From an uncultured Eudoraea sp. (GTDB taxonomy: Bacteria; Bacteroidota; Bacteroidia; Flavobacteriales; Flavobacteriaceae), in assembly GCF_947260015.1 (NCBI RefSeq), contig NZ_CAMYOM010000014.1, positions 1 through 50,573 of the forward strand: a stretch of 50,573 nucleotides of DNA. Reading direction: 5' to 3'. Positions 1 to 50,573 of the stretch are shown one piece after another. The notes under the pieces are model-generated. The model had not been told where the DNA came from and did no database searches. It worked only from the letters and a program-made list of their open reading frames with translations. Made by a program: the position numbers and the translations under genes. Position 1 is the first letter of the stretch, and each line of letters opens with the position of its first letter.

Positions 1-2552
1 TTGACCAATATTATAGATGTGTTTTTTTACAGTACCCACTGAAATGAATAGGGTGTCGGCAATTTCTTTATTTCTAAACCCTTGCGACATCAACCGCACG
101 ACATCAATTTCTCGAACCGAAAGTTGTTCCTCATTATCTGCGACCATTTCAACGGGCTTAACTTGCACTGCCAATTCGTTTGTCTTAGTGCCCATGGATT
201 TGTTTAATGACTCCAGCAATAATTTATAAAAATAGGATCTTCCCTTGTCACTACAAACTTCGGCAATCAAAGGATATAGTTCTGATTTCCACTCTAAATA
301 GGGCCTGATCCATTTACCTGGCTCAGATTGTTGCAGTGACGTGTCTAAGGCTTTTGCAGCTTCTGTTAACATGCCACGTTTGGTTAATAAAACAACCTTA
401 AGGACCGCCATTTCAATTTGGTGATTAATCAAATGGTAGCGTTTGGCTATTTCGTTTACCTCAGCTAAAATCATAGCAGCCTTGTCTAAACTCTTTTCGG
501 AGGACTCTCTTAAAAGCACGCGCACTTGTGTAAGCCTTGGTACCTCAATCCAAATAAATAAACCGGCGAAAATTGGCGTCTGCTCCAGGAGCGACTGCCA
601 TTCCATGGCTTTTTCTAATTCATTTCGCATAGACAATAACCTCATTTCGCATGAGCTGCTAACAATTGTATATGCGTCCTGATTCAACTCTGTGGTAAAC
701 GCTTTCAAGGTTTTTAATGAAGTGTCTGCCTCTTTGGGTTGGTTCTGTATTTCATACGTAATTACCTTGGCAACCATGGCATCAATGGCTGTTCCTTTGT
801 GTAAGATGAATCTTTTTTGCTCAGCAATCTTAAGAAGGCCGATTGCTGCTTCCAGTTGATTAGCACAAAAACAAGCCATTGCTTCCTGACAGACACCCAT
901 GGCATGGGTGTAGTGCAGGTCATTTTCCGCTCCAATACTCTTCACTTTGCTGCCATAACGCTTTGCCTTCGCCAGGTTACCGGCAAACATGTTATTATAA
1001 TATAAGCCTGAATACAGTCGTGTTTCATAAACCGCATTGCCTTCAGATTGCTGTATTTGTTGCTTTAATTCAGTAATCGCCAGCTCCATTTTTCCAGAAA
1101 GCGTTCTGGCCATTGCTATGTGTAGGTTCAGCATACCCGTAAATAGATTCTCTTCTTCAGACAACAACACTTTGGCTTGCTCAAAATGAGTCATTGCGTG
1201 ATCACAGTTTCCGCTCCAAAATTGCAGCAGACCTGAAACTAGGTTCCACTCGCCATGTAGCGCTGAATCTTGATTGTTTTTGAGAAGTAATTCAGCCTGT
1301 TGAAGCAAGCTGCCCAATAGCTCAAATTGAATATTTTCGTATGCCGGCCAACAGGCAGATAAAAGCAAGTTAGGCTCATTCATTTCGGATTGAGGTAGTT
1401 TGCTCAACCATCGCTCGACAACATACCATTTATCATTATATAATTCTGATAGCCTATTCCGAATAATAATTTTCGAAACTTCCGCTACTTTTTGCGCTTT
1501 TAACATGTGGCGAATAGCATCTTCAATAAATTCGTTTCGCTCAAACCATATGGCCGCACTGGTATGAATATCAACTAAGTCATCCTCCATAATGCGCTTA
1601 GAGGCCATGCGTTGCAAAAACTCCTGAATCAGATGGTGAAATCTGAACCAATTGTTTTGCTGATCCAGGGGAATGATGAATAGATTTATCTCTAGTAACC
1701 AATCAATAAATGATTGCGCCTTTTTTACTGTGACCTTTAGGAGGGCACTGACTAGCTCAGCGTTAAACTTATCTAGCAGACTTACTCTTAAAAGGACTTC
1801 CTGAAATTCCGCTGGCTGTTTATCGAGGATTTCTTCAAGCATATACTGAGAGAGTGCGTATAAATCACCGGTAAACTCTGTAAACACCTGGTTAGCACTA
1901 GCCGCATGAGTAGTTAATAAGGACGCCATGCGCAGCGCAACGATCCAACCCTCTGTTCTGTTTTTTAACGAATTAGCCGTTTCTTCATTGATTGACTCAT
2001 TGAACAAGTTTTGGTAGAATTCTTTAATCTCATCAGTTGAGAAGGCCAAATGCTTCATTCTGACCTCAACCATCCTGCTTTGGGCTAAAAGCCGATTTAA
2101 TTTCAATGGAGGATCTCGCCTTGTAACTATGCATAGGTGCAGACATTGAGGTTTCTATGGTAGTCATCTAATACTAAGATCACGGCCTTGTCTATTTTAT
2201 CAAGCTCATTGATCAAGGTATGAGCAATCGTTTTTATAGGTGGAAGTTCTCCTGCAGTTGAAATGGTTTCGGTAAGAGGAACACTATTAGGGACAGCTGT
2301 ATGCAGGGCTGCCACCACATAAGTAAGAAAAACCCGCAAGTCGTTATCTTCTTCATCAAGAGATATCCAGCAACTTGTTGCAGTTGTTTCCTGAAGCCAT
2401 TGGCTAACGGTTTGGCTTTTGCCATATCCGGCAGGAGCAGAAACTAATGACATCGGCTTTTGTAGGCCTGATTCAAGCTTCTTAATTAAACCTGAACGTA
2501 TAACTTGTTCGTTAAAGATGGCAGGAGGTCTATGTAGCTTTGTTCGTAGCAT
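1..2552 (-). pseudogene. MalT-type LuxR-family regulator, broken and cut by window edge
   Basis: This is a large ATP-dependent LuxR regulator of the MalT/LAL type. The N-terminal part (2552 down to about 2150) carries a Walker A motif (SAPAGYGKSQT) and a Walker B-like segment (ILVLDDYH). That frame then reaches a stop at 2127. From 2154 down to 1 a different minus frame is fully open. It resumes at LHLCIVTRRDPPLKLNRL, continues through a long helical TPR-like region, and ends at the edge inside a LuxR helix-turn-helix (LSVREIDVVRLMSQGF, then NKEIADTLFISVGTVKKHI). In the family roughly 17-20 residues lie between DDYH and the LHL..TRRDPPL segment; here they are missing. I infer a deletion of about 50-60 bp that also shifts the frame. 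The remaining frame of over 2 kb has no other stop, so the damage is recent or is an assembly error. The true C-terminus lies outside the window. Confidence 0.85.
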
Positions 2553-2785
2553 TGCTAAATTAAAACAGATTAAAAACCCTTCACTTCCTTCATAGCTTCG
2601 TTATGGTAAGTCTTGCACCTAACAATTGGATATAGTTATTACCCACATATCTTTTGAATAAGCTAAGATAGGACAACCATATTATAAGCACAATACATTT
2701 AAATACAAGACCACTGCATTAGATAGCGTGATTCAAAAATATTCTTCGTAAAACATAAAAAACAAACCAGGCTGGAAGAATAATT

Positions 2786-3499
2786 CTAAATATGAATTAT
2801 TTGGGCTTCAGGCAATAACTCATCATTACGAAGCCTTAGAAAGACTTGTGCTAAAGTGATAACATCTAATTCGCAATAAGCTACAATACGGTCCAAATTG
2901 CCTTCTTCATAATAAACATCTCTGACCATACTACCATCAATATCTTCTTTTGGAGAAGGAATACCCAGTACATTGGCCATAAGTTTTAAGGAGGTGTAAT
3001 GCTTAAAATCTCCAAATTTCCAGAGCTCCATAGTATCCAAATGAGGTACTTCCCAGGGTTTTTTTCCAAAAAGATCTAACTTATGTGGGAGTGACATCCC
3101 TTTAATAATTAATCTGCGCGCTATATATGGAAAATCAAATTCCTTACCATTATGTGCACAAAGCAGGTTTTTTGGGCGGCTAAAATGTTCGTTGAGCAAT
3201 CTTATAAAATCTTTTAGTATCTTTTCTTCATCACCCTGAAATGTCGTAACCCTAAAATTACGAACACCATCTTTAAATAAAAAATAACCTACAGAGATAC
3301 ATATTATCTTACCAAATTCTGCCCAAATTCCCGCTCTGTCATAAAACTCTTCAGCTGTAAACTCTTCTTTGCGCTGATACTGTGATTTATGTTCCCATAG
3401 CTCTTTCTTGGTATCATCCAATTGCTCATAATTGGCTACTTCAGGAACAGTTTCGATGTCTAAGAAAAGGATATGTTCAAGATTTAGTTTCTGTATCAT
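2786..3499 (-). CDS. DnaQ-like 3'-5' exonuclease (PolB-related)
   Basis: Predicted 3'-5' exonuclease of 237 residues, of the PolB-exonuclease-related family common in Bacteroidota. The acidic motifs of the DEDD fold are visible: exo I as FLDIETVPEV (about residues 13-22), exo II in LCAHNGKEFDFPYIARR (about 113-129), and an exo III region VAYCELDVITLAQ near residue 213. It probably binds two divalent metal ions and degrades single-stranded or mismatched DNA ends. It lacks polymerase or helicase domains, so its physiological substrate cannot be told from sequence. It stands alone: the broken regulator is about 230 bp downstream and the divergent lipoprotein genes lie upstream. Length and motifs look intact. 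Confidence 0.85.
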   Translation of the reverse strand: MIQKLNLEHILFLDIETVPEVANYEQLDDTKKELWEHKSQYQRKEEFTAEEFYDRAGIWAEFGKIICISVGYFLFKDGVRNFRVTTFQGDEEKILKDFIRLLNEHFSRPKNLLCAHNGKEFDFPYIARRLIIKGMSLPHKLDLFGKKPWEVPHLDTMELWKFGDFKHYTSLKLMANVLGIPSPKEDIDGSMVRDVYYEEGNLDRIVAYCELDVITLAQVFLRLRNDELLPEAQIIHI

Positions 3500-3752
3500 C
3501 CCAAATAAGTATTAAATAAACTTTATTTTCAAATTGAAACCACTTTATTGTAGGTTATTTTTCTTTGGGTCAATTCAACTAGAGAAAACTACCATTTTCA
3601 AAACCCGTATTCCCTGCTTACTTGGTAGCTTAGTTTAAGATACGAATTGATATTGCAAAAATGTTGCGGTTTATCGAATTAAAACCCCAAATTTCAATAA
3701 AAAGAGTAAAAAAACGTTGTGATATTCCTTAATAGTTTTTCAAATTATTATT

Positions 3753-3950
3753 ATGAAATCGCAATTCTATATAAATGTTACTAGAAAGCTTCTTTCACTG
3801 GCTTTTGTGTTTTCTTTTTGTTTTGTTGTCTCCTGTACTAATGACGATTCAGATAATGAAGGAGATTTGGATATTATTACCCCGGGAGAGGAGAATGTTT
3901 TAGATGTTTCTCAAGATATCAAGACAGATAATACGGTTTCCAATAATTAA
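3753..3950 (+). CDS. small lipoprotein, unknown function
   Basis: A 65-residue protein with a lysine/arginine N-terminus, a hydrophobic stretch (residues 14-27) and a lipobox ending VVSC, so a lipoprotein signal peptide is likely with Cys28 lipidated. The mature part is only about 38 residues, very acidic, with no recognisable domain. The residues after the cysteine (TNDD) match those of the larger lipoprotein 140 bp downstream, suggesting a related origin or a similar outer-membrane sorting signal. It may be an intact micro-lipoprotein or the remnant of a longer gene. I do not recognise a family. Confidence 0.6.
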   Translation: MKSQFYINVTRKLLSLAFVFSFCFVVSCTNDDSDNEGDLDIITPGEENVLDVSQDIKTDNTVSNN

Positions 3951-4089
3951 TTTTAAAGGTAACTCCAATCCAGACTGCAAAGCCTATTGGCAATTAATTT
4001 GATTGTCAATTTTGAACTGTAAATAGTCAACTTGCTATTACTACCCGCCTCTTCCTACAAGATATTATGTATCTTTAAAAAAAAGCTGC

Positions 4090-5226
4090 ATGAAATTTTA
4101 TAGGTTCCCGTGGGTTCTCTACCTCTGTATTATTGGCACACTTTTTCCTGCTTGTACCAATGACGACAACCAACCCGATATGGTTTCTGAAGTTCAAATG
4201 CCCAATTATACGGTAATAGGGCAGAATGTTCAAAGTGTTTTTCAGTTTAATTATGATGGAACTCTTGATGAAGGAGAGTTATTCAACTTAACGACAGAAA
4301 GCAATATTAACAGAGGGTACCTCACTTTAAGACAGGTATCCGACCTTCTTACCTTTTTCAGCTTTGCAGCTGGTAGTTTTTCCGCAGTACAAAGAAATTA
4401 TGTAACCGGAGAGAGCACTTTTATAAACGAGTTTTATACCACATCTAATGAAAGATCAGTTACCTGGGGAGCTAATTCAGAAAATAAACTTTTTCTGGGA
4501 TATTTCAGCCCTGAAGGGTCAACAAATTATAGCATAAGGACAATAAATCTAACTACTGATGAGGAGATAGATTTAGTTATAGAATTTAACGTAAATGATG
4601 TATTTGAGCCCTTATATTCTAGTGACCGGCTGTTAATTACTTTTCTGGATCAACAGTCCAACTATAAACTTTCTGTCTTAGATACTGAAAGTAATAATTT
4701 AATAAGAACCTTTGATTTTGGAAAATCGGTCCCTAGTGTTTTGATTAATAGGGATGGGGATATGATTATCATTACCGGGAATTCGGCGTCTGATTATGAA
4801 TTAACGCTTTATAACTTACAGACCCTGGAAGTAATAGGGGAAGACCAATTCTCAATAAACAGGTATTTCTTTGCAGGGCCTATTCAGTCTGAGGCCAGTA
4901 TTGTTAATGAGAAATTGTATTACCTCAATCTTTATGCACAGCCTTCAAATATCCGTTTTGGACCTGCTACTTATGATTTTATTACAAAAGAAAATAGAAT
5001 TATTGATATGCTCTCAATTGTACAAGAAATTCAGGATGAGGTTGGATTGGATATTGAGCTTACAGCTTTTGATTACAATGAAAAAAGCAATACGTTTCTT
5101 ATAGGTTACGCCAAACTGGTGGATTCAGAAACACTGGAGGGCGGAATAATTGTTATTTCCGAAGAAGGTAGGGTTTTGAGAAATACAAATTTGGAATTTG
5201 CACCAACCCGTTTTATTGAAAATTAA
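4090..5226 (+). CDS. lipoprotein, probable beta-propeller-like, unknown function
   Basis: A 378-residue protein with a short signal peptide and a lipobox (LFPAC, Cys about residue 21), hence probably anchored in the outer or inner membrane on the periplasmic side. The mature protein alternates short beta-strand-like segments with repeated patterns such as KLSVLDTESN and ELTLYNLQTLEVIG, typical of WD/YVTN-like propellers. No catalytic motif is evident. It resembles the DUF4374-like/propeller lipoproteins often found in Flavobacteriia, but I cannot assign a family with certainty. The gene is separated from the small lipoprotein by about 140 bp and converges on the methyltransferase gene at 5385. 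Confidence 0.75.
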   Translation: MKFYRFPWVLYLCIIGTLFPACTNDDNQPDMVSEVQMPNYTVIGQNVQSVFQFNYDGTLDEGELFNLTTESNINRGYLTLRQVSDLLTFFSFAAGSFSAVQRNYVTGESTFINEFYTTSNERSVTWGANSENKLFLGYFSPEGSTNYSIRTINLTTDEEIDLVIEFNVNDVFEPLYSSDRLLITFLDQQSNYKLSVLDTESNNLIRTFDFGKSVPSVLINRDGDMIIITGNSASDYELTLYNLQTLEVIGEDQFSINRYFFAGPIQSEASIVNEKLYYLNLYAQPSNIRFGPATYDFITKENRIIDMLSIVQEIQDEVGLDIELTAFDYNEKSNTFLIGYAKLVDSETLEGGIIVISEEGRVLRNTNLEFAPTRFIEN

Positions 5227-5235
5227 AAAAGTACA

Positions 5236-5383
5236 CAACCAACTAACTGGTTTGTTTAATAATTACGGCAAGTAGCCCTTCTTTAAACAATATAGGTAAT
5301 AAGTATAACATCAACGACAAAATCCTATTTGACACTAATTTCATCTTACGAAATATGCCTATACAAACCAGTTGGTCTGCAAA
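5236..5383. repeat. operator-like inverted repeats between convergent genes
   Basis: AACTGGTTTG (5245-5254) and CAAACCAGTT (5364-5373) are a perfect 10-bp inverted repeat about 110 bp apart. Each also has local dyad symmetry: AACCA/TGGTT around 5238-5252 and ACCA/TGGT around 5367-5376. Such ACCA..TGGT dyads resemble TetR-type operators, but the region lies between the 3' ends of two genes and no such regulator is near. Confidence 0.35.
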
Positions 5384-5384
5384 T

Positions 5385-5858
5385 TTAGAATAGGGATTGT
5401 TGCTTCGAGGGACTCTCGTGGTTTAACAGCCATTTTTTGCGGTGCAATCCACCGGCATACCCTGTTAATGAGCCATCAGATCCAATTACCCTGTGACAGG
5501 GGATAATTATCCATAAAGGGTTTTTTCCATTAGCTGAAGCAACTGCCCGAATAGCTTTTACATCGCCAAGTTTCTTTGAAAGGTCCAAATAAGACATCGT
5601 TTTTCCATAAGGTATTTCTAATAATGAGCTCCAAACTTTTTTTTGAAATTGACTACCTTCCGGATTTATTAAAAGGTCAAAATTCTGTCGTTCACCGTTA
5701 AAATATTCATTTAATTGATATGCCGCATCCACCAGAACTTCAGGGATTATTTTGCTTTCGGGTTCATCCATATCAAGTACGGTAATAGAGCTAAGGCCAT
5801 TTTCATCACCTTCCAGTTTTGTACTCCCCAAAGGGGTACTAATGTATGCAGTAGCCAT
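5385..5858 (-). CDS. ogt: methylated-DNA--[protein]-cysteine S-methyltransferase
   Basis: DNA repair protein of 157 residues that removes O6-alkyl groups from guanine by irreversible transfer to its own cysteine. The active-site motif IIPCHRVIGSDGSLTGYAGG is complete, with Cys121 as acceptor, and the DNA-binding helix-turn-helix region precedes it (FQKKVWSSLLEIPYGKTMSY). There is no AraC-type Ada domain, so this is the stand-alone Ogt/MGMT type. It starts only 3 bp after the end of the CNNM gene and is probably the last gene of the long hem operon. The family assignment is secure; the symbol ogt is used in the general sense. Confidence 0.93.
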   Translation of the reverse strand: MATAYISTPLGSTKLEGDENGLSSITVLDMDEPESKIIPEVLVDAAYQLNEYFNGERQNFDLLINPEGSQFQKKVWSSLLEIPYGKTMSYLDLSKKLGDVKAIRAVASANGKNPLWIIIPCHRVIGSDGSLTGYAGGLHRKKWLLNHESPSKQQSLF

Positions 5859-5861
5859 TTT

Positions 5862-6965
5862 TTATTCTATTATACCAGTTTTTTTAGCTCTGTCTTCCCA
5901 CTTTTTCCTTGCAAGAAGCTGTAAATCTTCAACATTATCGCTTTCATCCATGATTTCCAGTCCCAATAAAGTTTCTATAACATCCTCCATACTCACCAGG
6001 CCACTAACAGAGCCATATTCGTCAACAACCAGGGCAATATGTTCCCTTTTTGCAATTAACGTCTCAAATAGTTGCGGAATTGGCGTATTCCTTTTAGTAA
6101 CTAACAAATCCCTTTTAATTGCTGATAAAGGAATATCTCCATTTTCGTTTATAATCTCTTCCAAAACATTATCTTTTAAAACATAACCAGTAATTATGTC
6201 TACACTCTCGCCATAAATGGGAATCCTCGAGAATCGTAGTTTCGGGTTTTCTTCAAAGAATTCTTTAATGGACATAGATTCCGTGGCTATTTTCATCACA
6301 GCCCGGGGGGTCATGACATCCTTCGCACAAATTTCATCAAATTTCAGAAGGTTTTTGATCACCTTTGATTCTGATTCCTGAAAAACACCTTCTTCATGAG
6401 CTATATCGGCCATTGTAGTAAAATCTTCCCTGCTAAGGACACTGCCATGCACCTCTTTTTTCCCAATTAATCGTGTAAATAACTGAAGCATCCAGAGGAG
6501 GCCAGTCCATTTTAAAATCAATACCAAAATGGTTAAAGCCTTTGAAGTAAAATTGGCTAGTTTCCTCCAATAGGTTGCCCCAATTGTTTTTGGTATGATC
6601 TCCGAGAGTACAAGTATTAATATCGTCATGATCGTAGATACCACTCCCACCATGACCTCCTCAGTATATTGGATGCCAAAAAGGGTACTGGTTGTACTCC
6701 CATATATTTCCTGGTATGCTACCTTAGCCTGTACACCTACTAGTATTGCACCAACAGTATGTGCAATTGTATTTAGAGTAAGGATGGCTATAAGTGGTTG
6801 GTCCACATCTTTTTTTAATTCTTCCAGTGTAATGGCATAATGCTTCCCTTCTTTTTTCTTAACATTAATAAAAGTGGGCGTTACACTTAATAGAACAGCT
6901 TCTAAAATGGAACATAAAAAAGAAAAAAAGATAGAAACAGATGCATAAAAGAGAAGTAATTCCAT
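5862..6965 (-). CDS. CNNM/CorC-family membrane protein with CBS pair
   Basis: A 367-residue membrane protein: a DUF21 (CNNM) domain with several transmembrane segments (about residues 1-170, including LIAILTLNTIAHTVGAILVG and a segment around VLSEIIPKTIGATYW) followed by two CBS domains (about 195-340; MTPRAVMKIATE and HIALVVDEYGSVSGLVSMED). Family members take part in Mg2+/Co2+ homeostasis, probably as ion transporters regulated by nucleotide binding at the CBS pair. It ends soon after the second CBS domain, so the C-terminal CorC/HlyC domain of longer relatives is absent, which is usual for this shorter subgroup. It lies between the serine hydrolase (54 bp) and ogt (3 bp) and is probably co-transcribed with both. 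Confidence 0.88.
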   Translation of the reverse strand: MELLLFYASVSIFFSFLCSILEAVLLSVTPTFINVKKKEGKHYAITLEELKKDVDQPLIAILTLNTIAHTVGAILVGVQAKVAYQEIYGSTTSTLFGIQYTEEVMVGVVSTIMTILILVLSEIIPKTIGATYWRKLANFTSKALTILVLILKWTGLLWMLQLFTRLIGKKEVHGSVLSREDFTTMADIAHEEGVFQESESKVIKNLLKFDEICAKDVMTPRAVMKIATESMSIKEFFEENPKLRFSRIPIYGESVDIITGYVLKDNVLEEIINENGDIPLSAIKRDLLVTKRNTPIPQLFETLIAKREHIALVVDEYGSVSGLVSMEDVIETLLGLEIMDESDNVEDLQLLARKKWEDRAKKTGIIE

Positions 6966-7019
6966 TTGATTTAATTAGGACACTAAAATACTAATAATAT
7001 GATTTACTATTTTCATTAA

Positions 7020-8369
7020 TTATTCCTCCCCCTGATCTACATAAAATAACTGATGTAATTGTGGCCGGATATTTAAATGATATAAACTTCTATTGTTGCG
7101 AGAAGGGTAAACACGATTGGAGAGGAAAATAAATACCAATTGGTTTATTGGGTCGGCCCATATAAAGGTGCCGGTAAAACCGGAGTGTCCAAAGCTTTCC
7201 ATGCTGGCATCTATTGCCGGATAAGCTTCCGAAATCGGTAAGTTTTTATTCTTCAATAGGGGTTTATCAAAACCCAGACCACGTCTATTATCATTTTCTG
7301 GATATTGTACTTTTGTAAATTCTTTTATGGTAGCTTCGGAAAGATACCTATGGCCATCATAAATGCCATAATTCTGATACATTTGCAATATTATATGCAG
7401 ATCTCTGGCTGTTCCAAACAGCCCTGCATTTCCCGATACCCCTCCCATAAGCGCTGCATTTTCATCATGAACCCAACCTTTTACCAGGTCTTTCCTGAAT
7501 ACTGAATCTACTTCGGTTGGTACTATATCATTAGGATACTTCTTAGTTTTGGGCTTAAACCCAAGGGTCGTGGCACCCATTGGCAGATAGAAATATTTTT
7601 GTAAATAATATTCATAAGACTCCCCGCTAAGTTGAGAAATAAGCTTAGGGAATATTAAAAATGCCAGCCCGGAATACAGATAGACTTTATTTTCATTGAC
7701 CTCCGATCGCTTAATTTCCCTGTGTATTTTTGAAACAAATCTGTTTTTTACGTAAAGATGTTCATAAGCCTGATTTTCAAACCTGGGTGAAGGCCCCGAA
7801 TGGATGTATTTTCGTTTTATTCCTCCTTTTTTTTGAACATCATTAAGAAAAACAATATAAGGCTTTAATCCTGCCTGATGCGCAAGTATTTCACGTAGGC
7901 TTAGCTCACTTTTGTTCTTTACATGTTTCCAGGGTTTCCAATACGTAGAAAACGGCACATCTAAATCAAGTTTTCCTTCGTCATATAGTTTCATTAAGGC
8001 AAGTACGGGACCTGTAATTTTTGTAACGGACGCAAGGTCATAGATGGCGTTCAGGGCTACTGGTTGGATACTGTCGTAAGTATAAAAACCATAAGCTTTA
8101 TGAAAAATGATATCACCTTTTTTCGCAACTAAAACCTGGGCGCCGGGAAAAGCATGGTTCTTTATACCATTGGTAATAATAGAATCTACTTTATGGTCAG
8201 TTTCCTTTGAAACCCTATCTATTGGGATAGATCTACTGGTAATTTTGCTCAGGGGATTGTGTGAATTTGAATTTTCTTCAGAACTATCCTGCGCGTAGGA
8301 CTTCGAAAATAAAATACCAAATAGTATTAAAATATAATACCGATACTTAAAAAATGGAATTTTTGCCAT
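7020..8369 (-). CDS. serine hydrolase, class C beta-lactamase/transpeptidase fold
   Basis: Secreted 449-residue protein with an N-terminal signal peptide (hydrophobic stretch around residues 10-26 ending SYAQD). The penicillin-binding-like fold is shown by the SxxK motif in YDLASVTKITGP (catalytic Ser and Lys), a YSG motif replacing YxN (KVYLYSGLAFLIF), and the late HSGFTGT motif that takes the place of KTG. Family members hydrolyse beta-lactams, peptidoglycan stem peptides or esters. Similar proteins in Bacteroidota are often fused C-terminally to a NagZ-type glycosidase, but here the domain stands alone. It follows hemB by 34 bp and may be part of the hem operon. The substrate is not predictable. 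Confidence 0.85.
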   Translation of the reverse strand: MAKIPFFKYRYYILILFGILFSKSYAQDSSEENSNSHNPLSKITSRSIPIDRVSKETDHKVDSIITNGIKNHAFPGAQVLVAKKGDIIFHKAYGFYTYDSIQPVALNAIYDLASVTKITGPVLALMKLYDEGKLDLDVPFSTYWKPWKHVKNKSELSLREILAHQAGLKPYIVFLNDVQKKGGIKRKYIHSGPSPRFENQAYEHLYVKNRFVSKIHREIKRSEVNENKVYLYSGLAFLIFPKLISQLSGESYEYYLQKYFYLPMGATTLGFKPKTKKYPNDIVPTEVDSVFRKDLVKGWVHDENAALMGGVSGNAGLFGTARDLHIILQMYQNYGIYDGHRYLSEATIKEFTKVQYPENDNRRGLGFDKPLLKNKNLPISEAYPAIDASMESFGHSGFTGTFIWADPINQLVFIFLSNRVYPSRNNRSLYHLNIRPQLHQLFYVDQGEE

Positions 8370-8403
8370 CAGAGTGTATGGTAAAGTATTGATAGAACGC
8401 AGG

Positions 8404-9393
8404 CTAACCCATTAGTTTTACTGCATCTTTTGCAAAATAGCTGGCAATGATATCTGCACCGGCCCTTTTGATTGATATCAATTGCTCCATCATAACTGCA
8501 TCATGATCCAGCCAGCCTTTTTCTGCGGCGGCCTTCAGCATTGCATATTCTCCTGAAACCTGGTATACTGCCACGGGTACTTCTACTTCATCTTTTATTT
8601 CTCTTACAATGTCCAGATAACAAATTCCGGGTTTTACCATAATAATATCAGCGCCTTCATCTACATCCATATGAGCTTCTTTAATGGCCTCTATCCTATT
8701 AGCAGGATCCATCTGGTAGGTCTGCTTATCTTTAGGAATATTGTCCTTTTTTACAGGAGCTGACTCCAAAGCGTCGCGGAACGGGCCATAAAAGCCACTT
8801 GCATACTTGGCGCAATAAGACATGATTCCCGTATTGGTTAATTCTTCATCTTCCAAAGCTTCTCTGATAATTTGTATCCTGCCATCCATCATATCACTGG
8901 GAGCTACAAAGTCTGCACCTGCCTCAGCATGTGAAATACTCATTTGTGCCAAAATCTCACTTGTCTCATCATTAAGAATCTGACCATTGGCCACAATTCC
9001 ATCATGTCCAAATGACGAATAAGGGTCAAGTGCAACATCTGTCATAACCAACATATCAGGACAAGCGCTTTTAACGGAGTTAATTGCGCGTTGCATTAAA
9101 CCATGTTCATTAAGTGCTTCTGTTCCTTTATTATCCTTGAGTGATTCGGGGACTTTGACAAAAAGCAGAACCGCACATAGACCCATATTCCAGAGTTCTT
9201 TTGCCTCTTTACCCAAGTTATCAAGGCTCAACCTATAGTAATTAGGCATTGAAGCAATTTCTTCCTTAACTCCATGACCTTCAACAACAAATAATGGGAC
9301 TAAAAAATCACTGGGGGTTAAAATTGTTTCACGAACCAAATGCCTGACGGCATTGTTTGCTCGTAATCTTCTATTTCTTCGAAGTGGATACAT
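8404..9393 (-). CDS. hemB: delta-aminolevulinic acid dehydratase (porphobilinogen synthase)
   Basis: Condenses two 5-aminolevulinate molecules to porphobilinogen in the cytoplasm, the second step seen here after HemA (via HemL). At 329 residues it has standard length. Schiff-base lysines are visible at Lys196 (MSYCAKYASGFYGPFRDA) and Lys254 (IIMVKPGICYL). In the metal-binding stretch, MTDVALDPYSSFGHDG carries aspartates where zinc enzymes such as that of E. coli have cysteines, so a magnesium-type enzyme (as in Pseudomonas and plants) is expected. The gene is 42 bp after the PhzF-type gene and belongs to the hem operon. Confidence 0.97.
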   Translation of the reverse strand: MYPLRRNRRLRANNAVRHLVRETILTPSDFLVPLFVVEGHGVKEEIASMPNYYRLSLDNLGKEAKELWNMGLCAVLLFVKVPESLKDNKGTEALNEHGLMQRAINSVKSACPDMLVMTDVALDPYSSFGHDGIVANGQILNDETSEILAQMSISHAEAGADFVAPSDMMDGRIQIIREALEDEELTNTGIMSYCAKYASGFYGPFRDALESAPVKKDNIPKDKQTYQMDPANRIEAIKEAHMDVDEGADIIMVKPGICYLDIVREIKDEVEVPVAVYQVSGEYAMLKAAAEKGWLDHDAVMMEQLISIKRAGADIIASYFAKDAVKLMG

Positions 9394-9435
9394 TGGCTTT
9401 ATTTTAAGTTTAAAGGTAACGGAAATGAATATATT

Positions 9436-10224
9436 CTAAATAATAATCTCACCTTTTAAATAGAGAACTGTGCTCCCTGCAATTTTTACCCGTTTGTCTA
9501 GGAATTCACAATAAATATCACCACCTCTTTTAGATAACTGTTTGGCTGTAAGTTTAGATTTACCAAGTGCCTTAGACCAATAGGGTATAAGGCTGGTGTG
9601 CGCTGATCCTGTTACAGGATCTTCGTTGACTCCACATTGTGGAGCAAAAAAACGCGATACAAAATCTACACTGTCTCCGGGGGCGGAAACAATTACCCCC
9701 CGGGCATCCAGTTGATTGAGTAGAAAGAAATTTGGATTCAATTGTTCAATCTCTTTCTGTGTATTATAAATAAGGAGATAGTCTGTCTTTCCTTTTAACG
9801 TATAAACCGGATTCTTACCAATTGCTTCGTTAAGTGCCTGAATTGGTTGTATAGTTTTAATGTCATCTGTAGGGAAATCCAGTATTAATAATCCATCTTC
9901 ACCTTTCTCTACCAGAAGTTTTCCACTTCTGGGTGAAAAGAACTCAATATACGAGTCTTTCAGATTATAATTATTAAATAGGACGAAAGCAGTTGCCAGT
10001 GTGGCATGTCCACACAAATCTACTTCCAACTCCGGTGTAAACCATCTAATGATATATTGAGAACCATTTCTAACCGCAAAAGCGGTTTCCGCGAGATTAT
10101 TTTCCATCGCGATTTTTTGCATTATGCCATCTTCTATCCAGTTTTCCAGGATACAAACGGCAGCAGGATTACCGGAATATAACCGATCTGTAAAGGCGTC
10201 TACTTGAAATATTTTTTGCAGCAT
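9436..10224 (-). CDS. PhzF-family isomerase
   Basis: A 262-residue protein of the PhzF/diaminopimelate-epimerase fold. Diagnostic segments are QVDAFTDRLYSGNPAAVCIL at the start, the catalytic Glu in NNLAETAFAV (about residues 42-51), and the later FAPQCGVNEDPVTGSAHTSL. PhzF of phenazine synthesis isomerises dihydro-3-hydroxyanthranilate, but most homologues have unknown substrates and there is no phenazine cluster here. It sits between hemF (39 bp) and hemB (42 bp) in the same orientation, so it is co-transcribed with haem genes. A role in haem metabolism would be inference from position only. Confidence 0.9.
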   Translation of the reverse strand: MLQKIFQVDAFTDRLYSGNPAAVCILENWIEDGIMQKIAMENNLAETAFAVRNGSQYIIRWFTPELEVDLCGHATLATAFVLFNNYNLKDSYIEFFSPRSGKLLVEKGEDGLLILDFPTDDIKTIQPIQALNEAIGKNPVYTLKGKTDYLLIYNTQKEIEQLNPNFFLLNQLDARGVIVSAPGDSVDFVSRFFAPQCGVNEDPVTGSAHTSLIPYWSKALGKSKLTAKQLSKRGGDIYCEFLDKRVKIAGSTVLYLKGEIII

Positions 10225-10263
10225 TTTAAGGGGTATTCACTTCTAAATTACAATTAAAAGATG

Positions 10264-11166
10264 TCAAATCCATGATTTTGGATTCTCTAATACTTTTATT
10301 AATCGGGCCTCTTCACTGCCTCGTTCCGGATGATGGTCATACTTCCATTGAACATGCGGGGGTAGGCTCATAAGAATACTTTCGATGCGCCCATTAGTCT
10401 TTAATCCAAAAAGTGTACCCTTGTCGTGAACCAGATTAAATTCAACATAACGGCCACGGCGAATTTCTTGCCAATCCCTTTGTTTACTGGTGTAGTTCAG
10501 GGATTTTCTTTTTATAACAATTGGTATATATGCTTCAAGAAATCTATCTCCCACCGCAGTGACAAAGTTATACCAATCCTCAATACTCATATTGTCGGAA
10601 GCTTTACAGTAATCAAAAAATAACCCACCTACTCCTCTTGCTTCCGCACGATGACTATTCCAGAAATAGTCATCACATTTCTTTTTATAGATTTTATAAA
10701 AATCAGGATCATGCGCATCACAAGATGCTTTACAAACTGAATGAAAGTGCTTAATATCTTCCTCAAACAAATAATATGGCGTAAGATCGAGGCCTCCACC
10801 AAACCATTGATCTACCAATTCACCTTTTTTATCATACATTTCAAAATAGCGCCAATTGGCGTGCACAGTTGGGACCATCGGATTCTTGGGATGGAGCACC
10901 AGACTTAGACCGCATGCATAAAAATCCGCATCCTTTACACCAAAATAGGTTTGCATACTTTTTGGGAGTTCACCATGAACAGCAGATATGTTTACTCCAC
11001 CCTTTTCAAAAACTGAACCATCTACAATTACCCTGGTTCTGCCTCCACCACCTTCAGGACGTTTCCAAATATCTTCACGAAATTTAGCAGAACCATCTAT
11101 TTCTTCTAATCCGGACGTAATTGTGTCTTGAAGTTCTTCAATATAGCTGTAGAATTTATTTTTCAT
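10264..11166 (-). CDS. hemF: oxygen-dependent coproporphyrinogen III oxidase
   Basis: Oxidatively decarboxylates two propionates of coproporphyrinogen III to give protoporphyrinogen IX, using O2. Family signatures are clear: the stretch around HANWRYFEMYD, then GGGLDLTPYYLFEED, GVGGLFFDY, and the late RGRYVEFNLVHDKGTLFGL. I chose the ATG at 11166 (300 residues, MKNKFYSYIEEL...), which overlaps the end of the GNAT gene by 11 bp. Upstream in-frame ATGs at 11178 and 11205 would add 4 or 13 poorly conserved residues. Presence of HemF indicates aerobic haem synthesis; an anaerobic HemN may be elsewhere. Confidence 0.96.
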   Translation of the reverse strand: MKNKFYSYIEELQDTITSGLEEIDGSAKFREDIWKRPEGGGGRTRVIVDGSVFEKGGVNISAVHGELPKSMQTYFGVKDADFYACGLSLVLHPKNPMVPTVHANWRYFEMYDKKGELVDQWFGGGLDLTPYYLFEEDIKHFHSVCKASCDAHDPDFYKIYKKKCDDYFWNSHRAEARGVGGLFFDYCKASDNMSIEDWYNFVTAVGDRFLEAYIPIVIKRKSLNYTSKQRDWQEIRRGRYVEFNLVHDKGTLFGLKTNGRIESILMSLPPHVQWKYDHHPERGSEEARLIKVLENPKSWI

Positions 11167-11698
11167 ATGATCTTTCATATAATTCCATATCAAGTGGCTC
11201 TTCATTTGGCGGGGTATGGGCTTTTAACAATGTTTTTATCCATTTATACCCCGATTTTTCTGCTACTCTAATACTTGATTTATTTTCTTTATACACGATA
11301 ATTTCCAGGGTTTTTAAGTCGAGATCATTAAATGCAAAAGAAGTGATTTCCTTTACGGCTCTCGTAATCCAGCCTCTACCTTGATAATTTTTATCAATAC
11401 AATAAGCTATCTCACCGCGCTTAAGTTCCCAATTCAGGTTTTTTAAGATTAGCAAGCCTACAACGGAGGTATTTGTTTTGACGGCAAAAGTAAATTCTGT
11501 TTTTAATTTTATCTGTTCGCTTTTATTTAGAACGTAGTTTTCAGAAGCCTGAATAGTCTCATTTTGTCCTAAGGTAGTTGGGAAAAAGCGATGAAATTCT
11601 TTTTTATTTGAAGCTAAAAAAGCATGTAAAGAGGGAGTATCCACAATTGTTAAGGGCTCTAAAACAAATAAACTATTTATACGGCTATCCGACATCAA
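11156..11698 (-). CDS. GNAT-family N-acetyltransferase (RimJ/RimL-like)
   Basis: A 180-residue acetyltransferase with the GNAT acetyl-CoA-binding motif A in IDKNYQGRGWITRAVKEI (about residues 107-124) and the following LKTLEIIVYKENKSSIRVAEK segment (last residues K not part of a motif) near 135-155. The closest general resemblance is to ribosomal-protein serine acetyltransferases of the RimL/YdaF group, which often modify protein N-termini or polyamines; the actual substrate is unknown. It begins 58 bp after hemE and its stop codon overlaps the hemF start by 11 bp, so hemF is probably translationally coupled to it. Its place within the haem operon may be functional or incidental. Confidence 0.88.
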   Translation of the reverse strand: MMSDSRINSLFVLEPLTIVDTPSLHAFLASNKKEFHRFFPTTLGQNETIQASENYVLNKSEQIKLKTEFTFAVKTNTSVVGLLILKNLNWELKRGEIAYCIDKNYQGRGWITRAVKEITSFAFNDLDLKTLEIIVYKENKSSIRVAEKSGYKWIKTLLKAHTPPNEEPLDMELYERSYEK

Positions 11699-11756
11699 TC
11701 ACATGATTCTATTGAGGTAAAGAAAGAGTATCATATAATTTAATCCCCCTTTTACC

Positions 11757-12785
11757 TTAAGGCTTATACTCTTTTACTGCATCTATAAATGCTTTTGCAT
11801 TTTCCACTGGGACGTTGGGCAGAATCCCATGGCCAAGATTAACGACATATTGATCCTTTCCAAATTCATCAATCATTTGTGTGACCATTTTTTTAATGAC
11901 TTCCGGGGGAGACAACAAGCGGGCAGGATCAAAATTTCCCTGGAGTGTTATTTTTCCTCCTGTCAAAGTTCTGGCATTTCGGGCCGAGCAAGTCCAATCC
12001 ACTCCAAGTGCAGCTGCACCGGATTTGGCCATATCACCCAAAGCAAACCAACAGCCTTTACCAAAAACAATTACCTGTGTTTCCTCCTTTAGGGCATCTA
12101 TAATTTGTTGGTTATAAGACCAGGAAAATTCTTTATAATCATTGGGTGAAAGCATGCCGCCCCATGAATCGAAAATCTGAACCGCATTTACGCCTGCTTT
12201 TACCTTAGCCTTTAAATATGAGATAGTGGTATCTGTAATTTTCTGCAATAAGTTATGGGCAGCTACTGGTTGTGTAAAACAGAATTCCTTGGCTTTATCA
12301 AAGGTTTTACTGCCTTGTCCCTGAACGCAATAACAGAGTATGGTCCATGGAGAACCTGCGAATCCTATTAATGGAATCTCATCTTGCAATTTCTCTTTAG
12401 TTGCGCTTATAGCCTGCATTACATAATCTAATTCTTCATTAACATCGGGTACTAAAACGCGGTCTACATCTTTTTGAGAGCGAATAGGGTTTGGTAAATA
12501 GGGGCCAAAATCTGGTTTCATCTGTACTTCTATTTGCATAGCTTGTGGTATAACAAGAATATCGCTAAAAAGTATGGCGGCGTCCATTCCAAATCGCCGA
12601 ATAGGTTGGACAGTAATTTCTGAAGCTAATTCCGGTGTCTGACATCTGGTGAAGAAATCATATTTCTCCCTAATCTCTATAAATTCAGGCAGGTATCTGC
12701 CTGCTTGCCTCATCATCCATACGGGAGGGCGCTCTACAGTTTCACCTTTTAATGCTCTTAAAAATAAATCGTTTTTTATACTCAT
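11757..12785 (-). CDS. hemE: uroporphyrinogen decarboxylase
   Basis: Cytoplasmic enzyme that removes the four acetate carboxyl groups of uroporphyrinogen III to form coproporphyrinogen III. The signature [13 protein letters not shown] lies at about residues 23-35 with the conserved arginines that bind substrate carboxylates, and the second signature [12 protein letters not shown] is at about 199-210. Length (342) is normal. It starts 1 bp after hemD ends, so hemC, hemD and hemE are tightly coupled. The product feeds HemF two genes downstream. Assignment is certain. Confidence 0.98.
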
Positions 12786-12786
12786 T

Positions 12787-13467
12787 TTATTTCTTAATGC
12801 TCAAATTATAATGCAATGTGACCTTTTTCAAAAGATCTTCTACAACCGGAGTATCTGCAACTATTATGGAATCTGTATATAAAGCAGCCTCTTTTGCAGT
12901 GGTATTGCCTATACAGAATACGGTACTATTACCCAACTCATTTGCCAAAGTAAAACTCTTTACTCCACTAGGGCTAAAAAACAATATGGCATCAAAGGAT
13001 TCTGAAAAATGCAAAGTTGTTAATTCTGTTTTGTATACTACGATTTCCTTAAAATGAATCTTATGTTTTGACAAGATATCAGGTAAATCATCATTTCTTT
13101 TATTTCCACAAAAGAATAAAAATGATGCATTTTTATGGTTTTTTGCAACAAAATAGCCTAATTCGGCTGCATTATGGGTCATTTTTACAACTTTATACCC
13201 ATTTTCTTCTAAAAGTAATTTTGTCTTTGCTCCTACACAAAAGCACTCCCTTCCCAATTCCTTTTTTACATCAAAATTAGAATTATGGTCTATAAATGCC
13301 CTAACCGCGTTCTGACTGGTAAAAATATAATAGTCAAAATCGCCGGTTAATTGAAATTCCTGGTAATGGATTTTTATGGCTTCGTAATCCTGAAAATGAA
13401 TACCAGCATCACTAAGAATCGTTTTTTGATCAGGAGTGAGGAGTTTTGTGGAGAGGATATTTTTCAT
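12787..13467 (-). CDS. hemD: uroporphyrinogen-III synthase
   Basis: Closes the linear hydroxymethylbilane into uroporphyrinogen III with inversion of ring D. The family is poorly conserved in sequence; here the assignment rests on the typical features [11 protein letters not shown] (about residues 49-59), [18 protein letters not shown], and [12 protein letters not shown] near residue 160, plus length (226) and position. The start ATG overlaps the hemC stop in an ATGA, and hemE follows after 1 bp. The low similarity typical of HemD is compensated by the operon context, so confidence is high. Confidence 0.95.
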
Positions 13468-14378
13468 TGGTTCATCTGGATTTTTATATCCTGCATCAAT
13501 TCTTTCCCTCCGTTAAATAAGACCTCTTGCGCGCAGGCTTTGCCAAAATCTGCTGAATCTGCTAGTTTAATTTTCTTGTCAATACTAACAGTGCGTTGCC
13601 CATCAAGAGACAATAATATACCCTTAAAAAGTAAAAACTCCTTTTTAATAGTAGCTAAAGCCCCTATTGGTGCTGTGCAGCCGCCTTCTAATTCCCTTAA
13701 AAACTCGCGTTCAACCTGTGTACAGATTTCTGTGGTTTTATGATTAAGAGAGGTAAGCGCCTTTATACAAAAATGATCTTCCTTTTTGGCCGCAATCATC
13801 ATAGCACCTTGTGCGGGTGCTGGCACCATCCATTGAAGTTCGGTATAGTTTTCCGGAACTTTATTTAAACGCTCAAGGCCAGCGGCCGCAAAAATTGCTG
13901 CATCCCAGGAATTATCTTTTAGTTTTTTCAATCGGGTATTTACATTTCCTCTTAAACCAACAACTTCATGAAGCGGATAGCGATGTAACCATTGTGCTTT
14001 TCTTCTTAAACTGCCAGTAGCAATAATTCCTTCGGTATTTAGAAAATTCAGACCTTTATGTACCAATATATCCTTGTGGTTAGCACGTTTCATAGTGGCT
14101 GCCTGTACAATACCCTTTGGTAAAATGGTGGGGACATCTTTCATGGAATGTACAGCAATATCAATTTTATCAGCAAGCATAGCCACATCCAAAGTTTTTG
14201 TAAAAATTCCTGTAATGCCCATCGAATAAAGAGGTTGATCTAAAACTAGATCCCCATCCGATTTTACAGGGATTAATTGTGTGGAATGCCCCAGTTTATC
14301 CAGTTTCTTCTTTACGTCATTTGCCTGCCATAGTGCTAGCTCACTATCGCGGGTGCCTATACGAATGACCCTATTCAT
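13464..14378 (-). CDS. hemC: porphobilinogen deaminase (hydroxymethylbilane synthase)
   Basis: Polymerises four porphobilinogen units to hydroxymethylbilane in the cytoplasm. Length is 304 residues. The dipyrromethane cofactor attaches to Cys234 in LEGGCTAPIGA, the catalytic aspartate is in VHSMKDVP (Asp81), and the substrate-binding arginines are in GSLRRKAQWL and GLRGNVNTRL. It overlaps hemA upstream and hemD downstream by 4 bp each, indicating translational coupling in the order hemA-hemC-hemD. Confidence 0.98.
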   Translation of the reverse strand: MNRVIRIGTRDSELALWQANDVKKKLDKLGHSTQLIPVKSDGDLVLDQPLYSMGITGIFTKTLDVAMLADKIDIAVHSMKDVPTILPKGIVQAATMKRANHKDILVHKGLNFLNTEGIIATGSLRRKAQWLHRYPLHEVVGLRGNVNTRLKKLKDNSWDAAIFAAAGLERLNKVPENYTELQWMVPAPAQGAMMIAAKKEDHFCIKALTSLNHKTTEICTQVEREFLRELEGGCTAPIGALATIKKEFLLFKGILLSLDGQRTVSIDKKIKLADSADFGKACAQEVLFNGGKELMQDIKIQMNQ

Positions 14379-15631
14379 TGGGAGTTTAATTCTAGTTGAA
14401 AGACCTTTTGTATTAGTTGCAAACTATCATCGGCATCATTCTCAGATTCCTTCAGATGGTTGGCAAACTGTTTAGTAATCTTCTGAATGATTCTTTCAGA
14501 TATGATATCTGCATGTTCTGAATTGAAATCAGAGAGCTTTTTAGACTGAAAATCCAGTTCTTCTTCTTTCATAGATTTTAGTTTCTTTATAAGGGCTTTT
14601 ATTACCGGAGCAAATTTTCTGGTTTCCAGCCACTGGCTAAAATCTGATTTCACTTCATCTATAATAGATTCGGCTTGAGGAATAAATTGCTTTCTGCGTT
14701 CAAGAGTTTCATCTGTTATTTGTGATAGATGATCCAGGTGCAATACAGATACATCTTTTAATTCTAATACATTATCTGCCACATTTTTAGGAATTGATAA
14801 ATCCAGAATCAAAAGTGGTTTGTTAGTATAAATAAGCTCTTTCGAGATAGTAGGCGAATTAGCTCCGGTAGCCACGATTAGGACATCTGCCTTACGGATT
14901 TCTGTTTGCAAATCTCCATGATCCTTTACGACAAGATTAAACTTTCCCGCAATTTTTTCGGCCTTATCCTTAGTTCGGTTAATAAGGGTTATATGAGAAT
15001 GATTTGTATGTTTGATAAGGTTTTCACAAGTATTCCTGCCTATTTTACCCGTACCAAAAAGTAAAATATTCTTTTCTGAAATATTGGAAACATTTTTTAG
15101 AATGTACTGAACAGATGCAAAGGCGACTGAGGTAGCCCCGGTTGAGATTTCTGTTTCATTTTTAATTCGCTTGCTGGCTTGAATGACCGAATTAATGAGG
15201 CGTTCCAAAAAGTGATTTGTAAGATCATGTTTTTTGGAGTGGTAAAAGCTGCGTTTTAACTGACTTATTATTTCAAAGTCACCCAGGATCTGGCTGTCTA
15301 ATCCAGTGCCTACAAGAAACAAATGGTTAATTGCCTCATAATTTTTTAACACATAAGCTACTTCCTGAAATTCTTCGATTGTTCCCCGGGAATGATCACA
15401 AAGTAGTTTAATTAACTGAAAGGGGTGCTGCGCAAAACCGTGCAATTCTGTTCTATTACAAGTGGAAGTAATAAGAAGACCATCAACACCTATTGCCTTC
15501 GCTTCGGTTAAAACTGCCTCGGCGGCTTCCTGATCCAAGCTAAATTTCCCCCTTACTTCTGCGTTGGCATTTTTATAGCTTAGCCCAACAGTATAAAAGG
15601 AATTGTGTTTGGAGATATGATACCTCTTCAT
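14375..15631 (-). CDS. hemA: glutamyl-tRNA reductase
   Basis: Committed step of the C5 pathway: NADPH-dependent reduction of glutamyl-tRNA(Glu) to glutamate-1-semialdehyde. Length is 418 residues. The catalytic cysteine is Cys58 in ITSTCNRTELHGF, followed by GTGLDSQILGDFEI (about 108-121), a Rossmann motif LLFGTGKIGRNTCENL (about 190-205), and a C-terminal helical dimerisation domain. It is the first gene of the hem operon; the semialdehyde aminotransferase HemL is not in this window. A candidate -7 box lies just upstream (15651-15658), and the region is shared with the divergent AraC gene, so joint regulation is plausible. Confidence 0.98.
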   Translation of the reverse strand: MKRYHISKHNSFYTVGLSYKNANAEVRGKFSLDQEAAEAVLTEAKAIGVDGLLITSTCNRTELHGFAQHPFQLIKLLCDHSRGTIEEFQEVAYVLKNYEAINHLFLVGTGLDSQILGDFEIISQLKRSFYHSKKHDLTNHFLERLINSVIQASKRIKNETEISTGATSVAFASVQYILKNVSNISEKNILLFGTGKIGRNTCENLIKHTNHSHITLINRTKDKAEKIAGKFNLVVKDHGDLQTEIRKADVLIVATGANSPTISKELIYTNKPLLILDLSIPKNVADNVLELKDVSVLHLDHLSQITDETLERRKQFIPQAESIIDEVKSDFSQWLETRKFAPVIKALIKKLKSMKEEELDFQSKKLSDFNSEHADIISERIIQKITKQFANHLKESENDADDSLQLIQKVFQLELNSQ

Positions 15632-15650
15632 GAATTTTCAATATAGCTCA

Positions 15651-15658
15651 CAAAAATA
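15651..15658 (-). promoter_or_regulatory. candidate hemA promoter -7 box
   Basis: On the minus strand this reads TATTTTTG, a perfect match to the Bacteroidota -7 consensus TAnnTTTG, about 20 bp upstream of the hemA start. No convincing -33 TTG is seen at the usual distance, so this is a candidate only. The region is AT-rich and chance matches are common. Confidence 0.35.
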
Positions 15659-15766
15659 GTAGCATCCACTTAATAAAAATAACGCTGGAGGTACAATATA
15701 TATCGCTTTAAGTATTTTTATCTCAATTTCATCGAAAACATACAAAAATCCTTTACTTTTATGGCC

Positions 15767-15803
15767 CTAACAGCTGTTAGAAAACATTCTATCTAGAATG
15801 TTT
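15767..15803. promoter_or_regulatory. two perfect palindromes at the hemA/araC divergence
   Basis: A 14-bp perfect palindrome, CTAACAGCTGTTAG, covers 15767-15780. Directly after it, 15782-15803 is a second perfect inverted repeat with 10-bp arms AAACATTCTA and TAGAATGTTT separated by 2 bp, which includes the first in-frame ATG of the AraC gene (15798). A -7-like TACTTTTA at 15754-15761 would place the AraC transcription start at the first palindrome. Likely roles are an operator for autoregulation or an RNA hairpin; both are inference. Confidence 0.6.
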
Positions 15804-15818
15804 CTAAATAGAATGCCT

Positions 15819-16721
15819 ATGAGTTCACATCAAACAGATTCCAAAAATATCGTTCAAGGTTCTTTTGCAGAAGTCTTGATAGATGATGATTTTTATGTGT
15901 TAAAAATACAAAATGAAGGCCCTGAGGTTCAAAAAGTTACCCGGGATATTGATAGTAGCTTTATTCAATTCCACTTTTGTTTAAAAGGGAGTGCAAAATT
16001 TATTTTTAATGATGGCCATTATGCCCTGGAGGTATCCGAAGAGAATTCTTTACTGTTGTATAATACGCAATTAGACCTTCCATTAAATTTGGAACTTAAT
16101 CCTATGTCATGGATGGTATCTGTTATAATGACCATACGAAGGTTTCATTCTCTATTTTCAAAAGAAGCGGACTATATTCCTTTTTTGAGTGATGATAATA
16201 AGGAAAAGAAATACTATTCCCAGGAAGGTGTTACTCCTGCAATTGCAATTATTCTTAGCCAAATAATTAATTATAATCTCCATCCTTCCATTAAGGCGCT
16301 TTATGTAAAAGCCAAGGTATATGAATTAATCTCATTGTATTTCAACAAAAGTGAAGATGCAGATTTAGAACAGTGTCCCTTTTTAGTGGATGAAGATAAT
16401 ATAAAGCGAATAAGGCAAGCTAAAGAAATCATGATAAGCCGCATGGCAGAACCGCCTACCCTGACACAGTTATCTGAAGAGATTGGCCTTTCACTTAAAA
16501 AACTAAAGGAGGGTTTTAAACAAGTATATGGAGAACCAGTATTTAGTTTTTTGTTTGACTATAAAATGGATTTCGCACGTAAAATGTTAGAATCTGGTGA
16601 GTATAATGTAAATGAAGTAGGGCATAGGATAGGATATAGTACATCCAGTCATTTTATTGCCTCTTTTAAAAAGAAATTCGGGACTACTCCAAAAAAATAT
16701 TTAATGTCATTGAATAATTAG
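15819..16721 (+). CDS. AraC-family regulator, PchR-like, divergent from hemA
   Basis: About 300 residues: an N-terminal cupin-like sensing region (FIQFHFCLKGSAKFIFNDG) and a C-terminal double helix-turn-helix of AraC type (about residues 205-298; TLTQLSEEIGLSLKKLKEGF, then VNEVGHRIGYSTSSHFIASF). The layout resembles PchR-type regulators that sense iron-chelate or haem-related compounds, so control of the divergent hem operon is plausible but unproven. I place the start at the ATG at 15819 because the ATG at 15798 lies inside a perfect inverted repeat and adds only MFLNRMP. It could instead control the ThuA/glycosidase genes 50 bp downstream in the same direction. Confidence 0.88.
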   Translation: MSSHQTDSKNIVQGSFAEVLIDDDFYVLKIQNEGPEVQKVTRDIDSSFIQFHFCLKGSAKFIFNDGHYALEVSEENSLLLYNTQLDLPLNLELNPMSWMVSVIMTIRRFHSLFSKEADYIPFLSDDNKEKKYYSQEGVTPAIAIILSQIINYNLHPSIKALYVKAKVYELISLYFNKSEDADLEQCPFLVDEDNIKRIRQAKEIMISRMAEPPTLTQLSEEIGLSLKKLKEGFKQVYGEPVFSFLFDYKMDFARKMLESGEYNVNEVGHRIGYSTSSHFIASFKKKFGTTPKKYLMSLNN

Positions 16722-16772
16722 TAGTATCCTAAAGAAGATTTCTCGATATTTAATATACTGTAAAATATGCAT

Positions 16773-17540
16773 ATGAAAACACTCGGAAAATTTATTACCT
16801 CTTTGCTTTTTTGCATCTTAATTACACAATGTTCTCAGCGTCAAAAGCAAAGAGATAATATTGAAGCCGTAAAAGAAGAAATGGCCCAAATCCTGGTTTT
16901 TACAAAAACTATGGGTTATAGGCACAAGTCTATTGAAAAAGGGGTCGAAATTCTCAAAAATTTAGGGAAAGAGAACAGTTTTTCAATTACACAAACGGAA
17001 GATTCAATGCAATTTAATGACAACAACTTGAAAAAATATGATTTAGTTCTTTTCTTAAGCACAACTTTGGATGTATTGGGGCCTGATCAGGAACAAGCTT
17101 TTAAAAACTATATTAATAATGGCGGTAATTTCATGGGAATACATGCGGCCACCGACACTGAATATGACTGGCCATGGTATGGTAAGTTGGTAGGCGCATA
17201 TTTTGACGGCCATCCAAATGACCCCGATATCAGAGAGGCCAAAATGAATGTTGTGAACAAGGAACATTTGTCAACAGCTCATTTAAAAGATACATGGGTA
17301 CGCAACGATGAGTGGTATAACTATAAAAATTTAAATCCAGAACTGCAGGTGCTTATTTACCTTGATGAAACTTCATATGAAGGAGGAACAAACGGAGATA
17401 ACCATCCTATTGCATGGTTTCAGGAATTTGATGGAGGTCGTGTTTTTTATACCGGTGGAGGCCATGCCGAGGAATCTTTTGATGAACTCGATTTTCAGAA
17501 ACACTTAGTAGGAGGAATAAATTATTGCCTGGGGAGATAA
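16773..17540 (+). CDS. ThuA-domain lipoprotein
   Basis: About 255 residues; signal peptide with lipobox (LITQC) gives a predicted lipoprotein. The mature protein is a ThuA (trehalose-utilisation, class I glutamine-amidotransferase-like) domain: ILVFTKTMGYRHKSIEKG, then GGNFMGIHAATDTEYDWPWY, then HPIAWFQEFDGGRVFYTGGG, with conserved histidines and acidic residues. ThuA proteins occur with sugar oxidoreductases and glycoside catabolism; the biochemical role of secreted members is unclear. The ATG at 16773 gives the best signal peptide (an ATG two codons earlier also exists). It is followed after 40 bp by a secreted glycosidase, with which it probably forms an operon. Confidence 0.88.
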   Translation: MKTLGKFITSLLFCILITQCSQRQKQRDNIEAVKEEMAQILVFTKTMGYRHKSIEKGVEILKNLGKENSFSITQTEDSMQFNDNNLKKYDLVLFLSTTLDVLGPDQEQAFKNYINNGGNFMGIHAATDTEYDWPWYGKLVGAYFDGHPNDPDIREAKMNVVNKEHLSTAHLKDTWVRNDEWYNYKNLNPELQVLIYLDETSYEGGTNGDNHPIAWFQEFDGGRVFYTGGGHAEESFDELDFQKHLVGGINYCLGR

Positions 17541-17580
17541 TCAACATTCTTTTGAAAAACCCATTTATCATTTTATAGTT

Positions 17581-18981
17581 ATGGATCGAAGAAAGTTTAA
17601 TAATACCATAGGATTTGCAGCGATAGCTGCAGCAGCGATACCCACTGCTTGTGCAGATAATAAAGTGGGCCACAAGGAAATAACAAAGAAGGCAATGGAG
17701 GACTGTTGTTTTGAAGTCAGCGAAGAATTGTCTAAACGCATGTACGACAAGGCTTTGGAAATAACTAAATCTAAAGTTCGCGGAGGTGATTCTGAAATTT
17801 TCTTTCAAAAGCCCTTTGTAGATGCAGCTTTTTCTGATAATATTTTTCTCTGGGATACTTGTTTTATAGTGGCTTTTACAAAATACCACCTTGACGAATT
17901 ACCGGTATATCAGGCACTTGATAATTTTTATGAGCGTATAGAAGAAGATGGGTTTATCTGCAGGGAGTACAGAAAGGATGGCAGGCCACTTTGGTCTAAA
18001 GATCACCCGGTTTCAATTAATCCTCCTTTATTGGCTTTTGCAGAAACTGAAATATATAGCGTTAAGAAAGATAAAAACCGTCTAAAGAAAGCCTATCCTG
18101 TTTTAAAAAAGAATTTTGAATATCACCTAAATACCTATCAGGGAGAGGACAAACTATTCTGGGGAGACACTTTAGGTATGGGGATGGACAATATTCCCAG
18201 ATTCCCAAGGGGATGGACTACGGATAAAGGAAATGGGATGACACATCACGAGCTCGGGGAAAAGTTAGGAAAGATGAGCGGTTCAACAGGAGAGGAACGC
18301 TTAAATTCATTTATCAGGGAATATGTAAACACTCTGCAAGGCGTGTGGAATGATGAAGGCAGATTGGTTGATTTTACAGCACAGATGGCTATGTATGCCC
18401 TGCAGCTTAAGTTTATTGCAAATGAGATTGGAGTAACAGAGGACATTCAATTCTACGAAAATTTTCATGCTGAGGTTAAAGATGCCTTAAATTCTCTTTG
18501 TTGGAATAATGAGGATGCGTTTTATTATGATCTGGGATATAACAAACAAATAAAGCGAAAGCATATTGGCATGTATTGGGTATTGTTAGGTGAACTGGTT
18601 CCCGAAGAACGTCTGGATCTATTTTTAGCACACTTGACCAATCCTGACGAATTTTACAGAAGAACACCATTACCGGCACTTTCTGCCGATGACCCGGATT
18701 ATAAAGGTTGGGGCGATTATTGGCTTGGAGGTGTTTGGGCTCCTACTTCCTATATGGTATTAAAGGGATTATCAGCTAACGGGAAACATGAATTGGCCAA
18801 AGATCTGGCTGAGAAAACATATGCTGCAGTTGCTGAAGTTTTTGAAGCAACCAGCACTTTTTGGGAGAATTATGCTCCGGATCTAATTTCTTATGGAATG
18901 CCTGCTAAAAAAGATTTTTGTGGATGGACGGGTTTGGTACCCATAGCAATCTATAAAGAATACATTAGTAAACAGGCTTAG
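17581..18981 (+). CDS. secreted (alpha/alpha)6-barrel glycoside hydrolase, MGH1/GH63/trehalase-like
   Basis: A 466-residue protein beginning MDRRKF followed by a hydrophobic stretch and PTACADN, which reads as a twin-arginine and/or lipoprotein export signal. The body shows the alpha-toroid pattern of trehalase/GH63/mannosylglycerate-hydrolase relatives: FLWDTCFIVAFTKYHLDE (about residues 90-107), a substrate-loop segment GMDNIPRFPRGW (about 201-212), LVDFTAQMAMYALQLKF, and a late GWGDYWLGGVWAPTSYMVLKG. Such enzymes act on alpha-linked disaccharides or oligosaccharide ends. Substrate is not predictable. It follows the ThuA gene and may act with it in periplasmic sugar processing. Confidence 0.8.
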   Translation: MDRRKFNNTIGFAAIAAAAIPTACADNKVGHKEITKKAMEDCCFEVSEELSKRMYDKALEITKSKVRGGDSEIFFQKPFVDAAFSDNIFLWDTCFIVAFTKYHLDELPVYQALDNFYERIEEDGFICREYRKDGRPLWSKDHPVSINPPLLAFAETEIYSVKKDKNRLKKAYPVLKKNFEYHLNTYQGEDKLFWGDTLGMGMDNIPRFPRGWTTDKGNGMTHHELGEKLGKMSGSTGEERLNSFIREYVNTLQGVWNDEGRLVDFTAQMAMYALQLKFIANEIGVTEDIQFYENFHAEVKDALNSLCWNNEDAFYYDLGYNKQIKRKHIGMYWVLLGELVPEERLDLFLAHLTNPDEFYRRTPLPALSADDPDYKGWGDYWLGGVWAPTSYMVLKGLSANGKHELAKDLAEKTYAAVAEVFEATSTFWENYAPDLISYGMPAKKDFCGWTGLVPIAIYKEYISKQA

Positions 18982-19019
18982 ATACAGAGCTGTAGTTCGG
19001 GACTTCAGAACCACATTTT

Positions 19020-19856
19020 TTATAATGGCCTGGCCACAATTATCCCCGTATTTTTTTTAATCTTTTTCAAATATTCTACTAAAGGTAATTCAGATACTTC
19101 AACCTTTCCCGAAGAAGAAGCATGCAGTAAGTGAATACGGCCATCTTTTTCTCTAATGGCAATGCCGGTATGGGTGATATCAAGCCCGGTAATAGAGGTG
19201 GTCAGAGCAATAATATCGCCATTCATTATTTGATTTTCATTAGCCTCAATCTGGTCCCGGGGCAAAATGCAAATAGATTGGTGGTTAAGGGAGTTTTCTG
19301 AAGCTATAATTTTTTCGAAATTTTCTTCGTCCTGCAAAAAGGGATACAAATCCCTGTGTGTACTCATAAAATTAATGTCTTTCTTTATTTCAACACCCCC
19401 TATTTCTGCAGTTACATCTTTCAACAATCTTTTCTTTTCGTTGTTAACTATCCATTCGGAAAAATAATGTAATCGGGAAGCATAACCATCTAATTCACCA
19501 TCCTTATATCGGATATTTTCAAGAGTACTGGCGAAGGAATCAAAATTCATTTTATCCTCCATTAACAAAGTACTAAAGGCCAAAACGTTCTCAACATAGG
19601 TAGTGCAGTCCATGCCCTGCAAATTAATAACCAAAGATTCAGATTCTCCTATTTCCAATGTTTTGGCTACATATGGCGTTCCAAGAAATGTTTCACCAAC
19701 AGAGATCATGGTATCGCCAAAATCTGATTGTTTTAAATTTTGAATTTCTTTAATCTTGACATCAAATGCTTTTTTGTCTTGATCAGAACAAATAAGCTTT
19801 TGGGCACTAATAGTAAAAGATAATAAAAAGAAAAAAAATGAAGAAACTAATTTCAT
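19020..19856 (-). CDS. DUF1460 secreted amidase-like protein (NlpC/P60-like fold)
   Basis: About 278 residues with a clear signal peptide when started at the ATG at 19856 (MKLVSSFFFFLLSFTISAQ). An in-frame ATG 7 codons earlier (19877) would precede it with MLKMQMD and is less likely. The DUF1460 domain shows the candidate nucleophile in LQGMDCTTYVENVLAF and a histidine in GLDITHTGIAI, followed by IHLLHASSSGKVEVSELPL. The fold is related to NlpC/P60 cysteine peptidases, and structural work on members suggests an N-acetylmuramoyl-L-alanine amidase-like activity on cell-wall peptides. It follows the large TraB gene by 30 bp on the same strand and converges on the glycosidase gene. Confidence 0.87.
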   Translation of the reverse strand: MKLVSSFFFFLLSFTISAQKLICSDQDKKAFDVKIKEIQNLKQSDFGDTMISVGETFLGTPYVAKTLEIGESESLVINLQGMDCTTYVENVLAFSTLLMEDKMNFDSFASTLENIRYKDGELDGYASRLHYFSEWIVNNEKKRLLKDVTAEIGGVEIKKDINFMSTHRDLYPFLQDEENFEKIIASENSLNHQSICILPRDQIEANENQIMNGDIIALTTSITGLDITHTGIAIREKDGRIHLLHASSSGKVEVSELPLVEYLKKIKKNTGIIVARPL

Positions 19857-19886
19857 GTCCATTTGCATTTTAAGCAAAAGTACAAT

Positions 19887-22800
19887 TTAGAAGCCAAAAC
19901 TTCCATAACCACGGTACTGGTTTGGCCTGTAAGCAATAGCCCTTTTTCGATCTTTTAATAAAAAGGTTTCAGTTACAAAGTTGATTGCCTCCTCCTCAGT
20001 ATCCGTATCTGCCATCCGCAATCCTTCATTAATATAATAAGGAACAGAATTGAAGGGGGTATTATCTGCAAATATCACAATATGGACTTTAAAATTCTTT
20101 TGGTAATCCTGGCTATTTTGTGTCTTAAAATAATATGCGGTATAAGGATTACTCTTATAAATGATAGACCTGTCACCGAGGGATATAATCTTATCTTTAT
20201 TACTGTCAAATCTTCTGTCCTTATAAATAAGGGCTTCTGCTAAGTATTTTTCAGAACTGTATTGATGTGGAAAAATATCAGATTTCCCCTGGCGCATTAA
20301 TTTAGTATATAACAAAAGCCTGCTATTAATATCATATGCCATAGAATTGATCACTGCCGTTGGTATACTTTTTCCATCCAGAGCAAGCTGTGTTACATAG
20401 GTGCTGCGAATTTGTGGATCTTTTACTAAAAGGAGTCGGTTAAAAAATTGACTCATTTCTCTTTCTCCTGCAAAAGGATATAGTAAAACAACATAATCCT
20501 CTAAGATGTTATTATTTCTGAGCCTGGTATAGTTTGCCTGCCTTGTTTTTAATTGATTGTTATTTTGTTCACCCAGATGCCTTTTCAAGAGAATTTTAGC
20601 ATCATTTAAAAGCTGACCCCTATATTTTTTATAGTGTGCGGGTTTTACCAGATCTTTATTTTTTAGTTGTGCCAGAAGTGAAAAAATAGGCGCTTTGTAT
20701 TCCGTGATAGAACTGTATTTGAGCAACTCAGGATATAGTCTCTTTGCTAATTCCAAACTGTCTTCATATGGTTTAAAAACACTCTTTATCTCTGCCGTAT
20801 TAGAGACCAAAGGCAAATCTTGTGACATAAGAGCAAGCAATAGACTCGCAGAGGCCTCAGTTTTTTTCCTTGCAATGGACTGCAGAATTTTAATTTGTGC
20901 ACTAGAATTATTATATGATTTGGCATATAAATCCTTCATGAATGGAATAACCTTATGATGCTGCAACTCTCCTAATTTCTTTATGAGATAAGATTGTATA
21001 TGTTTTTTATCCTCATCAAAGGAGTATTGTGAGATATAGTAGGTTAATGAATCTATATGGCGTTCATCAAATAAAAGATATCTATAACCTTTTATGACTA
21101 TACTGTCATTTTCTCTGAGTGCAGCAAAGAAATCTGCTGTTTTATCTTCAAGAATATCTCTTCCAATAGGCTTTCCTTCGGGTTTAAAATTGTCAAAAAA
21201 GGCACTTATAAACGGACTGGGTTCTGAAATGGTATCGACTACTGCCTTTAACTGGTAAAGTAATCCACCCCGAATGATATTCTTAATTAGAATACCCCTT
21301 GTACTTGCAGTATCGGTGATTACGAATTGCAATTCGTGGTACCCATCACCTGATGTTTTAGTTTTTTCATTTTGAATATTAAACTTTTTATCAGAATATT
21401 GTTTTTTCCGTAAAACCCAAATAGAATCGATATTGGAAAAGGTGAGATAGTCATGTGATTTTGTTATCTCTATCTCAATTGCCTCATTATTTTTGTTTTG
21501 ATAAATTGTCTTTTTCGAATAGGGACTATATGCTTTTGTTTTTTTCTTATTACGGAACTGGTAATTGCTATTTTCAACAAATTTCGGAGGCTCTATAGAT
21601 GTAACCGTACTAAAATGCATAGCAGTATCCACTACCTTTTTGAATGCTTCGGGATAATACACTTCTCTAATTTTAAAAGAATTAAAGAAATCCTTTGCAT
21701 TTATGTCACTTGTTGTACGCGCACCTAGCAAATAATAATCACCCCTTTTTATTACTGTTTTCAGGTATAAATTCTGACCCGTTACTGAATCCCATAAAGC
21801 TTTGGAAGTAAGAGTTTTATTTTCAAAGGAATTATATTTTGGTTTAAGTTTTAGGTCCTGGTATATTCGTTTTTGAATTTGTTTAAGTTCAAATGTGTCC
21901 TCCTCAATAAAATTTAAATCGTTCAGGGTGGTCTTCTTAAGGAAATAATAAGAATTCGTTGCCGGGTCATATCCTTCAATGCTGCGACTACCGCCTCTTG
22001 ATGCATTTGTAAATTTATGAAGCCCTGGCATGGATACCTCAAAGTCCTTATAAACTGAAGAAATGAACTTATTTCCTTCATTAGGGGCTTTAAACTTGAG
22101 GCTATTAAATATTATATCAGAATAATTAATGACGTAATCACCTTCTCCTCCCATTTTAAAAATAAGTATCTCCAGCGGCGTAACGTAAATTTGGTATCGC
22201 TGATGATCACCATTCTTTAATTTGTTTCTAATATCCAAGCCCGTATACTTCTTGTTTATAATGGGTGTTTTACTTAATATTGTTCCGGGTATATTTTCAA
22301 ATAATAATTGTTCAATATCCTCTAAAGTGTAGTCTCCTCCCGCTTTCAAACTGGCATATGTGGGTATCCTGTTTACCATTAAATAACTTCCATTTGCTAA
22401 ATCCGGTGAAACATAAACTGTAGTAGTTCTTTCGGATATTGGATATAATTTAGAGGGCAGTGAAATGGTAAAGAAATTATCATCTGGCCCAAAAGTGTTA
22501 TAAGAATGTTCCCGTATTTTCTTAACGAATTTGTCTTTGAGTTTTTGACCTTTATCTGTAGCTTCAGAAACAAGGGGTTGTACAACATATCCTTTTTCTT
22601 GTAATAACGCAATTACACCGTGCGCACCTGGTAAATGTGCTGCCCCAATTCCTGCAAAAACTTTAGCTTTTTGCATAGCAGAATCTAAACTTCTCGCCAT
22701 GTTCTCATTACGGATATAGAGCATATTTTTTAAATAATGATCCGTATACATCGCTTTATCAATAGAATCTAATAAGCTTAAATTACGCTCTCTATATGCA

Positions 22801-23411
22801 TCCTGCATTAAAAACATCAGATCTTGTTGTTGCATCCGTTTTTGAAGCCATTCATCCGGTTTCATTTTCATGGAATTCAGGCCAGCTCTTCCTACCAATG
22901 CTGCTGATTCCTCGAGTTTCTCCAGTGCAAGGATAGGTTTGTTAAACCGACTTCCGGCCTGATAGATGAACATATCCAAATAGGTGTCCTCCTCAAAATT
23001 TTGTGAGTATTCATTAGTTCTGTAAAGTATACTGTTTACTAATCTTTCTTCAAATGCCAGGTAAGATGCAAGGTCTTTTTTCCGTGGATGTTGCAAAGCA
23101 AAAGAATGTGTATAAAATCCTTTAGTGGTGAAACCATATCCCTCTTTCTGAGAACTTGAACCAAAACGCTCTTCGCTTTCCAGCCAGGTTTCAGGATCAG
23201 ATTCGAGTGCAACTACTTCACTTTTATCCAGGGCTTCATAAAAAACATCGTCCAGGCGGAAAGCAATCTTTTTACTAACGTGCATGGTGCCATATAAATA
23301 GGAAGATGTTTCTAAGCCGTTTCCAGAAATTTCCCAGAGCAAGCTTTTTTCCGATTGGGAATAGCCCATCAGTGATAAAACAAGGCAAAGGATTACATAA
23401 GTTAAGCGCAT
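19887..23411 (-). CDS. TraB/GumN-family protein with very long C-terminal extension
   Basis: A 1174-residue secreted protein: signal peptide (residues 1-19), then a TraB/GumN domain (about 20-290) with the two conserved GxxH motifs, YLYGTMHVSKK (His44) and AGIGAAHLPGAHGVIALL. TraB-like domains are thought to be metal-dependent proteases of the Tiki/EreA fold; that is family knowledge, not shown here. Usual bacterial members are about 300 residues, so some 880 residues are extra. The extension has beta-rich parts (about 300-760) and a helical, HEAT/ARM-like part around 790-960 (for example ELQHHKVIPFMKDLYAK). I recognise no other domain. DUF1460 follows after 30 bp. Confidence 0.82.
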   Translation of the reverse strand: MRLTYVILCLVLSLMGYSQSEKSLLWEISGNGLETSSYLYGTMHVSKKIAFRLDDVFYEALDKSEVVALESDPETWLESEERFGSSSQKEGYGFTTKGFYTHSFALQHPRKKDLASYLAFEERLVNSILYRTNEYSQNFEEDTYLDMFIYQAGSRFNKPILALEKLEESAALVGRAGLNSMKMKPDEWLQKRMQQQDLMFLMQDAYRERNLSLLDSIDKAMYTDHYLKNMLYIRNENMARSLDSAMQKAKVFAGIGAAHLPGAHGVIALLQEKGYVVQPLVSEATDKGQKLKDKFVKKIREHSYNTFGPDDNFFTISLPSKLYPISERTTTVYVSPDLANGSYLMVNRIPTYASLKAGGDYTLEDIEQLLFENIPGTILSKTPIINKKYTGLDIRNKLKNGDHQRYQIYVTPLEILIFKMGGEGDYVINYSDIIFNSLKFKAPNEGNKFISSVYKDFEVSMPGLHKFTNASRGGSRSIEGYDPATNSYYFLKKTTLNDLNFIEEDTFELKQIQKRIYQDLKLKPKYNSFENKTLTSKALWDSVTGQNLYLKTVIKRGDYYLLGARTTSDINAKDFFNSFKIREVYYPEAFKKVVDTAMHFSTVTSIEPPKFVENSNYQFRNKKKTKAYSPYSKKTIYQNKNNEAIEIEITKSHDYLTFSNIDSIWVLRKKQYSDKKFNIQNEKTKTSGDGYHELQFVITDTASTRGILIKNIIRGGLLYQLKAVVDTISEPSPFISAFFDNFKPEGKPIGRDILEDKTADFFAALRENDSIVIKGYRYLLFDERHIDSLTYYISQYSFDEDKKHIQSYLIKKLGELQHHKVIPFMKDLYAKSYNNSSAQIKILQSIARKKTEASASLLLALMSQDLPLVSNTAEIKSVFKPYEDSLELAKRLYPELLKYSSITEYKAPIFSLLAQLKNKDLVKPAHYKKYRGQLLNDAKILLKRHLGEQNNNQLKTRQANYTRLRNNNILEDYVVLLYPFAGEREMSQFFNRLLLVKDPQIRSTYVTQLALDGKSIPTAVINSMAYDINSRLLLYTKLMRQGKSDIFPHQYSSEKYLAEALIYKDRRFDSNKDKIISLGDRSIIYKSNPYTAYYFKTQNSQDYQKNFKVHIVIFADNTPFNSVPYYINEGLRMADTDTEEEAINFVTETFLLKDRKRAIAYRPNQYRGYGSFGF

Positions 23412-23496
23412 TATTTTTGGTTTGTTTGGGACCCCGTGTAATTATAACGAGGTAAAAATAATTTCTGATTCAGGTGCAATTTTGAAAAATTTCCCG

Positions 23497-23579
23497 CTTG
23501 GAATGGTTAGCTCCATAGGGATTACTTATATGGTCATCAGAAAAGTATTCGCCTTAATTTAACGGAGTTTCATTCCAAG
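23497..23579. repeat. inverted repeat upstream of hemH
   Basis: CTTGGAATG (23497-23505) and CATTCCAAG (23571-23579) are a perfect 9-bp inverted repeat 65 bp apart. A smaller pair, CCATA/TATGG, sits inside. It lies between the divergent TraB and hemH genes, directly upstream of the candidate hemH -7 box, so it would act as DNA rather than as part of the hemH transcript. Function unknown; it may be chance. Confidence 0.3.
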
Positions 23580-23582
23580 TAG

Positions 23583-23590
23583 TATTTTTG
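23583..23590 (+). promoter_or_regulatory. candidate hemH promoter -7 box
   Basis: TATTTTTG matches the Bacteroidota -7 consensus TAnnTTTG exactly and lies 32 bp before the hemH start codon, a suitable distance for a short leader. No clear TTG is seen at the -33 spacing, so confidence is modest. The same octamer occurs upstream of hemA. Confidence 0.35.
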
Positions 23591-23622
23591 TATTGTTAAA
23601 AAAAGTAGCTTAAAAGAGAATT

Positions 23623-24654
23623 ATGAAGGGTGTATTACTAGTGAATTTAGGATCTCCCGATGGTCCTACTGCAAAAGAAGTAAAACCATATCTGGACGAG
23701 TTTTTGATGGATGAGCGCGTAATTGATGTGCCAAATTGGTTGAGGAACCTATTGGTTCGCGGGATTATTCTGCAAACACGGCCAAAGAAATCGGCTAAAG
23801 CTTATGCCAAGATTTGGTGGGATGAAGGATCTCCTTTAATAGTAATCTCAGAACGCTTTGCAGCCAAAGTCCAGCAAAAAACAGACCTTCCGGTTGCCCT
23901 CGGGATGCGTTATGGTTCTATGAGCATTAAAAACGCCTTAAAGGAGTTAAAAGACAAAGGTGTGAGCGAAATTTTACTAGTGCCCCTTTACCCTCACTAT
24001 GCGATGTCTTCTTATGAGACTGTTGTAGTTAAAACTATGCAGGAACAGCAGGCGAATTATCCCGATATCAGAATTACCACCTTACCTGCCTTTTATAAAA
24101 GTCCGGATTACATTAAAGTGCTTGCGGATCGAATTTCGAAGGGATTAAAGAACTTTGATTACGATCATATATTATTTTCTTATCACGGTATTCCTGAACG
24201 ACACATCAGAAAATCAGATCCAACTAAATTCCATTGCAAAATAGATGGAAATTGTTGCCAAATAAACTCGGTTGCACACAATACGTGCTATAGACATCAG
24301 TGTTATGATACTACTGAATTGGTAAAGGCGGAGTTAAATCTATCTGAACACAAGGTGAGTTCTTCTTTCCAGTCACGACTTGCAGGAGACCCTTGGTTAA
24401 AACCTTATACAGACTTTGAGTTTGAGCGTTTGGCGAAAGCCGGGATTAAGAAGCTTGCTGTGATTACGCCTGCTTTTGTAAGTGATTGCCTTGAGACTCT
24501 TGAAGAAATAGCTATGGAGGGCAAAGAACAATTCATGGAAGCGGGAGGGGAGGATTATATACATATTCCTTGTTTAAATGAGAGTGATTCCTGGGTAGCT
24601 TTAATGGCGGAATGGATAAATAATTGGCATAAAAGTGAAACACTTCCGGTATAA
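23623..24654 (+). CDS. hemH: ferrochelatase
   Basis: Inserts Fe2+ into protoporphyrin IX to make protohaem, the last step of the pathway. Length is 343 residues. The metal-inserting histidine is in FSYHGIPERHIRKSDPT (about residues 185-202); a proline-rich N-terminus (VNLGSPDGP) and the late TPAFVSDCLETLEEI with the conserved glutamate are typical. A cysteine group (HCKIDGNCC and NTCYRHQC) lies after the histidine; whether it binds a cluster cannot be told. The gene is separated from the hem operon by the AraC gene and about 6.6 kb of unrelated genes, and is followed by a MATE exporter. Confidence 0.97.
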   Translation: MKGVLLVNLGSPDGPTAKEVKPYLDEFLMDERVIDVPNWLRNLLVRGIILQTRPKKSAKAYAKIWWDEGSPLIVISERFAAKVQQKTDLPVALGMRYGSMSIKNALKELKDKGVSEILLVPLYPHYAMSSYETVVVKTMQEQQANYPDIRITTLPAFYKSPDYIKVLADRISKGLKNFDYDHILFSYHGIPERHIRKSDPTKFHCKIDGNCCQINSVAHNTCYRHQCYDTTELVKAELNLSEHKVSSSFQSRLAGDPWLKPYTDFEFERLAKAGIKKLAVITPAFVSDCLETLEEIAMEGKEQFMEAGGEDYIHIPCLNESDSWVALMAEWINNWHKSETLPV

Positions 24655-24741
24655 TGGCCGGCATTCATTTATTGTCATTGGACTTGTAAATGGTGGAATC
24701 ATCTAACAGTATATGTTTAATTTCATAATCATTGTACAATA

Positions 24742-26118
24742 ATGGCGAAAGCCTCCGCAGATCAATTAGGGGAAGAACCCATTGGAAAACTCCTTATTAG
24801 ACAAGCAGTACCTGCCTCGATAGGCATTCTTGTGATGTCTCTCAATATATTAGTAGATACTATATTCGTTGGTAATTGGATTGGTTCTATTGCCATAGCG
24901 GCCATTAATGTAGTTCTGCCGGTTTCTTTTTTTATTGCAGCATTGGGAATGGCTATTGGGATTGGCGGAAGCAGTATTATTTCTCGTGCTCTTGGCGCGG
25001 ATCGTAAAGAGAAGGCACTAAAAACCTTCGGGAATCAGATTACGCTAACTTTGTTGGTCACCATTTCTATGGTGCTTTTAGGTCTTTACTATGTAGATAG
25101 TTTAATTCCTGCATTCGGGGGTAAGGGGGCCATATTTGATCCGGCAAAGATTTACTATATCATAGTTTTATACGGAGTACCTTTTTTAGCTCTTTGCATG
25201 ATGGGCAATACAGTTATTCGGGCTGAAGGAAAACCTAAGTTTGCCATGATTGCGATGATTATACCATCAATAGGCAATCTGGTATTAGACTACATATTCA
25301 TTTATGTATTTGATTGGGGAATGGCAGGAGCAGCCTGGGCAACCACAGCTGGGTACCTTATGTGTTTCACCTATATTTTTTATTTTTTCAGATCAAAAAA
25401 TTCTGAATTAAAAATTAATTGGTCTCATTTTGGATTAGATAGAGTTATTTTACGAGAAATAGGAAGTCTGGGATTTGTGACCCTCTCACGACAGGCCGTA
25501 GTAAGTATCACCTATTTGCTTATGAACAATATATTGTTTGACCTGGGAGGAGAACCTATGGTGGCTGTTTATGCCATTATAGGAAGAATGCTAATGTTTG
25601 CCCTCTTCCCTGTATATGGTGTTACCCAAGGATTCCTTCCTATTGCAGGCTATAATTATGGGGCACAAAACTATGATAGGGTAAGGGAGTCCATTAAAAC
25701 AGCTATAATATATGCAGCATTTATAGCTACCCTGGTCTTTGTGGTACTTATGATTTTTCCTGCGGAGATCACATCTTTATTTTTAAGTGATAAACCAAAT
25801 ATGCCCGCCCTGGAAAGGGCAACAAATGCCTTTGTATTGGAACATACTCCTTCTGCAATGCGATGGGTTTTTGCCGCAACACCTATAATTGCATTACAGC
25901 TAATAGGGGCCGCATATTTTCAAGCCGTTGGAAAAGCGGTTCCTGCTTTGCTTCTTACTTTAACCCGGCAAGGCTTCTTTTTTATTCCTTTAATCCTGAC
26001 TTTACCAAATTATTTAGGTGAATTGGGCGTTTGGATCTCCTTCCCCATAGCAGATGTATTGTCAACCCTGGTTACTGGATTTTATTTAAGAAAAGAGGTC
26101 AAAAAGGTACTAGTCTGA
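24742..26118 (+). CDS. MATE-family efflux transporter
   Basis: A 458-residue inner-membrane protein with about 12 hydrophobic segments arranged as two MatE repeats (about residues 20-180 and 240-400). Recognisable segments are AVPASIGILVMSLNILVDT at the first helix, GIGGSSIISRALGADRKEK, and GYNYGAQNYDRVRES in the second half. MATE proteins export cationic drugs and metabolites using Na+ or H+ gradients; the substrate cannot be deduced. It lies 87 bp after hemH on the same strand and may be transcribed with it. It ends 10 bp from the convergent bestrophin gene. Confidence 0.92.
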   Translation: MAKASADQLGEEPIGKLLIRQAVPASIGILVMSLNILVDTIFVGNWIGSIAIAAINVVLPVSFFIAALGMAIGIGGSSIISRALGADRKEKALKTFGNQITLTLLVTISMVLLGLYYVDSLIPAFGGKGAIFDPAKIYYIIVLYGVPFLALCMMGNTVIRAEGKPKFAMIAMIIPSIGNLVLDYIFIYVFDWGMAGAAWATTAGYLMCFTYIFYFFRSKNSELKINWSHFGLDRVILREIGSLGFVTLSRQAVVSITYLLMNNILFDLGGEPMVAVYAIIGRMLMFALFPVYGVTQGFLPIAGYNYGAQNYDRVRESIKTAIIYAAFIATLVFVVLMIFPAEITSLFLSDKPNMPALERATNAFVLEHTPSAMRWVFAATPIIALQLIGAAYFQAVGKAVPALLLTLTRQGFFFIPLILTLPNYLGELGVWISFPIADVLSTLVTGFYLRKEVKKVLV

Positions 26119-26128
26119 GATCTATTAT

Positions 26129-27016
26129 TCACATAATATAAAACCCACTATTTTTGTAAGGTTCGGGTAGTTCTTTTTCCCCAAGAAGTTCCTTAATGTT
26201 TATCTCAATGGCACGTGCAATGCTTGTCATAGCCGTATCTGTCGGGCTATTTTCGAAAGGGTCCTGAATAACAAATGCAATTTTTTCGAGCATAAAAAAA
26301 GGAATGGAAATTAAAATTAATAAAGGAATCTCCAAAAACCCATAGACATTTTCAAGTGCTAAAGACAACAATATCAAAAAGATATAGATAAAAAAGTGTA
26401 AAACATTTCTGTACGTTCTGGGAAACACTGTATTTTTTATTCGTTCAGCCATGCCCATCGAGGCTGTAAAATTCAAAATAGTAGTATCTAACTGTATTTG
26501 TTGGTAGTCATTAAGTGAATTCTCTTTATGGAGGACTCTTACATTTTGCCCATGATGGTCGAGTAAAGCCAAAGGGACATGATTTTTGTGCCTAATAGAT
26601 ATTATTTCATCCTCAGAAATAAAGTCTTCTAAATTAACAAGCACATCCTGCTTTCGCAAATGCCGCCCGAGTGCGTAGCACCAAGCAATCTGTCGATACG
26701 CCATAGTTTTCACAATACTTTTATCGGATTTTTTACTGAACTGCTTTAGTTGTATCACCAAAGTCCTTGAATCATTGACTATTGCCCCCCAAATTTTTCT
26801 GGCTTCCCACCAACGGTCATAGGACTGTGAAAGCTTAAAAGATAACAATAAGGCAATAGCTGTTCCTAAAAATGTTCCTATACTTAATGGTATATCCAGG
26901 TTAATTATATAAAGTTTTATAAAATAAATAATTACCGAAAACACACTTACAATGAGCAGATCCCATTTTATTTCTTTGAACCAATATTTTAATGGGATTC
27001 TCTTTTCTAATATCAT
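26129..27016 (-). CDS. bestrophin-family (UPF0187) ion channel protein
   Basis: A 295-residue membrane protein of the bestrophin-like family, in eukaryotes a pentameric anion channel and in bacteria often a cation channel. Visible features are the N-terminal membrane segment after LKYWFKEIKWDLL, the family signature LLSFKLSQSYDRWWEARKIW (about residues 58-77), membrane hairpins around residues 205-245, and the acidic DPFENSPTDTAM segment matching the conserved cytosolic calcium-clasp region. It converges on the MATE gene and is divergent from the truncated BNR gene. Whether it conducts cations or anions cannot be told from the sequence alone. Confidence 0.9.
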   Translation of the reverse strand: MILEKRIPLKYWFKEIKWDLLIVSVFSVIIYFIKLYIINLDIPLSIGTFLGTAIALLLSFKLSQSYDRWWEARKIWGAIVNDSRTLVIQLKQFSKKSDKSIVKTMAYRQIAWCYALGRHLRKQDVLVNLEDFISEDEIISIRHKNHVPLALLDHHGQNVRVLHKENSLNDYQQIQLDTTILNFTASMGMAERIKNTVFPRTYRNVLHFFIYIFLILLSLALENVYGFLEIPLLILISIPFFMLEKIAFVIQDPFENSPTDTAMTSIARAIEINIKELLGEKELPEPYKNSGFYIM

Positions 27017-27305
27017 TGATTATTTCTTTATACTTATTCTTCTTTTCTTTCTTAATCTGTGAAATACAGGCATATGGCTTTTAGATTAACGTGCCAAAAT
27101 GTTGATTTTTTCAATAATTTCTCATTAGCTAAAATTAGGGAATATTTCTACACAAAGCGTTCAAAACACTTTCAATTAGGCACGTTCAATACTTAAAAAG
27201 CACATTTAGTCGGTTAGATCAAATACAATCATCTGTTGATATATTACATTCTCTTTTCCCAACTTTTTTCCTACATTTAGCCAGATTAAATCAATTAAAA
27301 TTAAT

Positions 27306-27881
27306 ATGAAGATCATTACGGCAAAGACCGGCCTTATACTTATGGCTGCTTTCTTTTTCATTTCTTTTGCAAAAGCTCAAAAAAAACGTAGTAACACCAA
27401 TACCCGGAATCAATTTCCGGAAGCATTATATTCAAGCCTTGAATATCGATTGATAGGCCCTTTTCGGGGAGGGAGATCTGCTGCGGTTACAGGAGTGCCG
27501 GGAGAGCCAAATCTATTTTATTTTGGTGCCACAGGTGGCGGTGTATGGAAAACAACTGACGGCGGCAGGAGTTGGGAAAATATTTCAGATGGTTTTTTTG
27601 GTGGCAGTATAGGCGCAGTGGAAGTGGCAAAAAGTGACCCAAATGTTATTTATGTTGGCGGTGGTGAAAAGACTTTGCTAGGCAATGTTTCTTCCGGTTA
27701 TGGCGTCTGGAAAACCGAAGATGCCGGCAAAACATGGAAGTCTGTAGGCCTTGAAAAAAGCAGACAAGGTTCAGGTATCCGAATTCATCCAAATAACCCG
27801 GATTTTAATAAAAAAATATGGAAGACTGGAATAGGGGCAATTAAATATTACAGATTATGGGAGAATACTATAATTATATAA
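27306..27881 (+). pseudogene. truncated BNR/VPS10 (sortilin-like) repeat protein
   Basis: The first 160 or so residues match the start of the long secreted VPS10/BNR-repeat proteins of Bacteroidota (usually around 1000 residues): signal peptide ending FAKAQ, then YRLIGPFRGGRSAAVTGVPG, GATGGGVWKTTDGGRSWENI and VWKTEDAGKTWKSVGLEK. Similarity stops abruptly after IRIHPNNPD; the last 20-odd residues are unrelated and the frame ends inside the first codons of hemJ (25 bp overlap). I infer a deletion of some 2.5 kb removing the rest of this gene up to just before hemJ. The exact ancestral length is an estimate from the family. Confidence 0.82.
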
Positions 27882-28408
27882 AGGCACTGCATCTAATATT
27901 TGTTGTAACATGGTTTGCCGGTTTATTTTATATACCCAGATTGTTTATTTATCATATTGAAGCAACCGATAAGCCTTCTCCTGATAAAGAAATACTTTCT
28001 GATCAACTCAAGCTAATGACAAAACGGTTATGGTACATAATTACATGGCCTTCAGCAATTTTATGTACAATATTTGCCATCTGGTTGTTGTTGTTAATAC
28101 CAGCCTGGTTAGATCAACCATGGATGCTTATTAAGTTGTTCTTTGTAGTATTACTAATTGCTTATCATTGGAAAACACATTTAATATATCTTCAATTACA
28201 GCGCGATGAAATAAAATATACTTCCAATTTTATGCGTATTTGGAATGAAGGTGCCACTGTGATATTGTTTGCGGTTACTTTTTTGGTTATATTAAAGGGT
28301 ACTTTCAATTGGATTTTTGGGGTTTTGGGGATTATTGTCCTTGGAATTCTTCTGATGCTTGGTATACGGCTGTATAAGAGGATTAGAGATAAGAATCCCG
28401 ACGCTTAA
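27857..28408 (+). CDS. hemJ: protoporphyrinogen IX oxidase, HemJ type
   Basis: A 183-residue membrane protein with four to five hydrophobic helices that oxidises protoporphyrinogen IX to protoporphyrin IX, the step between HemF and HemH. The two functional residues known for HemJ are present: His12 in IKALHLIFVVTWFAGLFY and Lys93 in WMLIKLFFVVLLIAYHW. No HemG or HemY was seen, so this is the oxidase for the pathway encoded here. Its start codon lies inside the tail of the truncated BNR frame, so its own promoter may have been lost and replaced by that of the broken gene. Confidence 0.95.
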   Translation: MGEYYNYIKALHLIFVVTWFAGLFYIPRLFIYHIEATDKPSPDKEILSDQLKLMTKRLWYIITWPSAILCTIFAIWLLLLIPAWLDQPWMLIKLFFVVLLIAYHWKTHLIYLQLQRDEIKYTSNFMRIWNEGATVILFAVTFLVILKGTFNWIFGVLGIIVLGILLMLGIRLYKRIRDKNPDA

Positions 28409-28453
28409 TTCGCTTTAATTTGAGGAATTTGATAGGCGGCTTTGGCTTGATTA

Positions 28454-29935
28454 TTGCTATCTTTAAACTCAAATCAGGAGTCCTTGCTTAGAAAGTTATC
28501 CCTTAGATCCCAAATTTTTGTCGCTATGATTTTACTGGTGGTTATAGCATCGGTATTAATAGCAGGGGTTACTATATACCAATATAGGGAGCAATCTAAA
28601 GATTATCACCAGGTCCGTTTGGAACGGAAGGAGGGTCAGATAAAACAGAGCATAGCTTATACTTTAGAGGAAACCACTTATCCGGTTACTACAGAAAATC
28701 TCGCGCTGATATTTAAAGATGAAATTTATCGGATTGCTGATGTCCAAAATGTTAATTTCAATATTTATGACCTTGACGGGAATTTAATCAAGAGTTCAAT
28801 ACCAAGATTCAGAAATGATTCCATATCTCTTCACCTGGGAGCGGAAATAATTAATATGTTATCAAATACAGCAGACAAGCGTTATGTTCTCGACGATACT
28901 GCTGCGGGGGATAAATATCAGGCTTCATATACCTACATAAACGATGATAAATTTAAACCAATTGGTATATTAAACCTCCCATATTTTCAGGATAACTCCT
29001 TTAACGACATGGAACTCAAGGAATTTCTGATGCGTCTGAGTGTTGTATATCTGTTTATGTTACTTATTGCCATTATTCTGGCTTATTTTATTTCAAAATA
29101 CATAACCCGTTCTTTACAAACCATTTCTGAGAAGATTACGCAGACCGACCTAACGAAAAGAAATGAAAAAATCCTTATTGAAAATCCGGGACACGAAATA
29201 GGAAAACTCATTAATTCATACAATGATATGATTGATGAATTAGAAATAAGCGCAGCAAAATTAGCGCGGAATGAAAGGGAACAGGCTTGGCGCGAGATGG
29301 CCAAGCAAGTAGCTCATGAAATAAAAAACCCCCTAACTCCTATGCGCTTAAGTGTTCAAAGTTTTGAAAGAAAATTTAATCCGGAGGATCCAGAAGTACA
29401 AACCAAAGTAACCGAATATTCCAGGACTTTGATACAACAAATAGATACAATGAGCAGCATTGCTTCTGCTTTTTCCAACTTTGCCGAAATGCCCGCTCAG
29501 CAGAATGAAAATTTAAATGTGGTAAAAATAGTCAAACTGGCGTTGGACATTTTTAATGAGAAATACATACATTTTATTGCAGATGAAGAGGAAATTATTG
29601 CCAAGTTAGACCGTACCCAATTGATACGTGTAATTACCAATTTGGTGAAGAATGCAATACAAGCAGTTCCGGAAGTAGAATCACCAAGAATATTAGTTTC
29701 GGTGGTTTCACAGGGTGATAAAGTAAAAATATCAGTGGCGGACAATGGTATTGGAATTCAGGGTGGCTTTAAGGATAAAGTGTTTGAACCCAAGTTTACA
29801 ACTAAAACCAGCGGGATGGGATTAGGCCTTGGCATGGTGAAAAATATTGTTGAAACCTATAGCGGGACTATTAATTTTACATCACAGCCTGGAAAAGGTA
29901 CAGTATTCACCGTTATGTTTCCAAAAGACGCATAA
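28454..29935 (+). CDS. sensor histidine kinase, NtrY-like
   Basis: About 480-490 residues: N-terminal membrane helix (LRSQIFVAMILLVVIASVL), a periplasmic segment, second helix near residue 200 (VYLFMLLIAIILAYFI), HAMP region, HisKA with phospho-acceptor His about residue 288 (VAHEIKNPLTPMRL), and HATPase_c with N box (LIRVITNLVKNAIQAVPE), G1 DNGIGIQGG and G2 GMGLGLGMVKNI. No ATG is available before the first helix; an in-frame stop lies at 28448, so the start is TTG at 28454 or TTG at 28484. No response regulator is adjacent. It lies 45 bp after hemJ and 20 bp before the enoyl-CoA hydratase gene. Signal unknown. Confidence 0.9.
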   Translation: MLSLNSNQESLLRKLSLRSQIFVAMILLVVIASVLIAGVTIYQYREQSKDYHQVRLERKEGQIKQSIAYTLEETTYPVTTENLALIFKDEIYRIADVQNVNFNIYDLDGNLIKSSIPRFRNDSISLHLGAEIINMLSNTADKRYVLDDTAAGDKYQASYTYINDDKFKPIGILNLPYFQDNSFNDMELKEFLMRLSVVYLFMLLIAIILAYFISKYITRSLQTISEKITQTDLTKRNEKILIENPGHEIGKLINSYNDMIDELEISAAKLARNEREQAWREMAKQVAHEIKNPLTPMRLSVQSFERKFNPEDPEVQTKVTEYSRTLIQQIDTMSSIASAFSNFAEMPAQQNENLNVVKIVKLALDIFNEKYIHFIADEEEIIAKLDRTQLIRVITNLVKNAIQAVPEVESPRILVSVVSQGDKVKISVADNGIGIQGGFKDKVFEPKFTTKTSGMGLGLGMVKNIVETYSGTINFTSQPGKGTVFTVMFPKDA

Positions 29936-29955
29936 AATTAACAAAATAACTACAA

Positions 29956-30738
29956 ATGAACTTTGAAAATATCCTGATAGAGCTTAATAGTAGCCTCGCA
30001 ACAGTTATTATTAACAGGCCAAAAAAACTGAATGCGTTAAACAGAGCAACGATCAAGGACTTAAGTAAGGCATTTAAGACTCTGGATAAGGATAAAACGA
30101 TACGAGCCATTATACTCACCGGGAGTGGCGAAAAAGCGTTTGTCGCCGGAGCGGATATTTCAGAGTTTGCAAACTATTCCGTAAAGGAAGGCAAAGAACT
30201 TGCAGCAAAAGGGCAGCAGGCTCTTTTTAACCTTATAGATAACTTATCTACTCCTGTCATTGCAGCTATAAACGGTTTTGCGCTTGGCGGCGGACTGGAA
30301 TTAGCCATGGCCTGTCATTTCAGAATTGCCAGTAATAACGCCAAAATGGGCCTGCCTGAAGTTTCTCTTGGGGTGATTCCAGGTTATGGTGGAACGCAAC
30401 GCTTACCCCAATTAATTGGAAAAGGCAGGGCGATGGAACTTATAATGTCAGCGGGAATGATTGAAGCAGAAAAAGCTTTATCCTACGGTCTGGTAAATTA
30501 TGTGGTTCCTCAAGAAGAACTTCTACCACTATGTCTTAAAATAGCAGGCAGAATAACGAATAACTCTCCTGTTGCCATTTCTTATGCAATAAAAGCGGTA
30601 AATGCGGGTTTTATGAGTAATGCGAAAGGGTTTGAAACCGAGATAAATGCATTTGGAAGCTGTTTTGGAACAGCCGATTTTAGAGAAGGCACTACTGCCT
30701 TTTTAGAAAAAAGAAAAGCAGAATTTCCCGGAACCTGA
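29956..30738 (+). CDS. enoyl-CoA hydratase/isomerase
   Basis: A 260-residue crotonase-fold enzyme. The oxyanion-hole segments are FVAGADISEFANYS (about residues 61-74) and INGFALGGGLELAMAC, and both catalytic glutamates of hydratases are present, in LGGGLELAMAC and in MGLPEVSLGVIPGYGGTQRL. It should hydrate trans-2-enoyl-CoA thioesters in fatty-acid or amino-acid breakdown; chain-length preference is not deducible. There is no other beta-oxidation gene next to it. It probably shares a transcript with the upstream kinase and the downstream secreted protein gene (24 bp gap). Confidence 0.93.
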   Translation: MNFENILIELNSSLATVIINRPKKLNALNRATIKDLSKAFKTLDKDKTIRAIILTGSGEKAFVAGADISEFANYSVKEGKELAAKGQQALFNLIDNLSTPVIAAINGFALGGGLELAMACHFRIASNNAKMGLPEVSLGVIPGYGGTQRLPQLIGKGRAMELIMSAGMIEAEKALSYGLVNYVVPQEELLPLCLKIAGRITNNSPVAISYAIKAVNAGFMSNAKGFETEINAFGSCFGTADFREGTTAFLEKRKAEFPGT

Positions 30739-30762
30739 TGAGCTTAAAATTCATTATCTATC

Positions 30763-32313
30763 ATGAAAATTCGTTTTATCATATTTTTTGCAGTTTTTAC
30801 TGCAAGCTTTATCTACGCCCAAAACATGCCTATTTCTTATGATTTTGGAGAAAAGTATGACGACAGATATAAGTATTCCAATTTAGTCTCCATTTCTGAA
30901 GATGGAACAGGCGGAACAGTTTTGGTAAGATCTTACTTTACAGGAATGATCCTGAAGCCTAAGGGTTATTTTATAGAGCATTATAATAAAGATCTTGAAC
31001 TGGTCTCAGAATATAATTATAAATTAAAAGGACCTGATCTTATAGAGGGTTACTTAAAAAACGGGCAATTATATTTACTGTTCTTGGATTATAACTTTGA
31101 AACTATGTCATATGATTATATAGTTCACCGAAGTCCAATATCAGATTTTAATTTTACCCAGGAGAAGTTACTCTCAATTCGGTCAGATCAGGTAAAACAA
31201 CCATACGACCGCAACTATTACAACAGAAATTTTTCGTCTGGTTTTACCACAACGGCCTTATTTAACGATGATAAAAGCGCATTTATAATTAGCACACATT
31301 TTAAGAAGGGAAAGATTAATAAACACAATATTTATTTATTTAATGCTTCGCTTAAAAAGATATTCGAACAGGATTTTTCTAAAGAAATAGAAGATAAGAA
31401 CTATGCTTTTGAAAATATAGTGGTCTCCCCAAACATGGAACGTGCTTATATAATTGGTAAGGCTTATTTTAAAAAGAAAAGATTTTCCGCTTTGGAACGT
31501 AAATTTCAGTATGAACTTATTATGCTGACTAAACAAGGCGCCACTACACAAAACTTTGACGGTCCCGGAAAATACTCTGAATCTCTAAAACCAATTCTTC
31601 GTGACGGGAATCTTATTTGTGTTGGGTTTTATGCTGATCGAAAGGATAACAGGTATAATGGGTTGGGCTATTTTAAATTAGACCCAATAACACTTGAAGT
31701 CCAAATAAGGAAATACAATCCTTTTTCAAATCAGTTTATGTCAGACAAGTTTGGAAAAGAGGACGCAGAGCACGTAAAGAACCTGGTATTTAAAAGTGTA
31801 AGCTTTACACAGGATGACGAAATACTCTTTAATGCAGAGGAGTATTTTGTTACATCCAGTGTACAGGCAAATTCAAGTGGAGGCAGACTAAGGGTGGAAC
31901 GTTTTCATTATAATGATATAGTGAGTGCAAAGCTCAATCTAAAAGGAGAAATGCTTTGGGCAAGAAATATTAATAAAGCTGAAGTAACACAGGGTGATGG
32001 CGCCTATGCATCCTATTGTTCCTATACCAAAAATGATAACACCTACTTTTTTATAAGTAGCTCGGCTGAAAATCCTCAATTACTCAATAATGAACGTATA
32101 ATTTTTAAACAGGGCTTGAGCAGGAATAGAAATGTCTTTGTAATCCAATTAGACAAACATGGTAAAATGAGTTATGAAAAAATTATTGATGATAAAGAAG
32201 CTCGCTTGCCGCTTATGGTTTCAAAACCTCTAATGGACTTCAATGATAACGCGGTTTTGTTTTATGCTAAAAGAGGAACCAAAAAACAATTAGTGCATGT
32301 CTCTATCAATTAA
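30763..32313 (+). CDS. secreted protein of unknown function
   Basis: A 516-residue protein with a signal peptide (MKIRFIIFFAVFTASFIYAQ). The rest is rich in short beta strands with aromatic residues and charged turns (for example YIVHRSPISDFNFTQ, ARNINKAEVTQGDGAYASY), which suggests a beta-propeller or similar repeat fold, but no catalytic motif is evident and I recognise no named family. No C-terminal type IX sorting domain is apparent. It is 24 bp downstream of the enoyl-CoA hydratase gene and 47 bp upstream of the radical SAM gene. Confidence 0.75.
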   Translation: MKIRFIIFFAVFTASFIYAQNMPISYDFGEKYDDRYKYSNLVSISEDGTGGTVLVRSYFTGMILKPKGYFIEHYNKDLELVSEYNYKLKGPDLIEGYLKNGQLYLLFLDYNFETMSYDYIVHRSPISDFNFTQEKLLSIRSDQVKQPYDRNYYNRNFSSGFTTTALFNDDKSAFIISTHFKKGKINKHNIYLFNASLKKIFEQDFSKEIEDKNYAFENIVVSPNMERAYIIGKAYFKKKRFSALERKFQYELIMLTKQGATTQNFDGPGKYSESLKPILRDGNLICVGFYADRKDNRYNGLGYFKLDPITLEVQIRKYNPFSNQFMSDKFGKEDAEHVKNLVFKSVSFTQDDEILFNAEEYFVTSSVQANSSGGRLRVERFHYNDIVSAKLNLKGEMLWARNINKAEVTQGDGAYASYCSYTKNDNTYFFISSSAENPQLLNNERIIFKQGLSRNRNVFVIQLDKHGKMSYEKIIDDKEARLPLMVSKPLMDFNDNAVLFYAKRGTKKQLVHVSIN

Positions 32314-32360
32314 ATTGTGTCAATAGGAATAATTCCATAAATTTGGAATAAATCCATATA

Positions 32361-33437
32361 TTGAAACAAAAAGATTTTATTAAGGGAAGAGGCGCACAGC
32401 AAAATACTCCAAACAAATTTCTTAAACATATACACGAAATTCAGCAAGATTTTCTTGAATTTTGCAGAAAGGAAGGCGAGGAGGCCACACAAAGGAAAAC
32501 ACAATACTTGCCTGTTTTCCCTAAAACAATTGTAAATAAAGTTACCAGCCCGGACGTTGGGATGGAATACTCAATGAATCCTTATCAGGGCTGTGAACAT
32601 GGCTGTATTTACTGCTATGCAAGAAATACGCATGAATATTGGGGCTTAAGTGCCGGTTTAGATTTTGAACAAAAGATTTTGGTAAAGAAAGATGCTGCAA
32701 AGCTTCTTGAGGCTAAATTAAAAAGTGCTGGATGGAAGGCTTCCACCATTGTGCTTTCTGGAAATACAGATTGTTACCAACCTGCAGAACAGGAATTTAA
32801 AATTACAAGAGCTTGCCTCGAAGTATTTTTAAGGTACCGCCATCCCGTAGGAATTATCACTAAGAATTCTTTGATGTTAAGGGATATAGATTTGTTAAAG
32901 GAATTGAACTATCACGGGCTGGTTGGAGTAAACATCTCCATTACATCGCTCTCGGAAAACACTCGAAGAATTCTAGAACCCAGGACAACAACTATTAAAA
33001 AACGTCTTGAAACAATTGCCATTTTAGCTGAGAACAAAATCCCTGTTAACGCCATGCTAGCGCCAATTATTCCGGGAATAAACAGTCATGAAATTATAAA
33101 TTTGGCAAAGGTGGCTGCTGACCATGGAGCCTCATCTTTTGCCTATACTATAGTCAGATTGAATGGCGCTATTGGTCTTATTTTTACAGATTGGATAAGG
33201 AAAGTCATGCCTGACAGGGCAGAAAAGGTATTGAGCCTTATAGCATCATGCCATGGGGGTAAATTAAATGACAGCAGATTTGGTTTACGAAGCAAGGGAG
33301 AAGGCAATATTGCGCACCAAATACAGGAAATGGCCAAATTGGCTAAATTGAGATATTATAAGGGAAGATCATTTCCCAAATTAAACAGGGAATTACACGA
33401 AGAATATAAAAAAGGCCAATGGAAGTTGTTCAACTAG
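32361..33437 (+). CDS. PA0069-family radical SAM protein
   Basis: A 358-residue radical SAM enzyme of the PA0069/Rv2578c family. The Cx3Cx2C cluster motif is in NPYQGCEHGCIYCYARNTHE (about residues 73-92), followed by VVLSGNTDCYQPAEQE-like substrate region (here IVLSGNTDCYQPAEQE) and RRILEPRTTTIKKRLE. The family has a 4Fe-4S cluster and uses S-adenosylmethionine to form radicals; some members are thought to relate to DNA repair (spore-photoproduct-lyase-like), but the reaction is not established. The start is TTG at 32361, which agrees with the usual N-terminus (KGRGAQ). A hairpin terminator follows immediately. Confidence 0.9.
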   Translation: MKQKDFIKGRGAQQNTPNKFLKHIHEIQQDFLEFCRKEGEEATQRKTQYLPVFPKTIVNKVTSPDVGMEYSMNPYQGCEHGCIYCYARNTHEYWGLSAGLDFEQKILVKKDAAKLLEAKLKSAGWKASTIVLSGNTDCYQPAEQEFKITRACLEVFLRYRHPVGIITKNSLMLRDIDLLKELNYHGLVGVNISITSLSENTRRILEPRTTTIKKRLETIAILAENKIPVNAMLAPIIPGINSHEIINLAKVAADHGASSFAYTIVRLNGAIGLIFTDWIRKVMPDRAEKVLSLIASCHGGKLNDSRFGLRSKGEGNIAHQIQEMAKLAKLRYYKGRSFPKLNRELHEEYKKGQWKLFN

Positions 33438-33450
33438 GCCTCCTTTTTTT
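33408..33450 (+). terminator. intrinsic terminator after the radical SAM gene
   Basis: AAAAAAGGCC (33408-33417) pairs in part with GGCCTCCTTTTTTT (33437-33450), enclosing a second perfect stem AGTTG/CAACT (33424-33435 region), and ends in seven T residues. The 5' arm lies within the last codons of the radical SAM gene. The A-tract on the left could let it act in both directions, for the convergent oxidoreductase gene too. Confidence 0.6.
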
Positions 33451-33494
33451 GTTGCTATCTATGACTTATAGGTTATCAAATAGAACATTTCCTC

Positions 33495-34904
33495 CTAACT
33501 AAGTTCCCATCCCTTACGATAAGAGCCTTTTACCCATTCATTGGCTTTCTCGTAATTAGTAACCCTCATATTCTCCCCATCCCATAGTATTTTGCGTCTA
33601 CCCGGATATGTAAATTCCCGGCCAGTTTCATTTGGTTCTTTATACTGAAAAGACTTTATGGCAAGGTTCCCCATTAAAACAGCCTCTGTCAAAGGTCCTG
33701 AACGCTTAAAATCTGAGGAAGTCTCCGAGCCGTCAAAACAAGCTTCCACCCAATTACTTTGATGCCCACCGGTATCACCTGTTATTCTTTTTAAATAAGG
33801 TTCAGGCGCATTTATCTGTTGCATCCGCTCAGAAGGTAACAACCGGGCATTTCTGGAATAAGTATCACAAACTAAAATTCCCCTGGAGCCGTAAAAGACC
33901 GTTCCTCCGTCCGTATCTCCAATTTTTTCATCATCTTTAAGTTCATCTGGTAAATCTGGCATCATTCCGCCATCATACCAGTTTAGTGCAATATCTCCAT
34001 GCTCAGCGGTATTGAATTTAAGTCTAACCAAAGAAGAAGCAGGACAGGACTCACTATAGTCAGCTTCAATAAAGTCAGCTGCCCAATTCGTAGTGCAACT
34101 AGCTTCAGCCTCTGTGGGATAGCCAAGGTCTAGCACTCCAAAAGGAGTTTCCATGATATGACAACCCATATCACCTAGCGCCCCGGTTCCAAAATCCCAC
34201 CAGCCTCGCCATTTAAAAGGAAGATAGGATTCATTATAGTCACGCATTGCTGCAGGACCTAACCATAAATCCCAATCGAGTCCTTGCGGAATAGGATCTA
34301 CCTGGGTAGGTACCGGAATTCCCTGGGGCCATATCGGCCTGTTCGTCCAGCAATCAACTCTTTCCACCTTTCCAATTACCCCTGATTTTATCCATTCCTT
34401 GGCTTCACGGCTTCCATCACTGGAAGCACCCTGATTTCCCATTTGGGTGACAATACCATTTTCCCGTGCAACTTGTGTCATTAATCTTGCCTCCTCAATA
34501 TTGTGGGTTAGCGGTTTTTCTACGTAGGCATGTTTTTTCTCGCGCATAAAAGGCAAAGCAATAGAGGCGTGTGTATGATCTGGGGTAGCCACCATAATGG
34601 CATCTATTTCATTCAAATGGTTGTCAAATACCTTTCTAAAGTCCTTGTAGCGTTTTGCTTCTGGGTATTTTATATAACTCTCTGCTGCTCTGCGGTCATC
34701 TACATCACATAGAGTAACATACTTCACCTTATTTGTATTATCAAGACCGTTCATAACCCCTGCACCACGACCACCCACACCAAAAGCCGAGACATATAAT
34801 GTATCACTGGGAGGCACATGACCTTTCCCGAGAACAAAGCTGGGGACAATTGAAAAAGCAGTAGAAGATGCAGCTACTTTCTTGACAAATATTCTTCTTT
34901 TCAT
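33495..34904 (-). CDS. Gfo/Idh/MocA-family oxidoreductase, Tat-exported
   Basis: A 469-residue NAD(P)-dependent oxidoreductase. The N-terminus MKRRIFVKKVAASSTAFSIV has the twin-arginine pattern, so the folded enzyme is probably exported with its cofactor. The Rossmann glycine motif is FGVGGRGAGVMN (about residues 41-52), followed by IMVATPDHTHASIALPFM and the catalytic EKPLTHNIEEARLM motif. A GFO_IDH_MocA C-terminal-like region follows. Exported members of this family in Bacteroidota act on sugars, inositols or glycosides; the substrate is not predictable. It is a single gene flanked by convergent and upstream intergenic DNA. Confidence 0.9.
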   Translation of the reverse strand: MKRRIFVKKVAASSTAFSIVPSFVLGKGHVPPSDTLYVSAFGVGGRGAGVMNGLDNTNKVKYVTLCDVDDRRAAESYIKYPEAKRYKDFRKVFDNHLNEIDAIMVATPDHTHASIALPFMREKKHAYVEKPLTHNIEEARLMTQVARENGIVTQMGNQGASSDGSREAKEWIKSGVIGKVERVDCWTNRPIWPQGIPVPTQVDPIPQGLDWDLWLGPAAMRDYNESYLPFKWRGWWDFGTGALGDMGCHIMETPFGVLDLGYPTEAEASCTTNWAADFIEADYSESCPASSLVRLKFNTAEHGDIALNWYDGGMMPDLPDELKDDEKIGDTDGGTVFYGSRGILVCDTYSRNARLLPSERMQQINAPEPYLKRITGDTGGHQSNWVEACFDGSETSSDFKRSGPLTEAVLMGNLAIKSFQYKEPNETGREFTYPGRRKILWDGENMRVTNYEKANEWVKGSYRKGWELS

Positions 34905-35018
34905 AGTGGAGTAGATTTCAAAATAAGGATTTAATATACAAAAAAATAGGACTTACTCTGGTATAGTTGAGTTGGATGGTTAATTTCTATAAAATAATGT
35001 ACTTAAATGAAAAATATG

Positions 35019-35678
35019 CTATTTTAAACCTTCCCATTCCTGATAGAATTGGTCAAGGTAACTGAGCATAAAGTCGTGCCTTTTTTCTGCGAGCTTTTTG
35101 CCGGCGGGCGTATTCATCTTTTCTTTTAAGAGTAGCAATTTTTCATAAAAGTGATTGATTGTAGGTGCACTTGACTTCTTATATTCATCCTTGCTCATCG
35201 CGATATTTACGGTAATTTTAGGATTATATAGTTCCCTGTTTTTAAAACCACCATAGTTAAATGCCCGGGCAATTCCTATAGCCCCAATCGCATCTAATCT
35301 GTCCGCATCCTGTACTATCTGTAATTCAATAGAATTAAAGGGTTTACTCGTGTTGGACAGACTATTTTTAAATGATACATTCTCTATAATATTTATGACG
35401 TGCACTCGGCTTAATTCATCTACATTGTGTTCTTTCAGGAATTCAGAAGCTATTTTAGGCCCCAGAGTTTCGTCCCCTTCATGAAACTTAGAATCTGCAA
35501 TATCATGTAAAAGTGCCGCCAGTTGAACTATAAATAAATTGGCATTTTCTTTTTTAGCTATATGAATAGAATTTGCCAATACCCTTTTTGTATGATACCA
35601 ATCATGGCCTCCTTCAGCTCCTTTAAACCTTTGTTTGACAAAGTCTTTTGTCTTTTTTAAAATCGCTTTCCTGTTCAT
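35019..35678 (-). CDS. HD-domain phosphohydrolase
   Basis: A 219-residue HD-superfamily metal-dependent phosphohydrolase resembling YedJ-type proteins. Metal ligands are visible in HDWYHTKRVLANSIHIAKKE (about residues 24-43), LAALLHDIADSKFHEGDE (HD pair about residues 58-59) and the later QDADRLDAIGAIG aspartate. It probably hydrolyses nucleotides or other phosphate esters; the substrate is unknown. The start ATG shares its A with the stop codon of the acyltransferase gene (TAATG), so the two are translationally coupled. Confidence 0.88.
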   Translation of the reverse strand: MNRKAILKKTKDFVKQRFKGAEGGHDWYHTKRVLANSIHIAKKENANLFIVQLAALLHDIADSKFHEGDETLGPKIASEFLKEHNVDELSRVHVINIIENVSFKNSLSNTSKPFNSIELQIVQDADRLDAIGAIGIARAFNYGGFKNRELYNPKITVNIAMSKDEYKKSSAPTINHFYEKLLLLKEKMNTPAGKKLAEKRHDFMLSYLDQFYQEWEGLK

Positions 35679-36412
35679 TAAAAAGAAGTTACGCCACTAG
35701 TTATATCTTGTTCTACCTTTTCAATCAATTCATCTGGATTTCCACTATTATTGAGCGGCTGATGTACCTTGAAGATTAAATGTGATCCTATCCCGTATGG
35801 AAATTTGCCGTAACGAAGCATTTTCCATGAATTATTGATACTTATGGGAACTATTAATGCGGAGGGTGCTTGTTTCATAAGAACTTTTAAGCCCGTTGTT
35901 TGGAATTTTTTTGGATGTCCGGTCCGGCTTCTTGTACCTTCAGGAAAAATGACCGCGCTTCTGTTATATTTTTCTATATAACGGCCAAGTTTAGATATTT
36001 CAGTAAGGGCTTGTTTGGCATCCTTTCTATCAATAAGTGCAGATCCACCATGCCTTAGATTGTATGAAACGCTGGGAATGCCTTTTCCCAGTTCTATTTT
36101 GCTCACAAATTTAGGGTGATGTACGCGCATATACCATATTATAGGCGGAATATCATTCATACTTTGGTGGTTCGTAACAATAATAAGGGGCCTGTCTTTA
36201 GGAATTTTGTAGGGATTGGTAAAAGTATACCTGGTACCCAGAACATGGGTGCATCTTAATAATAATAAATTGAGAATACTTACACTTTTTTTGTGGGCAT
36301 TATATCCAAATAGATTAAAGCAAATCCATTGAATTGGATGAAAAACAAGAAGAACTATCCCAAAAAAGATAAAATATAATACCGTAAGCGGATAAGCCAA
36401 TATTTTTTGCAT
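35678..36412 (-). CDS. lysophospholipid acyltransferase (PlsC family)
   Basis: A 244-residue membrane-associated acyltransferase. An N-terminal membrane helix (YPLTVLYFIFFGIVLLVF) precedes the HxxxxD catalytic motif in IVTNHQSMNDIPPIIW (about residues 79-94) and the acceptor-binding FPEGTRSRTGHPKKFQ. It likely acylates 1-acyl-glycerol-3-phosphate to phosphatidate in phospholipid synthesis; other lyso-lipid acceptors are possible. The start codon lies only 12 bp beyond a strong hairpin terminator (36424-36453), so its transcript must begin within or read through that element. It overlaps the HD gene by 1 bp. Confidence 0.9.
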   Translation of the reverse strand: MQKILAYPLTVLYFIFFGIVLLVFHPIQWICFNLFGYNAHKKSVSILNLLLLRCTHVLGTRYTFTNPYKIPKDRPLIIVTNHQSMNDIPPIIWYMRVHHPKFVSKIELGKGIPSVSYNLRHGGSALIDRKDAKQALTEISKLGRYIEKYNRSAVIFPEGTRSRTGHPKKFQTTGLKVLMKQAPSALIVPISINNSWKMLRYGKFPYGIGSHLIFKVHQPLNNSGNPDELIEKVEQDITSGVTSF

Positions 36413-36423
36413 GACACAAAAAT

Positions 36424-36453
36424 AAAAAACCGCTCCTATAGAAGCGGTTTTTT
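36424..36453 (-). terminator. bidirectional hairpin terminator
   Basis: AAAAAACCGCT (36424-36434) and AGCGGTTTTTT (36443-36453) are a perfect 11-bp inverted repeat with an 8-nt loop and end in a T-run on either strand. On the minus strand it lies about 110 bp after the bacilliredoxin gene and would end its transcript. It also sits 12 bp before the plsC-like start codon. Confidence 0.8.
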
Positions 36454-36561
36454 ACAAATATTTATACGAACTAAAAAGTTTTTAGGCCAAATCAGGTTTT
36501 ATGAATACAAATGAAATCCTTAATAAAATCGAGGGAAATTGTGATAAATGACCCGGTTATT

Positions 36562-36972
36562 TTAGCAGAATTCCTCGTATGCTTCCATTAAATTCTCAGA
36601 AATTAATTCTGCAGGCCTTCCTTCAATATGGTGTCTTTCAATCATATGTACTAATTCACCATTTTTAAATAAAGCCATACTTGGTGATGATGGAGGAAAT
36701 GGAATCATAAGATTTCTTGCTGCATCTACTGCCTCGGTATCTACCCCTGCAAAAACAGTGACAAGATGATCTGGCTTTTTTTCATTTTGCAGGCTTAATT
36801 TTGCAGCCGGCCTGGCATTCGCAGCAGCACAACCACATACAGAATTCACCACTACAAGGGTAGTACCTTCTTGTTTTATGGCATTTTCAACTGCCTCTGA
36901 TGTATATAATTCTTCAAACCCGACTGACGACAGGTCTGCTCTCATTGGTTTTACTAATTCTTCTGGATACAT
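36562..36972 (-). CDS. BrxA/BrxB-family bacilliredoxin (YphP/YqiW family)
   Basis: About 136 residues from the ATG at 36972 (MYPEELVKPMRADLSSVGFE), which matches the usual start of the family; the frame is open further upstream but the extra residues are not family-like. The redox motif is the CGC in VVNSVCGCAAANARPA. In Firmicutes these proteins remove bacillithiol from cysteines; Bacteroidota carry homologues, and many also make bacillithiol, so a de-bacillithiolation or thiol-disulfide role is likely. A long leader of AT-rich DNA separates it from the divergent TerB-DnaJ gene. Confidence 0.9.
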   Translation of the reverse strand: MYPEELVKPMRADLSSVGFEELYTSEAVENAIKQEGTTLVVVNSVCGCAAANARPAAKLSLQNEKKPDHLVTVFAGVDTEAVDAARNLMIPFPPSSPSMALFKNGELVHMIERHHIEGRPAELISENLMEAYEEFC

Positions 36973-37102
36973 AAGCATTTTTTTTAATTGAATTATTAGC
37001 AAAGATAGTGAAATAGTAATATCCCTAATAAAAAGCTTAACCATTCTTTAAGTAAGTGATTCAGTCATATTATTCTATATTTGCGCAAATTTTACTACTG
37101 TT

Positions 37103-37834
37103 ATGATTAGGTGGTTCGCTGCTATTGTGGGATATTTTCTTTTTCGTTTACCCGGAGCTATTTTGGGCTTTTTAATTGGGAGTTTTCTAGATAATCTAAA
37201 TAGAGGTTCAGGTGCAAGCACCGTCTTCAGTGATTTCACAAGACAAAAGGTATCGCCTGCAGACTTTGAACTAAATCTTCTTTCATTGTGTTCTATTGTA
37301 ATTAAGGCAGACGGACAAGTGAGTCAGCGTGAATTAGACTATGTAAGGCAATATTTTCTCAGCACATATGGAAAGGAAAAAGCCAATGCAATTTTTAGGA
37401 CATTTAATGAGGTTATTAAAAACAGAGAGATATCGCCTCAGCGAATCTGTACATATCTGAATCAAAGAACACGCTATGAGGTACGATTACAATTGTTGCA
37501 TTTTCTTTTTGGGATAGCCCAGGCCGATGGGGCCGTAAGTAATCCCGAGATTGAAAAAATAAAGGAAATAGCCGGTTACCTGAGGGTTGGAAGGCAAGAT
37601 TTTGAAAGCATAAAGGCTATGTTTATCAAATCTGCGGACAATGCTTATAAAATATTAGAAATAGAAAAAGCGGTTTCAGATGATGAAGTTAAAAAGGCAT
37701 ATCGCAAAATGGCGAAAAAGTATCACCCGGATAAGGTGATCACAGACAATGAGGCCATTAAAAAAGGGGCAGAGGAAAAGTTCAAGGAAGTTCAGAGAGC
37801 CTATGAGCAGATACAAAAGGAAAGAGGGATATAA
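37103..37834 (+). CDS. TerB-like and DnaJ domain membrane protein (DjlA-like)
   Basis: A 243-residue protein: an N-terminal glycine-rich membrane segment ([20 protein letters not shown], about residues 7-26), a TerB-like helical domain (about 50-165, with acidic metal-type positions around [15 protein letters not shown] and [16 protein letters not shown]), and a C-terminal J domain (about 178-243) with the HPD tripeptide in KKYHPDKV. This is the DjlA architecture: a membrane-tethered co-chaperone that stimulates DnaK. The duplicated AxADG motif of TerB is intact. It stands alone between divergent brx and the HupE-like gene. Confidence 0.9.
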
Positions 37835-37906
37835 TGCGTATACAGAATTATTTGTATAAGACTATCTTTTAATTTTTAAACCCAATTATTTTTAAAAGAA
37901 TTTTGC

Positions 37907-38491
37907 ATGTACGATTTTTGGTTCTATTGCAAACTTGGAATTAACCATGTTTTGGATTGGGGGGCTTATGACCATGTATTATTCCTATCTGCCCTGGCGG
38001 CTCCTTTTACTTTTAAGCATTGGAAGAAAGTAGTTGTATTAGCCACATTATTTACCATTGCTCATTGTCTTTCCTTACTATTATCTGTCTATGACATTGT
38101 TAATGTTGATGTAGAATTAGTTGAATTCCTGATTCCATTAACCATATTGTTGACTGCCATATTTAATATAGTGCAGGTTTTTATCGTCCGGGGTAAAAAC
38201 AAGACATACCTACTTGAATTTGCCACAACTTTTTTTGGTATAATACATGGCTTTGGATTTTCTAATTACTTCAATATGTTGATGAGCGAAGAAGAGGAAA
38301 AAATTGGGCCTTTGTTGGGTTTTGCCAGTGGAATAGAAATTTCCCAGATCATAATTATATTTTCAATACTAACGCTGGCCTTTGTTATGCAAAATAGGTT
38401 CGGTTTGAAGCGGTCAGTGTTCACAGTATTTATTTCTTCAGTAATTGTTTTACTTACCATTCCTATGCTAATAAACAGCTGGCCGTGGTAG
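37907..38491 (+). CDS. HupE/UreJ-family membrane protein
   Basis: A 194-residue integral membrane protein with about five to six helices. The conserved HupE/UreJ-like features are the early histidine and aspartates in GINHVLDWGAYDHVLFLSAL, the ATLFTIAHCLSLLL segment, and FFGIIHGFGFSNYF. Members are linked with nickel or cobalt uptake for hydrogenase and urease, but in Bacteroidota they occur away from such enzymes, and none is seen here, so the transported ion is uncertain. About 70 bp separate it from the TerB-DnaJ gene on the same strand. Confidence 0.88.
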   Translation: MYDFWFYCKLGINHVLDWGAYDHVLFLSALAAPFTFKHWKKVVVLATLFTIAHCLSLLLSVYDIVNVDVELVEFLIPLTILLTAIFNIVQVFIVRGKNKTYLLEFATTFFGIIHGFGFSNYFNMLMSEEEEKIGPLLGFASGIEISQIIIIFSILTLAFVMQNRFGLKRSVFTVFISSVIVLLTIPMLINSWPW

Positions 38492-38675
38492 CATTTATTT
38501 AATTTATGTTTGTCCTTTTAACTTTAGAAAGTTTGAATGGTATATTTTCCCAGGGTTTATATACCAGACAACGGTTTTAATTAAAAATTAACCGTTTAAG
38601 GTTGTGGAACTTTCCCAAAGCAGGTATCTTAGTGCTTTACCAGAATTAACATGGGGCATACAAAGATTCTGTTTG

Positions 38676-39113
38676 GTGAAACAAAGTAAACAGGAAAAAT
38701 ACGACAAAGCTTATTTGAGAATGGCCCATGAATGGGGTAAATTATCCTATTGTAAGCGTAAACAGGTTGGAGCTATTGTGGTTAAGAAGAGGATGATTAT
38801 CTCAGATGGGTATAATGGTACACCTACAGGATTTGAAAATTTTTGCGAGGATGATGAAGGATATACCAAATGGTATGTTTTACATGCCGAAGCAAATGCC
38901 CTTTCCAAGGTAGCCGCTTCAACTCAGTCTTGTGAAGGTGCCACGTTGTATATAACACTATCACCCTGTCGTGAATGCAGTAAGCTTATTCACCAATCTG
39001 GCATAAAACGTGTGGTATATCAAATTGAGTATAAAGATAATTCAGGATTAGAATTTCTAAAAAGAGCAGGGGTAGAATTGCAACACCTCCCTGCTATTGA
39101 TAGCGCTGTTTAA
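38676..39113 (+). CDS. deoxycytidylate deaminase family protein
   Basis: About 145 residues when started at GTG 38676 (VKQSKQEKYDKAYLRMA), matching the normal family length. The frame is open from an earlier GTG at 38604, which would add 24 residues without family similarity; no ATG is available. Zinc-binding and catalytic residues are in VLHAEANALSKV (HAE) and LSPCRECSKLIH (PCxxC), and the CKRKQVGAIVVK and GYNGTPTGFENFCED segments are typical of dCMP deaminases of the ComEB type. It should convert dCMP to dUMP for thymidylate synthesis. The S41 protease gene follows after 16 bp. Confidence 0.92.
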   Translation: MKQSKQEKYDKAYLRMAHEWGKLSYCKRKQVGAIVVKKRMIISDGYNGTPTGFENFCEDDEGYTKWYVLHAEANALSKVAASTQSCEGATLYITLSPCRECSKLIHQSGIKRVVYQIEYKDNSGLEFLKRAGVELQHLPAIDSAV

Positions 39114-39129
39114 ATTATAATTAGACTAA

Positions 39130-40752
39130 ATGAAGAAGCATTATTACATATGGCCAACAATCGTAGCCCTGGCTTTGTCGCTTGGAATATTTGTGGGTGG
39201 GAAACTTCATTTTAACGATACACCGGAGAAATTATTTACAACTAATTCTAAAAAAGATAAGCTTAACAGACTTATAGATTATATTGATTATGAGTATGTC
39301 GATGATATTAATACAGATAGTATAGTAGATATTACTGTAAATAATATTCTGGATAAATTGGATCCCCATTCGGTTTATATTCCCAAAAGTGAAATGACCC
39401 GGGTTGCGGAAAATATGAAAGGGGATTTTGTAGGCATAGGGATAAATTTTTATATGTATAGGGATACGATCACGGTAATTCGAACTGTAGAAAAGGGTCC
39501 AAGTTTTCTTAAAGGGATTAAGGCAGGAGACCGAATACTTATGGCAGGCAGTGATACTCTTTATGGCAGGAGATTACCAAGTGATGTTATTGTAGATAGA
39601 TTGAAAGGACAAAATGGTTCGTCAGTTCAACTTCAGGTTTATCGTAAAACTGAGAATAAACTGTTTAAGGTAAATCTTAAGCGAGACCGTATACCAATAA
39701 AAAGCGTTCAGGCATATTATATGCTTACCCCTCAAATGGGATATATTAAAATAAATAGATTTGCCGAATCTACCTATAAAGAATTTAATATGGCAATGCG
39801 AATATTGCAGCGGCAAGGGGCAAAAAAGCTAACTCTCGATCTAAGGGATAATCCTGGTGGTTATCTGGGAATTGCAGAGCAGTTAGCTGATGAATTTTTA
39901 AAGGATGGTAAGTTAATCTTATATACAAAAAATAAAAAAGGGAGAATAGAAAAAACTTTTGCAACCAAAAAGGGGAATTTTGAAGATAAACCAGTCTATG
40001 TTTTAATAAATGAACGCTCTGCCTCTGCTAGTGAAATAATTGCGGGAGCCCTACAAGACAACGATATAGGAACAATAATTGGCCGCAGGTCTTTTGGTAA
40101 AGGACTGGTTCAACGTGAAATGGAACTGGGCGACGGCTCATCTGTGCGCCTGACGGTATCGCGATATTACACACCTACAGGTCGTTCTATTCAAAAGACC
40201 TATAAAAATGGAAATAAAGACTATTATCAAAAATTTACTGATCGCTATCATAATGGCGAGCTGATTTCTGTTGATAGTATCAAAGTAGCAGATTCTTTAA
40301 AGTTCACCACGCCTAAGGGCAAAGTGGTTTACGGAGGGGGAGGCATAATTCCTGATGTTTTCGTGCCAATTGGCACTAATGAAGAGGAAGCTGTTGAAAG
40401 CCTTGAGAGTCTTGGATTTATGTCCAGGTTTATATTTGAGCATTTAGAGGAAGACAGAAATAGATATTCCAATTACACTGCACCTGAGTTTGTGCGAGAT
40501 TTTAGTGTAGATGACATAGTTTTTGAAAAGTTCGTAGACTACTCAATAGATAGAAACATTAAAATTAATTTCTATGATTTTGAGGATAAGATAAAACTCT
40601 ACTTGAAAGGTGCTTTGGCTGAGCAGTTATTTACCTCAAACCTCAACGCAAAGATAAAGTCAACTTCAGACAATATGCTACAAAAAGTTTTGGAATTGGA
40701 TCGACCTACAATCCAGCCAAAAGGTAAAGAGTCGATTGAATTCAGCAACTAA
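39130..40752 (+). CDS. S41-family C-terminal processing peptidase
   Basis: A 540-residue exported protease with an N-terminal signal anchor (IWPTIVALALSLGIFVGG). After a helical segment comes a PDZ domain (about residues 95-185; GDFVGIGINFYMY and GPSFLKGIKAGDRILMAG) and the S41 catalytic domain with nucleophile Ser299 (ERSASASEIIAGALQD) and general base Lys324 (RRSFGKGLVQ). About 180 C-terminal residues beyond the catalytic core are present, normal for this family in Flavobacteriia. It cleaves periplasmic proteins near their C-termini. Its last bases overlap the convergent small membrane protein gene by 4 bp. Confidence 0.94.
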   Translation: MKKHYYIWPTIVALALSLGIFVGGKLHFNDTPEKLFTTNSKKDKLNRLIDYIDYEYVDDINTDSIVDITVNNILDKLDPHSVYIPKSEMTRVAENMKGDFVGIGINFYMYRDTITVIRTVEKGPSFLKGIKAGDRILMAGSDTLYGRRLPSDVIVDRLKGQNGSSVQLQVYRKTENKLFKVNLKRDRIPIKSVQAYYMLTPQMGYIKINRFAESTYKEFNMAMRILQRQGAKKLTLDLRDNPGGYLGIAEQLADEFLKDGKLILYTKNKKGRIEKTFATKKGNFEDKPVYVLINERSASASEIIAGALQDNDIGTIIGRRSFGKGLVQREMELGDGSSVRLTVSRYYTPTGRSIQKTYKNGNKDYYQKFTDRYHNGELISVDSIKVADSLKFTTPKGKVVYGGGGIIPDVFVPIGTNEEEAVESLESLGFMSRFIFEHLEEDRNRYSNYTAPEFVRDFSVDDIVFEKFVDYSIDRNIKINFYDFEDKIKLYLKGALAEQLFTSNLNAKIKSTSDNMLQKVLELDRPTIQPKGKESIEFSN

Positions 40753-40952
40753 TTATCCTCTATTTTTTTCTGAATTTTTTTGGAAGTTAGATATATTATC
40801 AGCAGTAAAATAGCGCATAGAGAAGCCACAATCCCAATTAAAGCCACAATACTATTTTCTTTCAAAGGCTCATCAAAATCAATATGTGTAAAATTGTAAA
40901 TAATAAGGACAATCGCCAGGATTATTAGCACAATGGTGAATGTTTTATTCAT
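40749..40952 (-). CDS. small membrane protein, unknown function
   Basis: A 67-residue protein with two hydrophobic helices (FTIVLIILAIVLIIYNF and SIVALIGIVASLCAILLLII) separated by an acidic linker and ending in a lysine-rich tail, so both ends are probably cytoplasmic. No family is recognised. Its reading frame is compact and ends 4 bp inside the S41 gene; MarC lies about 48 bp further on in the same direction and upstream, so it may be in the same transcript. Small proteins of this shape are often annotated only as hypothetical. Confidence 0.65.
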   Translation of the reverse strand: MNKTFTIVLIILAIVLIIYNFTHIDFDEPLKENSIVALIGIVASLCAILLLIIYLTSKKIQKKIEDN

Positions 40953-40999
40953 TTGAGTTGTTTCTAGTTTTTTACGCTTTTTCCTCTCAATAATCTATT

Positions 41000-41572
41000 C
41001 TAAAAAAGTTGGTTAATATTTGAAGTAAATAATTTAACTGCTATTGCTAATAAGATTACTCCAAAGACTTTCCGGATAATGTTAATCCCGTTCGTTCCAA
41101 GTATTCTTTCAATGGACTTTGACGATTTTAAAACTATGTAAACAAAAATAGTATTTATAATAATAGCCACAATAATGTTCTCTACATGAAATTCTGCTCT
41201 TAATGAAAGAAGGGCAGTCATAGTGCCTGCGCCGGCTATAAGAGGAAAGGCAATGGGGACTATTGAAGCACTTTCAGGAGCATCATCTTTATAAAGTACT
41301 ATCCCCAAAATCATTTCTATAGCTAAAAAGAACAAAACAAAAGCACCCGCCACTGCAAATGAATTTACATCTATCCCTATTAGCTTTAGAATTTTTTCAC
41401 CAATAAATAAAAAAGCTATCATAATAATAGCTGCCACAATGGTAGCCTTTTCGGATTGAATATGTCCTACTTTATTTCTAAGACTGATAATTATTGGGAC
41501 GCTGCCTATTATGTCTATTACAGCAAAAAGGATCATACTTGCCGAGGCTATTTCTCTAAAGTTAAAATTCAT
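41000..41572 (-). CDS. MarC-family integral membrane protein
   Basis: A 190-residue inner-membrane protein with six hydrophobic helices in two similar halves, as in the MarC/UPF0056 family. Family-like segments are ILFAVIDIIGSVPIIISLRN at the start, GAFVLFFLAIEMILGIVLY in the middle, and PIAFPLIAGAGTMTALLSL. The function of MarC proteins is unresolved; the old link to multiple antibiotic resistance was not upheld. The small two-helix protein gene lies immediately downstream. It is divergent from the DUF3109 gene at 41694. Confidence 0.92.
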   Translation of the reverse strand: MNFNFREIASASMILFAVIDIIGSVPIIISLRNKVGHIQSEKATIVAAIIMIAFLFIGEKILKLIGIDVNSFAVAGAFVLFFLAIEMILGIVLYKDDAPESASIVPIAFPLIAGAGTMTALLSLRAEFHVENIIVAIIINTIFVYIVLKSSKSIERILGTNGINIIRKVFGVILLAIAVKLFTSNINQLF

Positions 41573-41693
41573 AGGACCATCAAATTAAATAAGCTGGCAA
41601 ATTTACGTATACCAAAGGGTTTTATATCACAGAAGGACAAATATTTTATGTTTTGTAAAATTCAATAAAGTATCTTTAAGGCCTTAATTTTAC

Positions 41694-42266
41694 ATGATGT
41701 TTGAAATTGGTAAAGCAATTATCTCTGACCATATTTTGGAAAAGGAATTTGTATGTAATTTATCTGCATGCAAAGGCGCATGTTGCGTAGACGGCGAGGC
41801 GGGAGCTCCTTTGGAGGATAAGGAGACTGAGATTCTAGTCGATATTTACGCGGATGTTAAGCCTTTCCTTACGCCCGAAGGAATTTCAACCATAGAAGAA
41901 CAAGGTGCATTTATAAAGGGCGCAGATGGAGAATGGGAAACACCTTTGATTAATAAAGAGGAATGTGCATATGTAATTTATTCAGAAAAAGGGATCGCTA
42001 AATGTGGCCTGGAAGAAGCTTATAATAAGGGTGCGACAAAATGGAGAAAACCAGTATCTTGTCATTTATATCCGGTAAGAATTACAGAATATGAGCAGCT
42101 TACGGCCGTGAATTATCATAAATGGGAAATCTGCGATCCGGCATGTTCTTTGGGAGAAGAATTAAAAATCCCAATTTATAAGTTTGTAAAAGAGGCACTG
42201 ATTAGAAAATTTGGCAAAGAATGGTATGAGGAATTGGAAAAAATAGCTGTGGATAATTCTAAATAA
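41694..42266 (+). CDS. DUF3109 cysteine-rich protein
   Basis: A 190-residue protein of the DUF3109 family, widespread in Bacteroidota. Cysteine motifs are conspicuous: VCNLSACKGACCVDGEAGAP near residues 20-39, then KEECAYVIY, AKCGLEEAYN, VSCHLYPVRI and WEICDPACSLG. The spacing is compatible with zinc or iron-sulfur binding, similar to the YkgJ-like CxxxCxxCC group, but which metal is bound is unknown. The first methionine may be the second of the MM pair. Its 3' end overlaps the convergent kinase gene by 8 bp. Confidence 0.88.
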   Translation: MMFEIGKAIISDHILEKEFVCNLSACKGACCVDGEAGAPLEDKETEILVDIYADVKPFLTPEGISTIEEQGAFIKGADGEWETPLINKEECAYVIYSEKGIAKCGLEEAYNKGATKWRKPVSCHLYPVRITEYEQLTAVNYHKWEICDPACSLGEELKIPIYKFVKEALIRKFGKEWYEELEKIAVDNSK

Positions 42267-44232
42267 TAGGAATATGTAATATTACCTTAGTGCCACAGGC
42301 TGTATCCTGCTTATCAAAAAGGTCCACAATTTCTATCTCAAATTTATTTTGATAATCCTTGGAAAAATTAGCCAAACGTTCTTTGGTAATGTTGATCCCG
42401 ACTGATTTTCTTTTTAACACCTTGCTTTGTTTGAGTTTTTCGGCAACTTCTCTTCCCACTCCATTATCAGTAATAGAGATATCTATATAACCCTTTTTCC
42501 TTCTACTTATATGCAATAAAATGGATTTGTCACCATCTTTAGAAGAGAGACCATGCCATAGGGCGTTTTCCAAAAATGGTTGAAGAATAAGAGAAGGAAC
42601 TTTAACTATATGGGGATCAATACCTTCATCTATGTTTATTTTAAATTGAATTTCATTGGAAAAACGAATATTTTCGATTGTCATATATAGTTCTACAGTT
42701 TCTAACTCTTCAGCTAAAGGAATTTCCCTTAAGGAAGAGGCTTCAAGTATTTTACGTACTAATTTCGAAAACTTATTTAGATAATGGACCGCGTTCTTTT
42801 TTTCATTGTTTATGATATAAAGCTTAATTGAATTTAGTGAATTAAATAAAAAATGAGGATTCATCTGACTGCGAAGCATGGATTGCTCCAGAGTGAGCAT
42901 CTTCTTATCACTTTTAAGCTGATTTTGTCTGTATAAAATATATAACATAAGCGTAAACAGAGCCAATAACAAGGCACTAATCAATAATGTATTTTGATTT
43001 CTTCGAAGCTTTAAGTTTATAATTTCATTTTCTTTTGCCAGTACTTCTATCCTGGCGTTCTTATTATCCTCCTCAGAGCGAGAAATCATATCAGCTACAT
43101 ATAACTTATTGCGATCATTTGATATTTTTTCTTCCACGTTTTCTGCTTTTATAAAGAATTCTTTGGATTTTTTGAAATCATCTTGATTTTCCCATAAATC
43201 GGATAGGAACGAGTAGGCCTCTTCCATCTCACTAAGCAGATTATATTTCTCAGCTATTTCCAGCCCTTTATTCAGATTCCTTTGAGCCTCCTCAAACTGA
43301 TTATTTTGTATCTGAGCCCAGCCGATATTCAAGTAAATTTCAGAGATGATTTTCATATCTCCCAGTTCTTCGGATGCCCCAAGAATAGATTTAAAAATTT
43401 GAAGCGCTTCCTTACTTTTGCCCTGATGAACGTATACATGGGCAATTCCGAGATTTGACAGGATGTTAATTCTATTAGATCCAATCTTTTCATTAAAGAC
43501 TAATGATTTTTCATAATTTTGCAGCGCTTCTTCCAACTTACTCTCGGCCTCAAGGCATTCTCCAATATCTTTATAATTCATGGCAAGTCCGAGGGTATTA
43601 CCCAACTCGGCCTCAAGCACTATTGATTTCCTGAAATTGGCAATTGCAAGATCATATTGGCCTAAAGTCCTATATATATGCCCGATACTGTTTAAAGAAA
43701 AATTTAAGCTCCTTTTTGTATCCTCATTAGGATGTTCCAGATATTCTGCAAGTCCTATTGCCTTTTGCGCACAGTCCAGGGCAGAGGGTATAGCCTCTGT
43801 TCGGCGATAGACGGCACTTAACATAGACAAGCTGTAAATTTCAAATTCTGTATTGTCATTTACCTCGGCTGCCTCTAAAGCCATTTGGTGTAGTCTAATC
43901 GCTTTATTATATAGCGCGTAATCACGGTATGATATTCCTAATTGATTAAGTGCATAGGATGCACCCGGATAAAAGTTTTCCTTAGCTGAAGCATTGGCAA
44001 AATAACGCATCAAACTAGTATCTCGCCGTATTGGATTAAGTACAATGTCCAAATCATTATAAGTCTCAGGAGCCTTGGATATAAGGTTTTCCGTTGTTTC
44101 CTTGAAACTTTTGCCGCTCAACTGTGCATTGGCGTCATTTAAAAAGAGTATGATACTAACACAAAAAAGGAATGAATAATTTAAAAAAACAGAAGGACTA
44201 TGGGGGATTTTAAAACGCTTTAACATAGGCAA
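42259..44232 (-). CDS. TPR-containing LytS/YehU-type sensor histidine kinase
   Basis: A 657-residue kinase: signal/membrane segment (about residues 18-36), a periplasmic array of about six to seven TPR-like repeats (about 60-370; for example LGISYRDYALYNKAIRLHQM and SLNSIGHIYRTLGQYDLAIA), a single transmembrane helix near 412-432 (LLISALLLALFTLMLYILY), then a His_kinase domain with the phospho-acceptor in RSQMNPHFLFNSLNSIKLY (His about 459) and an ATPase domain with N box LQPFLENALWHGL and G1 ITDNGVGR. It lies 12 bp after the LytTR regulator gene and clearly forms a two-component pair with it. The TPR signal is unknown. Confidence 0.93.
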   Translation of the reverse strand: MPMLKRFKIPHSPSVFLNYSFLFCVSIILFLNDANAQLSGKSFKETTENLISKAPETYNDLDIVLNPIRRDTSLMRYFANASAKENFYPGASYALNQLGISYRDYALYNKAIRLHQMALEAAEVNDNTEFEIYSLSMLSAVYRRTEAIPSALDCAQKAIGLAEYLEHPNEDTKRSLNFSLNSIGHIYRTLGQYDLAIANFRKSIVLEAELGNTLGLAMNYKDIGECLEAESKLEEALQNYEKSLVFNEKIGSNRINILSNLGIAHVYVHQGKSKEALQIFKSILGASEELGDMKIISEIYLNIGWAQIQNNQFEEAQRNLNKGLEIAEKYNLLSEMEEAYSFLSDLWENQDDFKKSKEFFIKAENVEEKISNDRNKLYVADMISRSEEDNKNARIEVLAKENEIINLKLRRNQNTLLISALLLALFTLMLYILYRQNQLKSDKKMLTLEQSMLRSQMNPHFLFNSLNSIKLYIINNEKKNAVHYLNKFSKLVRKILEASSLREIPLAEELETVELYMTIENIRFSNEIQFKINIDEGIDPHIVKVPSLILQPFLENALWHGLSSKDGDKSILLHISRRKKGYIDISITDNGVGREVAEKLKQSKVLKRKSVGINITKERLANFSKDYQNKFEIEIVDLFDKQDTACGTKVILHIPII

Positions 44233-44244
44233 TTCTCGAATTGA

Positions 44245-44979
44245 TTATAACAAATCCAAAAAATCAGACTTTTTTTGACGGGATACAGGAATTTTATGAT
44301 TGGATTGAAGCACCACATATCCGTCTGTTTTGAGAAACTCCTTAATTTTTGTTAAGTTAATTATATAAGAGTTGTGTATCCTGAAAAAGGAATCACTTGG
44401 CAGCAATTCATTAACTTCTTTTAATTTTTTGGTAAGTACAATCTTGTGTCCATCTGCAAGGTAAATGGTACTGTAATTGCCATCAGATTCGGCATATAGG
44501 ATTTGATCGCTTTCCAGAAACACTAATTTCCCGTCCGTATTGAAAGTAATTTTTTTATGCTTTTCACTAGCATTAAAATTTAGTAGAATTTTTTCCAGTC
44601 TGTCCGCAGTATAATTTTTTGCATTAAACTTTTTAATTTTTACAATAGTATCTTTTAAGTCGTCAGTATCAATGGGTTTTAAAAGATAATCAATAGCCTC
44701 ATTTTTGAGAGCTTTTATCGCATATTGATTGTAGGCTGTTGTAATCACAACAGGAAAATCCTTATTGCTTAAGTTTTGAATGAATTGAAATCCATCCATG
44801 GTGGGCATTTCAATATCCAAAAACAAACAATCCGGGGTGTTGTGACTAAGATAACTCAATGCTTCAAAAGGATCGGTAAAAGAAGCAACTACATTTATTT
44901 CATCACTGAAATTAGTCAATTCCCAGGAAAGACTTTGAAGTGCCTTTATTTCATCATCTACAATAACAGCTTGTAACAT
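44245..44979 (-). CDS. LytTR-family response regulator
   Basis: A 244-residue protein: receiver domain (1-120) with acidic pocket (VDDE), phospho-acceptor Asp55 in DCLFLDIEMPTMDGFQFI and the switch segment NEAIDYLLKPIDTDDL, then a LytTR DNA-binding domain (about 140-244; FLESDQILYAESDGNYSTIY, SFFRIHNSYIINLTKI). It is the partner of the kinase encoded 12 bp downstream. LytTR proteins bind direct-repeat sites; targets are unknown. The 360-bp gap upstream carries a perfect -7 box for this gene (45005-45012) and precedes divergent genes for two small secreted proteins, which are possible targets. Confidence 0.94.
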   Translation of the reverse strand: MLQAVIVDDEIKALQSLSWELTNFSDEINVVASFTDPFEALSYLSHNTPDCLFLDIEMPTMDGFQFIQNLSNKDFPVVITTAYNQYAIKALKNEAIDYLLKPIDTDDLKDTIVKIKKFNAKNYTADRLEKILLNFNASEKHKKITFNTDGKLVFLESDQILYAESDGNYSTIYLADGHKIVLTKKLKEVNELLPSDSFFRIHNSYIINLTKIKEFLKTDGYVVLQSNHKIPVSRQKKSDFLDLL

Positions 44980-45004
44980 TACCTTATTATATTCTCGTAA
45001 GTTA

Positions 45005-45012
45005 CAAAATTA
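45005..45012 (-). promoter_or_regulatory. candidate -7 box of the LytTR/kinase operon
   Basis: On the minus strand this reads TAATTTTG, an exact match to TAnnTTTG, 26 bp before the LytTR start codon. A -33 TTG at normal spacing is not evident, so the call rests on the -7 box and its position. Confidence 0.35.
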
Positions 45013-45340
45013 GCAATACTAGTAGTATGGCTTGTTGAAATATGTATAGATAGATTAGATAGGTGTGTGACCAGCGCTAAAAGACTTAAAGTTTGCATAC
45101 CAAAGGAAATTTTTACAGAATGTAATTTTTTATTTTTTGAACGAAAAAATGGATTTTCAGATTTATAACAAATTCATCTTACACAGACCAAAATATTTAA
45201 ATTAAAACAGAAGTAGTAAAACAATTTACACATAATTCCATACCAATTATACAAATGAACTGTGTAGTTTATTTGTTACGGCATAATTTAGTTTTATAAT
45301 AATTTCGAAGAAAGAGTGTTGTTGAACGCTTGCAAAGTAT
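45013..45340. other. AT-rich intergenic region without gene
   Basis: Very AT-rich spacer between the LytTR operon and the divergent small-protein genes. I see no open frame with coding character, tRNA or strong hairpin. Towards the right end TTTG (45272-45275) followed 24 bp later by TAATTTCG (45300-45307) could form an imperfect promoter for the small gene at 45350. A short palindromic element TTACA-GAA-TGTAA lies near 45115 and is too weak to call. Confidence 0.4.
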
Positions 45341-45349
45341 TTGTACTCA

Positions 45350-45523
45350 ATGAAAAAATGTGTTATATTTTTCACCCTTTTAATCTTAGCACTTCTGCTT
45401 GCAGTTTTGACGGAAAATATGGAACGTTCAGTAGTTGTAGATGAAGTGGTGCTCGCGGGAAATAGCGTTGATCATCGTTTGGCTGAAGAACAGACCGAAA
45501 TTGCAGAATTAAGTCCGGAATAA
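45350..45523 (+). CDS. small membrane/secreted peptide, unknown function
   Basis: A 57-residue protein from the ATG at 45350 (MKKCVIFFTLLILALLLAVL), with a strong N-terminal hydrophobic segment and a short acidic remainder ending AELSPE. The frame is open to a TTG three codons earlier, but the ATG gives a normal signal-peptide-like start. No family is recognised. It lies 18 bp before the 182-residue secreted protein gene and diverges from the LytTR/kinase operon, suggesting a small operon. Coding status is likely but not certain given its size. Confidence 0.55.
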   Translation: MKKCVIFFTLLILALLLAVLTENMERSVVVDEVVLAGNSVDHRLAEEQTEIAELSPE

Positions 45524-45541
45524 AAATATAAATAAACCACT

Positions 45542-46090
45542 ATGCCACATATTGTAATCAAATCCCTCAAGGTTGGTCTATGGGTTATTTTTACCCTCAT
45601 TTTCATTACTACTAATTCAACTGAAATAAAATCTGATAAGAGGATCTTGGCAGCGGGTGGTTATGTGCTTAATATTGCTGGGGAAAGTGAGTTAAAACTT
45701 GAAGGGATTATAAATTTTGAAACTGAAATAAAGCGTTCTTCAATAGGGGAAGAGTATACCACCTTAAAATTAAGCCTAACTGATGGTCAGCAGCTTCCGG
45801 GACATTCACTGGGATTTTTTCTTTCAAAACATAACCAATTTGTGGAAATAGGAAATGGACGACATGAAATCTCAGGGAATATTGAAGGATTCCTTAATTA
45901 TTTTGATGGGGTGTTTGGTTTTGCCAACGTAAATGAATTTGGGGAATTACCATTTTTTGCAAAAAACGGTGCCGTTACTATTGATAATATTGAAGACAAA
46001 ATATTAAAAGGCAGTATAAATGTAGTTTTTGAAAATATCAATGAAGAAAGTATTGCAATAACTGGTAACTTTGTTGCTTTAAGAAGATAA
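45542..46090 (+). CDS. secreted protein of unknown function
   Basis: A 182-residue protein with a signal peptide or anchor (KVGLWVIFTLIFITTNSTE, about residues 10-28). The mature part is predominantly beta (for example LKLEGIINFETEIKRSS and GAVTIDNIEDKILKGSINV) and has no cysteine and no recognisable catalytic motif. The pattern resembles small beta-sandwich proteins that report a 'no effect of calcification' type of general fold rather than an enzyme; I do not recognise a family. It is probably transcribed with the 57-residue gene upstream. The structured intergenic element begins about 115 bp after its stop. Confidence 0.65.
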   Translation: MPHIVIKSLKVGLWVIFTLIFITTNSTEIKSDKRILAAGGYVLNIAGESELKLEGIINFETEIKRSSIGEEYTTLKLSLTDGQQLPGHSLGFFLSKHNQFVEIGNGRHEISGNIEGFLNYFDGVFGFANVNEFGELPFFAKNGAVTIDNIEDKILKGSINVVFENINEESIAITGNFVALRR

Positions 46091-46122
46091 TATTTGATGG
46101 TAAGCATTTGATTTTCTATATG

Positions 46123-46130
46123 TACATTTG
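46123..46130 (+). promoter_or_regulatory. candidate -7 box upstream of the structured element and HTCS gene
   Basis: TACATTTG followed by C is a perfect TAnnTTTG box. If used, transcription would start near 46137, placing the structured element 46208-46400 either in a separate small RNA or in a leader of about 340 nt ahead of the HTCS start at 46478. A -33 element at standard spacing is not clear. Confidence 0.4.
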
Positions 46131-46207
46131 CTTAACGTAATTAAGTTCATTGAATAATAGTAGCAGTTTTAGTTTTATAAGAACAAATGAAACTGTCAAA
46201 CCATTAA

Positions 46208-46400
46208 GTACGACTCCGGGGAGGTATATCTTTATAGAAATACCGCTGCTTTAATGCAGGCCCATAGATGTAATTGCTAATTGGATAACCATACCAATCA
46301 TGTTGGTCATGAAATTTGCTCGATTTTTAGGTTTCGGGGGAACTACCTAGATCAGCAGACCCAAGTGGTAATTAAATTTTAAACATCTATTGAGTCGTAC
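46208..46400 (+). ncRNA. candidate structured RNA (or MITE-like element), unassigned
   Basis: A 193-bp stretch closed by a perfect 9-bp inverted repeat, GTACGACTC (46208-46216) and GAGTCGTAC (46392-46400). Immediately inside the right arm, ACATCTAT (46383-46390) pairs with ATAGATGT (46264-46271). Between the left arms are two hairpins: GGTAT/ATACC with inner TCT/AGA (46223-46244) and CTGC/GCAG (46246-46259). Within the second stem are ACCAA/TTGGT (46293-46307) and a long composite hairpin with TGCT-GAT/ATC-AGCA, TAGGT/ACCTA and TTC/GAA capped by GGGG (46317-46357). All arms are compatible with one fold. No protein frame spans it. It matches no RNA family I can recall. The strand is assumed from the HTCS gene. 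Confidence 0.5.
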
Positions 46401-46477
46401 GGTTTGGCGGTATTTTCTGATTTATCTCCTTTTGATTATTTATTTCGAATTTCTTTGCAAGATTTAATTTTTAAATA

Positions 46478-49400
46478 ATGGCACGGAAAGATATTTTTTT
46501 GTATTTCGCAAGGATTCTTTCTTCCACATTATTGGTTGTGATTTGCACAACTGATGCCTGCTCCCAGTCGCAAATCACCTTTAGACAACTTTCCATCAAA
46601 GAAGGGTTATCTCAAAATAGCGCCGTATCAATTAGTCAGGATAGTACTGGTTATCTTTGGATTGCCACGCAGGATGGCCTTAATAGATACGACGGTAAAA
46701 AATTTATTTATTTTCCCTATAGTTTTGTGGATATTACCAAGCCGGATTATAGTAATCTGGGTAAAGTATACACTGATAGAAAAGGGGAATTATGGATCAT
46801 TCCACTAGATAGAATTCCCCGAAAGTTACTGCCGGAAACTCAAACTTTTGAACCAGTCCCTGGAATCGACGATGCCAGTGTGATTTATCAAGACAAGAAT
46901 TTTAATTTATGGTTTGGGACCTATTCCAATGGTCTTTATTCTCTTAAAAAAGATTCGGAATATGTAAAGCAAGAAATTTTACCTTCAAACCTGAATGGTA
47001 CAATTTTCAATATTGTGGAAGATTCTTCCGGGGATTTACTTCTGGCAAGCGAACATTCAATTATTAGTTTCAATTCACACACCGGGAAACATAATAATTT
47101 AAATCCTGAGAGTTTAGCAAATGGTTCTATTGAGGCAAATTTTAGTGACATCGTTTTTGACAAGAAAGGCAGGCAGTGGATAGCTACATATGGAGATGGA
47201 TTGTATTTAAAAGAGAAAAATGGGAATCATTTTAATAGGATATCTAAATTCTCCTTTTCAGATCCATTACCCAATGACCTTAATATATTAGATCTATATT
47301 TAGATAGTAAAGATAGGATTTGGGTTGCTACCTACGGCAGGGGGATGTATATGATAAATTTATCTACACAAAAAATAAATCATTTTATAGCCGAAAAGCA
47401 AAATCCGAGGGCCCTGCATTACAATGATATCCTGTGCATTTACGAAGATTATACCGGAACAATATGGTTGGGAACGGACGGTGCAGGCTTAAGTTTTTAC
47501 GATGAATATCTGGAAAAATTTAATTCCTTTATTAATTACCAAACTCCCGAAAATATTAACATTGACGTTGTTCGGGCAATAACAGTAGACAAGGAAAAAA
47601 GAGTATGGATAGGTACTTCCGGGAAAGGTCTTACTCAGTTTGATCCACTAAGCAATAGCTGGCAAACTTTCACTACAAATGCAAATTCAATAAATAACAT
47701 TGCATCTAACAGGGTTATGAGTCTTTTGGTTGATGGACAAAATAACCTTTGGATTGGCACTCAGGGGGAAGGACTTAATATTTATGATAGTAAAGAAGAA
47801 TTTATTCACTATTCCGAGGATACTGCGATTCCCTTATCTGCGGAAACAATTTGGACCATATTTGAGGACTCTGAGAATAGAATTTGGCTTGGTACCAGAG
47901 AAAAGGGATTAATTCAATTTGATAAAAGCAAGGGTGAAGTTAAATATCTAAAAGGTCAAGTACTTCACAGAAACAATTTACCCGGCAATAATATTCGCGT
48001 GATTACCGAAGGAAAAAAAGGTCAATTATGGCTTGGTACAGAAACCGATGGAATTGTATTATTTGATACCGAACAGGAATCTTTTATATCCTTTAATGAG
48101 ATAAATGACACCAATTCTTTGTCAAACAATAATATTAAGTCCCTTTATTATTCCCCAGATAATGTTCTTTGGATTGGCACTAATGGAGGAGGCCTGAATG
48201 CCCTGGATTTAAATAGTAAAAAATTCTTTCATTTTACGGTTGAGGATGGTCTTGCCAATGATGTAATCTATGCCATAATGCCCGATAGTAACGGAAATCT
48301 GTGGTTAAGCTCTAACAAGGGCATTACCAGGTTTACAAAGGGTTCTAATTTAGAGGCCAGTCCGGTAATAGTGAATTATACAAATTATGACGGATTAGCC
48401 ACAGAATTTAATACCGGGGCCTATTACAAAGATTTAGATGGCAACTTATATTTTGGAGGCCTGGATGGTTTTTATTGGTTTAAGCCCAATGAGATAAAGG
48501 TAAATAGCATCTTACCAAAAACCAGTATTACAAGTTTGGAAGTATTAAACGAACCATACCCTATGAAAAAGGGATTAACCCTTGGTCATACACAGAATAC
48601 ACTCTCGTTTACCTTCTCCAGTATGCAATATGCACTTCCCGAAAAGAATAATTATCAGTATAAACTGGCGAACTATGATGAGGACTGGGTATATGCCGGG
48701 AATAATAATTTTGCACGCTACTCTTATCTGCCATCAGGCGATTATGAATTATTAGTGAAGTCCAGTAATTATGATGGTATATGGAATGAAACACCCGCCC
48801 GTTTTGCTTTTAAAATAGCCTTTCCGTGGTATTGGAATCCGGTGGCAAAATTGATCTATTTCTTTTTGTTTCTTTGGGCAATGTATGGAGTTTACAGCTA
48901 TTTTAAATGGCGGTGGAAGATGAAGCTCGATTTGGAACTCAAAGATGAAGAAGCATCACGATTAAAGAAATTAAATGATTTCAAATCTAAATTGTACACT
49001 GATATTTCTCACGAATTTAGAACGCCATTAACCCTTATTTCTGGTCCCGTTGATGCTAAACTAAGCGAAGGCAGTTTGTCAGATAGAGATTTTGAAAGTT
49101 TTACCATGATAAAGCGAAATACTAACAGGCTATTGACCCTTGTAGACCAGTTGTTAAATATGGCTAAACTGGAAAAAGGTAAACTGTCGCTAAAAGTAAA
49201 AGAAGGAAATTTGGGGTTATTTATTGGCGCCATTGCCAGTTCATTTAAATTACGCGCTGCACAAAAAAATATTGATTATCAAATTAAGGTTGATAAACTT
49301 CAAGACTGCATGTATGACGAGGATGCTATGGAAAAAATATTGACAAACCTGCTTACAAATGCATTAAAATATTGTCCGGAAGAAGGTTTATGTGAATTTA

Positions 49401-50521
49401 ATGCCCAAAGAGAAAATTCAACGGTAGTAATTAGTGTTAAAAATACAGTTGAAAATTTATCCGAAATTGAAGTAGATAGGTTGTTTACACGTTTTTATCA
49501 AAAAGATGAGTATGCTGAAGGTATAGGGGTTGGACTGTCACTGGTAAAAGAACTGGTAAACTTATATAGAGGAGAGGTTTCGGTAAGAATAGAAGACCAT
49601 AATATGATTCATTTTAGAGTTATATTACCTCTTGAGAGGGAGCTTTTTGAATCGATCGAAATTTTGAATACAACGGAGGTGAATGAGAAATTGACGGGTC
49701 CGGCAGATAGGGTTGGGTTAAATAAAGCTTCCAACGCACTTTCAAACAGGACTAAGGAAAAATTATCGCTGGTTTTGATTGTAGAAGATCATAAAGAGAT
49801 ACGCGATTTCCTGAAATCAGCATGGGATAAAAAATATCAGTTATACGAAGCTGAAAATGGAAAATTGGGAATAGAAAAAGCACTTGAAATTATTCCTGAT
49901 CTGATTATTACCGATGTACGGATGCCCATTTTAGACGGCATTGAATTGTGTAATACCCTTAAGACGGATGAACGAACCAGCCATATCCCTATAATATTAT
50001 TAACAGCGGGGCAAGGAGAAGAAAATGAATTGAAAGGTTTGCAATCAGGGGCAGACGATTTTATTACAAAGCCATTTAAACTGAAAATCCTGGAGAAACG
50101 GGTAGAAAACCTGATAGAAAGCAGAAAAGCTCTACGAAGTCTTTATAGCCAGGAAGTTATTCTTAAGGCAAAAGACATTGCAATTACCCCTACCGATGAA
50201 ATCTTCTTAAATAAGGTGCAGCATTTATTGGATGAACAGCTTTCCAATCCGGACTTTAATGCAGCTGCTTTTAGCAGAAATGTAGGGATGAGCCGTATGC
50301 AATTACATAGAAAATTATTGGCCTATTCAGGACTGAGCACAACGGCATTTATTCGTTCTCAACGATTAAAACAGGCAATACATATACTACAAACCTCAGA
50401 TGCATCGATCAATGAAGTTGCTTATTCCGTAGGCTTTAATACACCTTCCTATTTTATAAAATGCTTTAAGGAGACCTTTGCTAAGACACCATCAGAATAC
50501 CTCCAAACCACCAATAAATAG
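46478..50521 (+). CDS. hybrid two-component system regulator (HTCS)
   Basis: A 1347-residue single-chain sensor-regulator of the type that controls polysaccharide-utilisation loci in Bacteroidota. Order: signal peptide (1-30), two seven-bladed Reg_prop propellers (about 35-700; repeated units such as LWIATQDGLNRYDG and VWIGTSGKGLTQFD), a Y_Y_Y domain (about 715-780), a membrane helix (about 790-810), HisKA with His about 844 (DISHEFRTPLTLISGP), HATPase_c, receiver domain with phospho-acceptor Asp about 1146 (LIITDVRMPILDGIEL), and an AraC-type DNA-binding domain (about 1250-1345). The N box (LTNLLTNALKYCPEEG) and G2 (GIGVGLSLVKEL) are present, but the G1 DxGxG is replaced by KNTVEN. The target locus probably lies beyond the right edge. 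Confidence 0.96.
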   Translation: MARKDIFLYFARILSSTLLVVICTTDACSQSQITFRQLSIKEGLSQNSAVSISQDSTGYLWIATQDGLNRYDGKKFIYFPYSFVDITKPDYSNLGKVYTDRKGELWIIPLDRIPRKLLPETQTFEPVPGIDDASVIYQDKNFNLWFGTYSNGLYSLKKDSEYVKQEILPSNLNGTIFNIVEDSSGDLLLASEHSIISFNSHTGKHNNLNPESLANGSIEANFSDIVFDKKGRQWIATYGDGLYLKEKNGNHFNRISKFSFSDPLPNDLNILDLYLDSKDRIWVATYGRGMYMINLSTQKINHFIAEKQNPRALHYNDILCIYEDYTGTIWLGTDGAGLSFYDEYLEKFNSFINYQTPENINIDVVRAITVDKEKRVWIGTSGKGLTQFDPLSNSWQTFTTNANSINNIASNRVMSLLVDGQNNLWIGTQGEGLNIYDSKEEFIHYSEDTAIPLSAETIWTIFEDSENRIWLGTREKGLIQFDKSKGEVKYLKGQVLHRNNLPGNNIRVITEGKKGQLWLGTETDGIVLFDTEQESFISFNEINDTNSLSNNNIKSLYYSPDNVLWIGTNGGGLNALDLNSKKFFHFTVEDGLANDVIYAIMPDSNGNLWLSSNKGITRFTKGSNLEASPVIVNYTNYDGLATEFNTGAYYKDLDGNLYFGGLDGFYWFKPNEIKVNSILPKTSITSLEVLNEPYPMKKGLTLGHTQNTLSFTFSSMQYALPEKNNYQYKLANYDEDWVYAGNNNFARYSYLPSGDYELLVKSSNYDGIWNETPARFAFKIAFPWYWNPVAKLIYFFLFLWAMYGVYSYFKWRWKMKLDLELKDEEASRLKKLNDFKSKLYTDISHEFRTPLTLISGPVDAKLSEGSLSDRDFESFTMIKRNTNRLLTLVDQLLNMAKLEKGKLSLKVKEGNLGLFIGAIASSFKLRAAQKNIDYQIKVDKLQDCMYDEDAMEKILTNLLTNALKYCPEEGLCEFNAQRENSTVVISVKNTVENLSEIEVDRLFTRFYQKDEYAEGIGVGLSLVKELVNLYRGEVSVRIEDHNMIHFRVILPLERELFESIEILNTTEVNEKLTGPADRVGLNKASNALSNRTKEKLSLVLIVEDHKEIRDFLKSAWDKKYQLYEAENGKLGIEKALEIIPDLIITDVRMPILDGIELCNTLKTDERTSHIPIILLTAGQGEENELKGLQSGADDFITKPFKLKILEKRVENLIESRKALRSLYSQEVILKAKDIAITPTDEIFLNKVQHLLDEQLSNPDFNAAAFSRNVGMSRMQLHRKLLAYSGLSTTAFIRSQRLKQAIHILQTSDASINEVAYSVGFNTPSYFIKCFKETFAKTPSEYLQTTNK

Positions 50522-50536
50522 GTTTTTTTTCTTCCT

Positions 50537-50572
50537 GTTACATTTCTTGCACACTTCGTTACATATGTAGCA
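50537..50572 (+). promoter_or_regulatory. candidate HTCS operator: 21-bp-spaced direct repeat
   Basis: GTTACAT occurs at 50537-50543 and again at 50558-50564, exactly 21 bp apart (two helical turns). The similarity extends to a 15-bp unit, GTTACATnTnTnGCA, with 12 of 15 positions equal. AraC-type domains of HTCS proteins commonly bind tandem sites spaced this way upstream of susC-like genes. The next gene is outside the window, so its role is inferred. Confidence 0.45.
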
Positions 50573-50573
50573 T

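Follow-up and report, generated by a model that had tools for sequence, protein, structure and literature searches.

A covarying structured RNA beside a conserved LytTR two-component system in Flavobacteriaceae

Introduction

What is the highly structured intergenic element that lies upstream of an HTCS gene in the genome of an uncultured Eudoraea sp. (Flavobacteriaceae), and which of its neighbors does it belong with? The window analysed here is the whole stretch of DNA that contains it, 50,573 nucleotides in length. The original prediction, made from these letters, placed the element at 46208-46400 (193 bp) and saw in it a free small RNA, a leader of the HTCS gene or a MITE whose ends are a 9-bp repeat; it would look to conservation in other genomes, covariation and the number of copies to tell a functional RNA from the rest. 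In our view, little is known of regulatory RNA in Bacteroidota. In this study, we examined the fold, conservation and neighborhood of the element across the family, and we compare it with known regulatory systems.

Results

Fold and extent of the element

The single minimum-energy fold of the 193 bp has a free energy of -62.9 kcal/mol, compared with an average of -41.4 kcal/mol for dinucleotide shuffles (z = -4.85), and none of the 200 shuffles is as stable; for the opposite strand, z is -3.70 and 1 of 200 shuffles is as stable. The 9-bp closing stem, the adjacent 8-bp stem and the internal hairpins that had been proposed all occur together in this one fold. It is also evident that the structure runs outward beyond 46208-46400 by an 11-bp outer stem (P1a in Table 1), both arms of which lie outside the 193 bp, and that both covariance models described below (R1 and R2) set the bounds of the element at 46186-46420. 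The stems and fold of the original prediction therefore stand, whereas its ends do not: the 193-bp element is the middle of a structured RNA of about 220 nt, whose best bounds are given in Table 1. The surroundings are as they had been described. The -7 box lies 78 bp upstream of the 193 bp, the HTCS start (ATG at 46478) lies 78 bp downstream, and the spacer bears no reading frame, the longest open stretch that shares more than 60 bases with 46186-46420 being 44 codons. A possible alternative hairpin can form between CAGTTTT (46164-46170) and AAACTG (46190-46195, in the 5' arm of the outer stem), and a similar arrangement (46164-46195 in the window) is seen in several loci of the same genus.

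Table 1. Positions in the window of the structured RNA, its helices, the neighboring genes and the putative control sites
Feature	Position	Strand	Basis or remark
Whole structured RNA element	46192..46411 (model match 46186-46420)	+	Fold, outer stem, both models, covariation
P1a outer stem, 5' arm ACUGUCAAACC	46192..46202	+	Consensus helix 1; both-sided changes in 7/7 pairs
P1a outer stem, 3' arm GGUUUGGCGGU	46401..46411	+	Pairs with 5' arm 46192..46202
P1b closing stem, 5' arm GUACGACUC	46208..46216	+	Fold; consensus helix 2, both-sided changes in 7/9 pairs
P1b closing stem, 3' arm GAGUCGUAC	46392..46400	+	Minimum-energy fold
P2 hairpin, variable in sequence	46223..46244	+	Fold; consensus helix 3 taken as counterpart
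P3 hairpin (CUGC/GCAG)	46246..46259	+	Fold; not observed in every relative, not part of the model structure
P4 stem, 5' arm AUAGAUGU	46264..46271	+	Fold; consensus helix 4 taken as counterpart
P4 stem, 3' arm ACAUCUAU	46383..46390	+	Minimum-energy fold
P6 hairpin ACCAAUCAUGUUGGU	46293..46307	+	Consensus helix 5; single-sequence fold pairs this stretch slightly otherwise
P7 core hairpin UGCUCGAU..AUCAGCA	46317..46357	+	Consensus helices 6-8
Core of P7, AGGUUUC-GGGG-GAACUACCU	46329-46348	+	Near-invariant also in loci not chosen by 20-mer
TPR plus His_kinase sensor kinase	42259..44232	-	Domain match, cluster C1
LytTR response regulator, divergent	44245..44979	-	Domain match, cluster C0
LytTR-type direct repeat, first copy CAATTTACACA	45222..45232	+	Motif scan
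LytTR-type direct repeat, second copy CCAATTATACA, 21 bp on	45243..45253	+	Motif scan
Small hydrophobic (likely membrane) protein gene, starts MKKC	45350..45523	+	Conserved, coding-type codon pattern
182-aa protein (cluster C3), just 5' of the RNA	45542..46090	+	No Pfam or NCBIfam match
TAnnTTTG -7 box TACATTTG, possible internal promoter	46123..46130	+	Pattern match

Covariation and coding strand of the RNA

Base-paired positions were compared among relatives in two alignments. In A2, which was built with MAFFT before any model and from which its own structure was predicted, 15 of the 42 predicted pairs show both-sided changes; 49 cells carry such changes, compared with 14.1 in shuffles (none of the 500 reaches it). 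In A3, which was fitted to model R1, both-sided changes are found in 33 of 42 pairs and in 482 cells, against 133.4 in shuffles (0/500); 94.9% of its cells are paired, a proportion that falls to 29-39% once the partners are slid. A3 holds 108 matches from 100 loci, counting in 8 wrong-strand matches (E values 0.0016-0.0095) and two partial ones (L055 and L130). The shuffles ignore relatedness, whereas the slid versions keep relatedness but favor a structure derived from the same sequences. Compensatory changes are present in every helix of A3, with eight covarying helices in all. Covariation is strong, and by these compensatory base changes across relatives the element is a conserved structured RNA. 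The lack of conservation and covariation that would have refuted the original prediction is not observed. When loci were scored on both strands, one strand scored far higher than the other (for example, 223.6 vs 23.1 bits at L129), which indicates that the plus strand is the RNA.

Distribution, copy number and known RNA families

In a blastn search of 99 genomes (its own and 98 relatives), strong matches were found in eight of the nine same-genus (Eudoraea) genomes; the core was matched in the ninth and, outside the genus, in six more genomes (G010, G020, G027, G035, G041 and G059). The element is therefore conserved beyond its own genome. Covariance models R1 (built from 21 sequences) and R2 (a broader model, from 37) each match 61 of 397 sampled Flavobacteriaceae genomes and 36 of 237 genera, the two sets differing by one genome each; the sequences behind both models go back to a selection by an exact 20-mer, and the scans score few candidates per genome under strict filters, so that weak members may be lost. 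R2 matches 5 of 196 genomes in the order sample and 4 of 198 in the phylum sample, all of them Flavobacteriaceae. The 20-base core occurs in at least 119 stretches of named genomes, and the 80 matches listed include Maribacter, Allomuricauda/Muricauda/Flagellimonas, Robiginitalea, Zobellia, Arenibacter, Eudoraea, Pricia, Croceivirga and others, metagenome bins labelled just Flavobacteriaceae, Bacteroidia or Bacteroidetes, one Algicola, and one strain each named Cytophaga and Flavobacterium. The exact core has no match in viral contigs, on which ground a phage origin of the element was rejected.

The element is single copy in its own genome: of 25 blastn matches at E ≤10, the 24 non-self ones are short, with a best E value of 0.022. 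A small mobile element, such as a MITE, bounded by the 9-bp repeat would account for the short inverted ends, and multiple dispersed copies, the other finding that would have refuted the original prediction of a functional RNA, would be expected of it. The one genome copy, the fixed place beside a LytTR regulator, the compensatory changes in every helix and the lack of core matches in viral contigs contradict this option, which we regard as negligible. One same-genus genome contains a second copy of the RNA (L242, G002:C16:2900-6000; 111.9 bits), accompanied by a small protein of its own and, close by, another LytTR regulator gene; this contig may be contamination.

Rfam 15 gives no match in the window at the gathering threshold, and below the threshold only chance-level matches appear near the element and around 18 divergent relatives. 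This agrees with the original prediction that no known RNA signature is present, and a known Rfam RNA was rejected for lack of any match above chance in the window, at the element or around the 18 divergent relatives. Of the options first put forward, a free small RNA probably fits best, to judge from conservation, covariation, single copy number and the absence of an Rfam match.

Gene neighborhood

We examined 135 loci, some genomes being represented twice (whole-genome and named records), and grouped the neighboring proteins into single-linkage blastp clusters (C0-C10), whose domains are taken from the proteins of the window. The LytTR regulator cluster (C0) is found at 104 of the 135 loci, on the opposite strand every time, and in 81 of the 82 loci with at least 2000 bases upstream, the exception being L081. 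The TPR kinase cluster (C1) is found at 82 loci, the C3 182-aa protein is near the 5' side of the RNA at 59 of 135, and C5, to which the DUF3109 protein belongs, comprises 50 ORFs. We take C2 to be NrdB and C4 to be NrdA from their protein sequences, not from a database match. The RNA thus has a near-constant two-component neighbor on its 5' side.

The 3' side is variable. A downstream gene was called at 126 loci; the nearest one belongs to C2 in 63, C6 in 14, C10 (HTCS) in 13 and C8 in 11, and at 31 it lies on the opposite strand, facing the RNA. Because the downstream neighbor varies, the element is not part of HTCS. A leader or riboswitch-like element for the HTCS gene would agree with the HTCS start close downstream in the window and with the 13 loci where this cluster comes first; it should have a constant same-strand downstream gene, and the 63 loci with the NrdB cluster and the 31 with opposite-strand genes contradict it. 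We consider this second option of the original prediction very improbable.

Between the regulator and the RNA lies a small protein with M[KR]K[CS] and a hydrophobic stretch. A strict test, in which K3 and C/S4 are conserved by selection of the hits, finds it in 106 of 142 distinct loci; in a separate small-protein search, the match at L153 is spurious. A looser test finds a small protein, mostly beginning with MKRC, in 17 of the other 36 loci, and neither test finds one in 19 of the 142, of which 11 have less than 1300 bases upstream. Differences at first, second and third codon positions are 0.484, 0.232 and 0.639, respectively, as in coding sequence. The window's copy (ORF from 45341) has no match in Pfam or NCBIfam. 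In one group of loci (e.g., L041), a gap of some tens of bases separates the small-protein gene from the RNA, and a shared transcript is therefore likely in that group.

This arrangement raises the alternative that the small-protein transcript ends in this RNA as a structured, cis-acting 3' untranslated region, which would serve in 3'-end protection, transcription stop or as a processing barrier and have no targets of its own. On its own strand, the RNA does lie 3' of either the small protein or the 182-aa protein, at a distance of no more than tens of bases from the stop codon in some genera, and a T-run follows the outer stem in several loci when judged by eye. However, by the same judgment many loci are without a T-run after the stem, and in the window no terminator was called at the RNA by a scan that is blind to long-range stems. 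A -7 box also stands between protein and RNA in 5 of 10 same-genus loci, and a simple 3' end needs neither eight covarying helices nor a near-invariant hairpin loop. We therefore judge this explanation unlikely, though it deserves more weight than the other rival readings.

Putative control sites

LytTR regulators bind spaced direct repeats. A motif like CCAATTATACA recurs as two copies between the regulator and the small protein, and the repeat pair (at most 5 mismatches of 22) is present in 73 of 78 regions, in 69 of them at exactly 21 bp, compared with 17 of 1560 letter shuffles, none at 21 bp; the motif was chosen by eye from these same regions, and all 78 come from RNA-bearing loci. The form TTAYACA-N14-TTAYACA occurs once in the window's own genome, at the 45222-45253 site, as does a reversed control, and in that exact form it is absent from 4 of 9 same-genus genomes. 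The 21-bp-spaced repeats fit LytTR binding and may be regarded as putative sites. At the position of the -7 box, an exact box is found in the 5 same-genus loci mentioned above, a box with one mismatch in a sixth, and none in the remaining four.

The core hairpin

The GGUUUC-GGGG-GAACUACC hairpin is nearly invariant across relatives. An exact 20-mer served to select the first loci, so that identity of the core there proves nothing; in two sets of loci reached by model, protein or region search, the exact 20-mer is present in 35 of 37 and 12 of 20. In these 57 loci pooled, several of which are duplicate named records, the core is exact in 47 and different in 10. Eight of the variants begin with G instead of A, which a C at the last base compensates in two of them, and the remaining two have one extra G in the loop, one of them being altered in the 3' arm as well.

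A 9-mer complementary to the loop, TTCCCCCGA, has 131 matches (11 in the RNA itself) in 10 same-genus genomes together, vs 126 for the reversed pattern, and 16 vs 7 in the window's own genome alone. With this single 9-mer, no enrichment of target sites is seen in the 10 genomes pooled, and a role of the GGGG loop as contact site, which we infer from its conservation, gains no support from such a simple count over the genus. The result would suit a protein-binding or scaffold RNA, in which the core hairpin would be bound by an RNA-binding or membrane protein, the adjacent small hydrophobic protein perhaps being the one. The near-invariant hairpin with its CU bulge and GGGG loop and the presence of the small protein in most loci point the same way; against it, the partner is still only a candidate, and the one 9-mer scanned is commoner than its control in the window's own genome. 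We hold this possibility to be quite improbable.

In L017, L018, L100, L109, L133, L135 and others, CCCCC is found some 200-260 bases 5' of the core, often 3' of a TATTTTTAC-like box, and in L017 TTCCCCCGAAA is exactly complementary to part of the core hairpin. C-rich stretches (five or more C) occur upstream of the RNA in 24 of 135 regions vs 38 of 500 control windows; they are limited to part of the loci and absent in the window.

Candidate RNAs in sister genera

Homologs of the regulator at E 1e-40 or better were found in 33 of 60 family genomes, in 22 of them at least 55% identical. Eleven spacers beside such regulators, from genomes without a model match (L199-L209), were inspected: NrdB is the next gene in seven (L200-L202, L204-L206 and L209), and motif-like sites under a strict pattern, mostly in single copy, are present in eight. 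R2 finds nothing better than E 1.1 on the sister-genus loci, and Rfam gives no match on those given to the search. By eye and single-sequence folding, six spacers (L199-L204) have a hairpin candidate followed by GATTA..TAATC, with the loop UCGUGGGGAU exact in four, and a second candidate RNA with a GC hairpin and a T-run at its end is seen in L199, L201, L202, L204, L205 and L207 (in five with GGGG before the GC hairpin). L200 and L209 have a stretch that resembles the second candidate by eye, without GGGG. Some sister genera thus appear to keep the regulator and repeat-like sites and to carry other candidate RNAs, which the regulator faces (for example at L202:2412-2561).

Discussion

The results describe a conserved, covarying RNA that has no match in Rfam 15, a near-constant two-component neighbor and regularly spaced repeats between the two. 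We lean, by slightly more than an even balance of probability, to the explanation that it is a new structured regulatory RNA family and the output of the neighboring LytTR two-component system. To go by their domains, the TPR kinase would phosphorylate the LytTR regulator, which in turn would bind the two direct repeats 21 bp apart. The bound regulator would then switch on the divergent unit, consisting of the small hydrophobic protein, a second small protein in some genera and the RNA; the gene order suggests that these are co-transcribed, and in the genus of the window the -7 box may give the RNA a start of its own. The long two-part closing stem would set the RNA apart as a unit in itself, and its release from the transcript by cleavage may take place there. 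The inner branches may present the near-invariant hairpin, with its GGGG loop and CU bulge, as a contact for target RNAs or a protein. As the next gene changes from locus to locus, the RNA would presumably act in trans and not on that gene.

If this explanation is right, a covariation-supported RNA family tied to one conserved two-component system also gives that system a testable output; neither its signal nor its output was found named in the open-licence literature. Nor did titles and abstract openings in that literature, or the passages of PMC9723704, PMC3673130 and PMC10197871 consulted here, contain a description of this RNA. With the other candidate RNAs that sister genera carry at this site, one could ask how the circuit of a regulator is retained when its RNA is exchanged.

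Several known systems invite comparison. As in 6S RNA and 6S-Flavo (RF01685), the ends are closed by a stem. However, 6S RNA has a long stem with a large central bubble, whereas the consensus here is multi-branched and without an Rfam match, and 6S RNA was rejected on the structure; the RF01685 model has no match in the window's genome nor in 14 controls, so its silence does not show absence. RNA as the output of a response regulator is known from GacA-RsmY/Z, VirR-VR-RNA and CiaR-csRNA, to which the proposed circuit is similar. CsrA-type sponges carry repeated GGA loops, whereas a single conserved GGA-bearing loop is present here.

In the same bacterial family, Rfp18 of Flavobacterium psychrophilum is likewise a structured, conserved small RNA; it is described as widely conserved in the genus Flavobacterium, and its deletion as lowering two protease mRNAs (PMC9723704). 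From this description alone, Rfp18 might be one of the sister-genus candidates. In F. johnsoniae, LytTR regulator mutations of unknown effect are reported (PMC10197871).

The closest likeness in layout is with staphylococcal agr/RNAIII, in which AgrA acts at the P2/P3 divergent promoter region to give the structured RNAIII with the hld peptide gene, that is, a LytTR-family regulator divergent to a unit of a large structured RNA and a small peptide gene (PMC3673130). The same layout is seen at our locus, where the LytTR regulator is divergent to the RNA unit and direct repeats, spaced as LytTR sites are, lie between them. The component set of agr (AgrB, AgrD, an AgrC-type kinase and AgrA) was rejected here: no AgrB or AgrD is recognized by Pfam among six window proteins, in a search that can miss short peptides; the kinase is of the TPR plus His_kinase type; and the window's LytTR regulator scores 37.6 bits against the AgrA model, whose cut-off is 400. 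RNAIII pairs with target mRNAs; for the RNA described here, the counts of the loop-complementary 9-mer point different ways in the genus (131 vs 126) and in the window's own genome (16 vs 7). We tentatively extend the comparison, as a doubtful but possible reading, to a Bacteroidota counterpart in layout of agr/RNAIII, in which a small membrane protein, a TPR kinase and a LytTR regulator that has a single dedicated double site would go together with a large effector RNA, the near-invariant GGGG-loop hairpin being the working end of that RNA. The slot by the regulator would then be an RNA-exchange site, filled in different Flavobacteriaceae lineages by unrelated RNAs, several with exposed GGGG, under the same switch. 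Unlike in agr, the small protein here is a separate gene and looks membrane-anchored, and the RNA, of about 220 nt, belongs to a Gram-negative phylum; it is to the layout of agr/RNAIII, and not to the sequence of its RNA, that we liken it.
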